From Micromonospora coriariae (GTDB lineage: Bacteria; Actinomycetota; Actinomycetes; Mycobacteriales; Micromonosporaceae): 64,000 nt of DNA. Of this stretch, positions 1 through 64,000 are shown in pieces. The position numbers and the translations under genes are program-made. How positions within the stretch are numbered: position 1 is the stretch's first letter; the number at the start of each line of letters is the position of its first letter. A model generated the notes under the pieces. It was not told where the DNA came from. It saw only the letters and a list, made by a program, of their open reading frames with translations, and ran no database searches. The stretch covers positions 3,658,001-3,722,000 of the forward strand of contig NZ_LT607412.1 of the NCBI RefSeq assembly GCF_900091455.1. The letters run 5' to 3'.

Positions 1-362
1 ACGTGCGCGACCCCACCGCGCTGCTGCTCCAGGCGCACCTGCCGCCGGGTGGCGACGTGGACAAGGTGCTGCGCACCATGGACGAGGAACTGGAGCGGCT
101 CGCCACCGACGGGCTGACCGAGGGCGAACTGGCCCGGACCCAGGCCCGGATGGCGACCCACCTGCTGCGGGACACCGACGCGGTGCTCGGGCGGGCGCTG
201 CGGATGGCCGTACTGGAACAGCAACGTGGCGAGCCGGGTCTGCTCAACGATCTGCCCCGGCTGGTCGGCGAGGTCACCGAGGAGCAGGTGCGTGCCGCCG
301 CAGGCACCCTGCGCCCGGAGCGCCGCGCCGCCGTCGAGGTCATCGCCGGAGGTGTTCGGTGA
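1..362 (+). CDS. M16-family peptidase, C-terminal part (5' end outside window)
   Basis: The reading frame is already open at the first base and ends at TGA 360-362, so only the last 119-120 codons are seen. The helical segment with ELERLATDGLTEGELARTQ is typical of the C-terminal lobe of M16 (pitrilysin/insulinase-like) zinc peptidases, where a linker such as 'T..EL...K' precedes the last domain. The catalytic HxxEH region would lie outside the window. It is followed after 55 bases by a second M16 protein that lacks the zinc motif, so the pair probably forms a catalytic plus non-catalytic heterodimer. The family assignment rests on the neighbour and on this partial sequence only. Confidence 0.75.
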   Translation, partial: VRDPTALLLQAHLPPGGDVDKVLRTMDEELERLATDGLTEGELARTQARMATHLLRDTDAVLGRALRMAVLEQQRGEPGLLNDLPRLVGEVTEEQVRAAAGTLRPERRAAVEVIAGGVR

Positions 363-417
363 GCGCGAGGAGTGAGCCGGTTTTGCGAGCCCCGCAGTCG
401 CGAACGAAGGTGGCACA

Positions 418-1764
418 GTGAGCGTCACTACTGCTTCGGCCGGCCCGCGCACGCTGCCCCCGCTCGGCCCCACCCGCAAGCTCAAGGTGCCCAAGCAGGC
501 CGAACGCACCCTGCGCAACGGCCTCACCGTGATCGCCGTACGCCGGCCCGCCGTGCCCCTTGTCGAGCTGCGGCTCTGGGTCCCGTTCGGCCGGGCCCAC
601 CTGGCCCGCGGCGCGATGCTCTCGCAGACCATGCTCTCCGGCACCAATTCGATGACCAGCGTGCAGATCGCCGCCGAGTTGCAGAAGGTGGGCGGCGGCC
701 TCTCGGCGGGCGTCGATCCGGACCGGCTGATGCTCTCCGGCGCCGGCCTGGTCACCGGGCTGGACCGGATGCTGGAGCTGCTGGCCGAGGTGCTGACCGG
801 GGCCAGCTACCCCAGCGGCGAGGTGGCCACCGAGCGGGACCGGCTGGTCGACCGGATCCAGGTGGCGCAGAGTCAACCGGCGCACCTGGCCCGGGAGGCG
901 CTGCTGAAGCGGATCTACGGCCGGCACCCGTACGCGACCCAGACGCCGGAGCCGGGCCAGATCCGCGCCGTCCGACCGGCGGCGCTGCGTACCCTGCACG
1001 CGGAGCGGGTGCACCCGGCCGGCGCGCAGTTGGTGCTGGTCGGCGACGTGCAGCCGGAGAAGGCGCTGGACGCGGCCGAGCGGGCCCTCGGCGGCTGGGC
1101 CGGCGCCGGGCGCACCGCCGAGCTGCCGGCCACTCCGCCGCTGGAGTCCGGGCCGCTGCTGCTCGTCGACCGGCCCGGCTCGGTCCAGTCCTCGTTGCGG
1201 ATCGCGCTGCCGGCCGTGCCGCGCACCGATCCCGACCACGCCCCGCTGCAACTGGCCAACCTGATCTTCGGCGGCTACTTCTCCTCCCGCTGGGTGGAGA
1301 ACATCCGCGAGGACAAGGGCTACACGTACGGCCCGCACTCGGTGATCGAGCACTCGGTGGCCGGGTCGGTGCTGGTCGCCAGCGCCGAGGTGGCCACCGA
1401 GGTCACCGGCCCGGCGTTGCTGGAGACGACGTACGAGCTGGGTCGGCTGGCGTCGCTGCCGCCGAAGCCCGAGGAGTTGGAGCAGGCCCGCCAGTACGGC
1501 CTCGGCACCCTTCAGCTCGGCATGTCCACCCAGGCCGGGCTGGCCGCGTTGACAAGCGCGTACGCCGGCAACGGCCTGCGCCTGGACTTCCTCGCCGAGT
1601 ACGCGTCCCGGCTCGCGAAGGTGACCACCGACGACGTCGCGCGGGTGGCGGCCCACTACCTCGCGCCGGCCCGGGCAGCGGTAGTGGTGCTCGGCGACGC
1701 CGAGCGGGTCACCCCGGGGTTGGCCGCGCTGACCGCGGTTCGGACCGAGCCGGTGCAGCAGTGA
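418..1764 (+). CDS. M16-family peptidase-like protein lacking the zinc motif
   Basis: This 448-residue protein has the two-lobe architecture of M16B peptidases: an N-terminal lobe (about 28-235) and a C-terminal inactive-type lobe (about 240-440). The C-terminal lobe carries NLIFGGYFSSRWVENIRED and a KGYTYGPHS segment, both typical of the family. Where active members have HLLEH, residues 66-70 read AMLSQ, so both zinc histidines and the catalytic glutamate are missing. In the family, such subunits (compare the alpha subunit of mitochondrial processing peptidase) bind substrate for an active partner. The truncated M16 gene directly upstream is the natural partner. GTG 418 was chosen because the family-like region starts soon after it. 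A NudC-like Nudix gene follows after 34 bases, probably in the same transcript. Confidence 0.88.
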   Translation: MSVTTASAGPRTLPPLGPTRKLKVPKQAERTLRNGLTVIAVRRPAVPLVELRLWVPFGRAHLARGAMLSQTMLSGTNSMTSVQIAAELQKVGGGLSAGVDPDRLMLSGAGLVTGLDRMLELLAEVLTGASYPSGEVATERDRLVDRIQVAQSQPAHLAREALLKRIYGRHPYATQTPEPGQIRAVRPAALRTLHAERVHPAGAQLVLVGDVQPEKALDAAERALGGWAGAGRTAELPATPPLESGPLLLVDRPGSVQSSLRIALPAVPRTDPDHAPLQLANLIFGGYFSSRWVENIREDKGYTYGPHSVIEHSVAGSVLVASAEVATEVTGPALLETTYELGRLASLPPKPEELEQARQYGLGTLQLGMSTQAGLAALTSAYAGNGLRLDFLAEYASRLAKVTTDDVARVAAHYLAPARAAVVVLGDAERVTPGLAALTAVRTEPVQQ

Positions 1765-1798
1765 GCCGGACACTCGCGCCGGCTGTGGACGGTGCGGC

Positions 1799-2758
1799 GT
1801 GAGTGGGGAGACGGCGCCGCCGCTGGCCCGGTCCACGCTGGACCGGGCCGCGCACCGGCGCGGTGACGCGCAGTGGCTGACCGAGGCGTGGCTGCGTGCC
1901 CGGGTGCTGCTGCTCGACTCGACCGACGAGGGGCGGACGCTTGTGCGTACCGCCGCGTCACCGCCGGCGCTGGTGCTGTTCGGGGCGGCGGACGTGCCGG
2001 CCGGGTCGGAGTCGATCGCGATGTTCCTCGGTGTCGAGCCGGACGGGGTGCCGGTCTTCGCGGTCGACACGCCGCTGCCGGTGCTGCCGGGCACCCGGGC
2101 GGTCAGCCTGCGCGAGGTGGGGCACCTGCTCGGCGACCGGGAGGCCGGCCTCTTCACCACCGCGCTGGCGCTGGTCAACTGGCACACCCGGCACGGTTAT
2201 TCGGCTGCCACCGGAGCACCGACCGAGATGGACGAGGCCGGCTGGTCCCGGGTGGACCGCAACGGCGGGCGGATCTGGCCGCGTACCGACCCGGCGATGA
2301 TCGTGCTGGTGCACGACGGCGTCGACGGCCCGGACGGGCGCTGCCTGCTCGGCAACAACGCCGGCTGGCCGGGCACCCCGGGCGGCCGGCGCTACTCCTG
2401 CCTGGCCGGCTACGTGGAGCCGGGGGAGTCGGCGGAGGCCGCCGTGCTGCGTGAGGTCCGCGAGGAGGTGGGCATCGGGGTCGAGCGGATCGGGTACGTG
2501 GGCAGCCAGGCGTGGCCGTTCCCCGGCTCGCTGATGCTGGGCTTCCTGGCCACAGCCGACCCGACCGATCCGGTGGAGGTCGACCCGTCCGAGATCGCGT
2601 ACGCCCGCTGGTTCACCCGACGGGAGATCGGGGCGGCGCTGGCCGGGAAAACCGTGGACGTGGGTGACGGCGCCCAGCTGATCCTGCCGCCGCCGTCGTC
2701 GATCGCGCTGTTTCTCATCCACCGCTGGCTGGACGGCTGGGTGGACGCCGACCGGTGA
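1799..2758 (+). CDS. nudC: NudC-like NAD(H) pyrophosphatase / RNA decapping Nudix hydrolase
   Basis: The 319-residue protein has an N-terminal beta domain, a degenerate linker (residues 128-142) and a Nudix domain. The Nudix box runs from residue 204 (GYVEPGESAEAA then REVREEVGI). It is followed by SQAWPFPGS (236-244), the signature that separates NADH pyrophosphatases from other Nudix enzymes. The expected activity is hydrolysis of NAD(H) to NMN(H) and AMP, or removal of NAD caps from RNA. The zinc ribbon normally found before the Nudix domain is degenerate: the usual CxxC reads SAAT in HGYSAATGAPT, and the second cysteine pair is absent. Mycobacterial nudC lies near mrx1 and uvrD2, and the same genes lie nearby here. 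The start is GTG. Confidence 0.9.
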   Translation: MSGETAPPLARSTLDRAAHRRGDAQWLTEAWLRARVLLLDSTDEGRTLVRTAASPPALVLFGAADVPAGSESIAMFLGVEPDGVPVFAVDTPLPVLPGTRAVSLREVGHLLGDREAGLFTTALALVNWHTRHGYSAATGAPTEMDEAGWSRVDRNGGRIWPRTDPAMIVLVHDGVDGPDGRCLLGNNAGWPGTPGGRRYSCLAGYVEPGESAEAAVLREVREEVGIGVERIGYVGSQAWPFPGSLMLGFLATADPTDPVEVDPSEIAYARWFTRREIGAALAGKTVDVGDGAQLILPPPSSIALFLIHRWLDGWVDADR

Positions 2759-2764
2759 ACGCGG

Positions 2765-2808
2765 TCCCGGCCCGTGGCCGCCGTTGCCGCGGCGGTCACG
2801 GGCCGGGA
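2765..2808. terminator. Bidirectional terminator hairpin
   Basis: Arms 2765-2783 and 2790-2808 are 19-base inverted repeats with one G:T-type mismatch and a 6-base loop. The hairpin lies between the convergent nudC and the small reverse-strand gene at 2884-3159. There is no T tract, which is common in high-GC actinobacteria. Confidence 0.7.
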
Positions 2809-2883
2809 ACACGGGCCGTCGTGGTCGGCTGGGGCGAAAACGCGGCGGGGGAGCCGTTCCGGCCACGACGGACGTCTCGTGGG

Positions 2884-3159
2884 TCAGGTGATGGTGTGAC
2901 CCGGTCTGTGCCGGAACGCGGGCCGCGCTTCGCCCAGCGGCAGGACCTTGACCCGTTGCTTGCCGGCGCGGACCGCGCCGACCGTGGCGAGTGCCCGGGC
3001 CAGCACCAGCGCGGCGTCCCGGTCCTCGGCGTGCACGATCTGCCGGCGTGGCTCGGGCGCGGTCGTCTCGTCGCGGAGTCGATGGCCGTCCACCCAGGCG
3101 GCGGCGATGTCCCCGTCGGCGACGGCGCGGATGTCGGTGCGAACGATCAGGAACCGCAT
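2884..3159 (-). CDS. Small conserved hypothetical protein
   Basis: A 91-residue protein that I do not recognise. ATG 3159 was preferred to longer open starts because GGAG lies seven to eight bases upstream on the reverse strand and the codon bias begins there. It starts MRFLIVRTDI and has a mixed alpha/beta look, with an alanine-rich helix (DAALVLARALATVGAV) followed by a basic strand (GKQRVKVLPLGEARPAFRH). There is no cysteine, signal peptide or membrane segment. It could be a small single-domain protein of the kind often fused to or near BON or dodecin-like folds, but there is no motif to support a function. It converges with nudC and its promoter region faces the DUF397 gene. Confidence 0.6.
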   Translation of the reverse strand: MRFLIVRTDIRAVADGDIAAAWVDGHRLRDETTAPEPRRQIVHAEDRDAALVLARALATVGAVRAGKQRVKVLPLGEARPAFRHRPGHTIT

Positions 3160-3325
3160 GAGGGTCTCCGGATGAACCGCGACGGATGAGCCGGTGTGGA
3201 AGTTCCACGTACTCGATGGCCATGTTACGCCGCGTGTTCGTCCCAGCAACTGAAACACGCCTATCGGTTTCGAGCCTCGTCCGATCGGCGGATGGCTGGT
3301 CAGCGGGGTCGGCGGTGGATAACGC

Positions 3326-3360
3326 GACGGGGCCGCCGGCAGCGCGCCGACAGCCCCGTC
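3326..3360. terminator. Hairpin downstream of the DUF397 gene
   Basis: GACGGGGC at 3326-3333 pairs with GCCCCGTC at 3353-3360, with a smaller GC-rich stem inside the loop. It begins 12 bases past the stop of the reverse-strand DUF397 gene, as expected for its terminator. Confidence 0.55.
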
Positions 3361-3372
3361 CCGGTTACCGGA

Positions 3373-3612
3373 TCAGTTCAGATCGAACTGGCCCTTCTTC
3401 GCTCCGGCGATGAAGCCGAGCCAACCCGCCCGGTTGAACAGCAGCACCGGGCCACCCCGGTCCTTGCTGTCGCGCAGCGCGACCGCCGACGGGCCGGTGC
3501 CCAGCGGAGCGACCTCAACGCAGTTGGAGGTCTGGCTGCGCGTGCTGGTACGCCACGGGGCGTCCGACAGCCGGTGGGCGGGGACGGACGGCGTGTTGCG
3601 GATGTCGTTCAT
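3373..3612 (-). CDS. DUF397 family protein
   Basis: The 79-residue protein matches the DUF397 pattern: W-R-TSTRSQ..NCVEVA in the first half, then VALRDSKD and a tryptophan near a terminal phenylalanine segment (GWLGFIAGAKKGQFDL). In actinomycetes, DUF397 genes nearly always follow an XRE/DUF5753 regulator, and here that regulator ends 74 bases upstream on the same strand. The pairs resemble toxin-antitoxin or regulator-effector modules, and members such as the BldB/WhiJ neighbourhood affect development; the exact role is unknown. ATG 3612 is preceded by AGGAG at good spacing, which excludes the longer open frame that continues upstream. Confidence 0.9.
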   Translation of the reverse strand: MNDIRNTPSVPAHRLSDAPWRTSTRSQTSNCVEVAPLGTGPSAVALRDSKDRGGPVLLFNRAGWLGFIAGAKKGQFDLN

Positions 3613-3686
3613 GGTTCTGCTCCTGATGTGAACCGCTCCGATGGGACGAGTGGTGCCGCACGCCCCGACGGAGGGTCCCCCGTGGA

Positions 3687-4667
3687 TCACCGTTCCGTCA
3701 GTCGCCCCGAGGCCCGGCGGCGTTGGGTCGGCGCCGTTGCCGGCCCGAACGCCACTGTGGAAGGGGGCGCCGCCTCGGTCAGCCGTCCCGTCGCCTCGAT
3801 CAGCCAGGAGAGGGTGTCCGAGGCGGTAAGTGCCGCCGTGCATAGCCACTCGAACACCACTTTATAGCGATTTAGCGCGATTGCCTCGGTCGACATGACG
3901 TCGGTGAACCCCCCTTCGATGGCCAGCGTCTCCGGGTCGAGCGGATCGGCGAACCGGTAGAGGGAGAACGCGGTCGGCGGAAGGAACCAATTGCCGATCT
4001 GGGTGTCCCGGAGCAGCACGTGCAGCGTCACGTTCGGCAGCAGGGCCAGCTCGCAGAGCTGGCGAAGTTGCTCGTGCAGCACCTCGGGTGGCCCGGCCCG
4101 GCGACCGAGGGCCGCCTCCTCCAGCACCGCGGTGTAGCGGGGCGCGTCGGGCTCCCGGGTGAGCAGCGTCTGGCGGGCCAGCCGTGCCTGCACCTCGGTC
4201 TCGGGCTCCTCGCCGGGCTCCGGTTCACCGGCGCCCTCGGCCACCTGACGGGCCGAGACGATCCGGACCTGCGCGTACCCGGGGGTCTGCAACAGCCCCG
4301 GCACCAGCACCGGGTTGTATTCGGAGATCTCCGCGCAGCCCGCCTCCAACTCGGCCCAACTGCGCTGCTGCTGCGTCATCACCGGGAAGTTCTTCAACCA
4401 GCCCCGCATGTCACCGGCCTCGCCGGTGATCCCGAGCAACTCCTCATGCAGTGCCGCGTCGGCGCCGTAGAGATCGAGCAGAACCCCGACGTCCTGCGGG
4501 TCGGGTCGGCTGCGCCCGTTCTCCAACCGGGACAGTTTCGACGCGGAGGCCCAGCCGATCCGCTCGATGACCTGGTCCCCGGTGAGCCCTGAGGCCTCGC
4601 GCAGGCGGCGCAGCTCTGTGCCCAACCGGCGACGACGCAGGATTGGGCTGGGTGCGGCAGGAGGCAC
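3687..4667 (-). CDS. XRE-family helix-turn-helix regulator with DUF5753 domain
   Basis: The 326-residue protein begins with an XRE helix-turn-helix (about residues 10-65: LGTELRRLREASGLTGDQV, then ASASKLSRLENGR). A DUF5753 domain follows (about 95-275), with the hallmark NPVLVPGLLQTPGYAQ and the later QLRQLCEL and NVTLHVL segments. It is a cytoplasmic DNA-binding protein that probably controls its own operon with the DUF397 gene. The start is GTG 4667, with GAGGA five bases upstream; the open frame continues far upstream only as an antisense shadow of the transporter. The acidic insert GEPEPGEEPETE near residue 150 is a low-complexity loop. The C-terminal 25 residues are basic and probably disordered. 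Confidence 0.9.
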   Translation of the reverse strand: MPPAAPSPILRRRRLGTELRRLREASGLTGDQVIERIGWASASKLSRLENGRSRPDPQDVGVLLDLYGADAALHEELLGITGEAGDMRGWLKNFPVMTQQQRSWAELEAGCAEISEYNPVLVPGLLQTPGYAQVRIVSARQVAEGAGEPEPGEEPETEVQARLARQTLLTREPDAPRYTAVLEEAALGRRAGPPEVLHEQLRQLCELALLPNVTLHVLLRDTQIGNWFLPPTAFSLYRFADPLDPETLAIEGGFTDVMSTEAIALNRYKVVFEWLCTAALTASDTLSWLIEATGRLTEAAPPSTVAFGPATAPTQRRRASGRLTER

Positions 4668-4707
4668 GGTGTCCTCTTTCCCGTCGACCGCCGCAGACGC
4701 GACGGTA

Positions 4708-4736
4708 ACTGTATGAAATTCGCCCCCCACGGTCAG
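4708..4736 (-). promoter_or_regulatory. Candidate promoter of the XRE-DUF397 operon
   Basis: On the reverse strand CTGACC (4736-4731) and TACAGT (4713-4708) are separated by 17 bases, close to a housekeeping -35/-10 pair. Transcription would begin roughly 35 bases before the GTG at 4667. It is based on pattern alone. Confidence 0.4.
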
Positions 4737-4883
4737 TATGGACGGCGCGACCGGCGTCGGAGGTTCCGGCGGGGGCGTGTCTCGCGAAAAATGGACCTCG
4801 GGTACGCCGGACGACGGCGCGCCCCGAGGTCGCGGCCCGTCGACCACGCCCGCCCGGGCGCGCCATCCCCGCCGGAGGGACCC

Positions 4884-6179
4884 ATGCGCACCGTCCTGCG
4901 CCGACCCGACTTCCGTCTGCTCTTCGGGGGCCTGCTGGCCAGCATGACCGCCGAGTCGATCCTGCTTCTCGCGCTCGCGATCTGGGTCAAGGACCTGACC
5001 GGCTCCGACGGGCTCGCCGGCGCCACGATCTTCGCCGTCGTCGCCCCGATGACCCTCGCACCGCTGGTCGGCTGGTTCGTCGACCGCTACCCGCGGCGGC
5101 CCTTCTTCGTGGCCGCGAACCTGGTCACCGCGGTGCTGCTCACCCCGTTGTTCGCGGTCCGGGACGCGGGCGACGTCTGGCTCGTCTACGCGGTGGCCGC
5201 TCTGTACGGCCTGTCCTACATCGCACTCAGCGCGGCGCTCAGCGGGCTGATCCGGCAACTGGTGCCGGTCGAGCTGCTGGCCGAGGCGAACGGCGCGTTG
5301 CAGACCGTACGCCAGGGGCTGCGGCTGATCGGCCCGCTGGCCGGCGCGGCGCTCTACACGGCGATCGGCGGGTGGGCGCTGGCCGGGATCGGCGTGGTCG
5401 GGTTCCTGACCGCGGCCGCAGTGGTGACCGCGCTGCCCACCCCGCAGCCGGCGCCGCCGACGGTACGGCTGCGCTGGCCGGCCGAGCTGGGTGCCGGGCT
5501 GCGACATCTGGCCGGCGAGCCGGCCCTGCGCCGGGCCCTGCTCGGCTACGGGCTCGGGTCGCTGGTGATGGGCTTCAGCGAGTCGCTCATCTTCGCCTAC
5601 GTCGACCAGGGGCTCGATCGGGACGCCGCGTTCGTGGGCGTGCTGGTCACCGTGCAGGGCGTGGGTGGGCTGCTCGGCGGGCTCTGCTCGCCGGCGCTGG
5701 TCCGTCGGCTCGGCGAGGTCGGCACGTTGGCCGCCGGGGTCGCCTTCTTCGGGCCGGCCGCGCTCGCGCTCGCGTACCCCGATCTGCGGCTCGGGTTCGC
5801 CGCGGTGCTGCTGGCCGGCGTCTCGCTGCCGCTGACCATGGTGGGGCTGCACACGCTGATCCAGCGGCGTACCCCGCCCGGGCTGGTCGGCCGGGTCGCC
5901 GCCGCCACCGAGGCGGTGGTCAGCGGACCGCAGGCGTTCTCCATCGGCGCGGGCGCACTGCTGGTCGGGTTCCTGGACTACCGGGCGCTGTTCGCCCTGG
6001 TCGGGGTGGCCACCCTGGTCGCCGGCGGCTACCTCTGGCGGGGCCGGCACCTCAGCGCGCCGCCCGGCGCCCGCCCGCCCACACCGCCGCCCGGCCCGAC
6101 CCTTCCGGCGCCGCGACGACCGGCGGACGACGCCGACCAACAGGTGGTGACCGGGAGCCACCGGTCGCCGCGACGGTGA
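4884..6179 (+). CDS. MFS transporter
   Basis: This 431-residue integral membrane protein has about twelve hydrophobic helices. Its N-terminal RRPDFRLLFGGLLASMTAES is typical of the MFS_3 / enterobactin-exporter-like group. The loop after helix 2 (GWFVDRYPRRPFFVAAN) matches the family's GxxxDRxxRRxxM motif. The second half repeats the pattern after a longer cytoplasmic loop (about 195-215). The C-terminal tail is proline-rich and hydrophilic. It probably exports a small molecule by proton antiport, but the substrate cannot be inferred. ATG 4884 follows GGAGGG at good spacing. It diverges from the XRE regulator, which might control it. Confidence 0.88.
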   Translation: MRTVLRRPDFRLLFGGLLASMTAESILLLALAIWVKDLTGSDGLAGATIFAVVAPMTLAPLVGWFVDRYPRRPFFVAANLVTAVLLTPLFAVRDAGDVWLVYAVAALYGLSYIALSAALSGLIRQLVPVELLAEANGALQTVRQGLRLIGPLAGAALYTAIGGWALAGIGVVGFLTAAAVVTALPTPQPAPPTVRLRWPAELGAGLRHLAGEPALRRALLGYGLGSLVMGFSESLIFAYVDQGLDRDAAFVGVLVTVQGVGGLLGGLCSPALVRRLGEVGTLAAGVAFFGPAALALAYPDLRLGFAAVLLAGVSLPLTMVGLHTLIQRRTPPGLVGRVAAATEAVVSGPQAFSIGAGALLVGFLDYRALFALVGVATLVAGGYLWRGRHLSAPPGARPPTPPPGPTLPAPRRPADDADQQVVTGSHRSPRR

Positions 6180-6195
6180 CGGATACCGGACACGA

Positions 6196-6228
6196 CGAGC
6201 GGCCGCCCCGGATCGGGGCGGCCGCTCG
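6196..6228. terminator. Bidirectional terminator, perfect 15-bp stem
   Basis: CGAGCGGCCGCCCCG (6196-6210) and its exact complement (6214-6228) flank a GAT loop between the convergent MFS gene and mycoredoxin gene. A second perfect palindrome, CCGGAAATTTCCGG (6229-6242), abuts it. Confidence 0.8.
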
Positions 6229-6246
6229 CCGGAAATTTCCGGCCGG

Positions 6247-6489
6247 TCAGGCGGTGAGGCTCTCCAGGTGCTGCTTGACCTGGGTGATCGAGGGATTGGT
6301 CAGGGCGCTGCCGTCGGCGAAGCGCAGCGTCGGCACCGTCTGGTTGCCGCCGTTGACGCTCATCACGAACTCGGCGGCCTTCGGGTCCTGCTCGATGTCG
6401 ACCACCTCGTACCCGATGCCCTCCCGGTCGAGCTGCGACTTCAGCCGGTGGCAGTAGCCGCACCAGGGGGTGGAATACATCGTCAGCAT
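6247..6489 (-). CDS. mrx1: Mycoredoxin (glutaredoxin-like)
   Basis: The 80-residue thioredoxin-fold protein begins MLTMYSTPWCGYC, giving the CGYC active site (Cys10, Cys13). It also has the cis-proline motif TVPT and the GGNQ segment of actinobacterial mycoredoxins. In mycothiol-producing bacteria these proteins reduce S-mycothiolated proteins in the cytoplasm. ATG 6489 is supported by GGAGGG at seven-base spacing, so the longer open frame starting about 55 codons earlier is not used. The gene diverges from uvrD2, as mrx1 and uvrD2 neighbour each other in mycobacteria. The SigR/RsrA pair elsewhere in the window fits the same mycothiol-based redox system. Confidence 0.93.
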   Translation of the reverse strand: MLTMYSTPWCGYCHRLKSQLDREGIGYEVVDIEQDPKAAEFVMSVNGGNQTVPTLRFADGSALTNPSITQVKQHLESLTA

Positions 6490-6581
6490 GGCCGGGCCCT
6501 CCAACTCATCCGCCGCCGGCTTGCGGATCAAGCCGAGGCTGTTCGCTGCAACGTCCGGGACAACTGAGATGATTCCTGGTT

Positions 6582-8747
6582 GTGGCGGTTCACTCAGCGT
6601 CGGAAAGCGTGCTCGCCGGGCTGGACCCGGAGCAGCGCTCCGCGGTGACCGCACCCGCCGGTCCGGTCTGCATCCTGGCCGGTGCCGGCACCGGCAAGAC
6701 CCGCGCGATCACCTCCCGGATCGCCCACCGGGCGCTCTCGGGTGAAATCTCCCCACGGCACGTGCTCGCGGTCACCTTCACCGCCCGGGCCGCCGCCGAG
6801 ATGCGGAGTCGACTCACCGTCCTCGGGGTGGGTGGTGTGCAGGCGCGGACCTTCCACGCCGCCGCACTGCGCCAGGTGCGTTACTTCGCCCCCCGGCTGC
6901 TGGCCGGCCGGGCCATGCCCGAACTGCTGGACAGCAAGGTGCGGCTGGTCACCCTGGCCGCGGCCCGCGTCGGCCTGCGGACCGACCGGGCCGCCGCACG
7001 GGACCTGGCCGGCGAGATCGAGTGGGCCAAGTCGTCGCTGGTCGAGCCGGGGGAGTACGTGGTCTCGGCGGCCCGGGCACTGCGCGACACGCCGCACGAG
7101 CCGGCGAAGGTGGCCGAGGTGTTCACCGCGTACGAGCAGCTCAAGCGCTCGAACGGCGTGATCGACTTCGAGGACATGCTGCGCGCCGCGGTGTGGGGCA
7201 TCGAGGAGCACCCGGATGTCGGCGAGCAGGTGCGCGGCCAGTACCGGCACTTCGTGGTGGACGAGTACCAGGACGTCAACCCGCTCCAGCAGCGGTTGCT
7301 GGACGCCTGGCTGGGCGGCCGGAACGACCTGACCGTGGTCGGCGACGCCAGCCAGACGATCTACTCGTTCACCGGGGCGACCTCGGCGTACCTGGTCGAC
7401 TTCCCGCGCCGGCACCGCAACGCCACGGTGGTCCGGCTGGTTCGGGACTACCGCTCCACACCCCAGGTGGTCGGGTTGGCCAACGCGGTGATCTCCCAGG
7501 CCCGGGGTGCCGAGGCGCGGCTGCGACTGGAGTTGAGCGGGCAGCGCCCGGCCGGCCCCGAGCCGGACCTGCGGATCTTCACCGACGAGCCGGCCGAGGC
7601 GAACGCGGTCGCCGCCCGCTGCCGCTCCCTGATCGACGCGGGCACACCGGCCAAGGAGATCGCCGTGCTGTTCCGGGTCAACGCGCAGTCCGAGGCGTAC
7701 GAGAAGGCGCTCACCGAGGCCGCGGTGCCGTACGTGGTGCAGGGCGCGGAGCGCTTCTTCGAGCGGACCGAGGTGCGCCAGGCGATGGTCGCGCTGCGCG
7801 CCGCCACCCGGTCGATCCCGGGCGAGACCCCGTTGCCGACCGCCGTCGTCGAGGCCCTCACCGCGGTCGGTTGGGCCCCGGACGTGCCCCCGGCCGGCGG
7901 CGCGGCCCGCGAGCGGTGGGAGGCGCTGGCCGCGCTGGTCCAGCTCGCCGAGGAGTACGCGGCCACCCCGGAGGTGGTGCCGATCGGCGAGGCGGCGGCG
8001 GTCGAGCGCCCGGTCACCCTGGCCGACTTCACCGAGGAGTTGGCCCGTCGGGCCGCCCAGCAGCACGTGCCGACCGTGGACGGGGTGACCCTGGCCTCGC
8101 TGCACTCGGCGAAGGGGCTGGAGTGGGACGCCGTCTTCCTGGTCGGCCTCGCCGAGGGCACCCTGCCCACCACGTACGCCAAGACCGTCGAGCAGGTCGA
8201 GGAGGAGCGCCGGCTGCTCTACGTCGGGATCACCCGGGCCCGGCAGTGGCTCTGGCTGTCGTACGCCGCCGCGCGCTCGCCGGGTGGACGGGCCCGGCGG
8301 CCGTCGCGGTTCCTGCCCCAGCTGGACCGCTCCGGCGGGGCCGAGCGGGCCACCGGTGGCGCCGGTCCGGCCCGCCGCCCCGAGCGGCGCCGGACCCAGA
8401 TCGTGTCCTGCCGGATCTGTGGTGCCACCCTGCTCGCCGGCCCGGACCGCAAACTGGGCCGTTGCCCCACCTGCCCGTCCGACATCGACGATGAGCTGCA
8501 CGAACGGCTGCGCGAGTGGCGGCAGCGGGTGGCCGGGGCGCAGAAGGTCCCCGCGTACGTGGTCTTCACCGACGCCACGCTGGTCGCGCTTGCCGAGCGG
8601 CGGCCCGGCCGGCCCGAGGAGTTGATCGCGATCGCCGGCATCGGCCCCCGCAAGCTGGGCCTCTACGGCGAGTCGGTGCTGGCGCTGGTGGGGGGCGCGG
8701 GAGTGGACGACGTCTGCCCGGAGAAAACTTTCGAAATCTCGTCGTAA
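6582..8747 (+). CDS. uvrD2: ATP-dependent DNA helicase UvrD2
   Basis: The 721-residue superfamily 1A helicase has Walker A AGAGTGKT (33-40), motif Ia AVTFTARAAAEM, the Walker B-type motif VVDEYQD (around 225-231), motif III GDASQTIYSFTGA, motif IV RDYRST, motif V TLASLHSAKGLEWDAVF and motif VI YVGITRAR. After the helicase core there is a tetracysteine knuckle (CRIC and CPTC, about 609-628) and then an HRDC domain (about 645-710, ending GIGPRKLGLYGESVL). This helicase-zinc-HRDC layout is the hallmark of actinobacterial UvrD2, a DNA-dependent ATPase and 3'-5' helicase essential in mycobacteria. It starts at GTG 6582, divergent from mycoredoxin. Its last codons overlap the promoter region of the whiB7 leader. 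Confidence 0.95.
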   Translation: MAVHSASESVLAGLDPEQRSAVTAPAGPVCILAGAGTGKTRAITSRIAHRALSGEISPRHVLAVTFTARAAAEMRSRLTVLGVGGVQARTFHAAALRQVRYFAPRLLAGRAMPELLDSKVRLVTLAAARVGLRTDRAAARDLAGEIEWAKSSLVEPGEYVVSAARALRDTPHEPAKVAEVFTAYEQLKRSNGVIDFEDMLRAAVWGIEEHPDVGEQVRGQYRHFVVDEYQDVNPLQQRLLDAWLGGRNDLTVVGDASQTIYSFTGATSAYLVDFPRRHRNATVVRLVRDYRSTPQVVGLANAVISQARGAEARLRLELSGQRPAGPEPDLRIFTDEPAEANAVAARCRSLIDAGTPAKEIAVLFRVNAQSEAYEKALTEAAVPYVVQGAERFFERTEVRQAMVALRAATRSIPGETPLPTAVVEALTAVGWAPDVPPAGGAARERWEALAALVQLAEEYAATPEVVPIGEAAAVERPVTLADFTEELARRAAQQHVPTVDGVTLASLHSAKGLEWDAVFLVGLAEGTLPTTYAKTVEQVEEERRLLYVGITRARQWLWLSYAAARSPGGRARRPSRFLPQLDRSGGAERATGGAGPARRPERRRTQIVSCRICGATLLAGPDRKLGRCPTCPSDIDDELHERLREWRQRVAGAQKVPAYVVFTDATLVALAERRPGRPEELIAIAGIGPRKLGLYGESVLALVGGAGVDDVCPEKTFEISS

Positions 8748-8753
8748 ATTCGT

Positions 8754-8783
8754 TTGCCCTCGCCCCGGCGCGAGGAATAGCCT
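8754..8783 (+). promoter_or_regulatory. Candidate whiB7 promoter
   Basis: TTGCCC (8754-8759) and TAGCCT (8778-8783) are 18 bases apart. An AT-rich stretch (GTAAATTCG) lies just upstream of the -35, which is the arrangement described for WhiB7-activated promoters. It begins a few bases after the uvrD2 stop and would give a leader of about 450 bases before whiB7. Confidence 0.5.
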
Positions 8784-8870
8784 CAGGACACACCACGCGA
8801 GCGGCGCCATTCCGGCTGCTCACGGGGTTGGTCCGGTCGATATACGAGGAACGTGAGGGAGGTGGCACCC

Positions 8871-9119
8871 GTGAAGATCTTCACCTATGAGCGTCTGGCG
8901 GCGATGCCAGCTGTCCACGCTCCGTTGTCGGCTGTCCGGGTGGCCCTCGTGGCCGCACGACCGTCGGTTCCGCAGGTGCACCAGGTTCAGGCCGAGCTGA
9001 ACCTGACTGTCGCACCCATCGGAGTCGAGGGGACCAGTGGCTTCACGGGCATGGGCATCCAGGTCGCCAAGAAGCGCACGGATGTCCGCGGCGTTCCACC
9101 TCGAGGTAGACCGGTCTGA
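8871..9119 (+). CDS. whiB7 leader ORF (upstream ORF)
   Basis: An 82-codon open frame starts at GTG 8871 with a strong GGGAGGTGG ribosome site just before it and ends at TGA 9117-9119. The predicted product starts MKIFTYERLAAM and ends VPPRGRPV; I recognise no domain in it. It lies in the long leader of whiB7, where translated upstream ORFs are known in mycobacteria and streptomycetes. Its stop codon sits inside a hairpin that forms part of the antiterminator (9099-9145), so a ribosome completing the ORF would disturb that structure. It is therefore more likely to act in regulation through its translation than through its peptide. An independent peptide function cannot be excluded. Confidence 0.7.
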   Translation: MKIFTYERLAAMPAVHAPLSAVRVALVAARPSVPQVHQVQAELNLTVAPIGVEGTSGFTGMGIQVAKKRTDVRGVPPRGRPV

Positions 9120-9186
9120 CCATCAGACACCGGCTCACCTCGAGGCCGCGGAACCCGCTTACCGGGATCCGCGGCCTCAGTTTTTT
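9097..9186 (+). promoter_or_regulatory. whiB7 attenuator: antiterminator and intrinsic terminator
   Basis: The terminator is GAGGCCGCGGA (9142-9152) paired with TCCGCGGCCTC (9168-9178), with an inner CCCG/CGGG stem, followed by T6 at 9181-9186. The competing stem pairs CCTCGAGGT (9099-9107) with ACCTCGAGG (9137-9145) and encloses the hairpin CCGGTCTGA (9111-9119) / TCAGA-CA-CCGG (9123-9133). The two structures share bases 9142-9145 and cannot coexist. The leader ORF stop (9117-9119) lies in the enclosed hairpin. Confidence 0.8.
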
Positions 9187-9249
9187 GCCCCGCCGAAGTA
9201 CGTCGGAATGCGATCCACGAGATCGAAGTGAGAGAGAGGTGACCGGGCG

Positions 9250-9615
9250 ATGAGTCTGGCGTTGGCCCCCCTCGACGTGAGCGTCGAGATGGAGGCGAAC
9301 CTGCCCTGCCGGAAGTTCGACCCCGACCTGTGGTTCTCCGACTCGCCTGCCGAGCTCGAGCTGGCCAAGTCGCTCTGCGGGGACTGCCCGCTGCGCGTCG
9401 AGTGCCTGGCCGGTGCGGTGGAGCGAGCGGAGCCGTGGGGCGTCTGGGGCGGCGAGATCTTCGAGCGTGGCGCGGTTGTCCCGCGCAAGCGGCCCCGTGG
9501 CCGTCCGCGCAAGGAGGACGTCGCGCGTGACGCCGCGCTCCGGGTCGAGGCCGAGGCGCGCCTGGCGGCCAGTGGGCTGTCCGAGGTGCGTGGCGCGGTC
9601 CGGCTGGCAGCCTGA
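9250..9615 (+). CDS. whiB7: Transcriptional regulator WhiB7
   Basis: The 121-residue protein has the four iron-sulfur cysteines of the WhiB family (Cys20, Cys43, Cys46, Cys52), the GVWGGE turn (64-69) and an AT-hook RPRGRPRK (81-88). The AT-hook is specific to WhiB7/WblC. WhiB7 binds the housekeeping sigma factor and AT-rich DNA upstream of -35 elements, and activates intrinsic antibiotic-resistance genes and itself. ATG 9250 is preceded by a GAGAGAGGTGA purine stretch. The gene lies between uvrD2 and the convergent ABC1 gene, the same context as mycobacterial whiB7. Its control by a leader ORF and attenuator is described in the entries upstream. Confidence 0.96.
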   Translation: MSLALAPLDVSVEMEANLPCRKFDPDLWFSDSPAELELAKSLCGDCPLRVECLAGAVERAEPWGVWGGEIFERGAVVPRKRPRGRPRKEDVARDAALRVEAEARLAASGLSEVRGAVRLAA

Positions 9616-9676
9616 CATGTTCCCGATCCGTACCAACTACGCCGGTGTCGCACCGGCAGCGAGAGAGAAGACCACC

Positions 9677-9856
9677 ATGCTGCACGTACCGACTGGAGCC
9701 TTCGAGATGCAACTACTCCACGAAGCGTTGTCCCGGGCTCGAATGCGCCGGCCTCAGGCCGGTCGTACCACCACGAGCACTGAGGCAACCCGATCCGCCC
9801 GTACCGTCGCCATGAACAGCCGTAACCAGTCGGCACGCGACCTGGGCGTTCTCTAG
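9677..9856 (+). CDS. Small hypothetical protein downstream of whiB7
   Basis: A 59-residue basic protein begins MLHVPTGAFEMQLLHEALSR and continues with several arginine- and threonine-rich stretches; there are no cysteines or membrane segments. ATG 9677 follows a GAGAGAGAAG purine tract with suitable spacing. The gene starts 61 bases after whiB7 and ends just before the long palindromic terminator, so it probably shares the whiB7 transcript. The helix QLLHEALSRARMRR could bind nucleic acid or simply be amphipathic. I do not recognise a family, though similar short basic proteins occur next to whiB-type genes. A start at the internal ATG (MQLLHEA) is the alternative. Confidence 0.6.
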   Translation: MLHVPTGAFEMQLLHEALSRARMRRPQAGRTTTSTEATRSARTVAMNSRNQSARDLGVL

Positions 9857-9859
9857 TAC

Positions 9860-9913
9860 CACCCACGACAGAAGGGCGGGTGCCGGCCGGCACCCGCCCT
9901 TCTGTCGTGGGTG
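9860..9913. terminator. Perfect 54-bp palindrome, bidirectional terminator
   Basis: Arms 9860-9886 and 9887-9913 are exact 27-base reverse complements with no spacer. They lie between the whiB7 transcript and the stop codon (9915-9917) of the convergent ABC1 gene. The core is GGGCGGGTGCCGG and its complement. The position fits a shared terminator. Confidence 0.85.
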
Positions 9914-9914
9914 C

Positions 9915-11261
9915 TCAGGCGACCGGGGCGAAGCCGGGCAGCCAGCGCTCCAGGATGCCCCGGTACGGCGCCTTCGCCTCCAACTGGCACAGCACCCCGA
10001 TCGACCCGAGCGTCACCCGGTGGATGAGCAGGTACGACGGCGGCAGGTTGAGCTGCCGGCTGAGCTGGTAGGTGGGGGAGCGGGGGCTGGCCAGTCGGGC
10101 CGCCTCGCCCCGCAGCCAGGCCCGGGTGAAGCGGAACTCGTCGGCCGCGATGGGCTCCAGCATCGGACGGAGGAAGTCGAGCACCCCCTCGGCGTCGATC
10201 TCCTCGGTGGAGCTGACGAAGCCCTCCGACCGTAGCCCCGCCACCACCCCGTCGGCGTCGTTCCGCAGGGCCAGCCCGGCGATGCGACCGATCGGCTCCG
10301 GTGTGCCCTCCGGCATCCGGGCCACCGCACCGAAGTCGATCACCCCGAGCCGGCCGTCGGGCAGCATCCGGAAGTTTCCCGGGTGCGGATCGGCGTGCAG
10401 CAGGCCGGCCCGCTGCGGTGCGGAGAGGTGCAGCGTGGCCATCAGACGGCCGGCCTCGTCCCGCTGCTCCTCGGTGCCCTCGCGGATGATGTCGGCGAGG
10501 GGCGTGCCCGTCACCCACTCGGTGACCAGCACCCGGGGCGACGCGGAGACCACCGCCGGGATGTAGATCTCCGGATCGTCGGCGTACGCGGCGGCGAAGG
10601 TGCGCTGCGACTCGCCCTCCAACTCGTAGTCCAACTCCTCGGTGATCCGTTCACGCAGCTCGACCAGGAGCGGCTTGACGTCCAGGCCGGGCTGGATGGC
10701 CCGGAACATTCCGCCCAGCCGGGAGAGCTGCTTGAGGTCGGAGAGCAGGGCGTCGCCGGCGCCCGGATATTGGATCTTGACGGCCACGTCGCGGCCGTTC
10801 GGCTCGCCCGACGGGCCGTACCCCGGCTCACGCCACCGCGCCCGGTGCACCTGGCCGATGCTGGCCGCGGCGGCCGGGGTGTCGTTGAACTCGACGAACC
10901 GGTCCCGCCAGTCCGGGCCGAGCTGCTCGGTCAGCACCTTGTGCACGCTGGCGACCGGCAGCGGCGGAGCGGCCTCCTGAAGCTTGGTCAGCGCCTGGCG
11001 GTAGGGCGCGGCGATCTCCTCGGGCAGCGCCGCCTCGAAGACCGACAGGGCCTGGCCGAACTTCATCGCGCCGCCCTTGAGCTGGCCCAACACGCTGAAG
11101 AGCTGCTCGGCGGTGCGCTGCTGGATCTCTGCGGAGATCACGTCGGACGCGAGCCCGGTGACGCGCTTACCCATGCCGAGGACGGTCCGACCGGCGAAGC
11201 CGAGCGGCAGAGCGGCGAGTTTGGCGGTCCGGGACACGGCCCGGCGCGGGATGTCGGTCAC
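9915..11261 (-). CDS. ABC1/UbiB-family atypical kinase
   Basis: The 448-residue protein has the family's marks: the KxGQ helix (GAMKFGQALS, about 65-75), the alanine-rich loop AAAASIGQVHRA in place of a glycine loop, the lysine motif VAVKIQYPG, the catalytic-loop motif HADPHPGNF and the metal motif VIDFGA. UbiB/COQ8 proteins are ATPases linked to isoprenoid quinone and lipid metabolism; in actinobacteria, which use menaquinone, the substrate is unknown. The mycobacterial homologue is also next to whiB7 and has been discussed in drug tolerance. It starts at GTG 11261, ten bases after the ThiF-like gene, so the two are an operon. Confidence 0.93.
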   Translation of the reverse strand: MTDIPRRAVSRTAKLAALPLGFAGRTVLGMGKRVTGLASDVISAEIQQRTAEQLFSVLGQLKGGAMKFGQALSVFEAALPEEIAAPYRQALTKLQEAAPPLPVASVHKVLTEQLGPDWRDRFVEFNDTPAAAASIGQVHRARWREPGYGPSGEPNGRDVAVKIQYPGAGDALLSDLKQLSRLGGMFRAIQPGLDVKPLLVELRERITEELDYELEGESQRTFAAAYADDPEIYIPAVVSASPRVLVTEWVTGTPLADIIREGTEEQRDEAGRLMATLHLSAPQRAGLLHADPHPGNFRMLPDGRLGVIDFGAVARMPEGTPEPIGRIAGLALRNDADGVVAGLRSEGFVSSTEEIDAEGVLDFLRPMLEPIAADEFRFTRAWLRGEAARLASPRSPTYQLSRQLNLPPSYLLIHRVTLGSIGVLCQLEAKAPYRGILERWLPGFAPVA

Positions 11262-11271
11262 CCGGTCATTG

Positions 11272-12369
11272 TTACCGACCGGAGGGCCCCGCTGCTGCTG
11301 TGCTGCCGGGCTGGTGCCACCCGCGGCTCGGCGAACACCCGCACGCGGGATGCGGCGGCCAACTCCGGCGGCGAAACACGCCCGCGTTGGTGATCTCGGT
11401 GGCCCCGCCCAGCGTCTCCGGGCTGCCGCCGTCGAGCTGCGCGAGCGCCTCGGCCAGCGCGTACCCGGTGGCCGCGAGCAGTGTGCCGGTCGCGCCGGCC
11501 GCGGCCGGCTCGGCGGCCGCGAGTTGGGCGGCGAGCCGCGGCCAGTCCGGGTCGCGGTCGGCCCGGTGCAGCTCCACGCAGTGCAGGCAGGGCCCGGCGG
11601 GTGGGCGGACCAGCGGCCCGATCACCGGTACGCCCTCGCGCAGGGTGACCAGCAGGTGCGGCTGGCGGCGCTGGGCGAGACCGGCTGCGAGCAGCGCCGG
11701 CGGACGGTCGACGCCGAGCTGGATCACCAGGTCGACCCGGGCGGTCCGACCCGGGTGGGTGCCGGTGCCCGGTGCGGCGCGGTCGACCGCGGCCCGTACC
11801 GCCGCGGCGAGCGGGTCGCCCAGCTCGGCGGCCGGGATGCCGGTGCCGACCAGGTCGATGGGGCGTACCGGGCCGGTGAGGTGCGGGATCACCTGCCCGA
11901 CGCCGGACTGGGCCAGCGCCACCGCCAGGGGTGCGCCGAGCGCTCCGACCCCGGTGAGCAGCACCCGGGCGGCCCGTCGCCGGCGCAGGCACTGCGCGGG
12001 GGTGCCGGGCAGCCGGGCCGCGGCGAGGGCCAGCGCGCCGGCCTCCGCGGCGAGCCGGGCCCGGACCGGCCCGATCAGCTCGCGGGGAAGCAGGCTGTGC
12101 CCGGGGACCAGCAGGCACGCCGTGCGCAGGGCGTCGAGCAGGTCGCGTGCCTCGTCGAAGGTGACCCGGGTGGCGGCCGCGTGGGCCAGCACGGCGCGTT
12201 CGCTACGGGTGCCGTCGAGCAGGTCGAGCAGGTGGGCGGCGCGCGGGTTGGCCAGCTCCAGCAGCACGGCGGGCCCGGGGCCGACGCCGAGCTGGAGGGT
12301 GTGCCGGTCCCGCCAGAGCCGGCAGAGGCCGGGCAGCAGGGTCGGGCGCGGCAGTGCGGTACGACTCAT
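11272..12369 (-). CDS. ThiF/HesA-like (TOMM leader-binding-type) protein
   Basis: About 365 residues. An N-terminal winged-helix-like segment (20-100) resembles the peptide-binding region of TOMM cyclodehydratase partners. It is followed by a Rossmann segment with TGVGALGAP (139-147), the nucleotide-binding motif of ThiF/MoeB/E1 proteins, and by PCLHCVELHRADRDP with Cys261 and Cys264. In azole-forming systems such proteins deliver peptides to YcaO, but no YcaO gene or precursor peptide is seen in this window. The conserved pairing is instead with the ABC1 gene ten bases downstream. ATG 12369 has a weak ribosome site; GTG 12417 is an alternative that would add 16 residues. The function is unknown. 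Confidence 0.8.
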   Translation of the reverse strand: MSRTALPRPTLLPGLCRLWRDRHTLQLGVGPGPAVLLELANPRAAHLLDLLDGTRSERAVLAHAAATRVTFDEARDLLDALRTACLLVPGHSLLPRELIGPVRARLAAEAGALALAAARLPGTPAQCLRRRRAARVLLTGVGALGAPLAVALAQSGVGQVIPHLTGPVRPIDLVGTGIPAAELGDPLAAAVRAAVDRAAPGTGTHPGRTARVDLVIQLGVDRPPALLAAGLAQRRQPHLLVTLREGVPVIGPLVRPPAGPCLHCVELHRADRDPDWPRLAAQLAAAEPAAAGATGTLLAATGYALAEALAQLDGGSPETLGGATEITNAGVFRRRSWPPHPACGCSPSRGWHQPGSTAAAGPSGR

Positions 12370-12409
12370 GTTGACGAATCGTGACCGTTTCCCTGCGCTG
12401 GGTCGATCG

Positions 12410-12471
12410 TTGTCCACAGGTCGCCGGGCCGCTGTCCAGCGCTGTCCACAGAATTCGCCGGGTTATCCACA
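12410..12471 (+). promoter_or_regulatory. Cluster of DnaA-box sequences
   Basis: Three nonamers lie in the same orientation within 62 bases: TTGTCCACA (12410-12418), CTGTCCACA (12442-12450) and TTATCCACA (12463-12471). A degenerate copy, CTGTCCAGC, is at 12432-12440. The first is the form preferred in streptomycetes and the last is the classical strong box. They lie upstream of the ThiF-like gene, with no dnaA or dnaN nearby. Confidence 0.65.
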
Positions 12472-12530
12472 ACCCGCCGGTGCCCGTGTCGGGCACCCGA
12501 CAGGCCGTCGATGACCTCCGGAACGGCAAC

Positions 12531-12563
12531 GGGGGCGGGGTGGCAACCGGCCACCCCGCCCCC
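12531..12563. terminator. Terminator hairpin after the DUF5679 gene
   Basis: GGGGGCGGGGTGGC (12531-12544) and its exact complement (12550-12563) form a 14-bp stem with a 5-base loop, 15 bases past the stop of the reverse-strand DUF5679 gene. Confidence 0.75.
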
Positions 12564-12578
12564 GATTACCCGTACGCG

Positions 12579-12749
12579 TCAGACCTTGGCCTTGCCGAGG
12601 ATGCGGTTCACTGTTGTCCCGCAAACCGGACACTTGCCCTTGGCCATGTTCATTCCGGTCTTGGAGACCTCGACGTGCCCCTCGAAGTCCCGCTTCTCCT
12701 TGCACTTCACGCAGTAACCGTTGTAGGTCGTCTGGGCCTGGTCGGCCAC
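12579..12749 (-). CDS. DUF5679 zinc-ribbon protein
   Basis: The 56-residue protein has two cysteine knuckles, CVKC (Cys13, Cys16) and CPVC (Cys40, Cys43), as in DUF5679 proteins (YCVKCKEKRDF...GKCPVCGT). It ends in a basic tail, LGKAKV. It is a small cytoplasmic zinc ribbon; nucleic-acid or ribosome binding is plausible but not shown. GTG 12749 follows a strong GAGGAGGG site, which rules out the longer open frame starting further upstream. In many actinomycetes it lies near uvrD2, ThiF-like and ABC1 genes, as it does here. The DnaA boxes and a hairpin lie downstream of it. Confidence 0.88.
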   Translation of the reverse strand: MADQAQTTYNGYCVKCKEKRDFEGHVEVSKTGMNMAKGKCPVCGTTVNRILGKAKV

Positions 12750-13261
12750 GGTGCCCTCCTCGTCTCGTCCGCCGGTCAATGCGGTTCCGGCGGGGTGCCC
12801 GGCGGCGGGCCACACGGGGCGCCGGCGCTGGGTCTCACTCCGCGGCCACCTTCGTGACCGCTGGTTCGCGGACCCTACCCAGGTCTGGGCAGTTCCATGT
12901 CAGCTGTGCATCGACACTGTGAGCAAGTCGACGTCGAGAGTGTGCATGGCGAATTAGGTCGGATAAGTCAGTTTGGCGGGGACACGCCGGCCAAACCCTC
13001 TCAGCCACCCGTGCGGGTGCCCCCGCGGCGGCACCGAGCAGGATGATCACCTACGGTGGAGGGGGTCCGCGGGGACCGCCATCGGGCTTCACGAAGGGTG
13101 ACGAGATGGCGGAGCGGCGACCCGGCCAAGAAATTTTCGGGACGCCCAGCGACCAATCACCATTTTCTGGGCGCGTGTCGCGCGGTTGACTCTTGCGGAC
13201 CCCTGGTCAGTACGCATTAGCTTTCCTTCGTGACACGTAGCCGAGGCTGCGCGGGCCAGTG
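12750..13261. other. Intergenic region between DUF5679 and the YgjP-type peptidase
   Basis: About 510 bases separate the divergent genes. It holds no strongly supported gene. One very short frame (13106-13189) is listed separately. TTGACT at 13186-13191 and TTGCGG at 13194-13199 are possible -35 elements for the peptidase gene, but no convincing -10 is seen. The half nearest DUF5679 contains GTGT/ACAC-rich imperfect inverted repeats around 12905-12945. Confidence 0.5.
13106..13189 (+). CDS. Possible very short ORF (27 codons)
   Basis: ATG 13106 is preceded by GAAGGG at eight-base spacing and opens a 27-codon frame starting MAERRPGQEIF and ending at TGA 13187-13189. The composition is unbiased and I know no homologue. 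It could be a leader ORF for the peptidase gene downstream or a chance frame. The ribosome site is the only support. Confidence 0.25.
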   Translation: MAERRPGQEIFGTPSDQSPFSGRVSRG

Positions 13262-13792
13262 ATGGCGGGGACGCGCAAGCCGGTCGTCGAGGTGCGGCGC
13301 AGCCAGCGCCGACGACGCACGGTGTCTGCGTACCGTGACGGTGAGCGGGTCGTCGTCCTCATCCCGGACCAGTTCTCCCGGGCCGAGGAGAGCGAGTGGG
13401 TCGACCGGATGCTGGCCCGACTCGCCGCCCGGGAGGGCCGGCTCGCCCGCTCCGACGCGGAGCTGCTGGCCCGGGCCACCCGGCTGATCGACCTCTACCT
13501 CGCCGGGTACGGCGCCCAGGCGGTGCCCGCCAGCGTCCGGTGGGTCACGAACCAGAACGGCCGCTGGGGCTCCTGCACGCCCGCCGATCGCAGCATCCGG
13601 ATCTCGCACCGCGTGCAGGACATGCCCGAATGGGTAATCGACTACGTGCTGCTGCACGAGCTGGCCCACCTCATCGTGCCCAGCCACAACGCCCGGTTCT
13701 GGGCGCTGGTCGGCCGCTATCCCAAGGCGGAACGAGCCCGCGGCTACCTCGAAGGCGTCGCCGCCGCCTCCTGCGCCCCCCTGCCGTCCTGA
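13262..13792 (+). CDS. YgjP-type metallopeptidase (M48-like, DUF45)
   Basis: The 176-residue protein contains RWGSCTP (101-107), LHELAHL with the zinc motif HELAH (132-136) and SHNARFW (141-147), which supplies the third ligand His142. This trio defines the YgjP/DUF45 family of small cytoplasmic zinc proteins. A role in protein or ubiquitin-like processing is suspected for relatives, but the substrate here is unknown. The first 20 residues are strongly basic. GTG 13259 lies immediately before ATG 13262, so the start is uncertain by one codon. No good ribosome site is visible. It is followed by a repeat-containing gap rather than a co-transcribed gene. Confidence 0.88.
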   Translation: MAGTRKPVVEVRRSQRRRRTVSAYRDGERVVVLIPDQFSRAEESEWVDRMLARLAAREGRLARSDAELLARATRLIDLYLAGYGAQAVPASVRWVTNQNGRWGSCTPADRSIRISHRVQDMPEWVIDYVLLHELAHLIVPSHNARFWALVGRYPKAERARGYLEGVAAASCAPLPS

Positions 13793-13975
13793 CCATTCCG
13801 GTGGCCCGCCCGTTTCCGGTGGCGCGCCTGACCCACGGCGCCGCATGGTCCTGGCGTGGCTGCCCTGTGCCGTCCGCAGACTCGTCTGACCTCGAGCGAC
13901 GCTGCGCCGGCCGTGCTGGCCGGTTGGCCCGCTTTGTCGCGCTCTCTGAGACCTTGCTGCTTGCGGCTGGCCCTA

Positions 13976-14050
13976 GATCGACTCCGTTTCCCCGATATCG
14001 CGCTATCCGCAGGTGAAGGACACCGCGATATCGCCGAAACGGAGTCGATC
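13976..14050. repeat. REP-like inverted repeat (27-bp arms)
   Basis: GATCGACTCCGTTTC-CC-CGATATCGCG (13976-14002) pairs with bases 14024-14050, which are its complement except for two central bases. The loop is 21 bases. It sits in the 320-base gene-free gap 13793-14115, in which I see nothing else. Long imperfect palindromes in gaps are typical of dispersed REP/BIME elements. Confidence 0.7.
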
Positions 14051-14115
14051 ACGCTGCGCCGGGCTGGGCCGGGGTGAGGCGCGGCCGGGCGGGGTTGGGA
14101 CGCTAGGGTCGGGAT

Positions 14116-14724
14116 GTGGCACGACGGTTGGTGGTGGCGTTGCTCGGGCCGGCCCACTGGTCGCCGCCCGGCGTCGACCGGGCGGTCTGGCGGGCGGCGC
14201 TCGCCGAAGACGTCGTCGACCTGATCGCCACGCTCAACGAGGTGGAGGTCGCCGTCGCGGTGACCCCGGCCGACCGTGCTCTGGCGGACGCGCTGGTCTG
14301 GCCCGGCACCACCGTGTACGAGGTGGCCGAGCCGACGCCGAACGCGGTGTTCGCCGCGCTGGACGGCTACGACCAGGCGGCGGTGCTCGTCGGCGACGTG
14401 CCGGACCTGCCCGCGCTGACCGTCGGCAAGCTGCTGCGCCCGCTCACCACCCGACCGGTCGCGGTCGCTCCGGTGGAGGGCGGTGGGCCGGGCCTGCTCG
14501 GTGTGGCCGCGCGGCTGCCCGTGCCGGGCTGGCTACCCCCGCTGGACCTGGACACGGCGACGCCGGCCGACGCGCGGGCCGGTGCCCCCCGACCTCAGGA
14601 CGTGGCGGTCACCGCCGGCTGGCGTCGGCTGCGCGGCCCGGCCGACCTGGCCACCCTGGACCCGGCCTTCGAGGGCTGGGAAGCCACCCGCGCCCTGCTC
14701 TCGGGCTCGGGCCGGCCGGCCTGA
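14116..14724 (+). CDS. DUF2064-like nucleotidyl/glycosyltransferase-fold protein
   Basis: The 202-residue alpha/beta protein resembles DUF2064 / CofC-like GT-A folds. It has an N-terminal strand RRLVVALLGP, the segment LIATLNEVEVAVAVTPAD, then QAAVLVGDVPDLPALTVGKLL. The motif GDxPxLP matches the metal-binding loop of the family (normally GSDxPxLP). The C-terminal part, TLDPAFEGWEATRALL, is less conserved. It could transfer a nucleotide or sugar; the substrate is unknown. The GTG start has little ribosome-site support. It runs convergently into the DUF2342 gene, with only 44 bases between the stops. Confidence 0.65.
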   Translation: MARRLVVALLGPAHWSPPGVDRAVWRAALAEDVVDLIATLNEVEVAVAVTPADRALADALVWPGTTVYEVAEPTPNAVFAALDGYDQAAVLVGDVPDLPALTVGKLLRPLTTRPVAVAPVEGGGPGLLGVAARLPVPGWLPPLDLDTATPADARAGAPRPQDVAVTAGWRRLRGPADLATLDPAFEGWEATRALLSGSGRPA

Positions 14725-14768
14725 CCGGGCGCCCGCCGTCGATCGGCGCGGGCATCCGGGTTCTGTCG

Positions 14769-16070
14769 TCAGGGCTTGGCGTCGCCGTCGGTGTCGGGCC
14801 CGCCGTCGGTGTCGTCGGGCTGGCCGGGAGCCTTCTCCTCCACCCCGCCGGGCGCGGTGAAGTCGAAGTTGTCCAGCTCGCTCAGGTCCATGTCGTTCAT
14901 CGCGAACGCGACCGGGTCGGCGAAGTCGTCGTCCGACGGGAGCAGGTCCGGGTGGCCCCAGACCGCGTCCCGGCCGGCGATGCCGCGGTGCTCGGTGAGC
15001 GCGGCCCAGAGCGCCGCCGCCTCGCGCAGCCGGCGCGGACGCAGCTCCAGGCCGACCAGCGCGGCGAAGGTCTGCTCGGCCGGACCGCCGGCGGCCCGGC
15101 GGCGGCGGAACGCCTCACCCAGCCGGACGACGTTGGGCAGCCGGTCGCTGGCGGCGCTGTCCACGACGTGGCACACCCAGCCCTCGACCAGCGCCAGCGC
15201 GGTCTCCAGTCGGGCCAGGGAGGCCTTCTGCGCCGGGCTGTCCTCCGGCGTGAAGATGCCCTCCAGGGCGATCGCCTGCATCGACTCCGGGTCGGTCGGG
15301 TCGACCCGCCCCATCGCCTCCTCGATCGCCTCCCGGTTGACCCGGATGCCCGAGGCGTACATCTCCACCGCGCTGAGCACGTGCCCGCGCAGCCACGGGA
15401 CGTGCTGGAACAGCCGCTGGTGGGCGGCCTCGCGCAGCGCCACGTAGAGGCGTACCTCGTCCTCGGGCAGCTCCAGGCCCTCGCCGTACGCCCGGATGTT
15501 GGCCGGGATCAGCGCGGCCGTGCCGGCCGGGCCGAGCGGCAGCCCGATGTCGCCGGCGGAGAGCACCTCCGCGGCGAGGGAGCCGAGGGCCTGCCCCAAC
15601 TGCCCGCCGAAGAGCGCGCCGCCGAGGGTTGCCACCATCGACTGCATCGGGCCGAGCTGGGCGCGCGCCTCCGGCGGCACCAGGTCGCCCATCGCGCCGA
15701 CCATCCGGCTGGCCACCGGGTCGCAGAGCTTGCGCCACACGTCCAGCGTCTTGAAGATCCACTCATTGCGGTTCCAGGCGACCGGGGACTGGATGCCGGA
15801 CGGCCATGCCGAGGCGGGCTCCAGCCACAGGTCGGCCAGGCGCAGCGCCTCTTCCACCGCGTTGCGCTCGTAGGGCGACACCGCCGGGTCGCCGGCGGCC
15901 GCCAGTTGGCTGGCCGCCACCTGCCGGGCCAGGTCCCAGTTGACCGGCCCGCTGCCCGGCGCGGAGAGCAGGTGCTGCAACTGCGACATGAACTGCTGCA
16001 TCTGCGCGGGATCGTTGGGGTCTGGTGGTTGCCCACCCGGTAGCGCGAAACCGAACGGAATATCAGGCAC
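14769..16070 (-). CDS. DUF2342 zincin-like protein
   Basis: The 433-residue protein starts VPDIPFGFALPGG and carries the DUF2342 landmarks: PVNWDLARQVA, LADLWLEPA, a glycine-rich GGALFGGQLGQALG stretch, the zincin-like REAAHQRLFQHVPWL and EGWVCHVVD. The family is annotated as a putative zinc-dependent metalloprotease or coenzyme F420-type hydrolase, with actinobacterial members only. The C-terminal 70 residues are acidic and low in complexity (DLSELDNFDF, DDTDGGPDTDG). GTG 16070 has a weak ribosome site. In mycobacteria the homologue also lies next to the PDZ/Lon-like protein and UPF0182 genes, which diverge from it here. Confidence 0.88.
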   Translation of the reverse strand: MPDIPFGFALPGGQPPDPNDPAQMQQFMSQLQHLLSAPGSGPVNWDLARQVAASQLAAAGDPAVSPYERNAVEEALRLADLWLEPASAWPSGIQSPVAWNRNEWIFKTLDVWRKLCDPVASRMVGAMGDLVPPEARAQLGPMQSMVATLGGALFGGQLGQALGSLAAEVLSAGDIGLPLGPAGTAALIPANIRAYGEGLELPEDEVRLYVALREAAHQRLFQHVPWLRGHVLSAVEMYASGIRVNREAIEEAMGRVDPTDPESMQAIALEGIFTPEDSPAQKASLARLETALALVEGWVCHVVDSAASDRLPNVVRLGEAFRRRRAAGGPAEQTFAALVGLELRPRRLREAAALWAALTEHRGIAGRDAVWGHPDLLPSDDDFADPVAFAMNDMDLSELDNFDFTAPGGVEEKAPGQPDDTDGGPDTDGDAKP

Positions 16071-16185
16071 GACGTCTACGGTACGCGCGCCGCGCCCCAG
16101 GTCGCCGCCGCTGGCGTTGCGCTGAGGGCGAAGTCGCGCGGCGCATGCGGCAACCGGGCCCCGAGCGGTCGGTACGCTCTGCCGC

Positions 16186-17199
16186 ATGAGACGTCGTGGC
16201 CTGACGGTCCTGCTCGGTGCCCTGTTCACCGCCCTGCTGAGCATCGGGGTGCTCCGGGTGCCGATCCCGTACGTGGTGCTCGGCCCGGGCCCGACGGTCA
16301 ACACCCTCGGCACCGCCGACGGCAAGGAGGTCATCCAGATCTCCGGGCGGGAGACGTCCACGTCCGCCGGCCAGCTCCGGTTGACCACCGTGGGGGTGCA
16401 GCCCACGGTGCGGCTCCGAGGGGCGATCGCCGGCTGGTTCTCCGACGACGAGGCGGTGGTGCCGCGCGAGCTGGTGTACCCGCCGGGGGAGTCGACGGAG
16501 CAGGTCGAGCAGCGCAACGCCGAGGACTTCAAGGTGTCGCAGACCAGCGCCGAGACCGCGGCGCTTCGCGAACTGGGCTTCCCGGTGCAGGTGGTGATCA
16601 AGACGGTGGCCGCGGACGGCCCGTCCGCCGGGGTGCTCAAGGTCGGTGACGTGATCACCACGGTCGACGGTAAGCCGGTGCCGGTGGCCTCGAAGGTCAC
16701 CGAGCTGGTCCGGGCAAAGCCGGCCGGCACGGCCCTGACCATCGGCTACACCCGCGACGGCGCGCCGGCCACCGCGACGGTGACCAGTCAGGAGCAGGAC
16801 GGCCGGCCGCGGATCGGCGTTGAGATCGACCAGCAGCAGCCACACCCGTTCACGCTCGGCATCGACCTGGAGGACATCGGCGGACCGAGTGCCGGCCTGA
16901 TGTTCGCCCTGGGCATCGTGGACAAGCTGACCCCGGCCGACCTCACCGGCGGCCAGGTCATCGCCGGCACCGGCACCATCGACGACGAGGGCAACGTCGG
17001 CCCGATCGGCGGGATCGCCCAGAAACTGGTCGGTGCGAAGCGCGCCGGGGCCAAGGTCTTCCTGGTGCCGGCGGACAACTGCGCCGAGGCGGTCCGCAAC
17101 CCGCAACCCGACCTGCCGCTGCTGCGAGTGGGCTCGTTGGACGAAGGACTGACCGCGCTGGAGACGCTGCGGGCGGGGGGACAGCCGACCCGCTGCTGA
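16186..17199 (+). CDS. Membrane-anchored PDZ / Lon-type serine protease (YlbL family)
   Basis: The 337-residue protein has one N-terminal membrane helix (residues 6-24), a PDZ domain (about 135-205, VAADGPSAGVLKVGDVI) and a Lon-like S16 proteolytic domain (about 215-325). The catalytic dyad is Ser235 in GGPSAGLMFAL and Lys280 in GGIAQKLVGAKRAG. There is no ATPase domain, so it is an ATP-independent relative of Lon facing the outside of the membrane. YlbL-type proteases take part in envelope quality control and in checkpoint-recovery proteolysis in Bacillus. ATG 16186 starts the membrane helix. The UPF0182 gene follows after 91 bases. Confidence 0.92.
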   Translation: MRRRGLTVLLGALFTALLSIGVLRVPIPYVVLGPGPTVNTLGTADGKEVIQISGRETSTSAGQLRLTTVGVQPTVRLRGAIAGWFSDDEAVVPRELVYPPGESTEQVEQRNAEDFKVSQTSAETAALRELGFPVQVVIKTVAADGPSAGVLKVGDVITTVDGKPVPVASKVTELVRAKPAGTALTIGYTRDGAPATATVTSQEQDGRPRIGVEIDQQQPHPFTLGIDLEDIGGPSAGLMFALGIVDKLTPADLTGGQVIAGTGTIDDEGNVGPIGGIAQKLVGAKRAGAKVFLVPADNCAEAVRNPQPDLPLLRVGSLDEGLTALETLRAGGQPTRC

Positions 17200-17290
17200 C
17201 GCGTGCGACCGTGCCCCGCCGCGTTCAGGAACACCCCGTACTCTGGGTGCCTGGTCGGAGCCGATCACATTCGAGCGTGCGGAGCCAACA

Positions 17291-20200
17291 GTGGTCATGC
17301 GTAGCAGCAGCCCCCTTCCGAGGATGAGCCGGCGCGGGCGCGTCACCATCGCCGTCCTGGTCGGGGTGTTCGTGCTCTTCACCCTGCTCGGCTGGGGTGT
17401 GCAGGCGTGGACGGACTGGCTCTGGTTCGACGAGGTCCGCTACACCGAGGTCTTCACCGGCGTGCTGGTCACCCGGCTGCTGCTCTTCCTCGCCGTCGGC
17501 CTCGGCATGGCGGTCATCGTCGGCGGCAACCTGTGGCTGGCCCACCGGCTGCGCCCGCGGCTGCGTCCGCACTCGGTCGAGCAGGCGACCCTGGAGCGCT
17601 ACCGGATGGCGCTCAGCCCGCGCCTCGGCACCTGGATCGCGCTGACCGCCGCCGTGGTCGGGCTCTTCGCCGGCCTCTCCGGGCAGAGCCGGTGGAACCA
17701 GTGGCTGCTCTTCCGCAACGGCGGCGACTTTGGAATCAAGGACCCGGAGTTCGGGGTCGACATCGGCTTCTACGTCTTCCAGCTGCCGTTCTGGCGCTAC
17801 CTGCTCGGGGTCGCGTTCACCGCCGTGGTGCTGGCCGTGATCGGCGCGCTGGCTGTGCACTACCTCTTCGGCGGGGTTCGCCTGCAGGGTGTCGGGGACC
17901 GGATGAGCAACGCCGCCCGCGCTCACCTGAGCAGCCTCGTCGCGGTCTTCGTGCTGCTCAAGTCTGTCGCGTACGTGCTGGACCGGCGGGCGATGCTGCT
18001 GGAGTACAACGAGGGCGCCAAGCTGTACGGCGCCGGCTACGCGGACGTCAACGCGCTGCTGCCGGCGAAGGAGATCCTGGCCTACATCTCGATCGTGGTG
18101 GCGATCGCGATCATCGTGTTCTCCAACGCCTGGATGCGGAACCTGGTCTGGCCGGGCATCTCGCTCGCCCTGCTCGGCGTGTCCGCGGTGGCCATCGGCG
18201 GCATCTATCCCTGGGCGGTGCAGACCTTCGAGGTCAAGCCGAGCGCCAAGGACAAGGAGGCGCCGTACATCCAGCGCAGCATCGACGCGACCCGGGCGGC
18301 GTTCGGGTTGGGGGCCACCGAGACGACCCCGTACGCGGCGAGCAACCTCACCCCGCCGGCCAACCTGGCCACCGACACTTCCGTGGTGTCGAACGTGCGG
18401 CTGCTCGACCCGCAGTTGGTCAGCGAGACCTACACCCAGCTCCAGCAGGTGCGCGGCTTCTACGACTTCGGCCCCAAGCTGGACATCGACCGGTACGGGG
18501 TGAACGGCAAGACCTCCGATTACGTGGTCGGCGTCCGGGAGATCAACTACGGCGAGCTGACCGATCAGCAGAACACCTGGATCAACCGGCACACCGTCTA
18601 CACACACGGGTACGGGCTGGTGGCCGCCCCGGCGAACCAGGTGGTCTGCGGTGGGCAGCCGTTCTTCGTCTCCGGCTTCCTCGGCGAGCGGACCCAGGAG
18701 GCGTGCTCCTCGCAGACCGAGCAGATCCCGGCGAAGCAGCCGCGCATCTACTACGGCGAGCGGATGGCCGCCGACGACTACGCGATCGTCGGGCAGTCCG
18801 ACCCGAACAAGAAGGCCGAGTTCGACCGGCCGGTGGGTGAGGGTGGCGGCGAGTCCTACACCTACACCGGCGAGGGCGGCGTGGAGATCGGCTCCTTCAC
18901 CCGGCGGCTGCTGTACGCCATCAAGGAGCAGGAGTCGAACTTCCTGCTCTCCGAGGCGGTCAACAAGGACTCCAGGCTGCTGTACGTGCGCAACCCGCGG
19001 GACCGGGTGGAGAAGGTCGCGCCGTTCCTCACGCTGGACGGCGACCCGTACCCGGCGGTGGTCGACGGCCGGGTGCAGTGGATCGTCGACGGCTACACCA
19101 CGGCGGCGACCTACCCGTACGCCGAGCGGGTCAACCTCCAGACCGAGACCACCGACGAGCTGACCAACCGGGGCACCTTCCAGCTGGCCCGGGAGAACGT
19201 CAACTACATGCGCAACTCGGTGAAGGCCACCGTCGACGCGTACGACGGCACAGTGAAGCTCTACGAGTACGACGACACCGACCCGGTGCTCAAGGCGTGG
19301 AACAAGGCGTTCGGCGGTGACCTGGTGCTGCCGAAGGCGGAGATTCCGGTCGAGCTGACCGAGCACCTGCGCTACCCGGCGGACATGTTCAAGGTGCAGC
19401 GGAACCTGCTCACCAAGTTCCACGTGACCAACCCGGGCGACTTCTACTCGGCACAGGACTTCTGGCAGGTGCCCAACGTGCCGGACGCGCCGGACAGCGG
19501 CCAGAAGCAGCCCCCGTACTACCTGTTCACCCAGTTCCCGGGGCAGGAGAGCCCGCGGTTCCAGCTCACCTCCGCGGTCACCCCGAACGGCCGGCAGAAC
19601 CTCGCGGCGCTCATCTCGGGGTCGTACGTCGAGGGGCAGCCGCGGCTGGAGGTGCTGGAGCTGCCGGACCAGACCCGGATCTCCGGTCCGGTGCAGGTGC
19701 ACCAGCAGATGACCAACAACGCCAACATCCGCCAGCAGCTCAACCTGCTCTCCAGCAACCAGGCGCAGGTGCAGTACGGCAACCTGCTCTCGCTGCCGTT
19801 CGCCGACGGCATGCTCTACGTCGAGCCGGTCTACGTGAAGAGCAACCAGCAGGACGCGTACCCGCTGCTGCAGAAGGTGCTGCTCTCGTACGGCGACGGC
19901 GGCTCCTTCGTGGCGCTCGCCGACAACATCAATGACGGCATCAAGCAGCTGGTCGAGCAGGGCAAGCGGGCCGGGCAGGGCGCGCCGCCGCCCCCGACCA
20001 CCGGGGGCAACCCGACCACGCCGCCGCCGAGCCCCGGCACCGGCACCCCGCCGATGACGGGTGAGCTGGCCGACGCGGCGAACCGGGTGCAGACCGCCAT
20101 CACCGAGGTCCGGGCCGCGCAGACGTCCGGCGACTTCGAGCGGTACGGTCGGGCGCTCAAGGCGCTGGACGAGGCGCTCACCGCCTTCCAGCAGGCGCAG

Positions 20201-20296
20201 CAGGCGGGCAACCCGCCCGCTTCGCCCGGTGGCAGCCCGTCGCCGAGCGGCAGCGCGCCGCCGCCCCCCGGCCCGACCACCGGCGCGGGCGGCTGA
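17291..20296 (+). CDS. UPF0182 family integral membrane protein
   Basis: At 1001 residues this matches the usual 950-1000 length of UPF0182/COG1615. Seven hydrophobic helices lie in the first 320 residues (WTDWLWFDEVRYTEVF follows helix 1; NQWLLFRNGGDFGIKDPEFG is characteristic). A large extracytoplasmic domain follows, with KPSAKDKEAPYIQRSI, IYYGE and FLLSEAVNKDSRLLYVRNPR. The C-terminal 90 residues hold a proline/glycine linker and an AALKALDEALTAFQQAQ coiled-coil segment. The function is unknown in all species. GTG 17291 is used; ATG 17297 is an alternative. A long open frame on the opposite strand is a GC-skew shadow. Confidence 0.95.
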   Translation: MVMRSSSPLPRMSRRGRVTIAVLVGVFVLFTLLGWGVQAWTDWLWFDEVRYTEVFTGVLVTRLLLFLAVGLGMAVIVGGNLWLAHRLRPRLRPHSVEQATLERYRMALSPRLGTWIALTAAVVGLFAGLSGQSRWNQWLLFRNGGDFGIKDPEFGVDIGFYVFQLPFWRYLLGVAFTAVVLAVIGALAVHYLFGGVRLQGVGDRMSNAARAHLSSLVAVFVLLKSVAYVLDRRAMLLEYNEGAKLYGAGYADVNALLPAKEILAYISIVVAIAIIVFSNAWMRNLVWPGISLALLGVSAVAIGGIYPWAVQTFEVKPSAKDKEAPYIQRSIDATRAAFGLGATETTPYAASNLTPPANLATDTSVVSNVRLLDPQLVSETYTQLQQVRGFYDFGPKLDIDRYGVNGKTSDYVVGVREINYGELTDQQNTWINRHTVYTHGYGLVAAPANQVVCGGQPFFVSGFLGERTQEACSSQTEQIPAKQPRIYYGERMAADDYAIVGQSDPNKKAEFDRPVGEGGGESYTYTGEGGVEIGSFTRRLLYAIKEQESNFLLSEAVNKDSRLLYVRNPRDRVEKVAPFLTLDGDPYPAVVDGRVQWIVDGYTTAATYPYAERVNLQTETTDELTNRGTFQLARENVNYMRNSVKATVDAYDGTVKLYEYDDTDPVLKAWNKAFGGDLVLPKAEIPVELTEHLRYPADMFKVQRNLLTKFHVTNPGDFYSAQDFWQVPNVPDAPDSGQKQPPYYLFTQFPGQESPRFQLTSAVTPNGRQNLAALISGSYVEGQPRLEVLELPDQTRISGPVQVHQQMTNNANIRQQLNLLSSNQAQVQYGNLLSLPFADGMLYVEPVYVKSNQQDAYPLLQKVLLSYGDGGSFVALADNINDGIKQLVEQGKRAGQGAPPPPTTGGNPTTPPPSPGTGTPPMTGELADAANRVQTAITEVRAAQTSGDFERYGRALKALDEALTAFQQAQQAGNPPASPGGSPSPSGSAPPPPGPTTGAGG

Positions 20297-20417
20297 CCCC
20301 GTCCCTCGGGTAGCACCTCTCGGAGCCCTCGTCGTCGGATCGCACCTGGTCCTGACGGCGGGGGCTCCGCCGTGTCGGCCTGTCGCCTCCCGGACACACC
20401 TGGACGGGCCGGCCCGC

Positions 20418-20441
20418 AACCTGCGGCACCGGTCCGTCGTC
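20418..20441 (+). promoter_or_regulatory. Possible ECF-type promoter
   Basis: AAC (20418-20420) and CGTC (20438-20441) are separated by 17 bases, 38 bases before the broken sigma gene. This is the spacing typical of ECF promoters and would fit autoregulation. The motif is short, so support is weak. Confidence 0.35.
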
Positions 20442-20478
20442 CTCTCTGCAACGGGGTGCGGACGAGGGGGACCAGCCG

Positions 20479-20869
20479 ATGAGGGACGCGCAGAGTTTCG
20501 ACGAGTTGTACCGCGGCACGGCCCGCCGGCTGTTGCGGTACGGCTACGCGGTCACGGGCGACCACACCGAGGCGCAGGATCTGGTGCAGGAGGCGGTCGG
20601 CGCTGAGCCGCACCGGACCGCCACCGGACGCCCCGGCGCCGAGTGAGGACGGGGTTCTGCTGGTTCGCGCCCTCCGTGAGCTGCCGACCGTCCAGCGGCA
20701 GGCACTGGCCCTGCACTATCTCTTCGACATGTCGGTGGAGGACATCGCTCGGGAGGCCGACGTGCCGGTCGGCACCGTGAAGTCCTGGCTGTCCCGCGGC
20801 CGGTCCCGGCTGGCCGCGCTGCTGCCCGAGCTCTCCACCGTGAAGCTGGAGGCGAACGATGTCAGCTGA
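20479..20869 (+). pseudogene. Broken ECF sigma factor (SigE-like) with internal deletion and frameshift
   Basis: From ATG 20479 (GAGGGGG upstream) the first frame gives FDELYRGTARRLLRYGYAV and EAQDLVQEA, the start of sigma region 2 of actinobacterial SigE-type ECF factors, and then stops at TGA 20644-20646. In the next frame, from about 20611, the sequence resumes with LVRALRELPTVQRQALALH and VPVGTVKSWLSRGRSRL, a complete region 4, ending at TGA 20867-20869. The rest of region 2 and the linker (roughly 40-45 codons) are missing. The total length, 391 bases, is not a multiple of three. The frame therefore cannot encode a working sigma factor unless this is an assembly error. It overlaps the downstream membrane protein gene by 11 bases, as sigma/anti-sigma pairs do. 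Confidence 0.75.
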
Positions 20870-21782
20870 ACTCTCCGACCTCTACCGGTCGCTCGGCGCC
20901 GCTGCCGACGACCAGGAACTCGCTCACCCCGGACTGGTGCGGCGGCGCGCCGACCGGCGGGCCCGCGTCCGGGTCGCCAGCACCGCGCTCGCGGTGGCGG
21001 TGCTGCTCGGCGGGGTGGCGGTCGGTGGCCGGCTGGTGTGGTCGGCGGACGGCGGCACACCGCTGCCGCCGCCCGCCGACACTCCCGGCCCGGCGCCGAC
21101 CGGATCGACTCCGCCCCTGTCCGTGTCCCCGTCGCCACCGTCTTCGCCGCCGTCGGGCGGCACGTCGAGTGGTACGCCGTCGGCGACCACAACGGGTGCG
21201 GGCAAGCCCCAGCGGCCAACCTCGATTCCGGACCGTGCCTTCTTCGTTCTGGCGGCCGCGAACCACACCGGCCTGGAATCGCGGATCGAGGGGGCGGTGC
21301 TGCCGGTGCTCTGCACGGCCGGTTATCCCAGCGAGTCCGCGGTGGTGCAGCGCCGCGGCCGGTACCTGGCCTACAAGCGGCCGGAAACCCCGAAGGGGTA
21401 CGTGCCGGACGGCAGCTACCGGCACACCATCACCATCTACCGTCCAGGCCGTGCCGACGACGCCGTACGGGAACTGCGGCGGGCGGTTCGCGACTGCCCC
21501 GAGCAGGAGCTGCCCGACGACGGCGAGAGGATCTGGCGGCAGCGGCTGCTCGACCCGGGCAGGTACGGCGACGAGTCGGTGCTGTTCGAGATGCGGGCAC
21601 CGTTCCTGGAGGTCAACGGCAAATCGGGCGGCGAGGAGGTCCGGTTGGTGCGGGCGGTCCGCGTCGACGACGTGGTGACGGTGCTCTGGGAACAGGGCTG
21701 GGAGGGCACCTCCGCCGAACGTGCCCCGTTCGACGCCGACAGCCGGCGGGCGGTCGCGGCGATCGAGGACTGGCTCGACTGA
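20859..21782 (+). CDS. Membrane-anchored protein, probable partner of the ECF sigma factor
   Basis: The 307-residue protein has a short cytoplasmic N-terminus (MSAELSDLYRSLGAAADD), one transmembrane helix (about 38-58), a long Pro/Ser/Thr linker (70-120) and an extracytoplasmic C-terminal domain with two cysteines. ATG 20859 overlaps the broken sigma gene, a context typical of anti-sigma factors. The N-terminal region is small and lacks the HxxxCxxC zinc motif, so it is either a divergent anti-sigma factor or simply a co-transcribed surface protein. The external domain (FFVLAAANHTGLES to the end) has no family I recognise. With the sigma gene broken, it may be an orphan remnant that is still intact. 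Confidence 0.72.
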   Translation: MSAELSDLYRSLGAAADDQELAHPGLVRRRADRRARVRVASTALAVAVLLGGVAVGGRLVWSADGGTPLPPPADTPGPAPTGSTPPLSVSPSPPSSPPSGGTSSGTPSATTTGAGKPQRPTSIPDRAFFVLAAANHTGLESRIEGAVLPVLCTAGYPSESAVVQRRGRYLAYKRPETPKGYVPDGSYRHTITIYRPGRADDAVRELRRAVRDCPEQELPDDGERIWRQRLLDPGRYGDESVLFEMRAPFLEVNGKSGGEEVRLVRAVRVDDVVTVLWEQGWEGTSAERAPFDADSRRAVAAIEDWLD

Positions 21783-21865
21783 CGGCGGCCCGGTGAGCGG
21801 GTGGGTGGCGGGATGTGGGTCGCTTTGCGGTGCCCCGGGTCGGTGCGCTACGGTTATCGAGTCGA

Positions 21866-21939
21866 CGCGGGGTGGAGCAGCTCGGTAGCTCGCTGGGCTC
21901 ATAACCCAGAGGTCGCAGGTTCAAATCCTGTCCCCGCTA
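21866..21939 (+). tRNA. tRNA-fMet (initiator, anticodon CAT), copy 1
   Basis: The sequence folds into a complete cloverleaf of 74 bases with anticodon CAT in loop CTCATAA. The initiator hallmarks are present: C1 does not pair with base 72, and the anticodon stem ends in three G:C pairs (CTGGG/CCCAG). No CCA is encoded. The T-loop is GGTTCAAATCC. Confidence 0.95.
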
Positions 21940-21953
21940 CGAGAGACACAGAT

Positions 21954-21991
21954 CGACAGCCCGTTTCCGGTTCGCCGGAGGCGGGCTGTCG
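21954..21991 (+). terminator. Hairpin after the first initiator tRNA
   Basis: CGACAGCCCG (21954-21963) pairs with CGGGCTGTCG (21982-21991) and encloses a second stem, CCGG-TTCG-CCGG. It starts 14 bases after the tRNA. There is no T tract. Confidence 0.6.
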
Positions 21992-22092
21992 ACATTGTCG
22001 GGTACGTGTGGGTGGCGCACTGGTGGTCGTGCCCTCGGGTGGCGACCCCGCCGATCATCGCCGGGACGGATGGGTTAGGGTTAACCAGTCGA

Positions 22093-22166
22093 CGCGGGGT
22101 GGAGCAGCTCGGTAGCTCGCTGGGCTCATAACCCAGAGGTCGCAGGTTCAAATCCTGTCCCCGCTA
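22093..22166 (+). tRNA. tRNA-fMet (initiator, anticodon CAT), copy 2
   Basis: Identical base for base to the copy at 21866-21939, including the five flanking bases GTCGA on its 5' side. It has the same unpaired position 1-72 and G:C-rich anticodon stem. The copies are 227 bases apart, start to start. Confidence 0.95.
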
Positions 22167-22188
22167 CAAATGAAAGTGCACGTCAAAG

Positions 22189-22222
22189 CCCGGCCCCCAG
22201 ATCGTGGGGGTCGGGTTTTTTT
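22189..22222 (+). terminator. Intrinsic terminator after the second initiator tRNA
   Basis: CCCGGCCCCCA (22189-22199) pairs with TGGGGGTCGGG (22205-22215), allowing one G:T pair, and is followed directly by seven T (22216-22222). It is a textbook intrinsic terminator. Confidence 0.9.
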
Positions 22223-22303
22223 GGCTGGGTGGCGGCGGAGCGGGTCCCGAGATTCGGCGTGGACAGTCGTGCCGAGGTTGCGCCCTTCGGCGAGGATGGG
22301 GAC

Positions 22304-22555
22304 ATGTCTTCATTCGGCAAGTGGTGGGGCCGGCTCAGCGCGGTCCTCGGTGCGGTCGTGCTGGCGGTGTTCGTGCCCGTCGCGGCCTGGGCGTCCACGG
22401 GCACCGGCGAGCTGGTGGTGGAGGCCGCCCGGCGGCGGTCCCGCGGTGGTGGCTTCGGATTCCTCGGCCTGCTCTGCTGCCTGGTGGTGGTGGCGATCAT
22501 CGTGTTCCTGGTGCTGCGGCTGACCCGCAACCGCCGGGGCGGTCCGCCGCGCTGA
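22304..22555 (+). CDS. Small membrane protein, unknown function
   Basis: An 83-residue protein with two hydrophobic helices (about 10-30 and 50-70), separated by a basic linker (EAARRRSRGGG) and ending in a positively charged tail (LTRNRRGGPPR). The first helix, LGAVVLAVFVPVAAWAS, may act as a signal or a membrane anchor. ATG 22304 follows a GAGGATGGGG purine tract. It stands alone between the tRNA terminator and a bidirectional hairpin, and no family is recognised. The two-helix hairpin with a charged loop suggests an inner-membrane protein of the kind often annotated only as hypothetical. Confidence 0.65.
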   Translation: MSSFGKWWGRLSAVLGAVVLAVFVPVAAWASTGTGELVVEAARRRSRGGGFGFLGLLCCLVVVAIIVFLVLRLTRNRRGGPPR

Positions 22556-22593
22556 CCCGGGCGTGGCCGCCCGTGTCCGGCCGGCCAGCGGCT

Positions 22594-22635
22594 CGTGACA
22601 CCGGCGGCGGCCAGTCGGCCGCCGCCGGTGTCACG
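22594..22635. terminator. Bidirectional terminator, perfect 19-bp stem
   Basis: Bases 22594-22612 and 22617-22635 are exact complements around an AGTC loop. The right arm covers the stop codon (22631-22633) of the reverse-strand solute-binding protein gene. It serves the convergent gene pair. Confidence 0.85.
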
Positions 22636-23962
22636 CCGCCAGGGCGGCGTTGGCCTGGGCGATGAACCGGGAGGTGGCCGCGCGGGTGCCGGCGCGCCCG
22701 GAGCGGACGCTCTCCGCGGCGGTGACGAGCAGGGTACGCACCTTGGCGTGCCCCTTCGGGGGTGGCGCCGGCGCCGGCCCGAGCTGTTCGGCGATGCTGA
22801 CGTTGAACGCGGCGGCTCGCTGCTGCGCCGGGTCGGTGATGCTGCCCTCGGTGTAGCGGCGGACGGCGATGCTGGCGTTGAGGCCGCGTTCGTGGCCGAG
22901 GACGGTCCCGGCCTCGCCGTTCGTGGTCAAAAAGTTGATCACGTCGATGACGGTGTCCGGGTGGCGGGTGCCGCGGAACGCCGCCCAGTACATCGACGCA
23001 CGCGCCCACTGTGCACCAGGTGGGCCGGGGAAGCCGACCACGCCCAGCTCGGCCTCGGTGAGCCGTTGCAGCTCCGGCAGTTGGTGGGACCAGGCGAAGG
23101 ACGCGGCGGTCAACCCGCTGACCACCAGTTGCCGGGCCGGCTCCCCGCTGTCGGCCTGCTCGACAAGTGCCGCGCCCGGTGTGGCCCGCCCGGCCCGGGC
23201 GCGCTGCCACAGCTCGAACCAGCCGATCAGCTCGTCCGCGCCGAAGCCGAGCTGGTGCCCCCGGTAGAACTCGCCGCCCTGGGCGCGCAGCCAGAGCCAG
23301 AGCGCGCGGTAGTCGCCGGACGCGTCCATGGTGCCGGCCACCCGGCCGTCGCTGGCCTCGGTGACCTGTTCCGCCCAGGCGATGTAGTCCGCCCAGGGCA
23401 TCCCGCTGCGTGGCTCCGGCATCCGCAGCTCCCGCAGCAGGTCCCGGTTGAAGACCACCGCCGCGAGGGTCTGGCCGCCGGCCACCGCCATCGTCCGCCC
23501 GTCCACAGTGCCGTAGCGGATCAGGCTCTCCGGCAGGCCGCGCAGGTCCAGGCGATGGTCGGCGACCCGCTCGCTGAGGTCGAGGACGATCTGGCGCTGG
23601 GTGTACTCGGTCAGCACGGCGTCGTCGAGCTGGATCAGGTCCGGCACGTTGCCGCCGGCCGCCTGGGTGGCCAGCCGGTCGTAGTAGCCGTCGGCGCCCT
23701 GCCAGGTGACGCGGAAGGTGACCCGGGGGTTGCGCTCCGAGTAGAGCCGCAGCACCTTCTCGGTCAGCTCGGCCCGCTTCGTCCCGCCCCACCAGAAGAC
23801 CGACAGCTCGACCGGCCCCTCGTCGGTCGATGTGGCGGGGCCGTCGCTGCATCCGGTCAGCCCGCCGGCGGCCAGCAGGGGAGCACCGAGCAGCGCGCCC
23901 AGCACCCGGCGCCGGCCCGGGTCGGCGTCGAAGCGGTCGATCGGGGGTCGAACAGCGGGCAC
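22631..23962 (-). CDS. Extracellular solute-binding lipoprotein (family 1, sugar-type)
   Basis: The 443-residue protein has an N-terminal lipoprotein signal: basic GRRRVLG, a hydrophobic run and the lipobox LTGC (35-38), with Cys38 the lipidated residue. The RR pair suggests Tat or Sec export. The mature part resembles sugar-binding SBP_bac_1 proteins (VELSVFWWGGTKRAELTEKV, then the VPDLIQLDDAVLTEY segment, and AVAGGQTLAAVVFNRDLL). It would capture an oligosaccharide outside the cell for an ABC importer, but no permease or ATPase gene lies nearby. GTG 23962, with AGGAG six to seven bases upstream, was preferred because the signal peptide follows directly; a longer open frame upstream has no signal. 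It diverges from purC. Confidence 0.9.
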   Translation of the reverse strand: MPAVRPPIDRFDADPGRRRVLGALLGAPLLAAGGLTGCSDGPATSTDEGPVELSVFWWGGTKRAELTEKVLRLYSERNPRVTFRVTWQGADGYYDRLATQAAGGNVPDLIQLDDAVLTEYTQRQIVLDLSERVADHRLDLRGLPESLIRYGTVDGRTMAVAGGQTLAAVVFNRDLLRELRMPEPRSGMPWADYIAWAEQVTEASDGRVAGTMDASGDYRALWLWLRAQGGEFYRGHQLGFGADELIGWFELWQRARAGRATPGAALVEQADSGEPARQLVVSGLTAASFAWSHQLPELQRLTEAELGVVGFPGPPGAQWARASMYWAAFRGTRHPDTVIDVINFLTTNGEAGTVLGHERGLNASIAVRRYTEGSITDPAQQRAAAFNVSIAEQLGPAPAPPPKGHAKVRTLLVTAAESVRSGRAGTRAATSRFIAQANAALAA

Positions 23963-24089
23963 GGGGTCTCCTGGCACCTGCGGGCGGCGGCGGTCGGACC
24001 ATTCACGCAGGCGGCGTGGGAAGGTGTCAACGTCCGTCCGGGCACCCCTGCCCAGAACGGCGGTGCGGGTGGTCGAAGGAGGCCCCCCG

Positions 24090-24947
24090 GTGCCGCGTGG
24101 TGTACTAGGGCGCGTGGAACTTCTGCACTCGGGCAAGGTCCGGGACGTCTACGCCGACGGCGACGACCTGATCCTGGTCGCCTCGGACCGCATCTCGATC
24201 TACGACGTGGCGCTGCCGACGCCGATTCCGGACAAGGGTCGCCTGCTCACCGCGCTCTCGCTGTGGTGGTTCGAGCAGCTCGCCGACCTGGTGCCGAACC
24301 ACGTCATCTCCGCCGCCGACGTGCCGGCGGAGTTCGCCGGGCGGGCGATCCGCTGCCAGCGCCTGGACATGGTCCCGGTCGAGTGCGTCGCCCGGGGCTA
24401 CCTCACCGGCGGCGGCCTGCGGGAGTACGAGCGCACCGGCGCGGTCTCCGGCGTGCCGCTGCCCCGAGGGCTGGGCGAGGCGTCGATCCTGCCCAAGCCG
24501 ATCTTCACACCGTCGAGCAAGGCACCGATGGGTGAGCACGACGAACCCATCACGTACGACGACGTGGTGGACAAGGTGGGCGAGGCGACTGCCGAGCGAC
24601 TGCGGCAGATCACCCTCGACGTCTACCGGCGCGGCGCGGAGCTGGCCGCCGACCGGGGCATCCTGGTCGCCGACACCAAGATCGAGCTGGGCTGGGCGCC
24701 GGACGGCACGCTGGTCCTCGCCGACGAACTGCTCACCTCCGACTCGTCCCGGTTCTGGCCGGCCGAGTCGTACCAGCCCGGGCGGGTGCAGTTCTCCTAC
24801 GACAAGCAGTACGTGCGGGACTGGGCCACCGGCAGCGGCTGGGACAAGCAGGGCCCGGCGCCGGATCTGCCGGCCGAGGTGGTCGAGGCGACCCGGGCCC
24901 GCTACGTCGAGGTCTACGAGAAGCTCACCGGCAACCGCTGGGAGTAA
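24090..24947 (+). CDS. purC: Phosphoribosylaminoimidazole-succinocarboxamide synthase (SAICAR synthetase)
   Basis: The 285-residue enzyme joins aspartate to CAIR with ATP in purine synthesis. Family landmarks are LLHSGKVRDVY (glycine-rich ATP loop), SDRISIYD, CQRLDMVPVECVARGYLTG, SSKAPMGEHDEP, VDTKIELGW-type motif VADTKIELGW, DSSRFWPAESY and SYDKQYVRDW. GTG 24090 was chosen because AAGGAGG lies exactly seven bases upstream (24076-24082); GTG 24114 nearer the conserved core has no such site. No other pur gene is adjacent. It converges with glpK, with only four bases between the two stops, so the transcripts probably run into each other. Confidence 0.95.
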   Translation: MPRGVLGRVELLHSGKVRDVYADGDDLILVASDRISIYDVALPTPIPDKGRLLTALSLWWFEQLADLVPNHVISAADVPAEFAGRAIRCQRLDMVPVECVARGYLTGGGLREYERTGAVSGVPLPRGLGEASILPKPIFTPSSKAPMGEHDEPITYDDVVDKVGEATAERLRQITLDVYRRGAELAADRGILVADTKIELGWAPDGTLVLADELLTSDSSRFWPAESYQPGRVQFSYDKQYVRDWATGSGWDKQGPAPDLPAEVVEATRARYVEVYEKLTGNRWE

Positions 24948-24951
24948 CCGC

Positions 24952-26436
24952 TCAGTCCACCCAGTCCAGGGTGCGCTGGACGGCCTTGTGCCACTGGCGC
25001 AGCTCCTGCTCGCGCAGCTCGGGGGCCATGGTCGGCTCCCACTGCGCGTCGGAGCGCCACTGTGCCCGCAGGGTGGCCAGGTCCGGCCAGAAACCGACCG
25101 CCAGACCGGCCGCGTACGCGGCGCCGAGGCAGGTGGTCTCGGTGATCCGGGAGCGGACCACCGGCACGTCGAGCACGTCGGCGAGGAACTGCATGAGCAG
25201 GCCGTTGGCGGTCATGCCGCCGTCCACCCGGAGTCGACGCAGCGCCACGTCGGAGTCGGCGTTCATCGCGTCGACCACCTCGCGGGTCTGCCACGCCGAC
25301 GCCTCCAGGACCGCACGGGCCAGGTGCCCCTTGGTGATGTAGCCGGTCAGACCGGCGATCACCCCACGGGCGTCGCTACGCCAGTGCGGAGCGAACAGGC
25401 CCGAGAACGCCGGCACCACGTAGCAGCCGCCGTTGTCGTCCACGGTGCGGGCCAACTCCTCCACCTCGGCGGCCGTGGAGATCAACCCGAGGTTGTCCCG
25501 CAGCCACTGCACCAGTGAACCGGTGACCGCGATGGCGCCCTCCAGGGCGTACGCCGGTGGTTGGCCCTTGATCCGGTAGGCGACCGTGGTGAGCAGGCCG
25601 TGCGTCGACGGGACCGGGCTGGCCCCGGTGTTGAGCAGCAGGAAGCTGCCGGTGCCGTAGGTGCACTTCGCCTCGCCCGGCTGGAAGCAGGTCTGGCCGA
25701 ACAGGGCCGCCTGCTGGTCGCCGAGCGCGCTGGCCACCGGCACTCCGGCCAGCACTCCGGTGGCGGTGCCGTACACCTCGGCGGAGCTGCGGATCTCCGG
25801 CAGCATGGCCGCCGGCACGCCCATCGCGTCCAGCAGTTCCGGGGCCCAGGCCAGGGTGGCGAGGTCCATCAGCATCGTCCGGCTGGCATTTGTCACGTCG
25901 GTGACGTGCTCGCCGGTCAGCTTCCAGATCAGCCAGCTGTCCATGGTGCCGAAGAGCACCTCGCCGCGCTCGGCGCGCTCGCGCAGGCCGTCAACCTCGT
26001 CCAGCAGCCAGCGCAGCTTCGGCCCGGCGAAGTAGGTGGCCAGCGGAAGGCCGGTGCGGGTCCGGAACAGCTCCTCGCCGTACGCCGTCTCCAGCTCGCG
26101 CAGCAGCGGCCCGGTCCGGGTGTCCTGCCAGACCAGCGCGTTGGCCACCGGTCGTCCGGTGGCCCGGTCCCAGACCACTGTCGTCTCCCGCTGGTTGGTG
26201 ATGCCGACCGCGGCCAGCCCGGCCGTGTCGGTGCCGGCCGACCGCAGCGCCTCCTGGACGACCTGCTGGACGTTTTCCCAGATCTCCTCGGCGTCGTGTT
26301 CCACCCAGCCGGGTCGGGGAAAGATCTGCCGGTGCTCGCGCTGCGCCACGGCGACGATCTCCCCGGCCCGGTCGAAGACGATGCACCGCGAGGAGGTGGT
26401 GCCCTGATCGATGGCGGCGACGTACTGGGGGGTCAC
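24952..26436 (-). CDS. glpK: Glycerol kinase
   Basis: The 494-residue FGGY-family enzyme phosphorylates glycerol with ATP to sn-glycerol 3-phosphate. It has [14 protein letters not shown] near the start, [22 protein letters not shown], the [14 protein letters not shown] motif, [24 protein letters not shown] and [15 protein letters not shown], all at the expected order and length. GTG 26436 opens [12 protein letters not shown] and is the first codon consistent with the family start; the ribosome site is weak. No glpF or glpD is adjacent, so it stands alone here. It diverges from the PRPP synthetase-like gene. Confidence 0.96.
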
Positions 26437-26538
26437 GGCAGCACCGTACCCGGACCCGCCGCGCGGTGCGACAGGCGTCACGGTCGGTTGCGGCCTGCCG
26501 CCGTCCCGCGCCGACCGATTCGCCTACGATCTGCGAAC

Positions 26539-27477
26539 GTGCGTGACATCGCCGTTTTCAGTGGAACCGCCCATCCCGACCTCGCCACCGAGATCTGCGC
26601 CCACCTGGGGGTGCCGCTGCATCCCGTGCGGGTCTCCCGGTTCGCCAACGACTGCCTGGAAGTGCAACTGCAGGCCAACTGCCGGGAGCGGGACGTCTTT
26701 CTGATCCAGCCGCTGGTGCCGCCGGTGCAGGAGCACCTGGTCGAGCTGCTGCTGATGATCGACGCCGCCCGGGGGGCGTCCGCCGGCCGGATCACTGTGG
26801 TGCTGCCGCACTACGCGTACGCCCGCTCGGACAAGAAGGACGCGCCGCGGATCTCGATCGGCGCCCGGCTCGTCGCCGACCTGCTCACCTCGGCCGGCGC
26901 CGACCGGGTGCTCGCGATGACCCTGCACTCGCCCCAGGTGCACGGCTTCTTCAGCGTGCCCGTGGACCACCTGCACGCGCTGCGCGAGCTGGCCGCCCAC
27001 TTCCGGCGCTACGACCTCAGCAACACCGTCGTCGTCTCGCCCGACCTGGGCAACGCCAAGGAGGCCGCGGCCTTCGCCCGGCTGCTCGGCACGCCGGTGG
27101 CGGCGGGGGCGAAGCAGCGGTTCAGCGACGACCTGGTCAAGATCAGCGCGGTGATCGGTGAGGTGACCGACAAGGACGTCATCGTGCTGGACGACGAGAT
27201 CGCCAAGGGCAGCACGGTCGTCGAGCTGATGGAGCACCTGCGGGGCCTGAAGGTCCGCTCGATCCGGTTGGCCTGCACGCACGGCCTCTTCTCCGGCGAC
27301 GCGCTGCGGCGACTCAGCGACCAGTCCGGCGTACTGGAGATCGTCTGCACCAACACGGTGCCCATCCCGACCGCCAAGCGGGTCCCCAAACTCCAGGTCC
27401 TCTCGGTGGCCCCGGCCCTGGCCGAGGCGATGCGCCGGATCCACAACGGCGAATCCGTCTCCGCGCTCTTCGCCTGA
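26539..27477 (+). CDS. Ribose-phosphate pyrophosphokinase-like protein (divergent paralogue)
   Basis: The 312-residue protein has the two phosphoribosyltransferase-like lobes of PRPP synthetase: IAVFSGTAHPDLATEI, VSRFANDCLEVQLQ, FLIQPL, YAYARSDKKDAPR, TLHSPQVHGFFSVP and VVSPDLGNAK. The PRPP-binding loop reads VLDDEIAKGST in place of the usual DDMxDTxGT. The flexible-loop region (ARSDKKD) keeps the basic residues. This divergence suggests a non-classical enzyme, perhaps using another nucleoside triphosphate or a different phosphoribosyl chemistry. GTG 26539 starts VRDIAVFSG. It converges with an RsbW-like gene across a short hairpin. Confidence 0.85.
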   Translation: MRDIAVFSGTAHPDLATEICAHLGVPLHPVRVSRFANDCLEVQLQANCRERDVFLIQPLVPPVQEHLVELLLMIDAARGASAGRITVVLPHYAYARSDKKDAPRISIGARLVADLLTSAGADRVLAMTLHSPQVHGFFSVPVDHLHALRELAAHFRRYDLSNTVVVSPDLGNAKEAAAFARLLGTPVAAGAKQRFSDDLVKISAVIGEVTDKDVIVLDDEIAKGSTVVELMEHLRGLKVRSIRLACTHGLFSGDALRRLSDQSGVLEIVCTNTVPIPTAKRVPKLQVLSVAPALAEAMRRIHNGESVSALFA

Positions 27478-27492
27478 GCCCGCAGGGCGGGC
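27478..27492. terminator. Short hairpin filling the gap between convergent genes
   Basis: GCCCGC (27478-27483) and GCGGGC (27487-27492) with a three-base loop occupy all but one base of the gap between the PRPP synthetase-like and RsbW-like stops. Confidence 0.5.
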
Positions 27493-27493
27493 G

Positions 27494-27949
27494 TCAGTGC
27501 GCGGTGCGGTTGCCGATGGTGAGGGTTGAGGTGATGCGGACGGTGGTGCCGGCGGTGCCGGTGGCCACCTCCATGGCGTCGGTCAGCTCGCGGGCCAGCC
27601 AGAGGCCCCAGCCGCCGGCGGTGTCCGGGGCCGGCCGTCGGCGGTCGCCCAGCCGCTGCGCACTGATCCCGTGCCCGTGGTCGGCAACCTCGCAGACCAG
27701 CGTCCCCGGCTCCTGCCAGAGCCGCAGCCACCCTCGCCCGCCACCGTGCCGCACGGCGTTGGTGATCAGCTCGTTGACCGCCAGTACGAAGTCGTCGAGC
27801 CGCTGGCCGATCAACCCGCAGGCGTGCGCGCAGGAGGTGACCGAGTGTCGGATCTCGGTCACCTGGGCCTGGTCGAAGGCCTTGGCGATCAGGAGCGCAG
27901 GTTCGATGGGCACAACCGTACGCGGTGCGTGCGGATCTGCGTTCGTCAT
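27494..27949 (-). CDS. RsbW-like histidine-kinase-fold ATPase (anti-sigma type)
   Basis: The 151-residue protein has the GHKL/HATPase_c_2 motifs in order: N box ELITNAVRHG, G1 box VADHGHGIS and G2 box GGWGLWLARELTD. It has no sensor or phosphoacceptor domain, so it belongs to the single-domain serine-kinase/anti-sigma group that is abundant in streptomycetes and relatives. Its partner is not nearby. ATG 27949 is preferred, since the long open frame upstream overlaps the divergent kinase promoter region. A second ATPase of this group, fused to STAS, lies at 30538-31278, and a third lies at 57262-57669. Confidence 0.88.
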   Translation of the reverse strand: MTNADPHAPRTVVPIEPALLIAKAFDQAQVTEIRHSVTSCAHACGLIGQRLDDFVLAVNELITNAVRHGGGRGWLRLWQEPGTLVCEVADHGHGISAQRLGDRRRPAPDTAGGWGLWLARELTDAMEVATGTAGTTVRITSTLTIGNRTAH

Positions 27950-28068
27950 GGCCCGTCCCGGCGGCGGATCTCGGAGAATTTCGCGGCTTTTCCACCGTAC
28001 GTCAGGGTTTCCCGAACCGCACTCGCTGCCGGCCGCCCCGCTGGTCGGACTGTGGCATCCTGACCGCC

Positions 28069-29202
28069 ATGCCGTCGCCATCGGGTGGATTCGAGGTGCC
28101 GCTCTGGCGGGCGCTCGCGGTGTTCCGGTTCGCGTCCCTGGCGTACGTCTGCGTGCTCGCGGTACGCGACGCCGACCGGTACGCCCACCCGCTCGTCGTC
28201 GTGGCCATGGTCCTGGTGATGATCGCCTGGACGGTGGCGACCGCGATCGGCTACGCCCGCCCGGCCTGGCGGCGCTGGCCGCTGCTGCTGGCCGACCTCG
28301 CGGTGGTGATGGCCATCGTGCTGGCGACCCCGTGGGTCGTCGGCCGGGCGGCGCTCGCCACCGGCGTGCCCACCATGGGGGTGGCCTGGATGGCGGGCCC
28401 GGTCCTGGCCTGGGCCGTCTCCGGTGGCCGGCGGCGGGGCACCGTGGCCGCGCTGCTGGTCGCCGGCGCGGACCTGGCCACCCGGGAACGGATCGGCCAG
28501 TCCTCGTTCACCGGGGTGATCCTGATGCTGCTCGCCGGAGTGGTGGTCGGGCACGTCGCCCGGCTCGCGGCGACCGCCGAGGAGCGGCTGCAACGCGCGG
28601 TGGAGCTGGAGGCGGCCACCCGGGAGCGGGAGCGGCTGGCCCGGGGCATCCATGACTCGGTTCTCCAGGTGCTGGCACTCGTGCAGCGGCGCGGCGCCGA
28701 CCTGCCCGGCGAGGCCGGCGAGCTGGCCCGCCTGGCCGGCGAGCAGGAGGCCGCGCTGCGCGCACTGATCGCTGGCGCCACCCCGGCCGGCGCCACCGCC
28801 CCGGACGCCGCCGGCACGGTGGATCTTCGGACGCTGCTCGGCCGGTACGCCTCACCTGCGGTGTCGCTCTCCGCGCCGGCCACCCCGGTGCCGCTGCCCC
28901 GGCAGGTGGCCGGGGAGTTGGCCGCCGCGACAGGCGCGGCGCTGGACAACGTGGGGCGGCACGCCGACGGGCGGGCCTGGGTGCTGATCGAGGACGAGGG
29001 GGCGACCGTGACCGTGTCCATCCGTGACGAGGGGCCGGGCATCCCGGACGGCCGGCTGACCGAGGCGGCCGCCCAGGGGCGGCTCGGCGTGACGCAGTCG
29101 ATCCGGGGCCGGATGGTGGACCTCGGCGGAACGGTCCGGATCGTGTCGGCCCCCGAGGCCGGCACCGAGATCGAGCTGACCGTGCCGAGGGCGGAGCAGT
29201 GA
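28069..29202 (+). CDS. Sensor histidine kinase (NarL-type two-component system)
   Basis: The 377-residue membrane kinase has about five hydrophobic helices in the first 165 residues (a MacS-like sensor region). It then has a dimerisation/phosphoacceptor helix, RERLARGIHDSVLQVLALVQ, with the histidine in GIHDSVLQ near residue 195, and a GHKL ATPase domain (ALDNVGRHADG, IRDEGPGIPDG). The phosphorylated histidine would pass phosphate to the LuxR-type regulator downstream. The two genes overlap by four bases (GTGA), indicating translational coupling. ATG 28069 is the first codon of the hydrophobic region. The signal is unknown. The upstream gene diverges. Confidence 0.92.
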   Translation: MPSPSGGFEVPLWRALAVFRFASLAYVCVLAVRDADRYAHPLVVVAMVLVMIAWTVATAIGYARPAWRRWPLLLADLAVVMAIVLATPWVVGRAALATGVPTMGVAWMAGPVLAWAVSGGRRRGTVAALLVAGADLATRERIGQSSFTGVILMLLAGVVVGHVARLAATAEERLQRAVELEAATRERERLARGIHDSVLQVLALVQRRGADLPGEAGELARLAGEQEAALRALIAGATPAGATAPDAAGTVDLRTLLGRYASPAVSLSAPATPVPLPRQVAGELAAATGAALDNVGRHADGRAWVLIEDEGATVTVSIRDEGPGIPDGRLTEAAAQGRLGVTQSIRGRMVDLGGTVRIVSAPEAGTEIELTVPRAEQ

Positions 29203-29870
29203 GCCAGGTGCGGGTGATGGTGGTCGACGACCATCCGATGTGGCGCGAGGGAGTGGCCCGTGACCTGACCGAGGCCGGTTTCCTGGTGGTGGCCACCAGC
29301 GGCGAGGGGCGGCAGGCGATCCGGGTGGCCCCCGCCGCCCGGCCGGACGTGGTCGTCCTCGACCTGCAACTACCCGATGTCTCCGGCGTCGAGGTGGTCC
29401 GCGGGCTGCGCGTGGCGCTGCCCGACGTGCGGGTGCTGATGCTCAGCGCCAGTGGCGAGCAGCAGAGCGTGCTGGACGCGGTCAAGGCGGGGGCCACCGG
29501 GTACCTGGTGAAGTCGACGGCGCCGGCCGAGTTCCTCGACGCGGTGCGCCGCACGGCGGCCGGCGATCCGGTGTTCACCCCCGGCCTGGCCGGACTGGTC
29601 CTCGGTGAGTACCGCCGGTTGGCCGCCGGGCCGGCGTCGGACGCCGGGTCGGCCGGCGGCGCGGAGCCCGGGGCGCCGCGTCTCACCGACCGGGAGACGG
29701 AGGTGCTGCGCCTGGTGGCCAAGGGGGTGTCGTACAAGCAGATCGCGCAGCGGCTCGGGCTGTCGCACCGCACCGTGCAGAACCACGTGCAGAACACGCT
29801 GGGCAAGCTGCAACTGCACAACCGGGTCGAGCTGACCCGGTACGCCATCGAACGGGGCCTGGACGACTGA
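29199..29870 (+). CDS. LuxR/NarL-family response regulator
   Basis: The 223-residue regulator has a receiver domain (1-120) with acidic pair VVDDH (8-12), the phosphorylation site Asp55 in VVLDLQLP and Lys near 105 in YLVKSTAP. A GerE-type helix-turn-helix follows (about 155-215: LTDRETEVLRLVAKGVSYKQ, then LGLSHRTVQNHV). Phosphorylation by the kinase encoded just upstream should promote DNA binding. GTG 29199 lies inside the kinase stop (GTGA overlap). A glycine/alanine-rich linker (around 130-150) joins the domains. The target genes are not evident. The gene ends six bases before the convergent DUF5709 gene. Confidence 0.95.
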   Translation: MSQVRVMVVDDHPMWREGVARDLTEAGFLVVATSGEGRQAIRVAPAARPDVVVLDLQLPDVSGVEVVRGLRVALPDVRVLMLSASGEQQSVLDAVKAGATGYLVKSTAPAEFLDAVRRTAAGDPVFTPGLAGLVLGEYRRLAAGPASDAGSAGGAEPGAPRLTDRETEVLRLVAKGVSYKQIAQRLGLSHRTVQNHVQNTLGKLQLHNRVELTRYAIERGLDD

Positions 29871-29876
29871 ACCCGG

Positions 29877-30449
29877 TCAGACCGAGCGCGGCGGCTCCGT
29901 CTCGTGGATGGCCAGCTCCTCGGCGCTCGCCCCGCCGCCCGCCGAACCGGCGTCGTACGCCACGGAGTCGGTCTCCTGGTCGGTGTGCGCCCCCTCGTCC
30001 GGTTCCACCAGCCGGCCCACAGTGGCGTCGGCCACCGTGCCGAGCTGGCCGTGGTCGTAGAGGGAGACCGGCGACTTCGGGTCGGACGTGGGGCCGGGAT
30101 CCATCACGTCGGCGTCCAGTTGGGCCTCCGCCGCGGCTTCCAGGTTGTCCGCCTCGAAAGCGATCTTCGGATCGATCGTGCCGGCCAGCGGATCGTCCAC
30201 CGGGCGTTCGAAGCTCTCCCGCTGGAGCTTGTAGTCCAACGACTCACCGTCGAGCTGTTCCTCGGCGGTGGTCCCGAACCGGTCCACCGCCACCGGCGTC
30301 CGGTCGCCGGGCAGCTGGGCCGGGTCCGGCCCGTCCGCCTCGCGCCCGGTGAGCACGTCGTCGTTGGCCGTCGAGTCGTCGTCGGCGGTGCCGGGCAGGC
30401 CGTCCGCCTCGGTGTCGGACACGGGGGTCGGGTACTCGTTGTCGCGCAT
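29877..30449 (-). CDS. DUF5709 family protein
   Basis: The 190-residue strongly acidic protein has DUF5709-type sequence. It starts MRDNEYPTPVSDTEADGLPG and includes VAVDRFGTTAEEQLDGESLD, then ESFERPVDDP, EQLDADVMD and GRLVEPDEGAHTDQETDSVA. This family is actinobacterial, has no known function and looks mostly disordered apart from short helices; the repeated SLD/L..R...RPV and G.LVEPDEG blocks are its hallmark. It has no signal or membrane segment. ATG 30449 begins the conserved block. Other genes on this strand follow further upstream, beginning with the STAS/ATPase gene, but the gap of 88 bases suggests its own promoter. Confidence 0.9.
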   Translation of the reverse strand: MRDNEYPTPVSDTEADGLPGTADDDSTANDDVLTGREADGPDPAQLPGDRTPVAVDRFGTTAEEQLDGESLDYKLQRESFERPVDDPLAGTIDPKIAFEADNLEAAAEAQLDADVMDPGPTSDPKSPVSLYDHGQLGTVADATVGRLVEPDEGAHTDQETDSVAYDAGSAGGGASAEELAIHETEPPRSV

Positions 30450-30537
30450 GTCTGATCACTACCCGCTGCCCTGCCGCCGTAACCGGGGGCCGCCGGCCGT
30501 GTGGTGGAGAGCCGGACACCGGGGCGGGAACCGCCCG

Positions 30538-31278
30538 TCAGTCGACGGGGTCGGTGTCGTCATCGGGGTGCAGCACGCACCAGACGACCTTCCCGTCCGG
30601 AACCGGGCTGCTGCCCCACCGGTGGGCCACCGTGTCGATGAGCAGCAGGCCCCGCCCGCCGGCCCGGGTCGGTGGGGCCGGCCCCGCGAACGCGGGCCGG
30701 AGGGGGGAGTGGTCGCGAACCGCCACGCGCAGGGTGCCGGCCTGAGGAGCCAGCCGGATGGTCATCGGGGTTCGGGCGTGCGCCACCACGTTGTTGACCA
30801 TCTCGGTGATCGCGAGGCTCGCGGGTTCGGCCAGGGTCCGCACGTCCCAGTGCTGGCAGCCGGTGGCGACCAGCTCGCGGGCCTGCCGGGCGGCGCCGAC
30901 GGTCGGGGCGAGCTCAGCGGTGAGGACCGCCGCCAGCGGCGCCGCCGCCAGGGCGCCGTCCAGGGTCGGCCAGGCCGGGACGCCGGTCGGTGCGGCGTCG
31001 GCGCCGCCGGGTCCGGAGGTCGCCGGGTCGCAGAGCAGCAGGTCCGCGGCGGGCCAGTCGGCGACCTCCCGGCGGATCTCGGCGAAGACGCTCCGGCCGA
31101 CCGGGTCGGCGACCCGCAACCCGGTCACGTCGGCCACCACGGTGCCGGGTCGGTCGCAGAGGCGGGTCAGCAGCGCGGCCCGGACGGTGTCGGCGCCGGC
31201 CGCGTCGAGCACTCCGGTGAGCCGGACCACCCCGGACGCCTCGTCGATCTCCACCAGACAACGCGCATCGGTCGGCAT
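30538..31278 (-). CDS. STAS-domain and RsbW-like ATPase fusion
   Basis: About 246 residues in two parts. The N-terminal STAS-like fold (residues 5-95: LVEIDEASGVVRLTGVLDAAG, TVVADVTGLRVAD) lacks an obvious phosphorylatable serine. The C-terminal GHKL ATPase (135-245) has SLAITEMVNNVVAHA, VRDHSPLRP and AGGRGLLLID. Such fusions carry both partner-switch modules and occur in actinomycete stress regulation. ATG 31278 fits the STAS start. An alternative ATG at 31338 overlaps the SDR stop (ATGA) and would add 20 residues and couple the two genes. The downstream gene is DUF5709. Confidence 0.82.
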   Translation of the reverse strand: MPTDARCLVEIDEASGVVRLTGVLDAAGADTVRAALLTRLCDRPGTVVADVTGLRVADPVGRSVFAEIRREVADWPAADLLLCDPATSGPGGADAAPTGVPAWPTLDGALAAAPLAAVLTAELAPTVGAARQARELVATGCQHWDVRTLAEPASLAITEMVNNVVAHARTPMTIRLAPQAGTLRVAVRDHSPLRPAFAGPAPPTRAGGRGLLLIDTVAHRWGSSPVPDGKVVWCVLHPDDDTDPVD

Positions 31279-31337
31279 GATCGCCCCAGTGTGCTCCCGG
31301 GCGACAGAAGTCGCATCCGGCCGCCCGATACCCGTCA

Positions 31338-32336
31338 TCAGCGGGTCAACCGGGATCGGCGGGTGATCGCCGCCATCGTGCCGACCGCTGTGCCGGCGGC
31401 GGCGAGGCCGAACGCGGCGGTGATTCGTACCAGCTGTCGACGCCGGCCGTGCCACCCGCCGTTCCGGCGGCCCTCCGCATCGGCGTGGAACACGTTGCCG
31501 CTGCTGTCCATCCGCGCGCCGGGGCCGAACTGGGTCCGGTGGGCGTACCAGCCGAGGGTGCGCTCCACGAGCGCCGGTGCGAGCCGCCACTGCAGGCCGA
31601 GCAGCCGGGCGGCGCCGCCGGCGTACGCCTCGCGGCGGGGCCGGCGCAGCAGCCGGACGATGGTCTCGGCGACCACCTCCGGCGGGTACACCGGCGGTGG
31701 CGGCAGCAGCTCGCGGCCGCTGTGGTTGGCCGCGTGCCGGAAGAACGGGGTGTCCATGGTCGCCGGGAGCACGGTGCAGATGGAGATCTGCCCCCGACCG
31801 GTGACCCGCAGTTCCTGCCGGACGGTGTCGGCCAACCCGCGGATGCCGTGCTTGGTGGCGTTGTACGCCGACTGGTACGGCATCGCCACCTCGGCGAGCA
31901 CCGAGGCGTTGTTGACAAGCACCCCTCCGCCGGCCACGCCGAGGTGCGGCAGTGCGGCCTTGATGCCGTGCACCGCGCCGAGCAGGTTCACCTCCACCAC
32001 CCGTCGGAACTCGGCGACCGGGATCTCGTCGAAAAGCCCCACGACCCCTACCGCGGCGTTGTTCACCCACGCGTCGATCCGCCCGAACTCGGCCGCAGCC
32101 CGATCGGCCAGCCGCTGCACCGACTCCAGGTCGGTCACGTCCGTCGGCACGGCCAGCGCCCGGCCGCCCAGTTCCCGGCAGTGTTGTGCGACCTGCCGCA
32201 GCGCCGGCTCACTGCGGGCGGCCAGCACGACGGCGGCGCCCCGGCGGGCCAGCGCGTACGCGGTGGCCGTGCCGATCCCGCTGGAGGCGCCGGTGATCAC
32301 CACGGTCGAGTCGTCGAGGCTGCGGGTCAGCGGCAT
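31338..32336 (-). CDS. Short-chain dehydrogenase/reductase
   Basis: The 332-residue Rossmann-fold oxidoreductase has TGASSGIG (NAD(P)-binding loop), WVNNAAVGV, and catalytic Ser and YNATK (SVLAEVAMPYQSAYNATKHG). The C-terminal 90 residues extend beyond the usual SDR core with basic and hydrophobic segments (GRRRQLVRITAAFGLAAAG), perhaps a membrane-associated tail. The substrate is unknown; this type (SDR with a C-terminal extension, often called YqjQ-like) occurs in many actinomycetes. ATG 32336 (AGGA just upstream) is preferred; ATG 32369 is an alternative. The STAS/ATPase gene follows on the same strand. Confidence 0.88.
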   Translation of the reverse strand: MPLTRSLDDSTVVITGASSGIGTATAYALARRGAAVVLAARSEPALRQVAQHCRELGGRALAVPTDVTDLESVQRLADRAAAEFGRIDAWVNNAAVGVVGLFDEIPVAEFRRVVEVNLLGAVHGIKAALPHLGVAGGGVLVNNASVLAEVAMPYQSAYNATKHGIRGLADTVRQELRVTGRGQISICTVLPATMDTPFFRHAANHSGRELLPPPPVYPPEVVAETIVRLLRRPRREAYAGGAARLLGLQWRLAPALVERTLGWYAHRTQFGPGARMDSSGNVFHADAEGRRNGGWHGRRRQLVRITAAFGLAAAGTAVGTMAAITRRSRLTR

Positions 32337-32563
32337 TCCTGAGCCGTACCCCCGGTAAGGCCTGGTCATACCAGCGGCCGGTCGTCGATCAGCAGGATCG
32401 CCGCGGGGCGGGGCGAGGCTCTCGTGATTGTCGTGGCGCAAGTGTCGGTGGCAGCTGTGGGGAGCTGTTCCGATCTGCCAGGTTTCGGCTCCCGGTCACC
32501 CGGTTAATGGGACGCTCTGACCGGGAGGACCACCGCCGAGGAAAGATCGCAGGGAGGTGACCC

Positions 32564-33763
32564 ATGCGCGTCGGCCTCGTCTGCGCGCACACCAGCTCGT
32601 ACCGGCACGCCGACGGCCCGCCCGTCGGCACCCAACAGCACATCGCGCGGGTCGCCGCCGAGCTGGCCGGTCGAGGCCACGACGTCCGGCTCTACGAGCG
32701 CCGGGACGACCCGAAGCTGCCGGTGACGACGGACGTCGACGGCTACCAGGTGCATCGGGTCGCGGCCGGCCCGCCCACCCCGCTGCGCACCGCCGAGCTG
32801 ATCCCCCACGTGACGGAGTTCGGCCGCTGGCTGACCGACGAGTGGGCCGGCGCCTGGCGGCCCGAGGTGGTGCACGGGCACTACTGGGTCGGCGGCCTGG
32901 CCGCCGCGCACGCGGTCCGGGAGACCGACATCCCGGTGGTGCAGACCTTCCACTCGCTCGGCGTCGAGCAGCTGCGCCACCTGGGCGGCCGGTACGACGG
33001 GCCGGGGGAGCGGATCCCGCTGGAGCGCGCGCTGACCCGAGCGGTGGACATCGCGGTCGCCCAGTGCAACGACGAGGTGGACGAGCTGACCCGGATGGGC
33101 CTGCAACGCAGCTCGGTGGCGATGGTGCCGGCGGGGGTGGACACCGAGCAGTTCCACCCCGACGGTGAGGCGGCGCCCCGCGAGCAGCGGTCACGGATCC
33201 TCTCCGTCGGCGGGCTCTCCCCGGGCCACGGCCAGGACGACCTGATCCGGGCGATGCGACTGGTCGGCGACGCCGAGCTGGTGATCGCCGGAGGGCCGAT
33301 GGCCGACCAGTTGGCCAACCACACCGAGGCGCGCCGGCTGCACGAGCTGGCCGAACAGGTCGGGGTGGCCGACCAGGTACGGCTCGTCGGCGCGGTGCCG
33401 CACGACCAGATGGCAACCTGGTACCGGTCGGCGGACGTGGTGGCCTGCACGCCGCACTACTCGTCGGCCGGGCGGGTCTCGCTCGAGGCGATGGCCTGCG
33501 GCGTGCCGGTGGTCGGCTACGCGATGGGCGGGCTGGCGGACGCCGTCGTCGACGAGGTCACCGGCCGGCTGGTGCCGCCCGGCGACGTACGGACCCTCGG
33601 GGTCTCGCTGCGCCGGCTGCTCGCGGACAACGCCGGGCGGTTCGCGTACGGCCACGCCGCGGTGGACCGGGTCCGGAGCAGCTACACGTGGGAACGCACC
33701 GCTGGCGCGCTGGAGCGTCTCTACGAGCGGGTGGTGAGCCGCCGCAAACCGGTCGAGGCCTGA
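32564..33763 (+). CDS. GT4-family glycosyltransferase
   Basis: The 399-residue cytoplasmic or membrane-associated enzyme has the GT-B fold of family GT4. The donor-site motifs are GGLSPGHGQDDLIRAM, LVIAGGP and the EX7E region (SSAGRVSLEAMACGVPVVGYA). The acceptor-side N-terminus (VGTQQHIARVAAELAGRGHDV and HGHYWVGGLAAAHAV) resembles the sucrose- and mannosyltransferase groups. It would transfer a sugar from a nucleotide donor to an unknown acceptor. ATG 32564 follows a GGGAGGTGA ribosome site. It stands alone, converging with the permease gene at its 3' end. Confidence 0.92.
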   Translation: MRVGLVCAHTSSYRHADGPPVGTQQHIARVAAELAGRGHDVRLYERRDDPKLPVTTDVDGYQVHRVAAGPPTPLRTAELIPHVTEFGRWLTDEWAGAWRPEVVHGHYWVGGLAAAHAVRETDIPVVQTFHSLGVEQLRHLGGRYDGPGERIPLERALTRAVDIAVAQCNDEVDELTRMGLQRSSVAMVPAGVDTEQFHPDGEAAPREQRSRILSVGGLSPGHGQDDLIRAMRLVGDAELVIAGGPMADQLANHTEARRLHELAEQVGVADQVRLVGAVPHDQMATWYRSADVVACTPHYSSAGRVSLEAMACGVPVVGYAMGGLADAVVDEVTGRLVPPGDVRTLGVSLRRLLADNAGRFAYGHAAVDRVRSSYTWERTAGALERLYERVVSRRKPVEA

Positions 33764-33793
33764 GCGCCGCGCCGGACGCCGGGTGTGTGCTGG

Positions 33794-34681
33794 TCAGCCG
33801 GGCTGGCCGACGCCCACCATGGCTCGGTCGCGGCGGCGCGCCTTCGCGTGGTGGTGCTGCGGCTCCGCGTACCGCGTCAGCCCGATCACCGACGCGAGGG
33901 TGACCAGGAAGCCGACCGCGGCCAGCCACTCCCGACCCGGCCAGATCTTGTCGTTGAGCAGCAGGAGGCCGACGATCGCCGCCGGCACCGCCCCGGCGGC
34001 GTCCATCGCGGCGACCGCGGCGGTGGTGGAGCCGCGCTGCATCGCCAGGCCGAGCAGTAGCTGACCGACGATCGAGTGGACGATGAGCAGGTAGAGCAGC
34101 GGGTCGGCGAGGAACGCCTCGGCGGACGGCGCGGAGGCCAGTGGCCGGGCGGCCACCGCGGCCGAGGAGAACGCCAGCCCGGCCAGCGAGCCGAGGGCCA
34201 CCGAACCGGGCGCCCCGTGCAGCCGGACGGCGAAGAAGCCGAGCACCGCGATCACGCCGAGCGCCACCAGCAGGGCGACCGAGCCGGCGGTGCCGAGCTG
34301 CCGGGACGGCGCCGGCCGGGCGGCCAGCACCAGCGCGGTGATCCCGGCGAAGAGCAGGGCCAGCAGCGCCACCTCGGCCACCGGTAACCGCCACTTCAAC
34401 ACCAGCACGCCGAGGATGGCGGTCACCCCGAGCCCGGCGGCCACGCTCGCCTGGACCAGGAACAGCGGCAGGTCACGCCGGGCCACGAAGGCGAGTACGA
34501 AGCCGCCGATCTGGCAGCTCAATCCGACCAGATACGTCCGGTGCCCGGCCAACCGCAGCAGCAGGCCCGGATCGAAGGTGTGGTGCACCGTGGTGCGGGC
34601 CGCGGCCACCGACTGAAGCAGGTTGGCGACGCCGTACGCGACGATCATCGCCGCGAGAAAGCACCAGCCGGAGGAGACCAC
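33794..34681 (-). CDS. EamA/DMT-type permease
   Basis: The 295-residue protein has about nine to ten hydrophobic helices in two similar halves, as in drug/metabolite transporters (FLVQASVAAGLGVTAILGVL is the typical last helix of the first half). Charged loops are short and a basic tail ends the protein. The substrate is unknown. GTG 34681 lies 26 bases after the HisN-like gene stop and is the first start before the hydrophobic core; it has no clear ribosome site, so translation may depend on the upstream gene. The HisN-like gene is probably in the same transcript. Confidence 0.8.
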   Translation of the reverse strand: MVSSGWCFLAAMIVAYGVANLLQSVAAARTTVHHTFDPGLLLRLAGHRTYLVGLSCQIGGFVLAFVARRDLPLFLVQASVAAGLGVTAILGVLVLKWRLPVAEVALLALLFAGITALVLAARPAPSRQLGTAGSVALLVALGVIAVLGFFAVRLHGAPGSVALGSLAGLAFSSAAVAARPLASAPSAEAFLADPLLYLLIVHSIVGQLLLGLAMQRGSTTAAVAAMDAAGAVPAAIVGLLLLNDKIWPGREWLAAVGFLVTLASVIGLTRYAEPQHHHAKARRRDRAMVGVGQPG

Positions 34682-34707
34682 CTGGCGAGGATAGAGGCTG
34701 CCGGGGG

Positions 34708-35526
34708 TCAGCGCGCGGCTGGTCGATCGAGCCGGGCGAGGATGTCGGCGTGCAGCACACCGTTGGTGGCCACCAGGCTGCTCTCGGTGCCCGGCGCGCC
34801 GGCCGGAGCCGGTCGACCGTCCAGATCCGTGACCGTGCCACCCGCCTCGGTGATGATGGGCACCAGCGCCGCCATGTCCCACAGCGACAGTTCCGGCTCG
34901 ACCATCACGTCCAGTGCGCCCTCGGCCAACAGCATGTAGCCGTAGAAGTCACCGTACGCCCGGCTGCGCCAACTGGACCGCATCAGGTCGAGCATCGCGT
35001 CGAGCCGCCCGGCGCGCTCCCAGCCGGTCAGTGACGAGTAGCAGAAGCTGGCGTCGCCGAGCCGCCGCACGGCGGAGACCCCGATCGGCTCGCCGGCGGC
35101 GGGGCCCGGCCCGGCGTACGCGCCCGCGCCGAGGCTCGCCCACCAGCGTCGGCCCAGCGCCGGAGCGGACACCACGCCGACCACCGGCCGGTCCGCGTCG
35201 AAGAGCGCGATCAGGGTGGCCCAGATCGGCACACCGCGGACGAAGTTCTTGGTGCCGTCGATCGGGTCGATGATCCAGCGCCGACCGTCCGGGGCGCTGG
35301 CCGGCTGGTCGCCGTACTCCTCGCCGAGCAGCCCGTCGGCCGGCCGGTGCTCGGCCAGCAGCGCCCGGATCTTCCGCTCCACGGCGGTGTCCGCGTCGGA
35401 GACCGGGGTCAGATCGGGCTTCGCCTCGACCCGTAGGTCGAGCGCGCGGAACCGGGCCGTGGAGATGGCGTCGGCCCGGTCGGCGAGCAGGTGGGCGAGG
35501 TCGAGGTCATCGGCGTACCCGGTCAT
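34708..35526 (-). CDS. hisN: Inositol-monophosphatase-family phosphatase (HisN-like)
   Basis: The 272-residue enzyme has the lithium-sensitive phosphatase motifs: LLGEEYGD (first metal glutamate), WIIDPIDGTKNFVRGVP (metal-binding DPIDGT) and LSLWDMAALVPIITEAGG (catalytic WD). Homologues in actinobacteria act as histidinol-phosphate phosphatases, completing histidine synthesis, and the sequence FVRGVP and the KPDLTPVSDADTAVE opening fit that group. Inositol or other phosphate esters remain possible. ATG 35526 starts MTGYADDLDL. The rsgA gene ends 29 bases upstream on the same strand, so aroA-rsgA-hisN-permease may be an operon. Confidence 0.88.
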   Translation of the reverse strand: MTGYADDLDLAHLLADRADAISTARFRALDLRVEAKPDLTPVSDADTAVERKIRALLAEHRPADGLLGEEYGDQPASAPDGRRWIIDPIDGTKNFVRGVPIWATLIALFDADRPVVGVVSAPALGRRWWASLGAGAYAGPGPAAGEPIGVSAVRRLGDASFCYSSLTGWERAGRLDAMLDLMRSSWRSRAYGDFYGYMLLAEGALDVMVEPELSLWDMAALVPIITEAGGTVTDLDGRPAPAGAPGTESSLVATNGVLHADILARLDRPAAR

Positions 35527-35554
35527 GCCGGCAACCTAGCCGACGTCCGGCGGC

Positions 35555-36667
35555 TCACTCGTCCGGGCCGCGCCGGTCACCCTCGCCGGGACCGCGCTGG
35601 TCGATCTCGCCCCGCTGGTCACCCTCGCCGGCACGGGAGGCGAGCAACCGGCGGTACGAGGCCAGCCGGCGCGGATCGGCCTTGCCGGCGGCGACCCAGG
35701 CGTCCAGCCCGCAGTCGGCCTCCTCGGCCGTGTGCGGACAGTTGGGCGGGCAGTCGACGGTCCCCTCGACCAGGTCGGGAAAGCCGTGCAGCAGGCTGTC
35801 GGCGGAGACGTGGGCGAGCCCGAAGCTGCGGATCCCCGGGGTGTCGATGATCCACCCCGGGTCGGTGTCGATGCCGTGTATCGGGGGCAGTCGCAGGGCC
35901 ACCGCGCTGGTGGAGGTGTGCCGGCCACGACCGATCGCGCTGACCACGCCGACCGCTCGGGCGGCCTCCGGCACCAGCCGGTTGACCAGCGTCGACTTGC
36001 CCACCCCGGAGTGCCCCACCAGCACCGACACCCGCCCGGCGAGCAGCGCGCGCAGGGCGTCCAGGTCGGAGTCGGGGCGGTTGAGCACGTACGGCAGCTC
36101 CAGCTCGGTGTAGTAGCCCAGCACCTCCTCCGGGCCGGCCAGATCGGCCTTGGTGAGGCAGAGCAGAGGCTCGACGTCCGCGTCGTACGCGGCCACCAGG
36201 CAACGGTCGATGAACCCGGTGCGCGGCGGCGGGTCGGCCAGCGCGCTGACGATCACCATCTGGTCGGCGTTGGCCACCACCACCCGCTCCAGCCGGCCCT
36301 CGGCGGTGGTCTCGTCGTCGTCGGCGGTGCGGCGCAGCACCGAGCGGCGTTCGGTGATCCGGACGATGCGGGCGAGGGCGCCCTCCGCGCCGGAGGTGTC
36401 CCCGACGAGGTTGACCCGGTCGCCCACCACCACCGACTTGCGACCCAGCTCACGTGCCCGCATCGCGGTGACCGTGGGCAGTTCGGCACCGACGACGCCG
36501 TGCTCGGCCCCGGCCAGCACGCAGGTGTAGCGCCCCCGGTCGACGGCGATGACGAAGCCGTCCACCGCGTCGGCGTGCCGGGGTCGGGTGCGCGTACGCG
36601 GGCGCGAGGACTTCCCGGGTCGAACCCGTACGTCGTCCTCGTCGTACTCCCGCCGTCTGGTCGCCAG
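35555..36667 (-). CDS. rsgA: Ribosome small-subunit GTPase RsgA, probable CTG start
   Basis: The circularly permuted GTPase has an OB-fold, then G4 TKAD, G1 GHSGVGKST, a G3 DTPGI motif and the zinc-binding C-terminus CPPNCPHTAEEADC. It matures 30S subunits. The usual GTG start would be at 36565, but the conserved N-terminal tail (REYDEDDVRVRPGK, then SRPRTRTRPRHADAVDGF) lies upstream in frame, and no ATG or GTG precedes it. CTG 36667, six bases after GAGGA, is the only suitable start. It follows aroA after 19 bases. The tail is strongly basic after an acidic cluster, as in other actinobacterial RsgA proteins. Confidence 0.85.
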   Translation of the reverse strand: MATRRREYDEDDVRVRPGKSSRPRTRTRPRHADAVDGFVIAVDRGRYTCVLAGAEHGVVGAELPTVTAMRARELGRKSVVVGDRVNLVGDTSGAEGALARIVRITERRSVLRRTADDDETTAEGRLERVVVANADQMVIVSALADPPPRTGFIDRCLVAAYDADVEPLLCLTKADLAGPEEVLGYYTELELPYVLNRPDSDLDALRALLAGRVSVLVGHSGVGKSTLVNRLVPEAARAVGVVSAIGRGRHTSTSAVALRLPPIHGIDTDPGWIIDTPGIRSFGLAHVSADSLLHGFPDLVEGTVDCPPNCPHTAEEADCGLDAWVAAGKADPRRLASYRRLLASRAGEGDQRGEIDQRGPGEGDRRGPDE

Positions 36668-36686
36668 GACCTGTCCTCTTCTCGCG

Positions 36687-37988
36687 TCAGCTCTTGCCGG
36701 TCACCATCGCTGACCATAGTGCCGGGAACTCGGGCATGGTCTTGGAGGTACACCCGACGTCGTCGACCTCGATGCCCGGCACGGCCAGCCCGGCCACCGC
36801 GGCGGCGTGTGCCATCCGGTGGTCGTGGTAGGTGTGGAACACACCGCCGCGCAGCGGTCGGGGCCGGATCTCCAGCCCGTCCGGCGTTTCGGTGATATCG
36901 GCGCCGAGTGCGGCGAACTCCCGCGCCAGCGCCGTCAGCCGGTCGGTCTCGTGGCCGCGGATGTGCCCGATGCCGGTGAAGAACGACGGCGAGTCGGCCA
37001 GCATGGCCAGCGCGGTCAGCGCCGGGGTCAGCTCGCTCACGTCGGAGAGGTCGGCGGTCAGGCCGTGCACCACGCCGGAGCCCCGGACGGTCAGCCCGGT
37101 GGTGGAGAGGGTGACCTCGCCGCCCATCCGGTGCAGCAGCGAGCGCAGCTGTTCGACCGGCTGGGCGCTGCTGCGCGGCCAGCCCTGGAGGGTGACCTCG
37201 CCGCCGGTGACCAGCGCGGCGGCGAAGAACGGCACCGCGCCGGAGAGGTCCGGCTCGATCTCCCAGCCGCGGCCGGTGAGCGGACCGGGCTCGACGGTCC
37301 ACACGTCGGGGGTGGTGTCGTCGACGGCCGCGCCGGCGGCGCGCAGCATCTGCACCGTCATCCGCAGGTGCGGCGCGGACGGCACCGGCGGGCCGACGTG
37401 CCGCACCACGACACCCCGGTCGAAGCGCGGGGCGGCCAGCAGCAACCCGGAGACCAGCTGGCTGGACGCGGACGCGTCGATCACCACCTCGCCGCCGGTG
37501 ATCCGGCCGGCGCCGAGCACGGTCAGTGGCAGGCTGCCGGTGCCGGTGACGTCGATCCGGACGCCCAGCGAGCGCAGCGCGCCGATCAGCGGGCCGAGGG
37601 GCCGGGTGCGGGCGTGCGGGTCGCCGTCGAAGGTGATCCGGCCGTCGGCCAGCCCCGCGACCGGCGGCACGAACCGCATCACCGTGCCGGCCAGCCCCAC
37701 GTCCACGTGCGCCGGGCCGACCAGCGGGTGTGGCCGGACCAGCCAGCGCTCGTCGTCGCTGATCGACATGTGCGCGCCCATCGCCCGCAGGCCGGCCGCC
37801 ATGAGTTCGGTGTCCCGGGCGCGCAGCGGCCCGGCCAGCGTCGACGGGCCGGCGGCCAGCGCGCTGAGCACCAGGGCGCGCGCGGTCATCGACTTGGACC
37901 CGGGCAGGCGCAGCGTGGCCGCCACCGGATCGGAGGCGGTCGGTGCGGTCCACGGCTGAGGCGGCCGGGTCGCTGTCAGGTTCCCCAC
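36687..37988 (-). CDS. aroA: 3-phosphoshikimate 1-carboxyvinyltransferase (EPSP synthase)
   Basis: The 433-residue enzyme transfers enolpyruvyl from PEP to shikimate 3-phosphate, the sixth step of the shikimate pathway. It shows LPGSKSMTARALVLSA (shikimate-phosphate loop), VGLAGTVMRFVPP (PEP loop; classic GNxGTxxR reads GLAGTVMR), PRSSAQPVEQL and DHRMAHAAAVAGL near the end. The two inverse alpha/beta domains cover the full length. GTG 37988 starts VGNLTATRPP. rsgA begins 19 bases downstream, and the upstream gene diverges. This aroA-rsgA order is conserved in mycobacteria. Confidence 0.96.
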   Translation of the reverse strand: MGNLTATRPPQPWTAPTASDPVAATLRLPGSKSMTARALVLSALAAGPSTLAGPLRARDTELMAAGLRAMGAHMSISDDERWLVRPHPLVGPAHVDVGLAGTVMRFVPPVAGLADGRITFDGDPHARTRPLGPLIGALRSLGVRIDVTGTGSLPLTVLGAGRITGGEVVIDASASSQLVSGLLLAAPRFDRGVVVRHVGPPVPSAPHLRMTVQMLRAAGAAVDDTTPDVWTVEPGPLTGRGWEIEPDLSGAVPFFAAALVTGGEVTLQGWPRSSAQPVEQLRSLLHRMGGEVTLSTTGLTVRGSGVVHGLTADLSDVSELTPALTALAMLADSPSFFTGIGHIRGHETDRLTALAREFAALGADITETPDGLEIRPRPLRGGVFHTYHDHRMAHAAAVAGLAVPGIEVDDVGCTSKTMPEFPALWSAMVTGKS

Positions 37989-38089
37989 GGTTACATTCTG
38001 CCGTGTCGGCCGGTGGGCGGCGGTGACCGGCGGTCCTACTCCCGGTTGGCGGGACAGCCGGCGGGTCGCAGACGGGTTAGCGTGTGCCC

Positions 38090-38800
38090 ATGTGCGGCAG
38101 GTACGCGACGACCCGGAGCTCCGGCGAGCTGAGCGCGCTGTTCGAGTCCTCCGACGACACCGACGGCCGGATCCGGCCGGACCACAACGTCGCGCCGACC
38201 GACCCGGTGCCGCTGGTCCGGGTCACTCCCGAGGGGCACCGCAGTCTCTGCGTAGGCCGCTGGGGCCTCCTGCCGCACTGGTCGCGGTCGGCCGCCGGCG
38301 CGGCCCGCATGATCAACGCGCGGGCGGAGACGGTCGCCACCAGCCGGGCGTACGCCGGGTCGTTCGCCCGTCGCCGCTGCCTGGTTCCGGCCGACGGCTG
38401 GTACGAGTGGGTCCGCCAACCCAACGGGGGGCGGCAGGCGTACTACATGACCCCCGCCGACGGCTCGGTGCTCGCCCTGGCCGGGATCTGGTCGGTCTGG
38501 GAGTCCGAGGCCGAAACCCGGCTCACCTTCAGCGTGCTGACCACCGCGGCGCTCGGTGAGCTGGCCGAGGTGCACGACCGGATGCCGGTGCTGCTGCCGC
38601 CCGAGCGCTGGTCGTCGTGGCTGGCGCCGACCGGGGAGCCGGACCGGTTGCTCGCCCCGCCGGCGACCGGTCAGCTGTCCCGGTTGGAGATCCGTCCGGT
38701 CGGGCCGGCGGTGGGTGACGTCCGCAACGACGGGCCGCAGTTGATCGCCCGGGTGCCGCTGGCGCCGACGGTGGCAGCGCAGGAGCTGACCCTGTTCTGA
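38090..38800 (+). CDS. SOS response-associated peptidase (SRAP/HMCES/YedK)
   Basis: The 236-residue protein shields abasic sites in single-stranded DNA by linking itself covalently through its N-terminal cysteine. The mature protein therefore must start with Met-Cys, and ATG 38090 gives MCGRYATT; the upstream in-frame GTG 38084 would bury the cysteine and is rejected. Other landmarks are INARAETVATS, RRCLVPADGWYEW and the catalytic-side VHDRMPVLLP. It is constitutive in many bacteria. Orientation is divergent to aroA. In mycobacteria the SRAP gene (Rv3226c) is also next to aroA. Confidence 0.95.
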   Translation: MCGRYATTRSSGELSALFESSDDTDGRIRPDHNVAPTDPVPLVRVTPEGHRSLCVGRWGLLPHWSRSAAGAARMINARAETVATSRAYAGSFARRRCLVPADGWYEWVRQPNGGRQAYYMTPADGSVLALAGIWSVWESEAETRLTFSVLTTAALGELAEVHDRMPVLLPPERWSSWLAPTGEPDRLLAPPATGQLSRLEIRPVGPAVGDVRNDGPQLIARVPLAPTVAAQELTLF

Positions 38801-38995
38801 GGCGGTCCGCATCGTCGAGCGCCGATTTGGCGGGGTTGCGCGCGATTCGTCGCCTGGCTGTTCAGTCATCTTCCCGGCAGGCCCTTGTCTCGGTGTCCGT
38901 AAGTGCGATAGAACACAGCGCCGGTAGTGGGTGTCGATTCGCACGGGGCGGACGACATCCACCGATCTTGCCGGTCCCACGGGGGAGGTGGGTGG

Positions 38996-39388
38996 ATGAC
39001 ACGGGCGCGTATGCCCCGCCCGCATGAGGTGGCCGCGGCGCGGCGAGATCCGCGACTGCTGCGGGCCTTGCGCGAACGCCGAGAGGATGACGCGTGGCGC
39101 ACCAGAGGGACATGTCAGAGCGTCGATCCGGAAACGTTCTTTCCGGCGCCGAACGAGCCGGCGGACGCCGCAGTCGCGCTGTGCCGCAGCTGCGACGTCC
39201 AGGGGTCCTGCCTGGCCTGGGCGCTGGAGGTGGGTGACTGCCATGGCGTGTGGGGCGCCACGACGCCCCGCGAGCGACGGGCGATGCTGGTGGCCTGGCG
39301 TGGCCAGGTCGAACCGGATCCGGACGCCGTGGACGAGGCGGGCCCGCCGGTGCGGGACCGTCTGCTCACCCTGGTCCCGCTGAGCTGA
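38996..39388 (+). CDS. WhiB-family transcriptional regulator
   Basis: The 130-residue protein has an N-terminal basic helix (ARRDPRLLRALRERRE) and WhiB cysteines (Cys40, Cys63, Cys66, Cys72; an extra Cys82). The conserved turn reads HGVWGATT, where most WhiB proteins have GVWGG. It would hold a [4Fe-4S] cluster and bind the housekeeping sigma factor. It is neither WhiB1 nor WhiB7 by sequence; the long N-terminal extension is unusual and the subclass is not identified. ATG 38996 follows GGGAGGTG. The 195-base gap before it has no other gene. Confidence 0.9.
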   Translation: MTRARMPRPHEVAAARRDPRLLRALRERREDDAWRTRGTCQSVDPETFFPAPNEPADAAVALCRSCDVQGSCLAWALEVGDCHGVWGATTPRERRAMLVAWRGQVEPDPDAVDEAGPPVRDRLLTLVPLS

Positions 39389-39436
39389 CCACCGGTCCCG
39401 TCCCGGGTGCCGACCGGGGCGGCGCAGAATGGATCG

Positions 39437-40054
39437 GTGCTGCCCAGCGACGAGATCGGGACCCCGCGCGGTCCGGCGCGGATCGACACGGACCTGCCGG
39501 TCGGGCCGGCCGCCGCCCTGCTGGTGCTCGGGCACGGGGCGGGCGGCAGCGTGGACGCCCCCGACCTGCTGGCGGTGCGCGACGCGGCCGTCGCCGCCGG
39601 TCTGGCGGTGGTGCGGGTGACCCAGCCCTACCGGGTCGCCGGCCGCCGCGCCCCAGCTCCCGCCGGGCATCTCGACGAGGCCTGGACGGCGGTGCTCGGC
39701 GGGCTGCGCGACCGGCAGCCCGACGTCCCGACGCTGCTGGTCGGCGGTCGCTCCAGCGGCGCTCGGGTGGCCTGTCGGACGGCCCGCGCGGTGGGCGCGG
39801 CCGGTGTCGTCGCGCTGGCCTTTCCGCTGCACCCGCCCGGGCGGCCGGAGCGCTCCCGGGCCGCCGAGCTGGCCACCGGGCTGCCAACGCTTGTGGTCAA
39901 CGGCGACCGGGATCCGTTCGGGGTGCCGGAGCCGGGGCCGGCCGTGCGGGTGGTGACCCGGCCGGGGGAGACGCACGACCTGCGCAAGGATCCGGCCGGC
40001 ACGGCAGCCGTGGTACGGGACTGGCTGCGCGCCCAGGGCTGGGCGGCCGGCTGA
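39437..40054 (+). CDS. Alpha/beta hydrolase of the Tex30/KANL3 type
   Basis: The 205-residue protein has LLVLGHGAGGSVDAP (oxyanion loop), VGGRSSGARVA (nucleophile elbow with the serine in GRSSG), LVVNGDRDPFG (acid region) and GETHDL (catalytic histidine). It is shorter than most hydrolases and matches the dienelactone-hydrolase-like Tex30 group. The substrate is unknown. GTG 39437 begins the conserved region; a further in-frame GTG upstream is possible. It lies 48 bases after the WhiB gene on the same strand, and the sigR region begins after a 234-base gap. Confidence 0.82.
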   Translation: MLPSDEIGTPRGPARIDTDLPVGPAAALLVLGHGAGGSVDAPDLLAVRDAAVAAGLAVVRVTQPYRVAGRRAPAPAGHLDEAWTAVLGGLRDRQPDVPTLLVGGRSSGARVACRTARAVGAAGVVALAFPLHPPGRPERSRAAELATGLPTLVVNGDRDPFGVPEPGPAVRVVTRPGETHDLRKDPAGTAAVVRDWLRAQGWAAG

Positions 40055-40154
40055 ACGGCGGCCCGGGTCGGCCGGGCGAACCGTGTCCGGTGGCGGGCGC
40101 GGGTCGTTGCATCCGATGGTGCCACCTACCGGATTCGGACGGGCGGGGCCAAAT

Positions 40155-40217
40155 CCTCCCAGGCCCTTCCTGGTCCCAGCGCCGGCCGCCGCCGGGGCCG
40201 GGACCAGGAACGGGAGG
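40155..40217. terminator. Large hairpin upstream of sigR
   Basis: TTCCTGGTCCC (40167-40177) pairs perfectly with GGGACCAGGAA (40200-40210). Outer arms CCTCCC (40155-40160) and GGGAGG (40212-40217) extend it. It begins about 100 bases after the hydrolase stop and lies directly upstream of the SigR-type promoter, so it may terminate the hydrolase transcript. Confidence 0.55.
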
Positions 40218-40224
40218 GCCGGCC

Positions 40225-40251
40225 GGAATGCCCCACCCGTCTTCTCGCGTT
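40225..40251 (+). promoter_or_regulatory. SigR-type promoter of sigR
   Basis: GGAAT (40225-40229) and GTT (40249-40251) are separated by 19 bases, the SigR consensus spacing (GGAAT-N18/19-GTT). It lies 37 bases before the longer sigR start (GTG 40289), which suggests autoregulation. Confidence 0.7.
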
Positions 40252-40288
40252 ACTACCCGCGGACGACTTTTCTGCGAGGGGGTGGCCG

Positions 40289-41116
40289 GTGCCGACCGAA
40301 ACACGGAGCCGGGAACGGGACGAGCGGAACGCCCGGCAGCTGAAGCAGCTGCTGGATGGCCCGGACTGGCCCGCGACGGCGGGACCGGGCGGGGTGGGTG
40401 TGGTGAGCACGGGCACACCGGCCGGAAGTGAATCTGTGGGCAGGTCCGTGCGCGTATCCTCGGCGGGAAAGCATCCGACGCGAGGGGATGTGCGGTTGAC
40501 CACCGAGAAGACGGACGAGCGCAGGGCCCGCTTCGAGCGGGACGCGATGCCATTCGTCGATCAGCTCTACGCTGCTGGGCTGCGGATGACACGTAACCCG
40601 GCGGATGCCGAGGATCTGGTCCAGGAGACCTACCTGAAGGCGTACGCCGCCTTCCACCAGTTCGAGCAGGGCACAAACCTGAAGGCCTGGCTCTACCGGA
40701 TCCTGACCAACACCTACATCAACTCCTACCGCAAGCGGCAGCGCCAGCCGATCCAGGCGCCCACCGAGGAGATCACCGACTGGCAGCTCGCCGAGGCCGA
40801 GTCGCACACCTCCAGTGGGCTGCGCTCGGCGGAGACCGAGGCGCTGGACCGGCTGCCGGACAGCGACGTCAAGGAGGCCCTCCAGCAGTTGCCGGAGGAG
40901 TTCCGGCTCGCCGTCTACCTCACGGACGTCGAGGGCTTCTCCTACAAGGAGGTCGCCGACATCATGGGTACGCCGATCGGCACGGTGATGTCGCGCCTGC
41001 ACCGGGGCCGTCGTAATCTGCGCAAGCTGCTCGAGCAGTACGCCGCGGAACGGGGCTTCAGTGCGGCCCGCTCCTCGAAGGGTTCGACCGCTGCCGCTGC
41101 CGGCCGGGAGGTGTGA
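40289..41116 (+). CDS. sigR: ECF sigma factor SigR (thiol-oxidative stress)
   Basis: The frame encodes 275 residues from GTG 40289 (GAGGGGG six bases upstream) or about 209 from GTG 40490. Region 2 ([56 protein letters not shown]) and region 4 ([35 protein letters not shown]) are complete. SigR responds to disulfide stress and is released when RsrA is oxidised. In Streptomyces the longer form SigR' comes from the autoregulated transcript and is unstable; the same start arrangement is seen here. The rsrA gene follows directly. Confidence 0.95.
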
Positions 41117-41117
41117 C

Positions 41118-41405
41118 GTGAGCTGTGGGGAGCCGCACGAGACGGACTGCCGTGAGGTGCTCGCGGAGGTCTACCTCTACCTGGATCTGGAGTGCGCCGA
41201 CGAGCGGCGCACGCTGATCCGGCACCACCTGGACGAGTGCGGGCCGTGCCTGCGCGAGTACGGGCTCGAGCAGGAGGTGCGGGCGCTGGTGGCGCGTTGC
41301 TGCGGCAACGAGACCGCGCCGGACGAGCTGCGCGAGCGGCTGCGGGTCAAGCTCACCGAGCTGGTGGTCTTCGAGACCAGCGATTCCCGCGAACTGGCCG
41401 ACTGA
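41118..41405 (+). CDS. rsrA: Zinc-containing redox-sensitive anti-sigma factor RsrA
   Basis: The 95-residue protein has the ZAS motif HHLDECGPC (His37, Cys41, Cys44) and Cys11, the pattern that binds zinc and forms the trigger disulfide in RsrA of Streptomyces and RshA of mycobacteria. Further cysteines are Cys3, Cys26 and the Cys61-Cys62 pair. The helix REYGLEQEVRALVARCCGN continues the anti-sigma fold. It binds SigR under reducing conditions. GTG 41118 starts one base after the sigR stop. The pair is probably co-transcribed, and a long hairpin follows its stop. Confidence 0.95.
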   Translation: MSCGEPHETDCREVLAEVYLYLDLECADERRTLIRHHLDECGPCLREYGLEQEVRALVARCCGNETAPDELRERLRVKLTELVVFETSDSRELAD

Positions 41406-41426
41406 CCGTCGGCGTGACGAACGAAA

Positions 41427-41462
41427 CCGGTGGCCCGGGTCGATCTCGACCCGGGCCACCGG
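41427..41462. terminator. Bidirectional terminator, perfect 17-bp stem
   Basis: Bases 41427-41443 and 41446-41462 are exact complements (CCGGTGGCCCGGGTCGA and its reverse complement) around a two-base centre, 22 bases after the rsrA stop and between convergent rsrA and bL37 genes. Confidence 0.85.
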
Positions 41463-41522
41463 CGTTCCCGGCGTCCGCCGGGTGGGGCTGACCGGTGACG
41501 GGCCGTCGGCCCGTCGGCCCGT

Positions 41523-41597
41523 TCAGGAGTTGGGACGCTTGCCGTGGTTGGCGGCGTTCTTCTTCCGTGCCTTCTTCTTCCGGGACTTCTTCGCCAT
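41523..41597 (-). CDS. Ribosomal protein bL37 (24 residues)
   Basis: This 24-residue, strongly basic peptide reads MAKKSRKKKARK then NAANHGKRPNS. It resembles bL37, the small large-subunit protein found by structure in mycobacterial ribosomes, whose ending NHGKRPN is shared. It is too short for routine gene finding. ATG 41597 follows an excellent GAGGAGGTC ribosome site. The mycobacterial gene is also found beside sigH-rshA and the biotin-carrier gene TB7.3, matching this location. Because the assignment uses recalled sequence, confidence is high but not complete. Confidence 0.82.
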   Translation of the reverse strand: MAKKSRKKKARKKNAANHGKRPNS

Positions 41598-41825
41598 GCT
41601 GACCTCCTCGTGATGGGTCGGATCCGCCCTGCGCGCGGCCTCGGCGCCGGTGTACCCACCGGCCGCCCGGCGTCGGGTCCGACCCGCTGATGGTAGTGCG
41701 GCCGGCACCCGACGCCTTCCGCCGGGGCGGTCGCGGCACCCGGGCCGCACCGCTCCGGGCCCGCCGTCGGCCGCCGCATGATTGGATACGTCGGCAGGCA
41801 CATCGGGAAAAGGGAGGGCCTGGAC

Positions 41826-42041
41826 ATGGCCGAGGAGATCCGCGCCGAGATGGTGGCGAACGTCTGGAAGGTCGTCGCGTCGACCGGCGACACCGTGTCC
41901 GAGGGCGACACCCTGGTGATCCTGGAGTCGATGAAGATGGAGATCCCGGTCATCGCCGAGTCCGACGGTGTGGTCAAGCAACTCGCCGTCAACGAGGGTG
42001 ACGTCGTGCAGGACGGCGACCTCATCGCGGTGATCGATTGA
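41826..42041 (+). CDS. Biotin/lipoyl carrier protein (TB7.3-like)
   Basis: The 71-residue single-domain carrier has ILESMKMEIPV, where Lys37 in ESMKM is the biotinylation site. The rest (GDTVSEGDTL, VKQLAVNEGDVVQDGDLIAV) fits the biotinyl hammerhead fold. The mycobacterial homologue TB7.3 lies next to rshA. It would carry CO2 as part of an acyl-CoA carboxylase, but no carboxylase subunit is present in this window. ATG 41826 follows GGGAGGG. The GNAT gene overlaps its stop by four bases, so they are coupled. Confidence 0.93.
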   Translation: MAEEIRAEMVANVWKVVASTGDTVSEGDTLVILESMKMEIPVIAESDGVVKQLAVNEGDVVQDGDLIAVID

Positions 42042-42547
42042 GCGGCCTGCTGGTCCGGCGCGCCGACCCCTGTGACTTCCCGGCGGTGGCCCGGCTGACG
42101 GTGGCCGCGTACGAGGCGGACGGCCAGCTCAAGGGCGAGCACGGGTACGGCGCGGTGCTGGCCGACGTGTCGACCCGGGCCACCAGTGGTGAGGTGCTGG
42201 TCGCGGTGGACGAGGCGACCGGCGCGGTGCTCGGCTCGGTCACCTTCGTGCTGCCGGGCACCCCGTTCGCCGAGCTGTCCGGCCCGGGTGAGGCGGAGTT
42301 CCGGATGCTCGCGGTCGACCCGGCCGCGCAGGGCCGGGGCGTCGGCGCGGCGCTGGCCGAGGCGTGCGTCGACCGCGCGGCCGAGCTGGGCTGCACGGCC
42401 GTGGTGATCTGCGTCCGTGCGGGGATGGCCGTCTCGGCCCACCGGCTGTACGAGCGGCTCGGCTTCGTCCGGTTTCCCGAGAAGGACTGGGCGCCGGTGC
42501 CGGGTGTGGACCTGCTCGGCCTGCGGTTGGAGCTGCCCCGGGGCTGA
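42038..42547 (+). CDS. GNAT-family N-acetyltransferase
   Basis: The 169-residue enzyme has the acetyl-CoA binding motif A, FRMLAVDPAAQGRGVGAALA (Q/RxxGxG/A), and motif B with YERLGFVRFPE. A tyrosine-containing C-terminal segment ends LLGLRLELPRG. The acceptor substrate is unknown. TTG 42038 lies in the stop of the biotin carrier gene (TTGA overlap), so translation is coupled. No ATG or GTG near the conserved start is better placed. The next gene, on the opposite strand, encodes a TetR regulator, with a gap of 12 bases between the stops. Confidence 0.85.
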   Translation: MSGLLVRRADPCDFPAVARLTVAAYEADGQLKGEHGYGAVLADVSTRATSGEVLVAVDEATGAVLGSVTFVLPGTPFAELSGPGEAEFRMLAVDPAAQGRGVGAALAEACVDRAAELGCTAVVICVRAGMAVSAHRLYERLGFVRFPEKDWAPVPGVDLLGLRLELPRG

Positions 42548-42559
42548 GCCGCCGGCCGG

Positions 42560-43171
42560 TCAGCCCTGCGAGCTTGCCGAGGCGATCGCCGTCCCACTCT
42601 CGTCGGGCTCCGCGCCGATCGCGGCCAGCAGCTCGTCGGCCACCTCCAGCGCGATCCGGCGGCGTTCGTCGTCGGTGATGTTCGGCGCCCGGACGGCGAA
42701 CCAGCTGCTGTGCACAGCGAACAGCGACAGCACGGCGCGCAGCTGGGCGGTGGGCGAGTCGTCGCCCCGGCAGAGCGCGTTGGCCAGCTGCATCATCCGG
42801 CCGCGCATCTGCTGGCCGGAGGCGAGGCTCTTGAGCACGGTCTGGTTCTGTTCGAAGAAGCGCATCACCGACGGCTGGTCGCCGGCGAACATCGTGTCGG
42901 CGTACCGGGAGATCAGCGCGCGCCGGGTGGCCAGGGTCGCCGGCTGCGACTCGGCCCAGGTGGTCAGCGCGTCCATCCGCTCCAGCCGGTCCTCGACGAA
43001 GCTGGCGACGATGTCGTCCTTGCTCTTGAAGTGGTAGTAGAGCGCGGCCTTGGTGACGTTGAGCCGCTCGGCGATCTCGCGCAGCGAGGTCTTCTCGTAC
43101 CCCTGCTCGGTGAAGAGCTCCAGCGCGACGGCCTTGATCCGCTCACGGGTGCCGCCTGTGCTCTCCCTCAC
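42560..43171 (-). CDS. TetR-family regulator of the adjacent efflux gene
   Basis: The 203-residue regulator has a TetR helix-turn-helix (about 8-55: RERIKAVALELFTEQGYEK, TSLREIAERLNVTKAALYYHF, KSKDDIV). The C-terminal ligand domain (70-200) is helical. It diverges from an EmrB/QacA-type pump 113 bases away, with a palindromic operator between, so it is a likely repressor that responds to a pump substrate. GTG 43171 gives VRESTGGTRERIKAV, with a GGGGGG purine run upstream. A longer frame upstream (from 43285) crosses the operator and is rejected. Confidence 0.92.
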   Translation of the reverse strand: MRESTGGTRERIKAVALELFTEQGYEKTSLREIAERLNVTKAALYYHFKSKDDIVASFVEDRLERMDALTTWAESQPATLATRRALISRYADTMFAGDQPSVMRFFEQNQTVLKSLASGQQMRGRMMQLANALCRGDDSPTAQLRAVLSLFAVHSSWFAVRAPNITDDERRRIALEVADELLAAIGAEPDESGTAIASASSQG

Positions 43172-43198
43172 CCACGCCCCCCAATTGGCTTGACCGTC

Positions 43199-43252
43199 AC
43201 TTGCCGCCCAACTTACCGTGCGGCTAGTAAGGTGACTAGCCGGGCGGCAAGT
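43199..43252. promoter_or_regulatory. Palindromic operator between TetR and efflux genes
   Basis: Two nested inverted repeats share one centre region: outer arms ACTTGCCGCCC (43199-43209) and GGGCGGCAAGT (43242-43252), and inner arms GGCTAGT (43222-43228) and ACTAGCC (43235-43241). They lie between divergent starts. A candidate TTGCCG/CTAGTA promoter for the pump overlaps the repeats. Confidence 0.65.
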
Positions 43253-43283
43253 AAGTATGGCAATCCTCGGGGGGAGCTTACCC

Positions 43284-44861
43284 ATGACTCAGGCAACCCA
43301 GGCCGGCGCGCGACCCAACGTACGGGTCGTGCTGTTCGGGCTGATGATCGCGATGATGCTCGCAATGCTCGACAACATGATCGTCAGCACCGCGCTGCCA
43401 CGCATCGTGGGCGAGTTCGGCGGTCTCGACCACTTCACGTGGGTGGTCACCGCGTACGTCCTCGGCACCACCGTCTCCACCCCCATCTGGGGCAAGCTCG
43501 GTGACCTCTACGGGCGCAAGTCCGTCTTCCTGACCTCTGTCGGCATCTTCCTGCTCGGCTCGGCGCTCTGCGGCATGGCCGGCTCCGGAATGCTGGGCGG
43601 TCCCCAGGACGGCATGGTCCAGCTCATCGCCTTCCGGGCCGTGCAGGGTCTGGGCGCCGGTGGCCTCATGGTCGGCGTGATGGCGATCATCGGTGACCTG
43701 GTCCCGCCCCGCGAGCGCGGGCGCTACCAGGGCATGATCGCCGGGATCATGGCCATCGCCATGGTGGCCGGCCCGCTGGTCGGCGGCTTCATCACCGACC
43801 ACCTCTCCTGGCGCTGGGCGTTCTACGTCAACCTGCCGCTGGGCGGTGTCGCGCTACTTCTGCTGATCACCACCATGCACCTGCCGAAGTACCGCACCGA
43901 GCACCGGATCGACTGGCTCGGCGCCGGGCTGCTCTCGGTAGGCATCACCGCGATCGTGCTGATCACCACCTGGGGCGGCAACGAGTACGACTGGTCGTCA
44001 CCGCAGATCCTCGGCCTGGCCGTGCTGTCCGTGCTCGCGCTTGTGGCATTCGGCCTGGTCGAACGCCGTGTCGCCGAGCCGATCCTCCCGCTGGCCCTCT
44101 TCGCCAACCGCAACTTCGCACTGATCTCGCTGATCGGCTTCCTGCTCGGCTTCGCGATGTTCGGCGCGATGAACTTCCTGCCGCTCTACCAGCAGACCGT
44201 GCAGGGAGCCTCGGCCACCAACAGCGGCCTGCTGCTGCTGCCGCTGATGTTCGGCATGCTGGTCGTCTCGCTGGTCATCGGGCGGGCGATCACGAAGACC
44301 GGCAGGTACCGCGCGTACCCGATCGTCGGTGGCGTGGTGATGACCACGGGCATGGGGCTGCTGACCATGCTCGACACCGACACGAGCAAGCTGCAGTCCT
44401 CGCTGTACATGGTCGTGCTGGGTGCCGGCATGGGCTTCCTCATGCAGACCTCCATGCTGATCGCGCAGAACAGCGTGGAGCAGAAGGACCTCGGCGCGGC
44501 CAGCGGCGCGGCCACCTTCTTCCGGTCGATCGGCGGCTCGTTCGGCATCTCCCTGTTCGGCGCGATCTTCGCCAGTCGGCTGGCCGGCTCCAGCGCGGGC
44601 GGCGCCTTCGGCGGCGAGGGCGGCGGGATGGACCTGGAGAAGCTCAAGGAACTGCCCGCCCAGGCGCGCGAACTGGTGCTCGGCGGTCTCGCCGACGCGA
44701 TCTCGCACGTCTTCCTCTGGGCGGTGCTGTTCACCATCGTGATCCCGGTGCTCGCCTGGTTCATCAAGGAGATCCCACTGCGCACCGCGAACGAGGCGCC
44801 GGCGCAGGCCACCCCGGAGGAGGAGGCCGAGATCGCTCTCGGCAAGGCCCCGGTCGCCTGA
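43284..44861 (+). CDS. EmrB/QacA-type (DHA2) MFS multidrug exporter
   Basis: The 525-residue protein has about 14 hydrophobic helices, the length and helix count of the DHA2 family. Motif A is found as GKLGDLYGRKSVFL, motif C-like AGPLVGGFITDHLSWRW follows, and the first helix carries the acidic motif MLDNMIVSTALPRI (motif D1). It should export hydrophobic drugs or metabolites in exchange for protons. ATG 43284 follows GGGGGGAG; the earlier ATG 43257 lies in the operator region. The hydrophilic C-terminus (APAQATPEEEAEIALGKA) is cytoplasmic. The TetR regulator diverges from it. Confidence 0.94.
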   Translation: MTQATQAGARPNVRVVLFGLMIAMMLAMLDNMIVSTALPRIVGEFGGLDHFTWVVTAYVLGTTVSTPIWGKLGDLYGRKSVFLTSVGIFLLGSALCGMAGSGMLGGPQDGMVQLIAFRAVQGLGAGGLMVGVMAIIGDLVPPRERGRYQGMIAGIMAIAMVAGPLVGGFITDHLSWRWAFYVNLPLGGVALLLLITTMHLPKYRTEHRIDWLGAGLLSVGITAIVLITTWGGNEYDWSSPQILGLAVLSVLALVAFGLVERRVAEPILPLALFANRNFALISLIGFLLGFAMFGAMNFLPLYQQTVQGASATNSGLLLLPLMFGMLVVSLVIGRAITKTGRYRAYPIVGGVVMTTGMGLLTMLDTDTSKLQSSLYMVVLGAGMGFLMQTSMLIAQNSVEQKDLGAASGAATFFRSIGGSFGISLFGAIFASRLAGSSAGGAFGGEGGGMDLEKLKELPAQARELVLGGLADAISHVFLWAVLFTIVIPVLAWFIKEIPLRTANEAPAQATPEEEAEIALGKAPVA

Positions 44862-44877
44862 CCCCGACACCCACCCA

Positions 44878-44909
44878 CGCCGCGCCGTCCCTCCAGGGAC
44901 GGCGCGGCG
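44878..44909. terminator. Bidirectional terminator, 15-bp stem
   Basis: CGCCGCGCCGTCCCT (44878-44892) pairs with its exact complement (44895-44909) across a two-base centre, between the convergent exporter and TPR-protein genes. Confidence 0.8.
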
Positions 44910-44939
44910 CGTCGTCGTACCGGATCGCGGGGGTGAAGC

Positions 44940-46775
44940 TCAGGGACGGCGGCGCGCGGTGAGGCGTCGCCAGAGGCGGCGGAGCGGGTTGCGGGGACGC
45001 GGGAGCCGGGGCGGCGGGTCGCCGAGCAACTCGATGGCGAGCGCGGCGGTGGCCGGGTCCAGTGCCGGAGCGGCCAGCGCCAGGTGGGCCAGTGAGACGG
45101 CGATTGGGACCGGCCGGGACCGGGCCACCGCGGCCGCGTCGGCCAGCCGCTCGGCCACCACCCGGGCCACGTCCGATCGCACCCCCGGGTCCACCCAGGC
45201 GGCGGTGACCAGGGCGAACAGTGCCGCCTCGGTCACCCAGTCCTCGACGCCCCAGACCAGGTCCAGCAGCACCCGGCGCCGGGTCGAGTCCTCCCAGGGC
45301 TCGTCGGTGCTGTGGTGCAGCAGCCCCAGGCAGGCCCACACCTGCACGCCGCGTACCCAGACCGACGGGTCCTGGGCGGCCAGGAGCCGGCCCAGCGCGT
45401 TGGCCGGCGCTGCCGGCGGATGCACCAGCAGCCCGAGCAGGTCGGCCACGTCCAGGCCGGCCAGGCCCACCGCCGCGTCGTAGGCCGCCGGTGGGTGCGG
45501 CCACGCCGGGTGGGCAACCTGACGGATCCGCTCGACCGCCGCCGCCGAGGGTGCCGGCAGCGCCGGCGTCGGGAGCGTGTCCGCGTAGTGCCACAGGCGT
45601 CGGGTGGACGCCCGTCGCGGTTCTCGTGGGTCCGGCTCCACCGTGCCGGTGACCTCGATCCGCAGCCCGGGTGCTGCCGACGTGGCCGTCCGCACGGCGC
45701 TCGGCGGGGCCGCCGCCGGCAGGCGTACGGCAGTGCCGAGACCGTTGTCGTCGTCGGCCACCGCCTGGCGCAGAGCGTCGACCAGCGGGCCGCCGGCCGG
45801 CGTCAGCTGGCCGAGCCACGGCCGGCCCCGGCAGCACTGGGCCAGGTCGCCGTGCTCGTGGCTGTCGTCCGGGTGGTCACGCACGAAGTCGGCGAGCGCG
45901 ACCAGGTGGGCGAGGTCGCCGTCGCGCTGGTGCCGCAGGCGGTGGGCGGTGTGCACCGCGCAGTCGAACGACGGGTCCCGGGCGAGCGCCCGCTCGGTCC
46001 ACTCCAACGCCTCGTCCAGCCGGCCGGTCTCGGCCAGGGTGCCGGCGATGTCGGCGTAGATGGCCAGGTCGTCGGGGTCCAGCGCGACGGCCCGGCCGAG
46101 CGCCGCGAGGGCCTCGCGGGTGCGGCCCGCGCTGCGGTACGCGTACCCCAGCCAGACCTCGCCCATCTTCGACGGCTGGGACCGTACGCCGCGGGTGGCC
46201 CAGCGGATCGCCAGCGTGACCTCGCCGAGCCGTCTGGCCAGCGCGGACGCCGCGCCCAGCAGCAGACCGTGCTCGGGGCGGACGGTGACCGCGTTGCGGG
46301 CCAGCGTGAGGTACGGCGCCAGCGCGCCCCGGCCGGCGCGTGGCACCGGGTCGGGCAACGCGCCGCAGACCTGCATGAGGATCCGGGCGATGTGCTCCGG
46401 GTCCAGTCGCTCGGCCAGTTCGGGTGCGATCACCCACGGCACGCCGGCCCACTCCGTGCCGGGCGCGTACCCGGTGGCCGCGGCCAGCAGGTCGAGCCCC
46501 TCGGCCGGTCGGCCGGCGGCGGCCAGCAGGTGGGCGCGGGCGACGACCGCGCCGACGAAGGTGTGGTGGTTGATCGGGAAGAGGTCGAGCCCGCCCCCGC
46601 CGACCGCGGCCAGCAGGGCCAACGTCTCGTGCACCTCGGGCAGGGTCGGCGCCCGGGCCAGCGCGCCGGCGAGGTGGCCGGCGGCGTGGTGGAGGTCACC
46701 CTCGTCCAGTGCCAGCCGGGCCAGGGCCAGCTCCTCCGTCGCGGAGAGCGCGTGGTCGTCCCTTCCCTCGGGCAC
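44940..46775 (-). CDS. TPR-repeat protein, unknown role
   Basis: The 611-residue protein consists of a TPR-rich N-terminal half and an alpha-helical C-terminal half. Repeats are visible as LALARLALDEGDLHHAAGHL, GAASALARRLGEVTLAIRWA, VWLGYAYRSAGRTREALAAL, LGRAVALDP and DIAGTLAETGRLDEALEWTE. The middle (about residues 340-420) is acidic and variable; the C-terminal part holds LGLLVHPPAAP and LLDLVWGVEDWV and ends in a basic RRLWRRLTARRRP tail. It has no signal peptide. It resembles actinobacterial scaffold proteins but has no family I can name. GTG 46775 follows GGAAGGA. It diverges from the SIS gene. Confidence 0.8.
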   Translation of the reverse strand: MPEGRDDHALSATEELALARLALDEGDLHHAAGHLAGALARAPTLPEVHETLALLAAVGGGGLDLFPINHHTFVGAVVARAHLLAAAGRPAEGLDLLAAATGYAPGTEWAGVPWVIAPELAERLDPEHIARILMQVCGALPDPVPRAGRGALAPYLTLARNAVTVRPEHGLLLGAASALARRLGEVTLAIRWATRGVRSQPSKMGEVWLGYAYRSAGRTREALAALGRAVALDPDDLAIYADIAGTLAETGRLDEALEWTERALARDPSFDCAVHTAHRLRHQRDGDLAHLVALADFVRDHPDDSHEHGDLAQCCRGRPWLGQLTPAGGPLVDALRQAVADDDNGLGTAVRLPAAAPPSAVRTATSAAPGLRIEVTGTVEPDPREPRRASTRRLWHYADTLPTPALPAPSAAAVERIRQVAHPAWPHPPAAYDAAVGLAGLDVADLLGLLVHPPAAPANALGRLLAAQDPSVWVRGVQVWACLGLLHHSTDEPWEDSTRRRVLLDLVWGVEDWVTEAALFALVTAAWVDPGVRSDVARVVAERLADAAAVARSRPVPIAVSLAHLALAAPALDPATAALAIELLGDPPPRLPRPRNPLRRLWRRLTARRRP

Positions 46776-46820
46776 ATCGTCCTTCCGTCGCAGCGACACC
46801 TGTTGAAGCGGGACAAGCCT

Positions 46821-46851
46821 AGTTGATATTGAGATCATTCGGTGATCAACT
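46821..46851. promoter_or_regulatory. Inverted repeat in the TPR/SIS divergent promoter region
   Basis: AGTTGAT (46821-46827) pairs with ATCAACT (46845-46851), and the inner GATCA (46833-46837) pairs with TGATC (46843-46847) across TTCGG. The area is unusually AT-rich for this window. It may be a regulator site. The gap 46776-46942 is 167 bases. Confidence 0.4.
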
Positions 46852-46942
46852 GCGCAGTGCTGCTCGTTCGGTTGTTCAGATACTTTGAAAGCTGCAAGAC
46901 TGAGCAGGAAACGCGCGGGAACCGCGCAAGAGGGGAGTGTCC

Positions 46943-47995
46943 GTGACGCGTGCAGGGGCCGGGATGGCCGCCGACATCGAGGAGCAGCCGGCCGGCTACA
47001 CGCGCCTGCTCTCCACCGCCAACGCCGGGGAGATCGCCCGGGTGGCGGCTGCCGTCGCCGAGCGCCGGCCGCGGCACGTGGTCTTCACCGCCCGGGGCAC
47101 CTCCGACCACGCGGCCCTCTACGGGGCGTACCTGGCCGAGATCCGGCTCGGGCTGCCCGCCGGGCTCGCCTCGCCCAGCGTCGTCACCCTGTTCGGCGCC
47201 CGCCCCGACCTGTCCGACGCGCTGGTCGTCGGGGTCAGCCAGAGCGGCGGCTCACCCGACCTGGCCGAGGTGCTGCGCGCGGCGCGGGCCTCCGGCGCGC
47301 TGACCCTCGCGGTGACCAACGCCCCGGAGTCCCCGCTGGTCGAGGTCGCCGAGCTGAGCATCGACATCGCCGCCGGGCACGAGCGGGCGGTGGCCGCCAC
47401 CAAGACGTACACCGCCGAGCTGCTCGCTCTGCTGATGCTCGTCGAGGGAATCCGTGCCGGCGACGGCGTGCTCCCGGCGGCCGAGCGGGAGGCGCTCGAC
47501 GCGCTGCCCGAGCTGGCCGCCCGCACCCTGGCCGACGACACCCCGGCCCAGCTCGCTCCGCGCTACCGCTTCGCCCGCCAGCTGGTCACCACCGGGCGCG
47601 GGTACGCCTACCCGACCGCGCGGGAGGCCGCTCTCAAGCTGATGGAGACCTCGTACCTGCCGGCGCTCGCCTTCTCCGGCGCCGACCTGCTGCACGGCCC
47701 GCTCGCGATGACCGACCCGGAGGTCCCGGTGCTCGCCGTGGTCGGCTCCGGCCCCGGCGGCCGGTCGATGGGCGAGGTGCTGCCCCGCCTCGGCGAACGC
47801 CGCGCCGACGTCGTGGTGGTCGGCTCCGCCGACGTGCCGGGCGCCACCCGACTCGCCGTCCCCGAGGTCGACGAGCGGTACGCCCCGCTGCTGGACATCC
47901 TGCCGTTGCAGCGGCTGGCGTTGGCGTTGGCGCTGACCCGGGGCGAAGATCCGGACGCGCCGCGCGGGCTGAAGAAGGTCACCGCGACGATGTGA
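46943..47995 (+). CDS. SIS-domain protein, GlmS-isomerase-like
   Basis: The 350-residue protein has two SIS domains like the isomerase half of glucosamine-6-phosphate synthase: FTARGTSDHAALYGAYL, VGVSQSGGSPDLAEVLRAAR, AATKTYTAELLALLML and the second-domain EAALKLMETSYLPALAFSGADLLHGP. The glutamine amidotransferase domain with its N-terminal cysteine is missing, so it may be a deaminase/isomerase on amino sugars using ammonia. The substrate is not clear. GTG 46943 is preferred, because AGGGGAG lies five bases upstream; GTG 46937 is too close to it. pdtaS follows after 25 bases. Confidence 0.86.
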   Translation: MTRAGAGMAADIEEQPAGYTRLLSTANAGEIARVAAAVAERRPRHVVFTARGTSDHAALYGAYLAEIRLGLPAGLASPSVVTLFGARPDLSDALVVGVSQSGGSPDLAEVLRAARASGALTLAVTNAPESPLVEVAELSIDIAAGHERAVAATKTYTAELLALLMLVEGIRAGDGVLPAAEREALDALPELAARTLADDTPAQLAPRYRFARQLVTTGRGYAYPTAREAALKLMETSYLPALAFSGADLLHGPLAMTDPEVPVLAVVGSGPGGRSMGEVLPRLGERRADVVVVGSADVPGATRLAVPEVDERYAPLLDILPLQRLALALALTRGEDPDAPRGLKKVTATM

Positions 47996-48020
47996 GACGC
48001 GGCGTGGCACGCTGGTCACC

Positions 48021-49613
48021 GTGTCCACGCTGCGCGACCTCGCCGAGGAGCACACCCGTCTCCGTCCGGCCGACATCGACCACCTGCACCGGATCGCCGG
48101 CGACTGGCAGCTGCTGTCCGACCTGTCCTTCGCCGACCTGCTGCTCTGGGTGCCGGTCGACACGGACGGCACGTTCCTCTGCGTCGCCCAGGTCCGCCCG
48201 ACGACCGCGCCCACCGCGTACCAGGACGACCAGGTGGGACGGATCGTCGGCGGGCCGGAGGTCGCCCACCTGGGTGTCGCCTACTCCCAGGGCCGGATCT
48301 GGCGGGAGGGCGACCCGGTCTGGTACGGCGACGTACCGGCCCGGCACGAGGCGATCCCGGTCCGGCTGCGCACCGCCGAGGGGGAGGCCGGCGAGGTGAT
48401 CGCCGTGGTCGGCCGGGACACCAACCTCTCCACCGCGCGTACCCCCAGCCAGCTGGAGCTCAACTACCTGACCACGGCCGACGACCTGGCCCAGATGATC
48501 GCGGACGGCACCTTCCCGCCGCCGCGGCACCCGGGCGAGACCACCTCCGCGCCCCGGGTCGGCGACGGCCTGGTCCGGCTCGACGCCGGCGGCAAGGTCA
48601 CCTACGCCAGCCCGAACGCGCAGTCCGCGTACCGCCGGTTGGGCTACGCCTCCCACCTGGTGGGGGAGGATCTGGCCGCGCTGCACCGCCGACTGGCCGG
48701 CGACCCGCTGGACGGCACCGAGGCGGCGAACGGGATCCTGGCCGCGCTGCGCGGCGAGGCGCCGCCCCGGCGGGAGATCGACGCGCGGGGCGCCACGATG
48801 CTCACCCGGGCGCTGCCGCTGATGCCCGCCGGGGTGCCGATCGGCGCGCTGGTGCTGGTCCGGGACATCACCGAGGTCCGCCGCCGGGACCGGGCACTGA
48901 TCACCAAGGACGCCACCATCCGGGAGATCCACCACCGGGTGAAGAACAACCTCCAGACGGTGGCCGCGCTGCTGCGGTTGCAGGCCCGCCGGGTGGCCAT
49001 GCCGGAGGCCCGGGTCGCTCTGGAGGAGTCGGTCCGCCGGGTCGCCTCGATCGCCCTGGTGCACGAGACGCTCTCCATGTCCAGCGACGAGGCGGTCGAG
49101 TTCGACGGCATCGTCGACCGCGTGGCGAGCGCGGCGACCGAGGTCGCGGCGACCGAGGTGAGCGTCGGCATGCGCCGGCGGGGCAGCTTCGGCGTGCTGC
49201 CGGCGGAGATCGCCACCTCACTGGTGATGGTCCTCAACGAGTTGCTGCTCAACGCCGTCGAGCACGGCTTCCCACCGGCCGACGAGGCGGACGAGGTTCC
49301 GGTACCGGCGGCCTCCGGCATGGTGCCGGTCGCCGCGCCTGAGGTCGACCCGTCGCTGCGACCCGAGGTGGTGGTCTCGGCGCACCGGTTCCGCAAGATG
49401 CTGCACGTCTCGGTGGCGGACAACGGGCGCGGGCTGCCACCCGACTTCGACGCCGAGAGCGGCAGCCGGCTCGGCCTCCAGATCGTCCGGGCGCTGGTCA
49501 CCGGCGAGCTGCGCGGCACCATCGAGTTGCGCGCCGGCGTCAACGGTGGCACCGAGGCGGTGCTCGTCGTACCGCTGGCCCGCAGCGGGCCCGACGGCCG
49601 CTCGCAACCCTGA
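48021..49613 (+). CDS. pdtaS: Sensor histidine kinase PdtaS
   Basis: The 530-residue cytoplasmic kinase has a GAF domain (about 25-155), a PAS-like domain (about 185-285), a HisKA_2 phosphoacceptor segment (TIREIHHRVKNNLQTVAALL near 295-315) and a GHKL ATPase domain (LNELLLNAVEHGF, VADNGRGLPPDF, GSRLGLQIV). This matches mycobacterial PdtaS, which phosphorylates the antiterminator PdtaR and senses nitric oxide or copper. The PdtaR gene is not in the window. GTG 48021 begins VSTLRDLAEEH. In mycobacteria it also lies between the sigH/rshA and whiB1 regions. Confidence 0.93.
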   Translation: MSTLRDLAEEHTRLRPADIDHLHRIAGDWQLLSDLSFADLLLWVPVDTDGTFLCVAQVRPTTAPTAYQDDQVGRIVGGPEVAHLGVAYSQGRIWREGDPVWYGDVPARHEAIPVRLRTAEGEAGEVIAVVGRDTNLSTARTPSQLELNYLTTADDLAQMIADGTFPPPRHPGETTSAPRVGDGLVRLDAGGKVTYASPNAQSAYRRLGYASHLVGEDLAALHRRLAGDPLDGTEAANGILAALRGEAPPRREIDARGATMLTRALPLMPAGVPIGALVLVRDITEVRRRDRALITKDATIREIHHRVKNNLQTVAALLRLQARRVAMPEARVALEESVRRVASIALVHETLSMSSDEAVEFDGIVDRVASAATEVAATEVSVGMRRRGSFGVLPAEIATSLVMVLNELLLNAVEHGFPPADEADEVPVPAASGMVPVAAPEVDPSLRPEVVVSAHRFRKMLHVSVADNGRGLPPDFDAESGSRLGLQIVRALVTGELRGTIELRAGVNGGTEAVLVVPLARSGPDGRSQP

Positions 49614-49685
49614 CCTACCAGCCCCTGCCGCCGCGGCGGGTGTTCCGGGCCCGGGCGGGTCGGCTCCGGGCGCGGACGTGCGGAC

Positions 49686-49733
49686 GAGCGCGATACCTGT
49701 GAGTCATAAATATTCCTCAGAGGTATCACGCTC
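49686..49733. repeat. REP-like inverted repeat (13-bp arms)
   Basis: GAGCGCGATACCT (49686-49698) pairs with AGGTATCACGCTC (49721-49733) with one mismatch, around an AT-rich 22-base loop (TGAGTCATAAATATTCC core). It lies in the 172-base gap between the convergent pdtaS and glycosyltransferase genes, where it may also terminate transcription. Confidence 0.6.
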
Positions 49734-49785
49734 ACCAGGGTGAGACGACCCGACGACCCACAGCCGGCGCGCGCCGGCGGCCAGG

Positions 49786-51300
49786 TCAGCGGCCGGGGAG
49801 GCCGGTGAGCAGGGCGACGGTCAGGCCGGGGCGCTGCCAGACCCGCGCGATGGTGAAGTCCGCGCGCAACGCCTCGCCCTTGGCGCCGGCCACCGTGGCC
49901 AGCGGGTCGGCGTGCCGCCCGGCGACCACCAGCCAGACCCGTGGCGTGCCGGCCAGGCACTGCGCAGGTCGCGGGCACTCGGCCGCCCACAGATCGCCCC
50001 GGCGGACCTCGTCCTCGGTGACCAGCACGTCCCGCGGCGGGTTCCCCAGGTGGTAATCGACGCCGAGATCGAGGAAGAGCCAACTGTCCCGGGGCGAATA
50101 GACCACGGCGTCCCCGGGCCGTTGCCCGTCGGCGATCACCCGGGCGGCGCCCGCGTAGTCCACCGGGGCGGTGCGCGGCCACTCGTGGGTCCGGCGCAGC
50201 GCCGCCTGGTCGGGCAGGCCGAGCAGCCCGGCGAGGACAACCACGGCCAGCGCGGCCGGGACGGCCACACCGGCAAGCGCCGCGCCGGCCAGCAGGCAGG
50301 CGAAGGGCACCACGAAGACCAGATACCGGGGTACCCACAGCGGCACGGCCGTGCCGGCGGCGAAGAGCAGCAGCACGGGCAGCAGCACCGCGCCCACCGG
50401 CAGCAGCGCCCGCCGGCCGAGGCGGGCCGCACCCAGCGCGGCGATCCCGACCAGCAACCCACCCACCACGGAACTCTGGGCCACCCCACCGGGCAGCGCG
50501 CTCAGGTCGTCCAGGCGGGCCGACGCGACCCAGTCCAACTGTCGGGAACGCTGCGTGCCGGCCTTCAGCAGCAGCGGGCTCACCAGCAGCGCGGCCGGCA
50601 CCAGCGCGACCACCCACCGCCACACCCGTCGGTCCGACCGACCCGCCTCGCCGGTCCCGTCCGACTCGATCACCCCGGCTGCGGCGGAGCCGCGCCACCA
50701 GGTGACCAGCACGACCAGCGCGTGCGCGGCGAGCAGGGTGAGCGCGATCAGGTGGGTGAGCCCGAGCGCGGCCACGGCGGCGGCGTACCCGGCCCACCGC
50801 GCCCAGCCGGGCCGGCGCAGCGCGGTCACCAGCAGCAGGGTGGCGAGGACCGCGAGCGCGGTCGCCAGGGCGTACGGGCGGGCTTCCTGGCCATAGCGGG
50901 AGGTGCCGGGGAGCAGCGCGAAGAGCAGCCCGGCGAACAGACCGGTACGTCCGTCGACCAGCCGCGCGCCGAGCAGGGCGAGCAGTCCGGCGGCGGCGGC
51001 CATCGCCAGCGCCGCCGGCGCGCGCAGGGCCACCGTGGAGTCGCCGACGAGCGCGAGCCAGCCGTGCATCAGCAGGTAGTACGGGCCGGTGGCGGCGTCG
51101 ATGGTGCCGGCCAGCCGGGCCAGGTCGCCGGGTGACCGGGTGGCGGCGCTCCAGGTGGCCAGTTCGTCGCGCCAGAGCTGGGCCGAGCCCAGTCCGGTGC
51201 CGGTGACCACCAGGGTCAGCCCCGCCGGAGGAAGCCAGACCGGTACGCGGTGCAGCCGACTCCGCACCACCCCGGGTGACTTTTCGGACAATATGCCCAC
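49786..51300 (-). CDS. Membrane glycosyltransferase, GT39/mannosyltransferase-like
   Basis: The 504-residue polytopic protein has about 11-12 hydrophobic helices. The first external loop carries LWRDELATWSAATRS, the acidic pair (DE) typical of GT-C mannosyltransferases (GT39/PMT and ArnT-like), and GTSRYGQEARPYALA follows. A soluble C-terminal domain (about 370-504: DYAGAARVIADGQRPGDAVV, CPRPAQC) lies outside. It would use a lipid-linked sugar donor. GTG 51300 has no strong ribosome site. Its closest relatives are annotated only as hypothetical or mannosyltransferase-like. It converges with pdtaS. Confidence 0.78.
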   Translation of the reverse strand: MGILSEKSPGVVRSRLHRVPVWLPPAGLTLVVTGTGLGSAQLWRDELATWSAATRSPGDLARLAGTIDAATGPYYLLMHGWLALVGDSTVALRAPAALAMAAAAGLLALLGARLVDGRTGLFAGLLFALLPGTSRYGQEARPYALATALAVLATLLLVTALRRPGWARWAGYAAAVAALGLTHLIALTLLAAHALVVLVTWWRGSAAAGVIESDGTGEAGRSDRRVWRWVVALVPAALLVSPLLLKAGTQRSRQLDWVASARLDDLSALPGGVAQSSVVGGLLVGIAALGAARLGRRALLPVGAVLLPVLLLFAAGTAVPLWVPRYLVFVVPFACLLAGAALAGVAVPAALAVVVLAGLLGLPDQAALRRTHEWPRTAPVDYAGAARVIADGQRPGDAVVYSPRDSWLFLDLGVDYHLGNPPRDVLVTEDEVRRGDLWAAECPRPAQCLAGTPRVWLVVAGRHADPLATVAGAKGEALRADFTIARVWQRPGLTVALLTGLPGR

Positions 51301-51392
51301 GGCCCGAGCCTGTCACGGCCGGCCCGGCCCGTGATGTGGGATCCGGCACGCGCTCATTGGCCGGCCCCCGTGCGGTGTGGCAGCATGAGCCC

Positions 51393-51479
51393 ATGACCGC
51401 CGCTGTCGTCCGCCGCTTCGTGGCTCGTCGCCACGTTGATTACGGCCGCGTGCGCAGCGCGATCTGTCCGGCCAACTGA
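51393..51479 (+). CDS. Cysteine-type leader peptide of the sulfate assimilation operon
   Basis: A 28-codon frame gives MTAAVVRRFVARRHVDYGRV and then RSAICPAN. The RRHVDxxRVxSAxC pattern is shared by the short cis-acting leader peptides placed before sulfur genes in actinobacteria, and Cys25 lies near the end as expected for cysteine sensing. It starts 222 bases before sulfite reductase. A small hairpin (51483-51506, CGCCCGA/TCGGGCG) follows the stop codon. Its role is most likely in regulation by its translation. The ribosome site is weak. Confidence 0.75.
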   Translation: MTAAVVRRFVARRHVDYGRVRSAICPAN

Positions 51480-51482
51480 CGA

Positions 51483-51506
51483 CGCCCGACCCATCTGTCT
51501 CGGGCG
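51483..51506 (+). promoter_or_regulatory. Hairpin just after the leader peptide
   Basis: CGCCCGA (51483-51489) pairs with TCGGGCG (51500-51506) across ten bases, three bases after the leader-peptide stop. It has no T tract and could be part of an attenuator. No clear alternative pairing was found. Confidence 0.35.
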
Positions 51507-51614
51507 CGCTCCGCGCCGGCTGTCTCAGACACCGTTGTCCCGCCCGCTCTCGACGGGCCGGCCGCCGCGCCCCGCGCCCGCCCCGAGGCACAGCAGACAA
51601 CGGAGGACGCCGCG

Positions 51615-53330
51615 ATGGCGGTCAGCAGCATGCCGGCCCGTTCCGAGGACCCGACGACCCGCCCCGCCCGGGCGGTGACGCGCCGGCCACGGGGTGAGGG
51701 TCAGTGGGCGCTCGGGCACCGCGAGCCGCTCAACCCCAACGAGCGGATCAAGAAGGACGACGACCCGCTCAACGTCCGGGCCCGGATCGAGACCATCTAC
51801 GCGCACCGCGGCTTCGCCTCCATCGACCCCCAGGACCTGCGCGGCCGGTTCCGCTGGTGGGGCCTCTACACCCAGCGCAGGGCCGGCATCGACGGTGGGC
51901 GCACCGCCGTGCTGGAGCCGCACGAGCTGGAGGACGAGTTCTTCATGCTCCGGGTCCGCATCGACGGCGGTCAGCTCAGCCTGGCCCAGCTGCGGGTCAT
52001 CGCGGACATCTCCCGGGAGTTCGCCCGGGACACCGCCGACATCACCGACCGGCAGAACATCCAGTACCACTGGATCCGGGTCGAGGACATGCCGGAGATC
52101 TGGCGCCGACTGGAGTCGGTCGGCCTGCAGACCACCGAGGCGTGCGGCGACTGCCCCCGGATCATGCTGGGCAGCCCGGTCGCCGGGGTGGCCCGCGACG
52201 AGCTGCTCGACCCCACGCCGGCGATCGACGAGATCGTCGCCCGGTACGTCGGGGACAAGCAGTTCTCCAACCTGCCCCGCAAGTTCAAGACGTCGATCTC
52301 CTGGCTGGTGGACACCCCGTACGAGTCGAACGACATCGCCTTCCTCGGCGTCGACCATCCCGAACACGGCCCCGGCTTCGACGTCTGGGTCGGTGGTGGC
52401 CTCTCCACCAACCCCATGCTGGCGCAGCGACTCGGCGTCTGGGTGCCGCTGGCCGAGGTGCCGGACGTGTGGGCCGGCGTGGTCGGGATCTTCCGCGACT
52501 ACGGCTACCGGCGGCTGCGTAACCGTGCCCGGTTGAAGTTCCTGGTGGCCGACTGGGGCATCGAGCGTTTCCGCGAGGTCCTGGAGAAGGACTACCTCGG
52601 CCGGACGCTGCTCGACGGCCCGGCGCCGGACCTGCCGGCGAAGCCGATCGACCACGTCGGCGTGCATGAGCAGGCCGATGGGCGGCACTACGTCGGGGCC
52701 GCCCCGGTGGTCGGGCGGGTCTCCGGCGGGCAGCTCGCCCAGCTGGCCGACGTGGTCGAGGCGCACGGCAGTGACCGGGTGCGGCTCACCCCGTACCAGA
52801 AGCTGCTGGTGCTCGACGTGCCGTCGGAGCGAACCGAGTCGTTGGTCGACGCCCTGCGCGCGATCGGCCTGGAGGCCCGGCCGTCGGCCTGGCGGCGCGG
52901 CACCATGGCGTGCACCGGCATCGAGTACTGCAAGCTCGCCATCGTCGAGACGAAGGCTCGCGGCGAGGAGCTGGTGGCCCGGCTGGAGCAGCGGCTGCGC
53001 GACTTCGACGCCGACATCTCGATCCACATCAACGGCTGCCCGAACGCCTGCGCCCGCACACAGGTGGCCGACATCGGGCTCAAGGGCCAGCTGGTGGTCG
53101 GCCCGGACGGTCGGCAGGTCGAGGGCTTCCAGGTGCACCTGGGTGGCGGCCTGGGCATGGCGCAGGGGCAGACCGCCGGCTTCGGGCGCAAGCTGCGTGG
53201 CCTGAAGACCACCGCCGAGGAGCTTCCGGAGTACGTGGAACGACTGGCCCTGCGCTACCTGGCCGGTCGCAGCGAGGGCGAGACGTTCGCCAACTGGGTG
53301 ATCAGAGTCGACGAGGAGGAACTGCGATGA
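51615..53330 (+). CDS. sirA: Ferredoxin-dependent sulfite reductase
   Basis: The 571-residue enzyme reduces sulfite to sulfide with a siroheme and a coupled [4Fe-4S] cluster. The four cluster cysteines are Cys433 and Cys439 (CTGIEYC) and Cys475 and Cys479 (CPNAC), and both ferrodoxin-like repeats are visible. The N-terminal LYTQR and EACGDCPR segments correspond to the Tyr/Cys pair that is covalently linked in mycobacterial NirA. ATG 51615 has GGAGGA eight bases upstream. The next two genes overlap (ATGA, then GTGA), so it is the first gene of the operon. Its siroheme would come from the chelatase encoded downstream. Confidence 0.95.
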   Translation: MAVSSMPARSEDPTTRPARAVTRRPRGEGQWALGHREPLNPNERIKKDDDPLNVRARIETIYAHRGFASIDPQDLRGRFRWWGLYTQRRAGIDGGRTAVLEPHELEDEFFMLRVRIDGGQLSLAQLRVIADISREFARDTADITDRQNIQYHWIRVEDMPEIWRRLESVGLQTTEACGDCPRIMLGSPVAGVARDELLDPTPAIDEIVARYVGDKQFSNLPRKFKTSISWLVDTPYESNDIAFLGVDHPEHGPGFDVWVGGGLSTNPMLAQRLGVWVPLAEVPDVWAGVVGIFRDYGYRRLRNRARLKFLVADWGIERFREVLEKDYLGRTLLDGPAPDLPAKPIDHVGVHEQADGRHYVGAAPVVGRVSGGQLAQLADVVEAHGSDRVRLTPYQKLLVLDVPSERTESLVDALRAIGLEARPSAWRRGTMACTGIEYCKLAIVETKARGEELVARLEQRLRDFDADISIHINGCPNACARTQVADIGLKGQLVVGPDGRQVEGFQVHLGGGLGMAQGQTAGFGRKLRGLKTTAEELPEYVERLALRYLAGRSEGETFANWVIRVDEEELR

Positions 53331-53488
53331 GCAGCGAGAACCGAGCGGCACCTCTGTACTGCCCGTACTGCGGCGAGGAGGATCTACGGCCGCACGAGGC
53401 GGGGCACGGCGCCTGGGAGTGCCACGCCTGCGCCCGGGTCTTCTCGGTGAAGTTCACCGGGCTGCTCTCGCGGGCGGTGAACCGGTGA
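53327..53488 (+). CDS. Small zinc-ribbon protein of the sulfate operon
   Basis: The 53-residue protein has CPYC (Cys12, Cys15) and CHAC (Cys32, Cys35), two knuckles that would bind zinc or iron. It begins MSSENRAAPLYCPYCGEEDL and ends in VKFTGLLSRAVNR. ATG 53327 overlaps the sulfite reductase stop, and its own stop overlaps the cysH start, so all three are coupled. Similar small proteins lie between sulfite reductase and cysH in other actinomycetes. The exact function is unknown; a role in delivering electrons or iron to the reductases is possible. Confidence 0.85.
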   Translation: MSSENRAAPLYCPYCGEEDLRPHEAGHGAWECHACARVFSVKFTGLLSRAVNR

Positions 53489-54246
53489 GCCTTGTCTCCG
53501 CCGCCGGCCTGGGCCTGGTGGGTCCGGGCGGTCCGACCCCGGCCGATCCGGCCCGTCGCAGCCCCGACGAGCTGCGGGCGCTGGCCGAGCAGGCTGCTCG
53601 GGAGCTGGAGGGCGCTCCGGCGCTGGAGATCGCCCGCTGGGCGGCGCAGACCTTCGACGACCGGTTCTGCGTCACCAGCTCGATGGCCGACGCCGTGCTG
53701 GCCCACCTGGTGTCCCGGGTGGCCCCGGGGGTGGACGTGGTCTTCCTCGACACCGGCCTGCACTTCCCGGAGACCCTCCGGGTGCGGGACGAGGTGGCGC
53801 GGACGCTGCCGGTGAACGTCCGGTCGATCCGCCCTCGACTCACCGTCGGTCAGCAGGACGGCCAGTACGGTCCTCGGCTGTTCAACAAGTCACCCGACGA
53901 CTGCTGCCAGCTGCGCAAGGTGGAGCCGCTGGAGCGGGCGCTGACCGGGTACGACGCCTGGGCCGCGGGCCTGCGCCGGGACGAGTCGCCGACCCGGGCC
54001 AACACGCCGGTGGTGACCTTCGACGGGCGGCGGGGCAAGGTCAAGGTCAACCCGATCGCGGCCTGGTCGCAGGGCGACGTGGACGCCTACATCGCCCGCT
54101 GGAACGTGCCGGTCAACGAGCTGTTCAAGCAGGGCTACGGCTCGATCGGCTGCTGGCCGTGCACCCGCCGGACCAAGGCCGGCGAGGACGCGCGGGCCGG
54201 CCGGTGGGCCATGTTCGAGAAGACCGAGTGCGGACTGCACGGCTGA
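53485..54246 (+). CDS. cysH: Adenylylsulfate reductase (thioredoxin type)
   Basis: The 253-residue reductase makes sulfite from APS. The cluster cysteines are the adjacent pair Cys140-Cys141 (DDCCQLRKVEP) and Cys223/Cys226 (GCWPC), which bind [4Fe-4S] and mark the APS rather than PAPS class. The catalytic Cys249 is in the C-terminal KTECGLHG. The nucleotide-binding region shows VTSSMADAVLAHL and FLDTGLHFPET. GTG 53485 overlaps the preceding gene by four bases. Sulfate activation genes (cysD/N) are not in this window. Confidence 0.95.
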   Translation: MSLVSAAGLGLVGPGGPTPADPARRSPDELRALAEQAARELEGAPALEIARWAAQTFDDRFCVTSSMADAVLAHLVSRVAPGVDVVFLDTGLHFPETLRVRDEVARTLPVNVRSIRPRLTVGQQDGQYGPRLFNKSPDDCCQLRKVEPLERALTGYDAWAAGLRRDESPTRANTPVVTFDGRRGKVKVNPIAAWSQGDVDAYIARWNVPVNELFKQGYGSIGCWPCTRRTKAGEDARAGRWAMFEKTECGLHG

Positions 54247-54251
54247 CCTCG

Positions 54252-55034
54252 GTGACGACCCCGACCGGCCGCCGTGCGGCCGGCGGGGCGGATCCGGTGG
54301 TGCTGGTCGCGCACGGCAGCCGTGATCCCCGAGCGGCCGAGGCCACCCGGGCGCTGGGCCGGGCGGTGTCGGCCGCCCGTCCGGACACCCCGGTGTGGAC
54401 GAGTTGGCTGGACCACACCGAGCCGGGGCCGACCGAGGTGCTGCGCGGGCTGGCGGCGGCCGGCCACCGCCGCGCGGTGCTGGTGCCGCTGCTGCTGACC
54501 GCCGCGTACCACCATCGGGTCGACATCCCGGCGGCCGTCGCCGCCGCGACGCGGGCCGGGCCTTCGCTGGAGGTACGGGTGACCGACGTGCTCGGCCCGG
54601 CGGACGGCACGGTGGAGACGACTCTGCTGGCCGGGCTGCGGCGCCGGCTCGGCGAGTCCTGGACGGGTCGCTTCGACGCGCTGGTGCTGGCGGCGGCGGG
54701 CACCCGGGACGCGCGGGCGCGTGGCTCGGTGGGCCTGGTGGCGGACGCGCTCGGCGCGGAGTTCGGGGTGCCCTGCCGGGTGTCGTACGCCTCGGCGGCC
54801 CCGCCGGAGACCGGTGTCGCGGTGGCCCGGCTACGGGCGGCCGGCGCTCGCCGGGTGGCGGTCGCCGGATACTTCCTGGCGCCGGGCCTCTTTCACGACG
54901 CGGTGGCCGAGGCGGCCCGGACGGCCGGCGCGGTGGCGGTGGCCGATCCGTTGACCGACGCCCCGGAGCTGGTCGAGCTGGTGCTGCGACGGGTCGACGA
55001 GCGGTCCGGCAGAGTCCTGGCGCCGGCGGTGTGA
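54252..55034 (+). CDS. Sirohydrochlorin chelatase (CbiX/SirB-like)
   Basis: The 260-residue protein has two tandem CbiX-like halves. The first carries VVLVAHGSRDPRAAEATRAL with the metal-binding histidine, and LLLTAAYHHRVDIPAAV with a second histidine pair. The second half has the matching VAGYFLAPGLFHDAV. It would insert ferrous iron (or cobalt) into sirohydrochlorin to make siroheme for the sulfite reductase two genes upstream. GTG 54252 is five bases after cysH. The stop is followed by a hairpin shared with convergent whiB1. Confidence 0.9.
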   Translation: MTTPTGRRAAGGADPVVLVAHGSRDPRAAEATRALGRAVSAARPDTPVWTSWLDHTEPGPTEVLRGLAAAGHRRAVLVPLLLTAAYHHRVDIPAAVAAATRAGPSLEVRVTDVLGPADGTVETTLLAGLRRRLGESWTGRFDALVLAAAGTRDARARGSVGLVADALGAEFGVPCRVSYASAAPPETGVAVARLRAAGARRVAVAGYFLAPGLFHDAVAEAARTAGAVAVADPLTDAPELVELVLRRVDERSGRVLAPAV

Positions 55035-55090
55035 TCGAGGTCGCCGGCTGCGCATGATCAGCGGTGCGGGCCAGCGGGGGTGGGAAAGCG

Positions 55091-55124
55091 GAACGCCCCG
55101 GCGGGCGGACCCGCCAGGGCGTTC
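55091..55124. terminator. Bidirectional terminator before whiB1
   Basis: GAACGCCC (55091-55098) and GGGCGTTC (55117-55124) enclose GGCGGG/CCCGCC, with a single C:A mismatch and a four-base loop. It separates the convergent chelatase and whiB1 genes. Confidence 0.8.
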
Positions 55125-55139
55125 AGCTGTGTCGTGGGA

Positions 55140-55397
55140 TCAGGCGGAGTGAGCGCGCAGGACCCGGAGGCCGCCGCGACGCTTGACAGCACGCCGCTCC
55201 TCTTCGCTCATTCCGCCCCAGACGCCGGCGTCCTGACCCGACTCGAGCGCCCACTGCAGGCACTGGTCGGTCACGGAGCAGCGCCTGCAGACGGCCTTGG
55301 CCTGCTCGACCTGCAGGAGAGCCGGTCCGGACGTCCCGATAGGGAAGAACAGCTCCGGGTCCTCGTCGCGGCAGACAGCATGGTGACGCCAGTCCAT
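55140..55397 (-). CDS. whiB1: Transcriptional regulator WhiB1
   Basis: The 85-residue protein closely resembles WhiB1: MDWRHHAVCRDEDPELFFP, cysteines Cys9, Cys37, Cys40 and Cys46, and the GVWGGMSEEERRAVKRR turn and basic tail. It holds a nitric-oxide-sensitive [4Fe-4S] cluster and binds the housekeeping sigma factor; it is essential in mycobacteria. ATG 55397 has GAGGAG nine bases upstream; a longer open frame upstream has no conserved residues. Its leader is long, and a CRP-like palindrome lies about 200 bases upstream. PdtaS, another NO-responsive protein, is nearby. Confidence 0.97.
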   Translation of the reverse strand: MDWRHHAVCRDEDPELFFPIGTSGPALLQVEQAKAVCRRCSVTDQCLQWALESGQDAGVWGGMSEEERRAVKRRGGLRVLRAHSA

Positions 55398-55844
55398 GGC
55401 GGCAACACTCCTCATTCTGGATGGGGTGGCAATTATTGCTTGTAGTGCTTTTCCTATATGCATCCGCAGTGCCGATGGTGACAGTTCGCGTCGGTCCATT
55501 CGGCAGTGCGTGAGCAGGCGGTTAGCCCTGGGGACCTGCTGGAACAGCTCAACCTGACGAGCATATCCAGGCAATGTCCCGGTAACTCAAGTTCGCTTGT
55601 GAATACTTTCACGAACACTCGCGATGTCAAGGGTGACGCTCGGAAAAACTCCGGGCGGTGAGCAAGCCCACAACCTATTTGTCCGGGTTCCAGTGCCTTC
55701 CTGGTTACCCGCCGTGCCACAGCCGAGGATCAATATAGTACAGTCCGCGTGACATTGCTGACATTTCCGGCACCTGCCCCTCGGTGTGGCGGCGACCGCG
55801 TCGATGCAGTGGTGGCCGCGTCGACCTAGGGCAGTACCCGAGAC
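55398..55844. other. Long gene-free region upstream of whiB1
   Basis: This 447-base region is more AT-rich than its surroundings and holds no supported gene. A CRP-like palindrome at 55598-55613 is listed separately. On the reverse strand TATGCT (about 55568-55563) is a possible -10 for whiB1, which would leave a leader of about 160 bases. The remainder, up to 55844, lies beyond the stop of the lipid kinase gene and shows no other structure I can defend. Confidence 0.55.
55598..55613. promoter_or_regulatory. CRP-like operator upstream of whiB1
   Basis: TGTGA-ATACTT-TCACG matches the TGTGA-N6-TCACA pattern of CRP/Cmr sites in mycobacteria with one mismatch. It lies 201 bases before the whiB1 start. 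In M. tuberculosis CRP controls whiB1 from sites of this kind. The regulator gene is not in the window. Confidence 0.6.
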
Positions 55845-56795
55845 CTAGCAGATTACTCTCAGTGCGGCGGGAACGGATGTGAATCTGACTTTCTCCCGCT
55901 CGCCCAGGTAGTCACCGTCCAGCTGGAACGCCTGCGGACGGTTGGAGAGCAGCGTGAACTCCGCCGTGTCATGGAGTCGTAACACCTGCCGGCCGCGTGG
56001 ATCCGGCCGGCGGGACAGGAACTGCGTCACCGTCCGTGTCGTGCTGGCCACCCGCAGCTGACGCAGCGCCAGCACGTCCAGCCCGAGGTCGAACGACGCC
56101 TCCGGGTTCGGGTTGATCTCCCGGTCGCCGAGGTACGTCCAGGGCGCCGTGTTCTGGATGATGACGGTGGCCAGCTCACCCTCCGCGGACTCACCGGGAC
56201 GCTCCAACCTGATCGCCGGGTGCCGTCGGTCCGAGGCGAGGAAGTACTGGTTCATGATCGAGCGCAGGTAGAGACCCGGAGTGGAGACGCGACCCCGACG
56301 GCGTGCCTGCTCCACGCGGTGGATCACGGCGGCATCCAGGCCGAACCCGGCGCAGAAGGTGAAGTAGCGGTCGTCCGCACGCCCCAGCCCGATCGTCCGG
56401 TGCCGACCCAGACGCAGCCCTTCGAGGATCATGCTGGTCCCCTCCGGCCACTCCCGGGGAAGGCCCAGCGCGCGGGCGAACACGTTGGTCGAGCCACCCG
56501 GAACGGTCGCCAGCGCGGGCAGCCGCTCCGCCAGCGTGGCCCCATCGGCGCTGGCCGGCGGCTCGGCCGTCATCAGGCCGTTCACCACCTCGTTGACGGT
56601 GCCGTCGCCACCCAGGGTGACGACCAGATCGACCCCCTCCGCAGCGGCCTCCCGGGCCAGCGCCATGGCGTGCCCACGCCGGCGGGTGTAGCGCACGCTG
56701 AGGTCGACTTCGCTGCGCAGTGCCCGGACAAGCACGTCCCGGCTGCGTTCGCTGGTGGTGGTGGCCTTCGGATTGACCACCAGGACGGCCCGCAT
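55845..56795 (-). CDS. Diacylglycerol/lipid kinase family protein
   Basis: The 316-residue protein has the DAGK catalytic domain: VVNPKATTT at the start, VVTLGGDGTVNEVVNGLM (the nucleotide-binding GGDGT), ATVPGGSTNVFARALG and DLGLDVLALRQL. The C-terminal half continues with PQAFQLDGDYLG, the typical QxDGE-like motif here QLDGDY. It could phosphorylate a lipid such as diacylglycerol. ATG 56795 has a ribosome site 13 bases away; GTG 56804, three codons upstream, has one four bases away and is the alternative. A small membrane protein gene diverges from it. Confidence 0.9.
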   Translation of the reverse strand: MRAVLVVNPKATTTSERSRDVLVRALRSEVDLSVRYTRRRGHAMALAREAAAEGVDLVVTLGGDGTVNEVVNGLMTAEPPASADGATLAERLPALATVPGGSTNVFARALGLPREWPEGTSMILEGLRLGRHRTIGLGRADDRYFTFCAGFGLDAAVIHRVEQARRRGRVSTPGLYLRSIMNQYFLASDRRHPAIRLERPGESAEGELATVIIQNTAPWTYLGDREINPNPEASFDLGLDVLALRQLRVASTTRTVTQFLSRRPDPRGRQVLRLHDTAEFTLLSNRPQAFQLDGDYLGEREKVRFTSVPAALRVIC

Positions 56796-56838
56796 GGGCG
56801 GCACTGTACCTCCCGGTAGCCCGGGTATCGTGGCGCGC

Positions 56839-57228
56839 GTGACCATCGACTCGGCCCCGATTCCCGTCACGCTCCGCTGGGCGGTGCGTCTGCTGTGGGC
56901 GGAGGCGGTCGCCGTCGGGCTGATCGCCGTCTGGCTGGTCTGGGCCGATCTCACCGCCCCCACCCGCGATCTGCTGTCCGGTCTGCTGGTGACCGCGTTC
57001 GCCCTCGGCGCGGCCGTCGCGCTGTGGGCGCTGGGCCGCGCGCTGCTGCGCCGCCAGGCCGGCGCGCGCGCCCCCGCGATCGTGCTTCAGCTGATGCTGC
57101 TGCCGATCGGGTGGTTCATGATCCAGGCCGGGATGGGCTGGCTCGGCGTGCCGCTGATGGCACTGGGCCTGGGCGTCAGCTGGCTGTTGGTGAGCCCCCC
57201 GACGACCCGGGCGCTCGGCTTCGAGTGA
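56839..57228 (+). CDS. Small polytopic membrane protein
   Basis: The 129-residue protein has four hydrophobic helices (about 14-36, 44-66, 78-98 and 100-117). It starts MTIDSAPIPVTLRWAVRLLW and ends PPTTRALGFE. No catalytic motif is visible and no family is recognised, though comparable four-helix proteins lie beside lipid-kinase genes in related genomes, in line with a role in lipid metabolism or transport. GTG 56839 is the first start before the first helix. It diverges from the lipid kinase gene and converges with the RsbW-like gene 33 bases away. Confidence 0.78.
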   Translation: MTIDSAPIPVTLRWAVRLLWAEAVAVGLIAVWLVWADLTAPTRDLLSGLLVTAFALGAAVALWALGRALLRRQAGARAPAIVLQLMLLPIGWFMIQAGMGWLGVPLMALGLGVSWLLVSPPTTRALGFE

Positions 57229-57261
57229 CCTGGCTCCGCGCCCGACCGGGCGACGGATCGG

Positions 57262-57669
57262 TCAGTAGCCGCTGGAGCGGCGGGTCAGCAACGAGATCGT
57301 CGCCCGGCCGTCGGCGGCCGTGGCGGACGCCGACGTGGTCAGCGCGGTGAGCACCTTCCAGGCGAAGGACGACTCGGCGGGCAGGGTGGCGCCGCGCACG
57401 GTCGGCACGGTCACCTCGACGGTCAGGGCGTCCTCGGTGACCGAGAACCGGCACTCCAGCTCAGCGTCGCGGGTGGCGATGGCGAGCAGCATGGCGCACG
57501 CCTCGTCGACCGCGATCCGCAGATCCTCGATCTCGTCGAGCGCGAACTGCAACCGGGCCGCGAGACCGGCGGTGGCGGTACGGAGCACGCCGAGGTAACC
57601 GCCGTCGGCGGGCACCGTGAGGTGCACCACGTCGTCGTCGGTCGCTGGCTGGCCGGTCAGTTGAGTCAC
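57262..57669 (-). CDS. RsbW-like anti-sigma-type ATPase
   Basis: The 135-residue protein fits the HATPase_c_2 anti-sigma family: VVHLTVPADGGYLGVLRTAT opens it, and IEDLRIAVDEACAMLLAIA replaces the usual ELxxNA N box. No clear glycine-rich G1/G2 boxes follow (LTVEVTVPTVRGAT, ADGRATISLLTRR), so ATP binding may be weak or absent. In actinomycetes such proteins (compare RsbW/UsfX) bind SigF-type sigma factors. Such a sigma gene is not adjacent, being perhaps beyond the window. GTG 57669 starts VTQLTGQPATDD. Confidence 0.82.
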   Translation of the reverse strand: MTQLTGQPATDDDVVHLTVPADGGYLGVLRTATAGLAARLQFALDEIEDLRIAVDEACAMLLAIATRDAELECRFSVTEDALTVEVTVPTVRGATLPAESSFAWKVLTALTTSASATAADGRATISLLTRRSSGY

Positions 57670-57701
57670 GCCTCATCCCCCCGGTCGGGGACTCTACCCG
57701 G

Positions 57702-58223
57702 TCAGTCGCCCGGACGCGTGCCGGCGGCGGCGGCCTGGCTGGCGAGGTCGCGCAGCGCGTCGCCGCTGAGCCGATAGGGGACCCACTCGCTCATCTGCTC
57801 CGCGCCGATCGAGGCGTAGAACCCGGCGGCCGGATTCCAGTCGATCATCCACCACTCCAGCCGCCGGTAGCCGCGTCGTACGCAGATGTCGGCCAGGGTG
57901 GCGAGCAGCAGCCGGCCCGCGCCGGTGCCCCGGGCGGACGGTCGGACGTAGAGGTCCTCCAGGTAGATGCCGTGCACGCCGGCCCAGGTGGAGAAGTTGA
58001 GGAACCACAGCGCGAAGCCGATCGGCTGGTCGTGCTCGTCGACCGCGACGTGGCCGAAGAGCGCCGGCGCAGTCGAAAACAGGGCCGAGGTCAACTGTTC
58101 GGTGGTGAGGTGGCACTGGTCGGGGGCGCGTTCGTACTCCGCCAGCTCGTGAACCATGGCGACGACGGCCGGCACATCCTCGGGACGTGCCGGCCGGATC
58201 GTCGGGGTGACGGGTGAGGTCAC
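57702..58223 (-). CDS. GNAT-family N-acetyltransferase (diamine type)
   Basis: The 173-residue enzyme has the diamine/spermidine acetyltransferase-like pattern: IRPARPEDVPAVVAMVHELA, ALFGHVAVDEHDQPIGFALWF, YLEDLYVRPSARGTGAGRLL (acetyl-CoA loop RGTGAG) and WWMIDWNPAAGFYASIGA. The likely substrates are polyamines or other primary amines. GTG 58223 overlaps the sodN stop by four bases (GTGA), so it is the second gene of the sodN transcript. Why an acetyltransferase is coupled to sodN is not known. Confidence 0.88.
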   Translation of the reverse strand: MTSPVTPTIRPARPEDVPAVVAMVHELAEYERAPDQCHLTTEQLTSALFSTAPALFGHVAVDEHDQPIGFALWFLNFSTWAGVHGIYLEDLYVRPSARGTGAGRLLLATLADICVRRGYRRLEWWMIDWNPAAGFYASIGAEQMSEWVPYRLSGDALRDLASQAAAAGTRPGD

Positions 58224-58624
58224 GCCTTCTTGGTCTCCCAGAAGATCTTCGAGATCTCGTCGATCTTCGCGAGCAGCTTGTCGGCGGTCGCCGGGTCGAG
58301 GCTGCCCTTGACGCCACCGGCGCCGGCGAGCTTGGTGGCCTCGTTGAACATCTGGTGCAGCTGCGGGTACTTCTCGAAGTGCGTGGCCTTGAAGTAGTCG
58401 GTCCAGAGCACCCACAGGTGGTGCTTGACCAGCTCGGCGCGCTGCTCCTTGATGATGACCGCCCGGGTGCGGAACTCCGGGTCGGTGTTCGCCTGGTACT
58501 TCTCGCAGATCATTTTGACCGACTCGGCCTCGATCCGGGCCTGGGCCGGGTCGTAGACGCCGCACGGCAGGTCGCAGTGAGCGCTCGCGGTGACGCGGGG
58601 CGCAAGGATGCGTGGAAGTCGCAT
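58220..58624 (-). CDS. sodN: Nickel superoxide dismutase
   Basis: The 134-residue precursor has a 15-residue leader (MRLPRILAPRVTASA) followed by HCDLPCGVYDP, the nickel hook in which His1, Cys2 and Cys6 of the mature enzyme hold the metal. The helical rest (KMICEKYQANTDPEFRTRAV, KHHLWVLWTDYFKATHF) fits the four-helix hexamer. It removes superoxide in the cytoplasm. ATG 58624 has GGAGG seven bases upstream. The maturation protease gene diverges from it, and a GNAT gene overlaps its end. Nickel-dependent regulation (Nur) is known in Streptomyces; no certain site is seen here. Confidence 0.97.
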   Translation of the reverse strand: MRLPRILAPRVTASAHCDLPCGVYDPAQARIEAESVKMICEKYQANTDPEFRTRAVIIKEQRAELVKHHLWVLWTDYFKATHFEKYPQLHQMFNEATKLAGAGGVKGSLDPATADKLLAKIDEISKIFWETKKA

Positions 58625-58708
58625 CGGGATCCTCCATGGGAAGTTTGCGATGATCAAAGGCGACATTACTCCTGGGAATGCTCCCCGAAGCGGGTGGAGG
58701 TGAAACCA

Positions 58709-59059
58709 GTGCGGGCCGATCACTCGGCGGGGGCTCCCCGGCTGCGCGGGCCGCTGACCGCCGTCCTGGTGACCGGTCCGTCCATGGCGCCGACGCTGCG
58801 GCACGGCGACGCGGTGCTGGTCCGCCCCCACGGTCGCCCGATCCGCCCCGGTGACGTGGTGGTCGCGGTCTTCCGTAGCCGCCCCGAGCTGCTGGTGGTG
58901 AAGCGGGTGGTCCGGGCGCAGGACGGCGGCTGGTGGCTTCGGGGGGACAACGACCTGGTCACCGACGACTCCCGCGCGTACGGGGTGGCCGACGTGCGGG
59001 GGCGGGTGGTGGCCCGCTACTGGCCGCGCCCCGGACGGGTCCCGCGTCGGCCGTTATGA
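58709..59059 (+). CDS. sodX: Nickel-type SOD maturation protease (S26 signal-peptidase-like)
   Basis: The 116-residue soluble protein is a small S26 peptidase: VTGPSMAPTLRHGD with catalytic Ser25, and LLVVKRVV with Lys65; WLRGDNDLVTDDSRAYG follows. It has no membrane anchor. Its neighbour sodN needs removal of its leader to expose His1, so this is the presumed processing enzyme. GTG 58709 lies eight bases after GGAGG. Upstream GTG codons at 58694 and 58700 fall inside the ribosome site. The malic enzyme gene follows after 143 bases. Confidence 0.93.
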   Translation: MRADHSAGAPRLRGPLTAVLVTGPSMAPTLRHGDAVLVRPHGRPIRPGDVVVAVFRSRPELLVVKRVVRAQDGGWWLRGDNDLVTDDSRAYGVADVRGRVVARYWPRPGRVPRRPL

Positions 59060-59080
59060 CCCTGCTCACATCCGAGGGGC

Positions 59081-59092
59081 AGTGTCGACACT
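59081..59092. promoter_or_regulatory. Perfect palindrome overlapping a candidate -10
   Basis: AGTGTCGACACT (59081-59092) is a perfect 12-base palindrome directly overlapping TATGCT (59092-59097), a good -10 for the malic enzyme gene. It may be an operator. Confidence 0.45.
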
Positions 59093-59202
59093 ATGCTCGG
59101 AAAGTGCCCGGGTGACCCCCCGCACCGCGTGCCACCGCTCGCCGCCCACCTCGCGGCCGGGCCGGCCGCCCCGTCTGCTCGACAGATCCTGGAGTCACCG
59201 CC

Positions 59203-60381
59203 ATGCCTTCGTCCACCGTGGACCCCGCTGATCCCGTCTTCCAGCTGCACCGGGGCGGCAAGATGGCCGTCACCTCGACGGTGCCGCTCACCAGCCGGGA
59301 GGACCTCTCCCTCGCGTACACCCCGGGGGTGGCCCGGGTGTGTGAGGCGATCGCCGCCGACCCCGACCTGGCCGACGACTACACCTGGGTGTCGCACGCC
59401 GTCGCGGTGGTCACCGACGGCTCGGCGGTGCTCGGGCTCGGCAACATCGGCCCGCGTGCCGCGCTGCCGGTGATGGAGGGCAAGGCGGTGCTGTTCAAGC
59501 AGTTCGCCGGGGTCGACGCGGTGCCGGTCTGTCTGGACACCCAGGACGTGGACGAGATCGTCGCCGTGGTGCGGGCGCTGGCCCCCTCGTTCGGCGGGAT
59601 CAACCTGGAGGACATCAGCGCGCCGCGCTGCTTCGAGGTGGAGCGCCGGCTCGACGAGGCGCTGGACATCCCGGTCTTCCACGACGACCAGCACGGCACC
59701 GCGATCGTGGTGCTCGCCGCGCTGCGCAACGCCGCCACCCTGCTCAACCGCAAGCTCGGTGACCTGCGGGTCGCGGTGAGCGGCGCCGGTGCGGCCGGCG
59801 TGGCCGTGACGAAGATGCTGGTCGCCGGGGGCGTCAACCCCGACCAGGTGGTGGTCTGCGACTCCAAGGGGATCATCGGCCGGCACCGTACCGAGCTGAC
59901 CGGCACCAAGGCCGAACTGGCCGCGAGCACCAACGCCGACGGTCGGCAGGGCGACATCACCGAGGCGCTGCGCGGCGCGGACGTGCTGATCGGCGTCTCC
60001 GGCGGGCAGATCCCGGAGGCCGCGGTCGCCGGCATGGCGCCCGGCGGGATCGTGTTCGCGTTGGCCAACCCGACTCCGGAGGTGCACCCCGAGGTGGCCG
60101 CCCGGCACGTCGCGGTGGTCGCCACCGGGCGCAGCGACTACCCCAACCAGATCAACAACGTGCTCGCCTTCCCCGGTGTCTTCCGGGGCGCGCTGGACGC
60201 GCGGGCCACCCGGATCACCGAGGGCATGAAGGTCGCCGCCGCGGACGCGATCGCCGGCGTGGTGGCCGAGTCGCTGACCGCCGAGGCGATCGTCCCGTCG
60301 CCGCTGGACCCCCGGGTCGCCCCGGCGGTGGCCGAGGCGGTCGCCGAGGCGGCCCGCCGTGACGGCGTCGCCCGCCGGTAA
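59203..60381 (+). CDS. NAD(P)-dependent malic enzyme
   Basis: The 392-residue enzyme decarboxylates malate to pyruvate, using NAD or NADP. It shows [16 protein letters not shown] (catalytic tyrosine), [14 protein letters not shown] (lysine), [16 protein letters not shown] and [12 protein letters not shown] (metal sites), and [14 protein letters not shown] (dinucleotide loop). Its length fits the small bacterial class. ATG 59203 opens [20 protein letters not shown]. Upstream lies the palindrome overlapping a -10. The gene ends directly at a tandem of three short repeats. Confidence 0.94.
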
Positions 60382-60470
60382 GGAAGGGCACCTTTTTAAC
60401 GCCTGGTGCATAGGAAGGGTCCCTTCCTAACGCTGGGTGTGTGGAAGGGTCTCTTCTTAACCGGCGCTCG
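60381..60470. repeat. Three tandem AGGAAGGG-type repeats
   Basis: Units begin at 60381 (AGGAAGGGCACCTTTTTAACG), 60412 (AGGAAGGGTCCCTTCCTAACG) and 60442 (TGGAAGGGTCTCTTCTTAACC), with 31- and 30-base periods. The middle unit is a perfect 8-bp palindrome around one base. They start at the malic enzyme stop and end before the oxidoreductase start, so they could terminate transcription. Confidence 0.65.
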
Positions 60471-60489
60471 GCTTGTTACCGTGCCGATC

Positions 60490-61443
60490 ATGCGTGCTGC
60501 CTTCGCCTCCCGCTTCGACGACGCCGATCCGCTCGCCGCGCTCACTGTCGGTGAGCGGCCCGAGCCGACCCACCCGGCCGACGACTGGGTGACCGTGCAG
60601 CTGCGCGCCACCTCGCTCAACCACCACGACCTCTGGTCACTGCGGGGGGTGGGGCTCACCGAGGCCCAGCTGCCGATGATCCTCGGCTGCGACGCGGTCG
60701 GCGTGGACCCGGAGGGCAACCAGGTGGTCGTCTACCCGGTGGTGGTCACCCGGGGTGACCCGCGCGGCGTCTCCATCCTCTCCGAGCACTTCCCCGGCAC
60801 CCTCGCCGAGCGGGTCGCCGTACCCCGGTCGAACCTGGTCCCGCTGCCCGACGGGATGGCGGCGACCGACGCGGCCTGCCTGCCGACGGCCTGGCTGACC
60901 GCGTGGCGGATGTTGACCACCAAGGGCCGCGTCGAGGACGCCGACAGCGTGCTCGTGCAGGGCGCGGGCGGCGGCGTGGCCACCGCGGCCGTCGCGCTCG
61001 CCGTCGCGATGGGCAAGCGGGTGTACGCGACCAGCCGCGACGCGATCAAGCGGGAGCGGATCACCGCCCTCGGCGCCACCGCCGTGGAACCCGGTGCCCG
61101 GCTGCCGGAACGGGTCGACGTGGTGATCGAGACGGTCGGCGCGGCCACCTTCGAACATTCGATGAAGTCGGCCGCGCCGATGGCCCGGATCGTGGTCTCC
61201 GGCGCCACCGCCGGTCACGAACCGTCGGTCAACCTGCGCCGGATCTTCGCCATGCAGCTGGAGATCCTGGGCACCTCGATGGGCACCCCCGGCGAGCTGT
61301 ACGAGCTGCTGGCGTTCTGCGCGGACAGCGACGTGCGCCCGGTGGTGGACAGCGTGGTCCCGTTCAGCCGGGTCGAGGACGCCTTCGCCCGGCTGCACTC
61401 CGGTGACGCCTTCGGCAAGGTCGTCGTCGACCACACCGCCTGA
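60490..61443 (+). CDS. Zinc-independent quinone oxidoreductase / MDR-type dehydrogenase
   Basis: The 317-residue enzyme is a medium-chain dehydrogenase with an N-terminal catalytic domain and a Rossmann fold (VLVQGAGGGVATAAVALAVA; the GxGxxA loop). The sequence LNHHDLWSLRGVG and GCDAVGVDPEGNQVVVYPVV fit the quinone-reductase/enoyl-reductase group. No zinc cysteine cluster is evident. It probably uses NADPH; the substrate is unknown. ATG 60490 begins MRAAFASRFDDADP. A short frame in the repeat region upstream was not accepted. It converges with the hydrolase lipoprotein gene. Confidence 0.9.
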   Translation: MRAAFASRFDDADPLAALTVGERPEPTHPADDWVTVQLRATSLNHHDLWSLRGVGLTEAQLPMILGCDAVGVDPEGNQVVVYPVVVTRGDPRGVSILSEHFPGTLAERVAVPRSNLVPLPDGMAATDAACLPTAWLTAWRMLTTKGRVEDADSVLVQGAGGGVATAAVALAVAMGKRVYATSRDAIKRERITALGATAVEPGARLPERVDVVIETVGAATFEHSMKSAAPMARIVVSGATAGHEPSVNLRRIFAMQLEILGTSMGTPGELYELLAFCADSDVRPVVDSVVPFSRVEDAFARLHSGDAFGKVVVDHTA

Positions 61444-61487
61444 CCCGTCCGCGGCGTCGCTTTCATGATCCGCCTTCGCCCGGCCAC

Positions 61488-62453
61488 CTACAGGTGGTCG
61501 TCGAAGGTGGCGATGTCGCCGCGGGTCGCGTCGGTGGAGATGCGCTTCTTGGCCGCCGGGTCGCCGTAGAGCGTCCAGCGGAGGAACTCGACGGAGGTGT
61601 CCGAGACCACCCGCAGCGCCGCGCCGTCGCTGAGCAGCGCCCGCCCGTGGTCACCCTTCGGCAGGCTCAGCATCGCCTTCGGCCAGGGCACCTTGTCGTA
61701 CGCGGCCCGGCCCGCCGCGTAGTCGACCACCTCGTCCAGCTCGCCGTGCACGAACAGTTGGGGCGCGGCCGCGCCGGCGAACGCCGTACCCACGCCGAGG
61801 GCCGTGCCGGCGAACACCACGCCGGCGTCCAGCCGTTCGTCCCGGCTGGCGGTGAACAGGCCGATGGTGGTCACCCCGCCGGCCGAGTGCCCGGCCGCGG
61901 CCACCCGCTCGGCGTCCAGCCGGCCGCGCAGCGGGTCGCCCGCCGCGCCGTCGAGCGCCAGCACCTTGGTCAGCGCGTAGGACACGTCGGCCGGCTGGTT
62001 GAGCACGTCGAGGACATTGCCGTCGGCACCCCGGGAGGTGTGCGGGAAGGCCGGCGCGGCCACCACGAAGCCCGCCGCCGCCCACCGGGTCAGCAGCGTG
62101 GCGTAGTCGTCCGGCCGCCCGCCCAGGCCGTGACTGAACATCACCACGGGGAACCGGCCAGCCGCTGCCGCCGCCGACCGCTTGGCCGCCCCACCGGCCT
62201 CCCCGGCCGCCGGATACCAGAGCGTCACCGGCAGCGCCCGGCCGTCCCGGTTCAGCTTGAGCTGGCGTACGCCGACGGCGAAGGCTCGCTGTGGCGCGGT
62301 CCCGGCGGGTACCCGCGGCGTCGCCGAGGCGACGGCGGAGGGCTCGACCGGTGCCGGCCCGCTCTCGGCCTTCCGGGCGTCCGCGGAGCAGCCGACCAGG
62401 CCGGCAGTGAGCAGGGCGCCGGCCAGCAGCGCGGGGGTGACGCGACGGGACAT
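61488..62453 (-). CDS. Alpha/beta hydrolase lipoprotein
   Basis: The 321-residue lipoprotein has the signal MSRRVTPALLAGALLTAGLV and the lipobox VGC with Cys22. After a Ser/Ala/Pro linker the hydrolase domain shows VTLWYPA, VMFSHGLGG (oxyanion loop), GHSAGG (nucleophile, about residue 190) and LFVHGELDEVV (acid). The pattern resembles cutinase/chlorophyllase-like and PAF-acetylhydrolase-like esterases. It would be anchored outside the membrane and hydrolyse lipids, polyesters or esters. ATG 62453 lies just before the signal. The second paralogue lies at 63144-64000. Confidence 0.9.
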   Translation of the reverse strand: MSRRVTPALLAGALLTAGLVGCSADARKAESGPAPVEPSAVASATPRVPAGTAPQRAFAVGVRQLKLNRDGRALPVTLWYPAAGEAGGAAKRSAAAAAGRFPVVMFSHGLGGRPDDYATLLTRWAAAGFVVAAPAFPHTSRGADGNVLDVLNQPADVSYALTKVLALDGAAGDPLRGRLDAERVAAAGHSAGGVTTIGLFTASRDERLDAGVVFAGTALGVGTAFAGAAAPQLFVHGELDEVVDYAAGRAAYDKVPWPKAMLSLPKGDHGRALLSDGAALRVVSDTSVEFLRWTLYGDPAAKKRISTDATRGDIATFDDHL

Positions 62454-62528
62454 GAATCCAATTGTGCCCTGCCCGGCTGACCCGATCGGCCGGGTTCGGC
62501 GTGGCGTGGTCACCCGCTCACCCAGCGC

Positions 62529-63062
62529 TCAGCCTTCCGGAGGCGGCGGGACGGTGGCACGCAGCCGGGCCAGGTCGTCGGCGTCCTTCGGCCGGCGCTG
62601 ACGCTCCGGCATCCAGATCGGGTACATCTGCTTGAACTCGATCTGGGCTGCCACCGAGATCGTCGGCACGGTGAGCGCGCCGATCCGGCCTGGCGGCGCG
62701 TCCAGCATCCCGGCCGGCAGCGGCGTGCCGGCCCACGATCCGGCTCCCACCGTCGGCCGACCGGCCCGATCCCGACCCAGGTACGCGAAACTGACCTCCA
62801 CGTCGCCGGCGTACAGGTCGAGCTGTTGCTCCACCGGCATCCGGGGATCGGGCCGCCAGTCTCGGGCCAGCAGCAGGGTGGCCAGCCGCTCCGCGTCGCC
62901 CCGCCAGCAGTACCAGTCGACGTCGACGTGCGGGCGGGTCACCGAGCCGAGGTGGAAGTCCATCGCCCAGCCGCCCCGTAGCCACACCGGTATCGCGGCC
63001 GACCCGGTCACCGCGATCACCTCGGCGATGCTCGCCAACTGGCGGCGCGCGAGTTCGTCCAC
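62529..63062 (-). CDS. Nucleotidyltransferase-fold protein (aminoglycoside/lincosamide type)
   Basis: The 177-residue protein has IPVWLRGGWAMDFHLGSVTR (GGWAMD, 30-35) and then HVDVDW (DVDW, 47-50), the two acidic metal sites of the ANT(2'')/LinA nucleotidyltransferase fold. Members transfer AMP to aminoglycosides or lincosamides, but many are uncharacterised. There is no proof that it confers resistance. GTG 63062 begins VDELARRQLASIAEVIA. It lies between two related hydrolase genes, all on the same strand. Confidence 0.8.
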   Translation of the reverse strand: MDELARRQLASIAEVIAVTGSAAIPVWLRGGWAMDFHLGSVTRPHVDVDWYCWRGDAERLATLLLARDWRPDPRMPVEQQLDLYAGDVEVSFAYLGRDRAGRPTVGAGSWAGTPLPAGMLDAPPGRIGALTVPTISVAAQIEFKQMYPIWMPERQRRPKDADDLARLRATVPPPPEG

Positions 63063-63143
63063 CGCGCCACCGTACCGGCGTCGTCCCCGCTGGCATCCGG
63101 GCTGCCCGCTCCGACATCCGGGCGGGCGGGTGTGGCGGGGTCG

Positions 63144-64000
63144 TCAGCGGGCCGGGCGGGATTCGTAGCTGGTCAGGGTGGGGGCGCGGGCGTCGGCGGG
63201 GAGGCGGGCGCCGGCCGCGCTGTCGTCGTAGAGGGTCCAGCGGAGGAAGTCGGTGGTGGTGGCGAGAACCGGGGCGAACCCCGGACTGCTTGGGACGAGG
63301 TACGCACCGTGGTCCTGGCCGAGCAGGCTGAGAAAGGCGGCCGGCCCGGGGGTACGCCGGTACGCGGCCCGGCCGACCGCCACCGGCACCACCGGGTCGG
63401 CCGTGCCGTGCACGAAGAGCAGGGGCGCGGCCGGCCCGGCGAAGCTGCCGGGCAGTCCGCCCCCGGCGATCACGATCCCGGCGCGCAGCCGGGCCGGATG
63501 GCCTTCGCTGAACATGCCGGCCGTGGTGAAGCCGCCGGCCGAGTGACCGGCGGCGGCGATCGATGCCAGGGCCAGGTGACCGGCGAGCGGATCAGCGGGA
63601 TCGGTGTCGAGGCGGCTCAGGTGCCGGATGAGCCGCCAGCAGTCGGCCGGCTGGTTGCGGACGTCGGCCCGGGTGAACCGGGCGGCACCGCGCCGGGTGT
63701 GCGGGAACGCGGGAGCCGCCACCACGAAGCCGGCCGCCGCCCAGCGGCTGGTCAGCCCTGCGTGCAGCCCGGGCCGGCTGTCCAGGCCGTGGCTGTAGAT
63801 GATCACCGGGAACCGCCCGGCGGCCACCCCGTCGGGTGACGCCGGGTACCAGATGGTCACCGGCAGGGGGCGCGCCGAGCGGGGATCGAGGGTGAGCGTA
63901 CGCACGCCGACGACGTACGACCCCTCGGGCGCCCGGCGCGCCGACGGCCCGTCCGGGGCGGCGGTGGGCCCGCCCGCCACGGCCGTGGCCGGCGCGCAAC
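63144..64000 (-). CDS. Alpha/beta hydrolase lipoprotein, paralogue (5' end outside window)
   Basis: The frame stays open to the window edge, so the true start is beyond 64000. The visible end starts with Cys-Ala-Pro-Ala-Thr (Cys codon 63996-63998), which looks like a lipobox cysteine followed by a linker. The hydrolase domain shows VTIWYPASPD, VIIYSHGLDS, FVVAAPAFPHT, GHSAGG and LFVHGTADPVV, nearly the same order as the paralogue at 61488-62453. The shared DVRNQPAD and FLRWTLY segments show a recent tandem origin, with the nucleotidyltransferase gene between. The substrate is unknown. Confidence 0.85.
   Translation of the reverse strand, partial: CAPATAVAGGPTAAPDGPSARRAPEGSYVVGVRTLTLDPRSARPLPVTIWYPASPDGVAAGRFPVIIYSHGLDSRPGLHAGLTSRWAAAGFVVAAPAFPHTRRGAARFTRADVRNQPADCWRLIRHLSRLDTDPADPLAGHLALASIAAAGHSAGGFTTAGMFSEGHPARLRAGIVIAGGGLPGSFAGPAAPLLFVHGTADPVVPVAVGRAAYRRTPGPAAFLSLLGQDHGAYLVPSSPGFAPVLATTTDFLRWTLYDDSAAGARLPADARAPTLTSYESRPAR

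Follow-up and report, generated by a model that had tools for sequence, protein, structure and literature searches.

Attenuation of whiB7/wblC transcription mediated by an upstream open reading frame (uORF) has been published for actinobacteria, as an earlier note on the DNA studied here had stated and as four reports bear out (PMC10727445, PMC9618640, PMC11550727, PMC4128351). In two of them, stalled translation of the uORF is described as promoting an antiterminator (PMC9618640, PMC11550727), and in another the uORF, the terminator and attenuated transcription are described as conserved in two mycobacteria (PMC4128351). A 2025 paper describes the stalling of ribosomes on the whiB7 uORF as still untested (PMC12121999), and the present comparison bears on that question. 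Two other groups of leaders resemble the one described below. In the ilvB1 attenuator of M. tuberculosis and other amino-acid attenuators, the antiterminator is covered by a ribosome that has reached the end of the uORF and freed by an upstream stall; these systems, unlike our locus, carry regulatory codons for one amino-acid group. The antibiotic-responsive ARE-ABCF leaders (the tiaA, are5sc, vmlR and msrD kinds) also combine a uORF with a terminator and an antiterminator, but they have very short uORFs, start-codon stalling and different genes. Our literature search, which covered few subscription papers, found no prior description of a Micromonospora whiB7 leader.

The window analyzed here is a stretch of 64,000 nucleotides from Micromonospora coriariae, whose genome is a single contig of 6.93 Mb. 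The whiB7 gene in this window is the best among six Wbl-type matches in the genome, and its product is 100% identical to the protein of Micromonospora sp. U21, the nearest named relative found. Between an upstream uvrD-like gene and whiB7 lie, in this order, a promoter, a uORF, a terminator and a small hairpin (Table 1). The locus shares its uORF, Rho-independent terminator, downstream gene and promoter type, and likewise an antiterminator built from overlapping uORF and terminator sequences, with the whiB7/wblC attenuators described for Streptomyces and mycobacteria (PMC10727445, PMC9618640, PMC11550727, PMC4128351, PMC7157823). It differs from them in the sequence and length of its uORF, which lacks the alanine richness of the mycobacterial ones. 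Judged from its sequence, the locus holds hallmarks of this attenuator: a WhiB7/WblC gene, a uORF led by a Shine-Dalgarno sequence and an intrinsic terminator between the two. Together with the modeled folds, these features indicate that the leader very probably attenuates transcription under control of the ribosome, in the manner known for whiB7/wblC, with an antiterminator composed of two helices.

Table 1. Features of the whiB7 locus of M. coriariae, numbered from the first base of the window
Feature	Position	Strand	Details
uvrD-like helicase gene	6582-8747		upstream neighbour of whiB7
WblC/WhiB7-type promoter	8745-8783	+	TAAATT, TTGCCC (8754-8759), TAGCCT (8778-8783), spacer 18
Shine-Dalgarno sequence of uORF, GGAGG	8858-8862	+	8 nt upstream of start codon
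uORF, 82 codons	8871-9119	+	GTG start (8871), TGA stop (9117-9119), ends ...GVPPRGRPV
P1b 5' arm, UCCGCGG	9085-9091	+	in uORF codons 72-74; fold of 9080-9155
P1a 5' arm, CCTCGAGGT (RNA CCUCGAGGU)	9099-9107	+	fold, covariation
P2 nested hairpin	9111-9133	+	strands 9111-9119/9123-9133; uORF stop 9117-9119 paired inside
P1a 3' arm, ACCTCGAGG (RNA ACCUCGAGG)	9137-9145	+	9142-9145 common to terminator
P1b 3' arm, CCGCGGA	9146-9152	+	equals terminator left arm; fold of 9080-9155
Intrinsic terminator hairpin, GAGGCCGCGGA-A-CCCG / CGGG-A-TCCGCGGCCTC	9142-9178	+	then AG, then U tract
Terminator U tract (T6)	9181-9186	+	sequence
Small hairpin, CGATC-CACGA-GATCG	9211-9225	+	between terminator and whiB7
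whiB7, 121 aa	9250-9615	+	Pfam Whib, E 1.1e-13

The promoter overlaps the stop codon of the uvrD-like gene. A regular expression for its motif, composed after viewing the M. coriariae site and the GAAAWY rule published for the WblC-type promoter (PMC7157823), matched 190/236 leaders and 0/236 shuffled leaders; by its motif, the site would be a WblC-type autoregulated promoter. The small hairpin, searched as CGATC-N3-9-GATCG, was present in 109/249 leaders, 96 of them of the type whose uORF ends in PPRG, and in the family it is usually placed 24 nt upstream of the aligned whiB7 start.

Every coordinate in the earlier note proved correct to the base, including the 82-codon leader ORF, the terminator with its T6 tract, the 9-bp alternative stem (P1a) that shares four bases with the left arm of the terminator, and the enclosed hairpin holding the stop codon, which the fold reproduced. 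The note had called this attenuator complete, which is incorrect: its kind was rightly recognized, but a second arm, P1b, had been overlooked. The 9-bp stem contests only four terminator bases, and it takes P1b to engage the left arm itself. In the fold, UCCGCGG(C) at 9085-9092 pairs with (G)CCGCGGA at 9145-9152, beyond a 7-nt bulge from P1a, so that an antiterminator is predicted, from sequence and modeling, to form between the end of the uORF and the terminator left arm. Comparison with relatives supplies a missing structural piece of the switch, not a new type of system. The pattern CCTCGAGG-N22-34-CCTCGAGG has a single site in the 6.93-Mb genome, reported on both strands because the pattern is palindromic, and neither this pattern nor a covariance-model search detected a second copy of the leader element in the genome, the second model match being antisense at the same place. 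When compared with Rfam (Rfam 15), the leader had no match at the gathering score, and three chance-level matches were returned (E 0.37-0.87).

Compensatory changes in homologous leaders, whose absence the earlier note had named as grounds for rejecting its reading, were found in both the antiterminator and the terminator. The alignment of family-type leaders took in 109 of 139 distinct segments, excluding 26 near-copies and four segments (L068, L093, L118, L153) taken to be unrelated or spurious matches to the motif. Related sequences may exceed shuffles without any structure, and for this reason controls with the partners slid by 1-3 columns were included. The antiterminator, P1b included, was 89.3% paired in the 109 leaders, against 28-46% when slid, and double-sided changes occurred in 11/25 pairs, compared with 4.7 in shuffles (0/500 as high) and 5-9 in slid controls. 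For the terminator, 98.9% pairing stood against 31-53% when slid, with double-sided changes in 5/15 pairs, compared with 0.4 in shuffles and 0-3 when slid. Covariation extends to the stop codon, whose middle base changes together with the base it pairs with (G-C 67, A-U 13, G-U 3, unpaired 21, gap 5). When the RNA preceding the terminator was folded for each leader, P1a was formed in 108, and a helix enclosed the stop codon in all 109; the nested hairpin, which the earlier note had singled out for comparison, is therefore no peculiarity of M. coriariae. In the same folds at least 3 of the 7 nt of P1b were paired in 107/109 leaders and at least 5 in 75. The inner four P1b pairs were kept in 103-107 of the 109 leaders and the outer three in 72-95. 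Since the terminator arm is nearly invariant within the family, P1b has almost no covariation of its own there, with double changes at 1/7 pairs, in one sequence.

Comparison was extended beyond the family. The whiB7 search was positive in 151/151 genomes of the genus, 146/150 of the family and 209/246 of the class, and 259 leaders were gathered from the searched genomes and named contigs, with five other Wbl loci set aside. A terminator was found in 249 of the 259, and a uORF as well in 238; 225 distinct leaders were used for clade pairing, lengths and distances, and 237 for contiguous complementarity. In every clade group, with the labels of some genomes inferred, partly from the motif itself, the mean fraction of the terminator arm that pairs with the end of the uORF was higher than in codon shuffles: 0.83 against 0.49 in 133 PPRG leaders, 0.72 against 0.54 in 22 leaders of the ..PPV type, 0.75 against 0.51 in 14 mycobacterial, 0.80 against 0.51 in 8 Pseudonocardiales-like, 0.92 against 0.43 in 5 Streptomyces-like, 0.77 against 0.50 in 3 Streptosporangiales-like and 0.68 against 0.48 in 40 leaders from other clades. 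For single leaders the excess was often modest, lying at or above the level reached by 5% of shuffles or fewer in 57/133 PPRG and 0/14 mycobacterial leaders. At least 6 contiguous complementary nucleotides occurred in 194/237 leaders, compared with 736/2370 codon shuffles (31%). Outside the PPR type, the complementary segment is read in all three frames (38, 19 and 14 leaders), for example as G-TCC-GTG in mycobacteria and G-TC|CGC|GG in M. coriariae, which argues for RNA pairing and against a common peptide. A covariance model derived from the 109 aligned leaders was searched against 98 of 102 non-training loci (L241-L244 were left out) and recovered the sense leader in 74/98 at E <= 0.01 and in 53 at <= 1e-6, with rough E-values and a score that comes partly from shared terminator sequence. 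Of the remaining matches at E <= 0.01, one lay elsewhere (L064, 1515-1585) and all others were on the antisense strand of these leaders. As a separate observation from the whiB7 search, the best match in G477, a family member with a 9.1-Mb genome in one contig, was at 2.4e-10 and to other Wbl proteins, and its congener G443 has whiB7 at 1.5e-62; whiB7 may have been lost in G477, or its sequence may be absent from the data searched.

Folding of 9080-9155, with the RNA extending only to 9155, gave a minimum free energy of -41.2 kcal/mol and formed P2, P1a and P1b; by energy score, P1a with P2 reached -29.3, and P1a and P1b together with P2 reached -41.2. At equilibrium, the terminator takes the four shared bases (9142-9145) with a probability of 0.70-0.96. 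The check proposed in the earlier note, folding with bases 9108-9125 blocked, was run and revealed no switch, as the terminator formed with and without the block. Full-length equilibrium folding likewise gave the terminator at ~0.95-0.99 in every ribosome state analyzed (absent, upstream, on the stop), and equilibrium folding was rejected as a proof of switching. The terminator wins at equilibrium, and refolding of the antiterminator into it has an estimated path barrier of only 3 kcal/mol, so any switching would have to be kinetic. We then scanned ribosome positions co-transcriptionally, with RNA polymerase taken to hide the last ~14 bases. When the RNA reached 9168, P1b dominated (0.76-0.99) if the ribosome was stalled at codons 58-67; with the ribosome at codon 70 or later and RNA out to 9172, the terminator is formed (0.97-0.99). 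Many stalls upstream of codons 58-67 lead to other pairings, and several of them permit the terminator with RNA out to 9172. The modeled scan is therefore mixed: its direction is consistent with a switch, and the energetics are no proof of one.

The mechanism outlined in the earlier note, termination upon completion of the uORF and transcription of whiB7 upon earlier stalling, agrees in kind with the anatomy and covariation of the leader and with what has been published for whiB7/wblC; equilibrium folding did not reproduce it, and it is not new, because attenuation by the uORF is already in print. A ribosome at the stop codon would cover P1a and P2, leaving the terminator left arm free, and RNA polymerase would stop. 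A ribosome held before about codon 67-70, or an absent one, would allow P1a and P1b to form from the last codons during synthesis of the terminator, and whiB7 would be transcribed; WhiB7 would then probably activate its own promoter. Selection on the uORF would act mainly on in-frame reading to a stop at a fixed place, and the peptide would matter little.

The pattern of constraint in the uORF can be compared with this expectation. An intact uORF ending in PPRG[RK]P was present in 78/78 Micromonospora loci, GGAGG preceded 74/77 of the Micromonospora uORFs, and the PPRG[RK]P ending occurred in 136/259 leaders of all kinds. Among 27 distinct 82-codon Micromonospora uORFs, pN/pS over codons 2-70 was 0.87 (0.46-1.62 when codons were bootstrapped). 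The variable positions in these 69 codons number 19 at the first, 15 at the second and 20 at the third base, and in codons 71-82, 3/36 bases vary; the first 60 codons of whiB7 gave 0.12 in the same group. A test of the codon frame by pN/pS was uninformative (true frame 0.82, +1 0.77, +2 3.95), so translation is argued from the intact ORFs, the Shine-Dalgarno sequence and the stop position. The distance from the uORF stop to the terminator core has a median of 24 nt (IQR 23-26) in 225 leaders, and again of 24 nt in the 92 leaders that lack the PPR ending (IQR 22-26), its range being limited because the uORF picker, which takes the best Shine-Dalgarno sequence, accepts stops from -75 nt to +4 nt of the terminator start. 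Drifting amino acids with a kept frame and stop position are the pattern expected of a ribosome-transit sensor, and the low peptide constraint with a steady stop distance favours, on sequence grounds, the transit of the ribosome being read and not the peptide.

An arrest-peptide attenuator of the ErmCL kind, in which the nascent uORF peptide stalls the ribosome and its sequence is the sensor, would draw on the PPR motif 8-6 codons upstream of the stop in the family, on a PQVHQVQ-QAEL-like stretch that recurs in several genera and on a milder constraint in codons 26-50. The pN/pS of that segment is 0.47 with an interval (0.13-1.24) that includes 1, codons 2-25 gave 1.00, the PPR codons sit within the nearly invariant RNA element, and uORF endings are clade-specific, which together make this explanation improbable. 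The uORFs also range over 37-184 codons in the 225 leaders, the extreme lengths being uncertain because start codons are the picker's choice; the length of the M. coriariae uORF, also raised for comparison in the earlier note, is thus not peculiar. In one leader (L223) the uORF is expanded to 124 codons by in-frame tandem PLPAAQTAVA-like units, with the RNA end unchanged.

We consider less probable still a codon-specific attenuator sensing an amino acid, such as the alanine sensor reported for mycobacteria. Amino-acid starvation induces whiB7/wblC according to a review (PMC11550727), and uncharged tRNA would also stall translation of the M. coriariae uORF; alanine, however, accounts for 11/82 codons here, without a single-codon run, and for a mean of 14.0% in 133 PPRG-type uORFs versus 31.6% in 13 of the mycobacterial type. 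No run or excess of regulatory codons was found in the M. coriariae uORF. Mycobacterial-type uORFs (e.g., L061-L065) reach 23-45% alanine, about twice the level of other clades, consistent with the reported role of alanine starvation. Least probable of all is a terminator that merely caps whiB7 constitutively, with the uORF and the alternative stem as by-products: the terminator does always win at equilibrium, but covarying antiterminator pairs would be pointless for a bare terminator, the stop codon distance is fixed, and the uORF is intact in all 78 Micromonospora loci despite amino-acid drift.

If the leader is read as a ribosome-controlled attenuator, a switch known to respond to antibiotics is also present in Micromonospora and other Micromonosporaceae, an extension backed by quantitative comparisons. 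The analysis also names the second antiterminator helix, P1b, as a mutable target, and offers a testable contrast between alanine-rich mycobacterial uORFs and those of Micromonosporaceae, which are not. A broader proposal, evenly balanced in our judgement, is that whiB7 leaders represent a single RNA element, deeply conserved in actinobacteria, whose uORF serves as a peptide-blind gauge of ribosome transit. What is kept would then be only the frame, the place of the stop (~24 nt before the terminator, within a covarying hairpin), the last dozen codons as structural RNA and a P1b able to occupy the left arm; drift of the middle codons, for example toward alanine in mycobacteria and not in Micromonosporaceae, would set the spectrum of the sensor.

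Two further observations were made in the window. An ORF of 59 aa (MLHVPTGAFEMQLLHEALSRARM...) lies just 3' of whiB7 (9677-9856, + strand); it has no Pfam match, and three relatives (L008, L016 and L035) carry it in almost the same sequence. Two tRNA genes, at 21866-21939 and 22093-22166 (+ strand), lie 227 bases apart and have equal Rfam scores.
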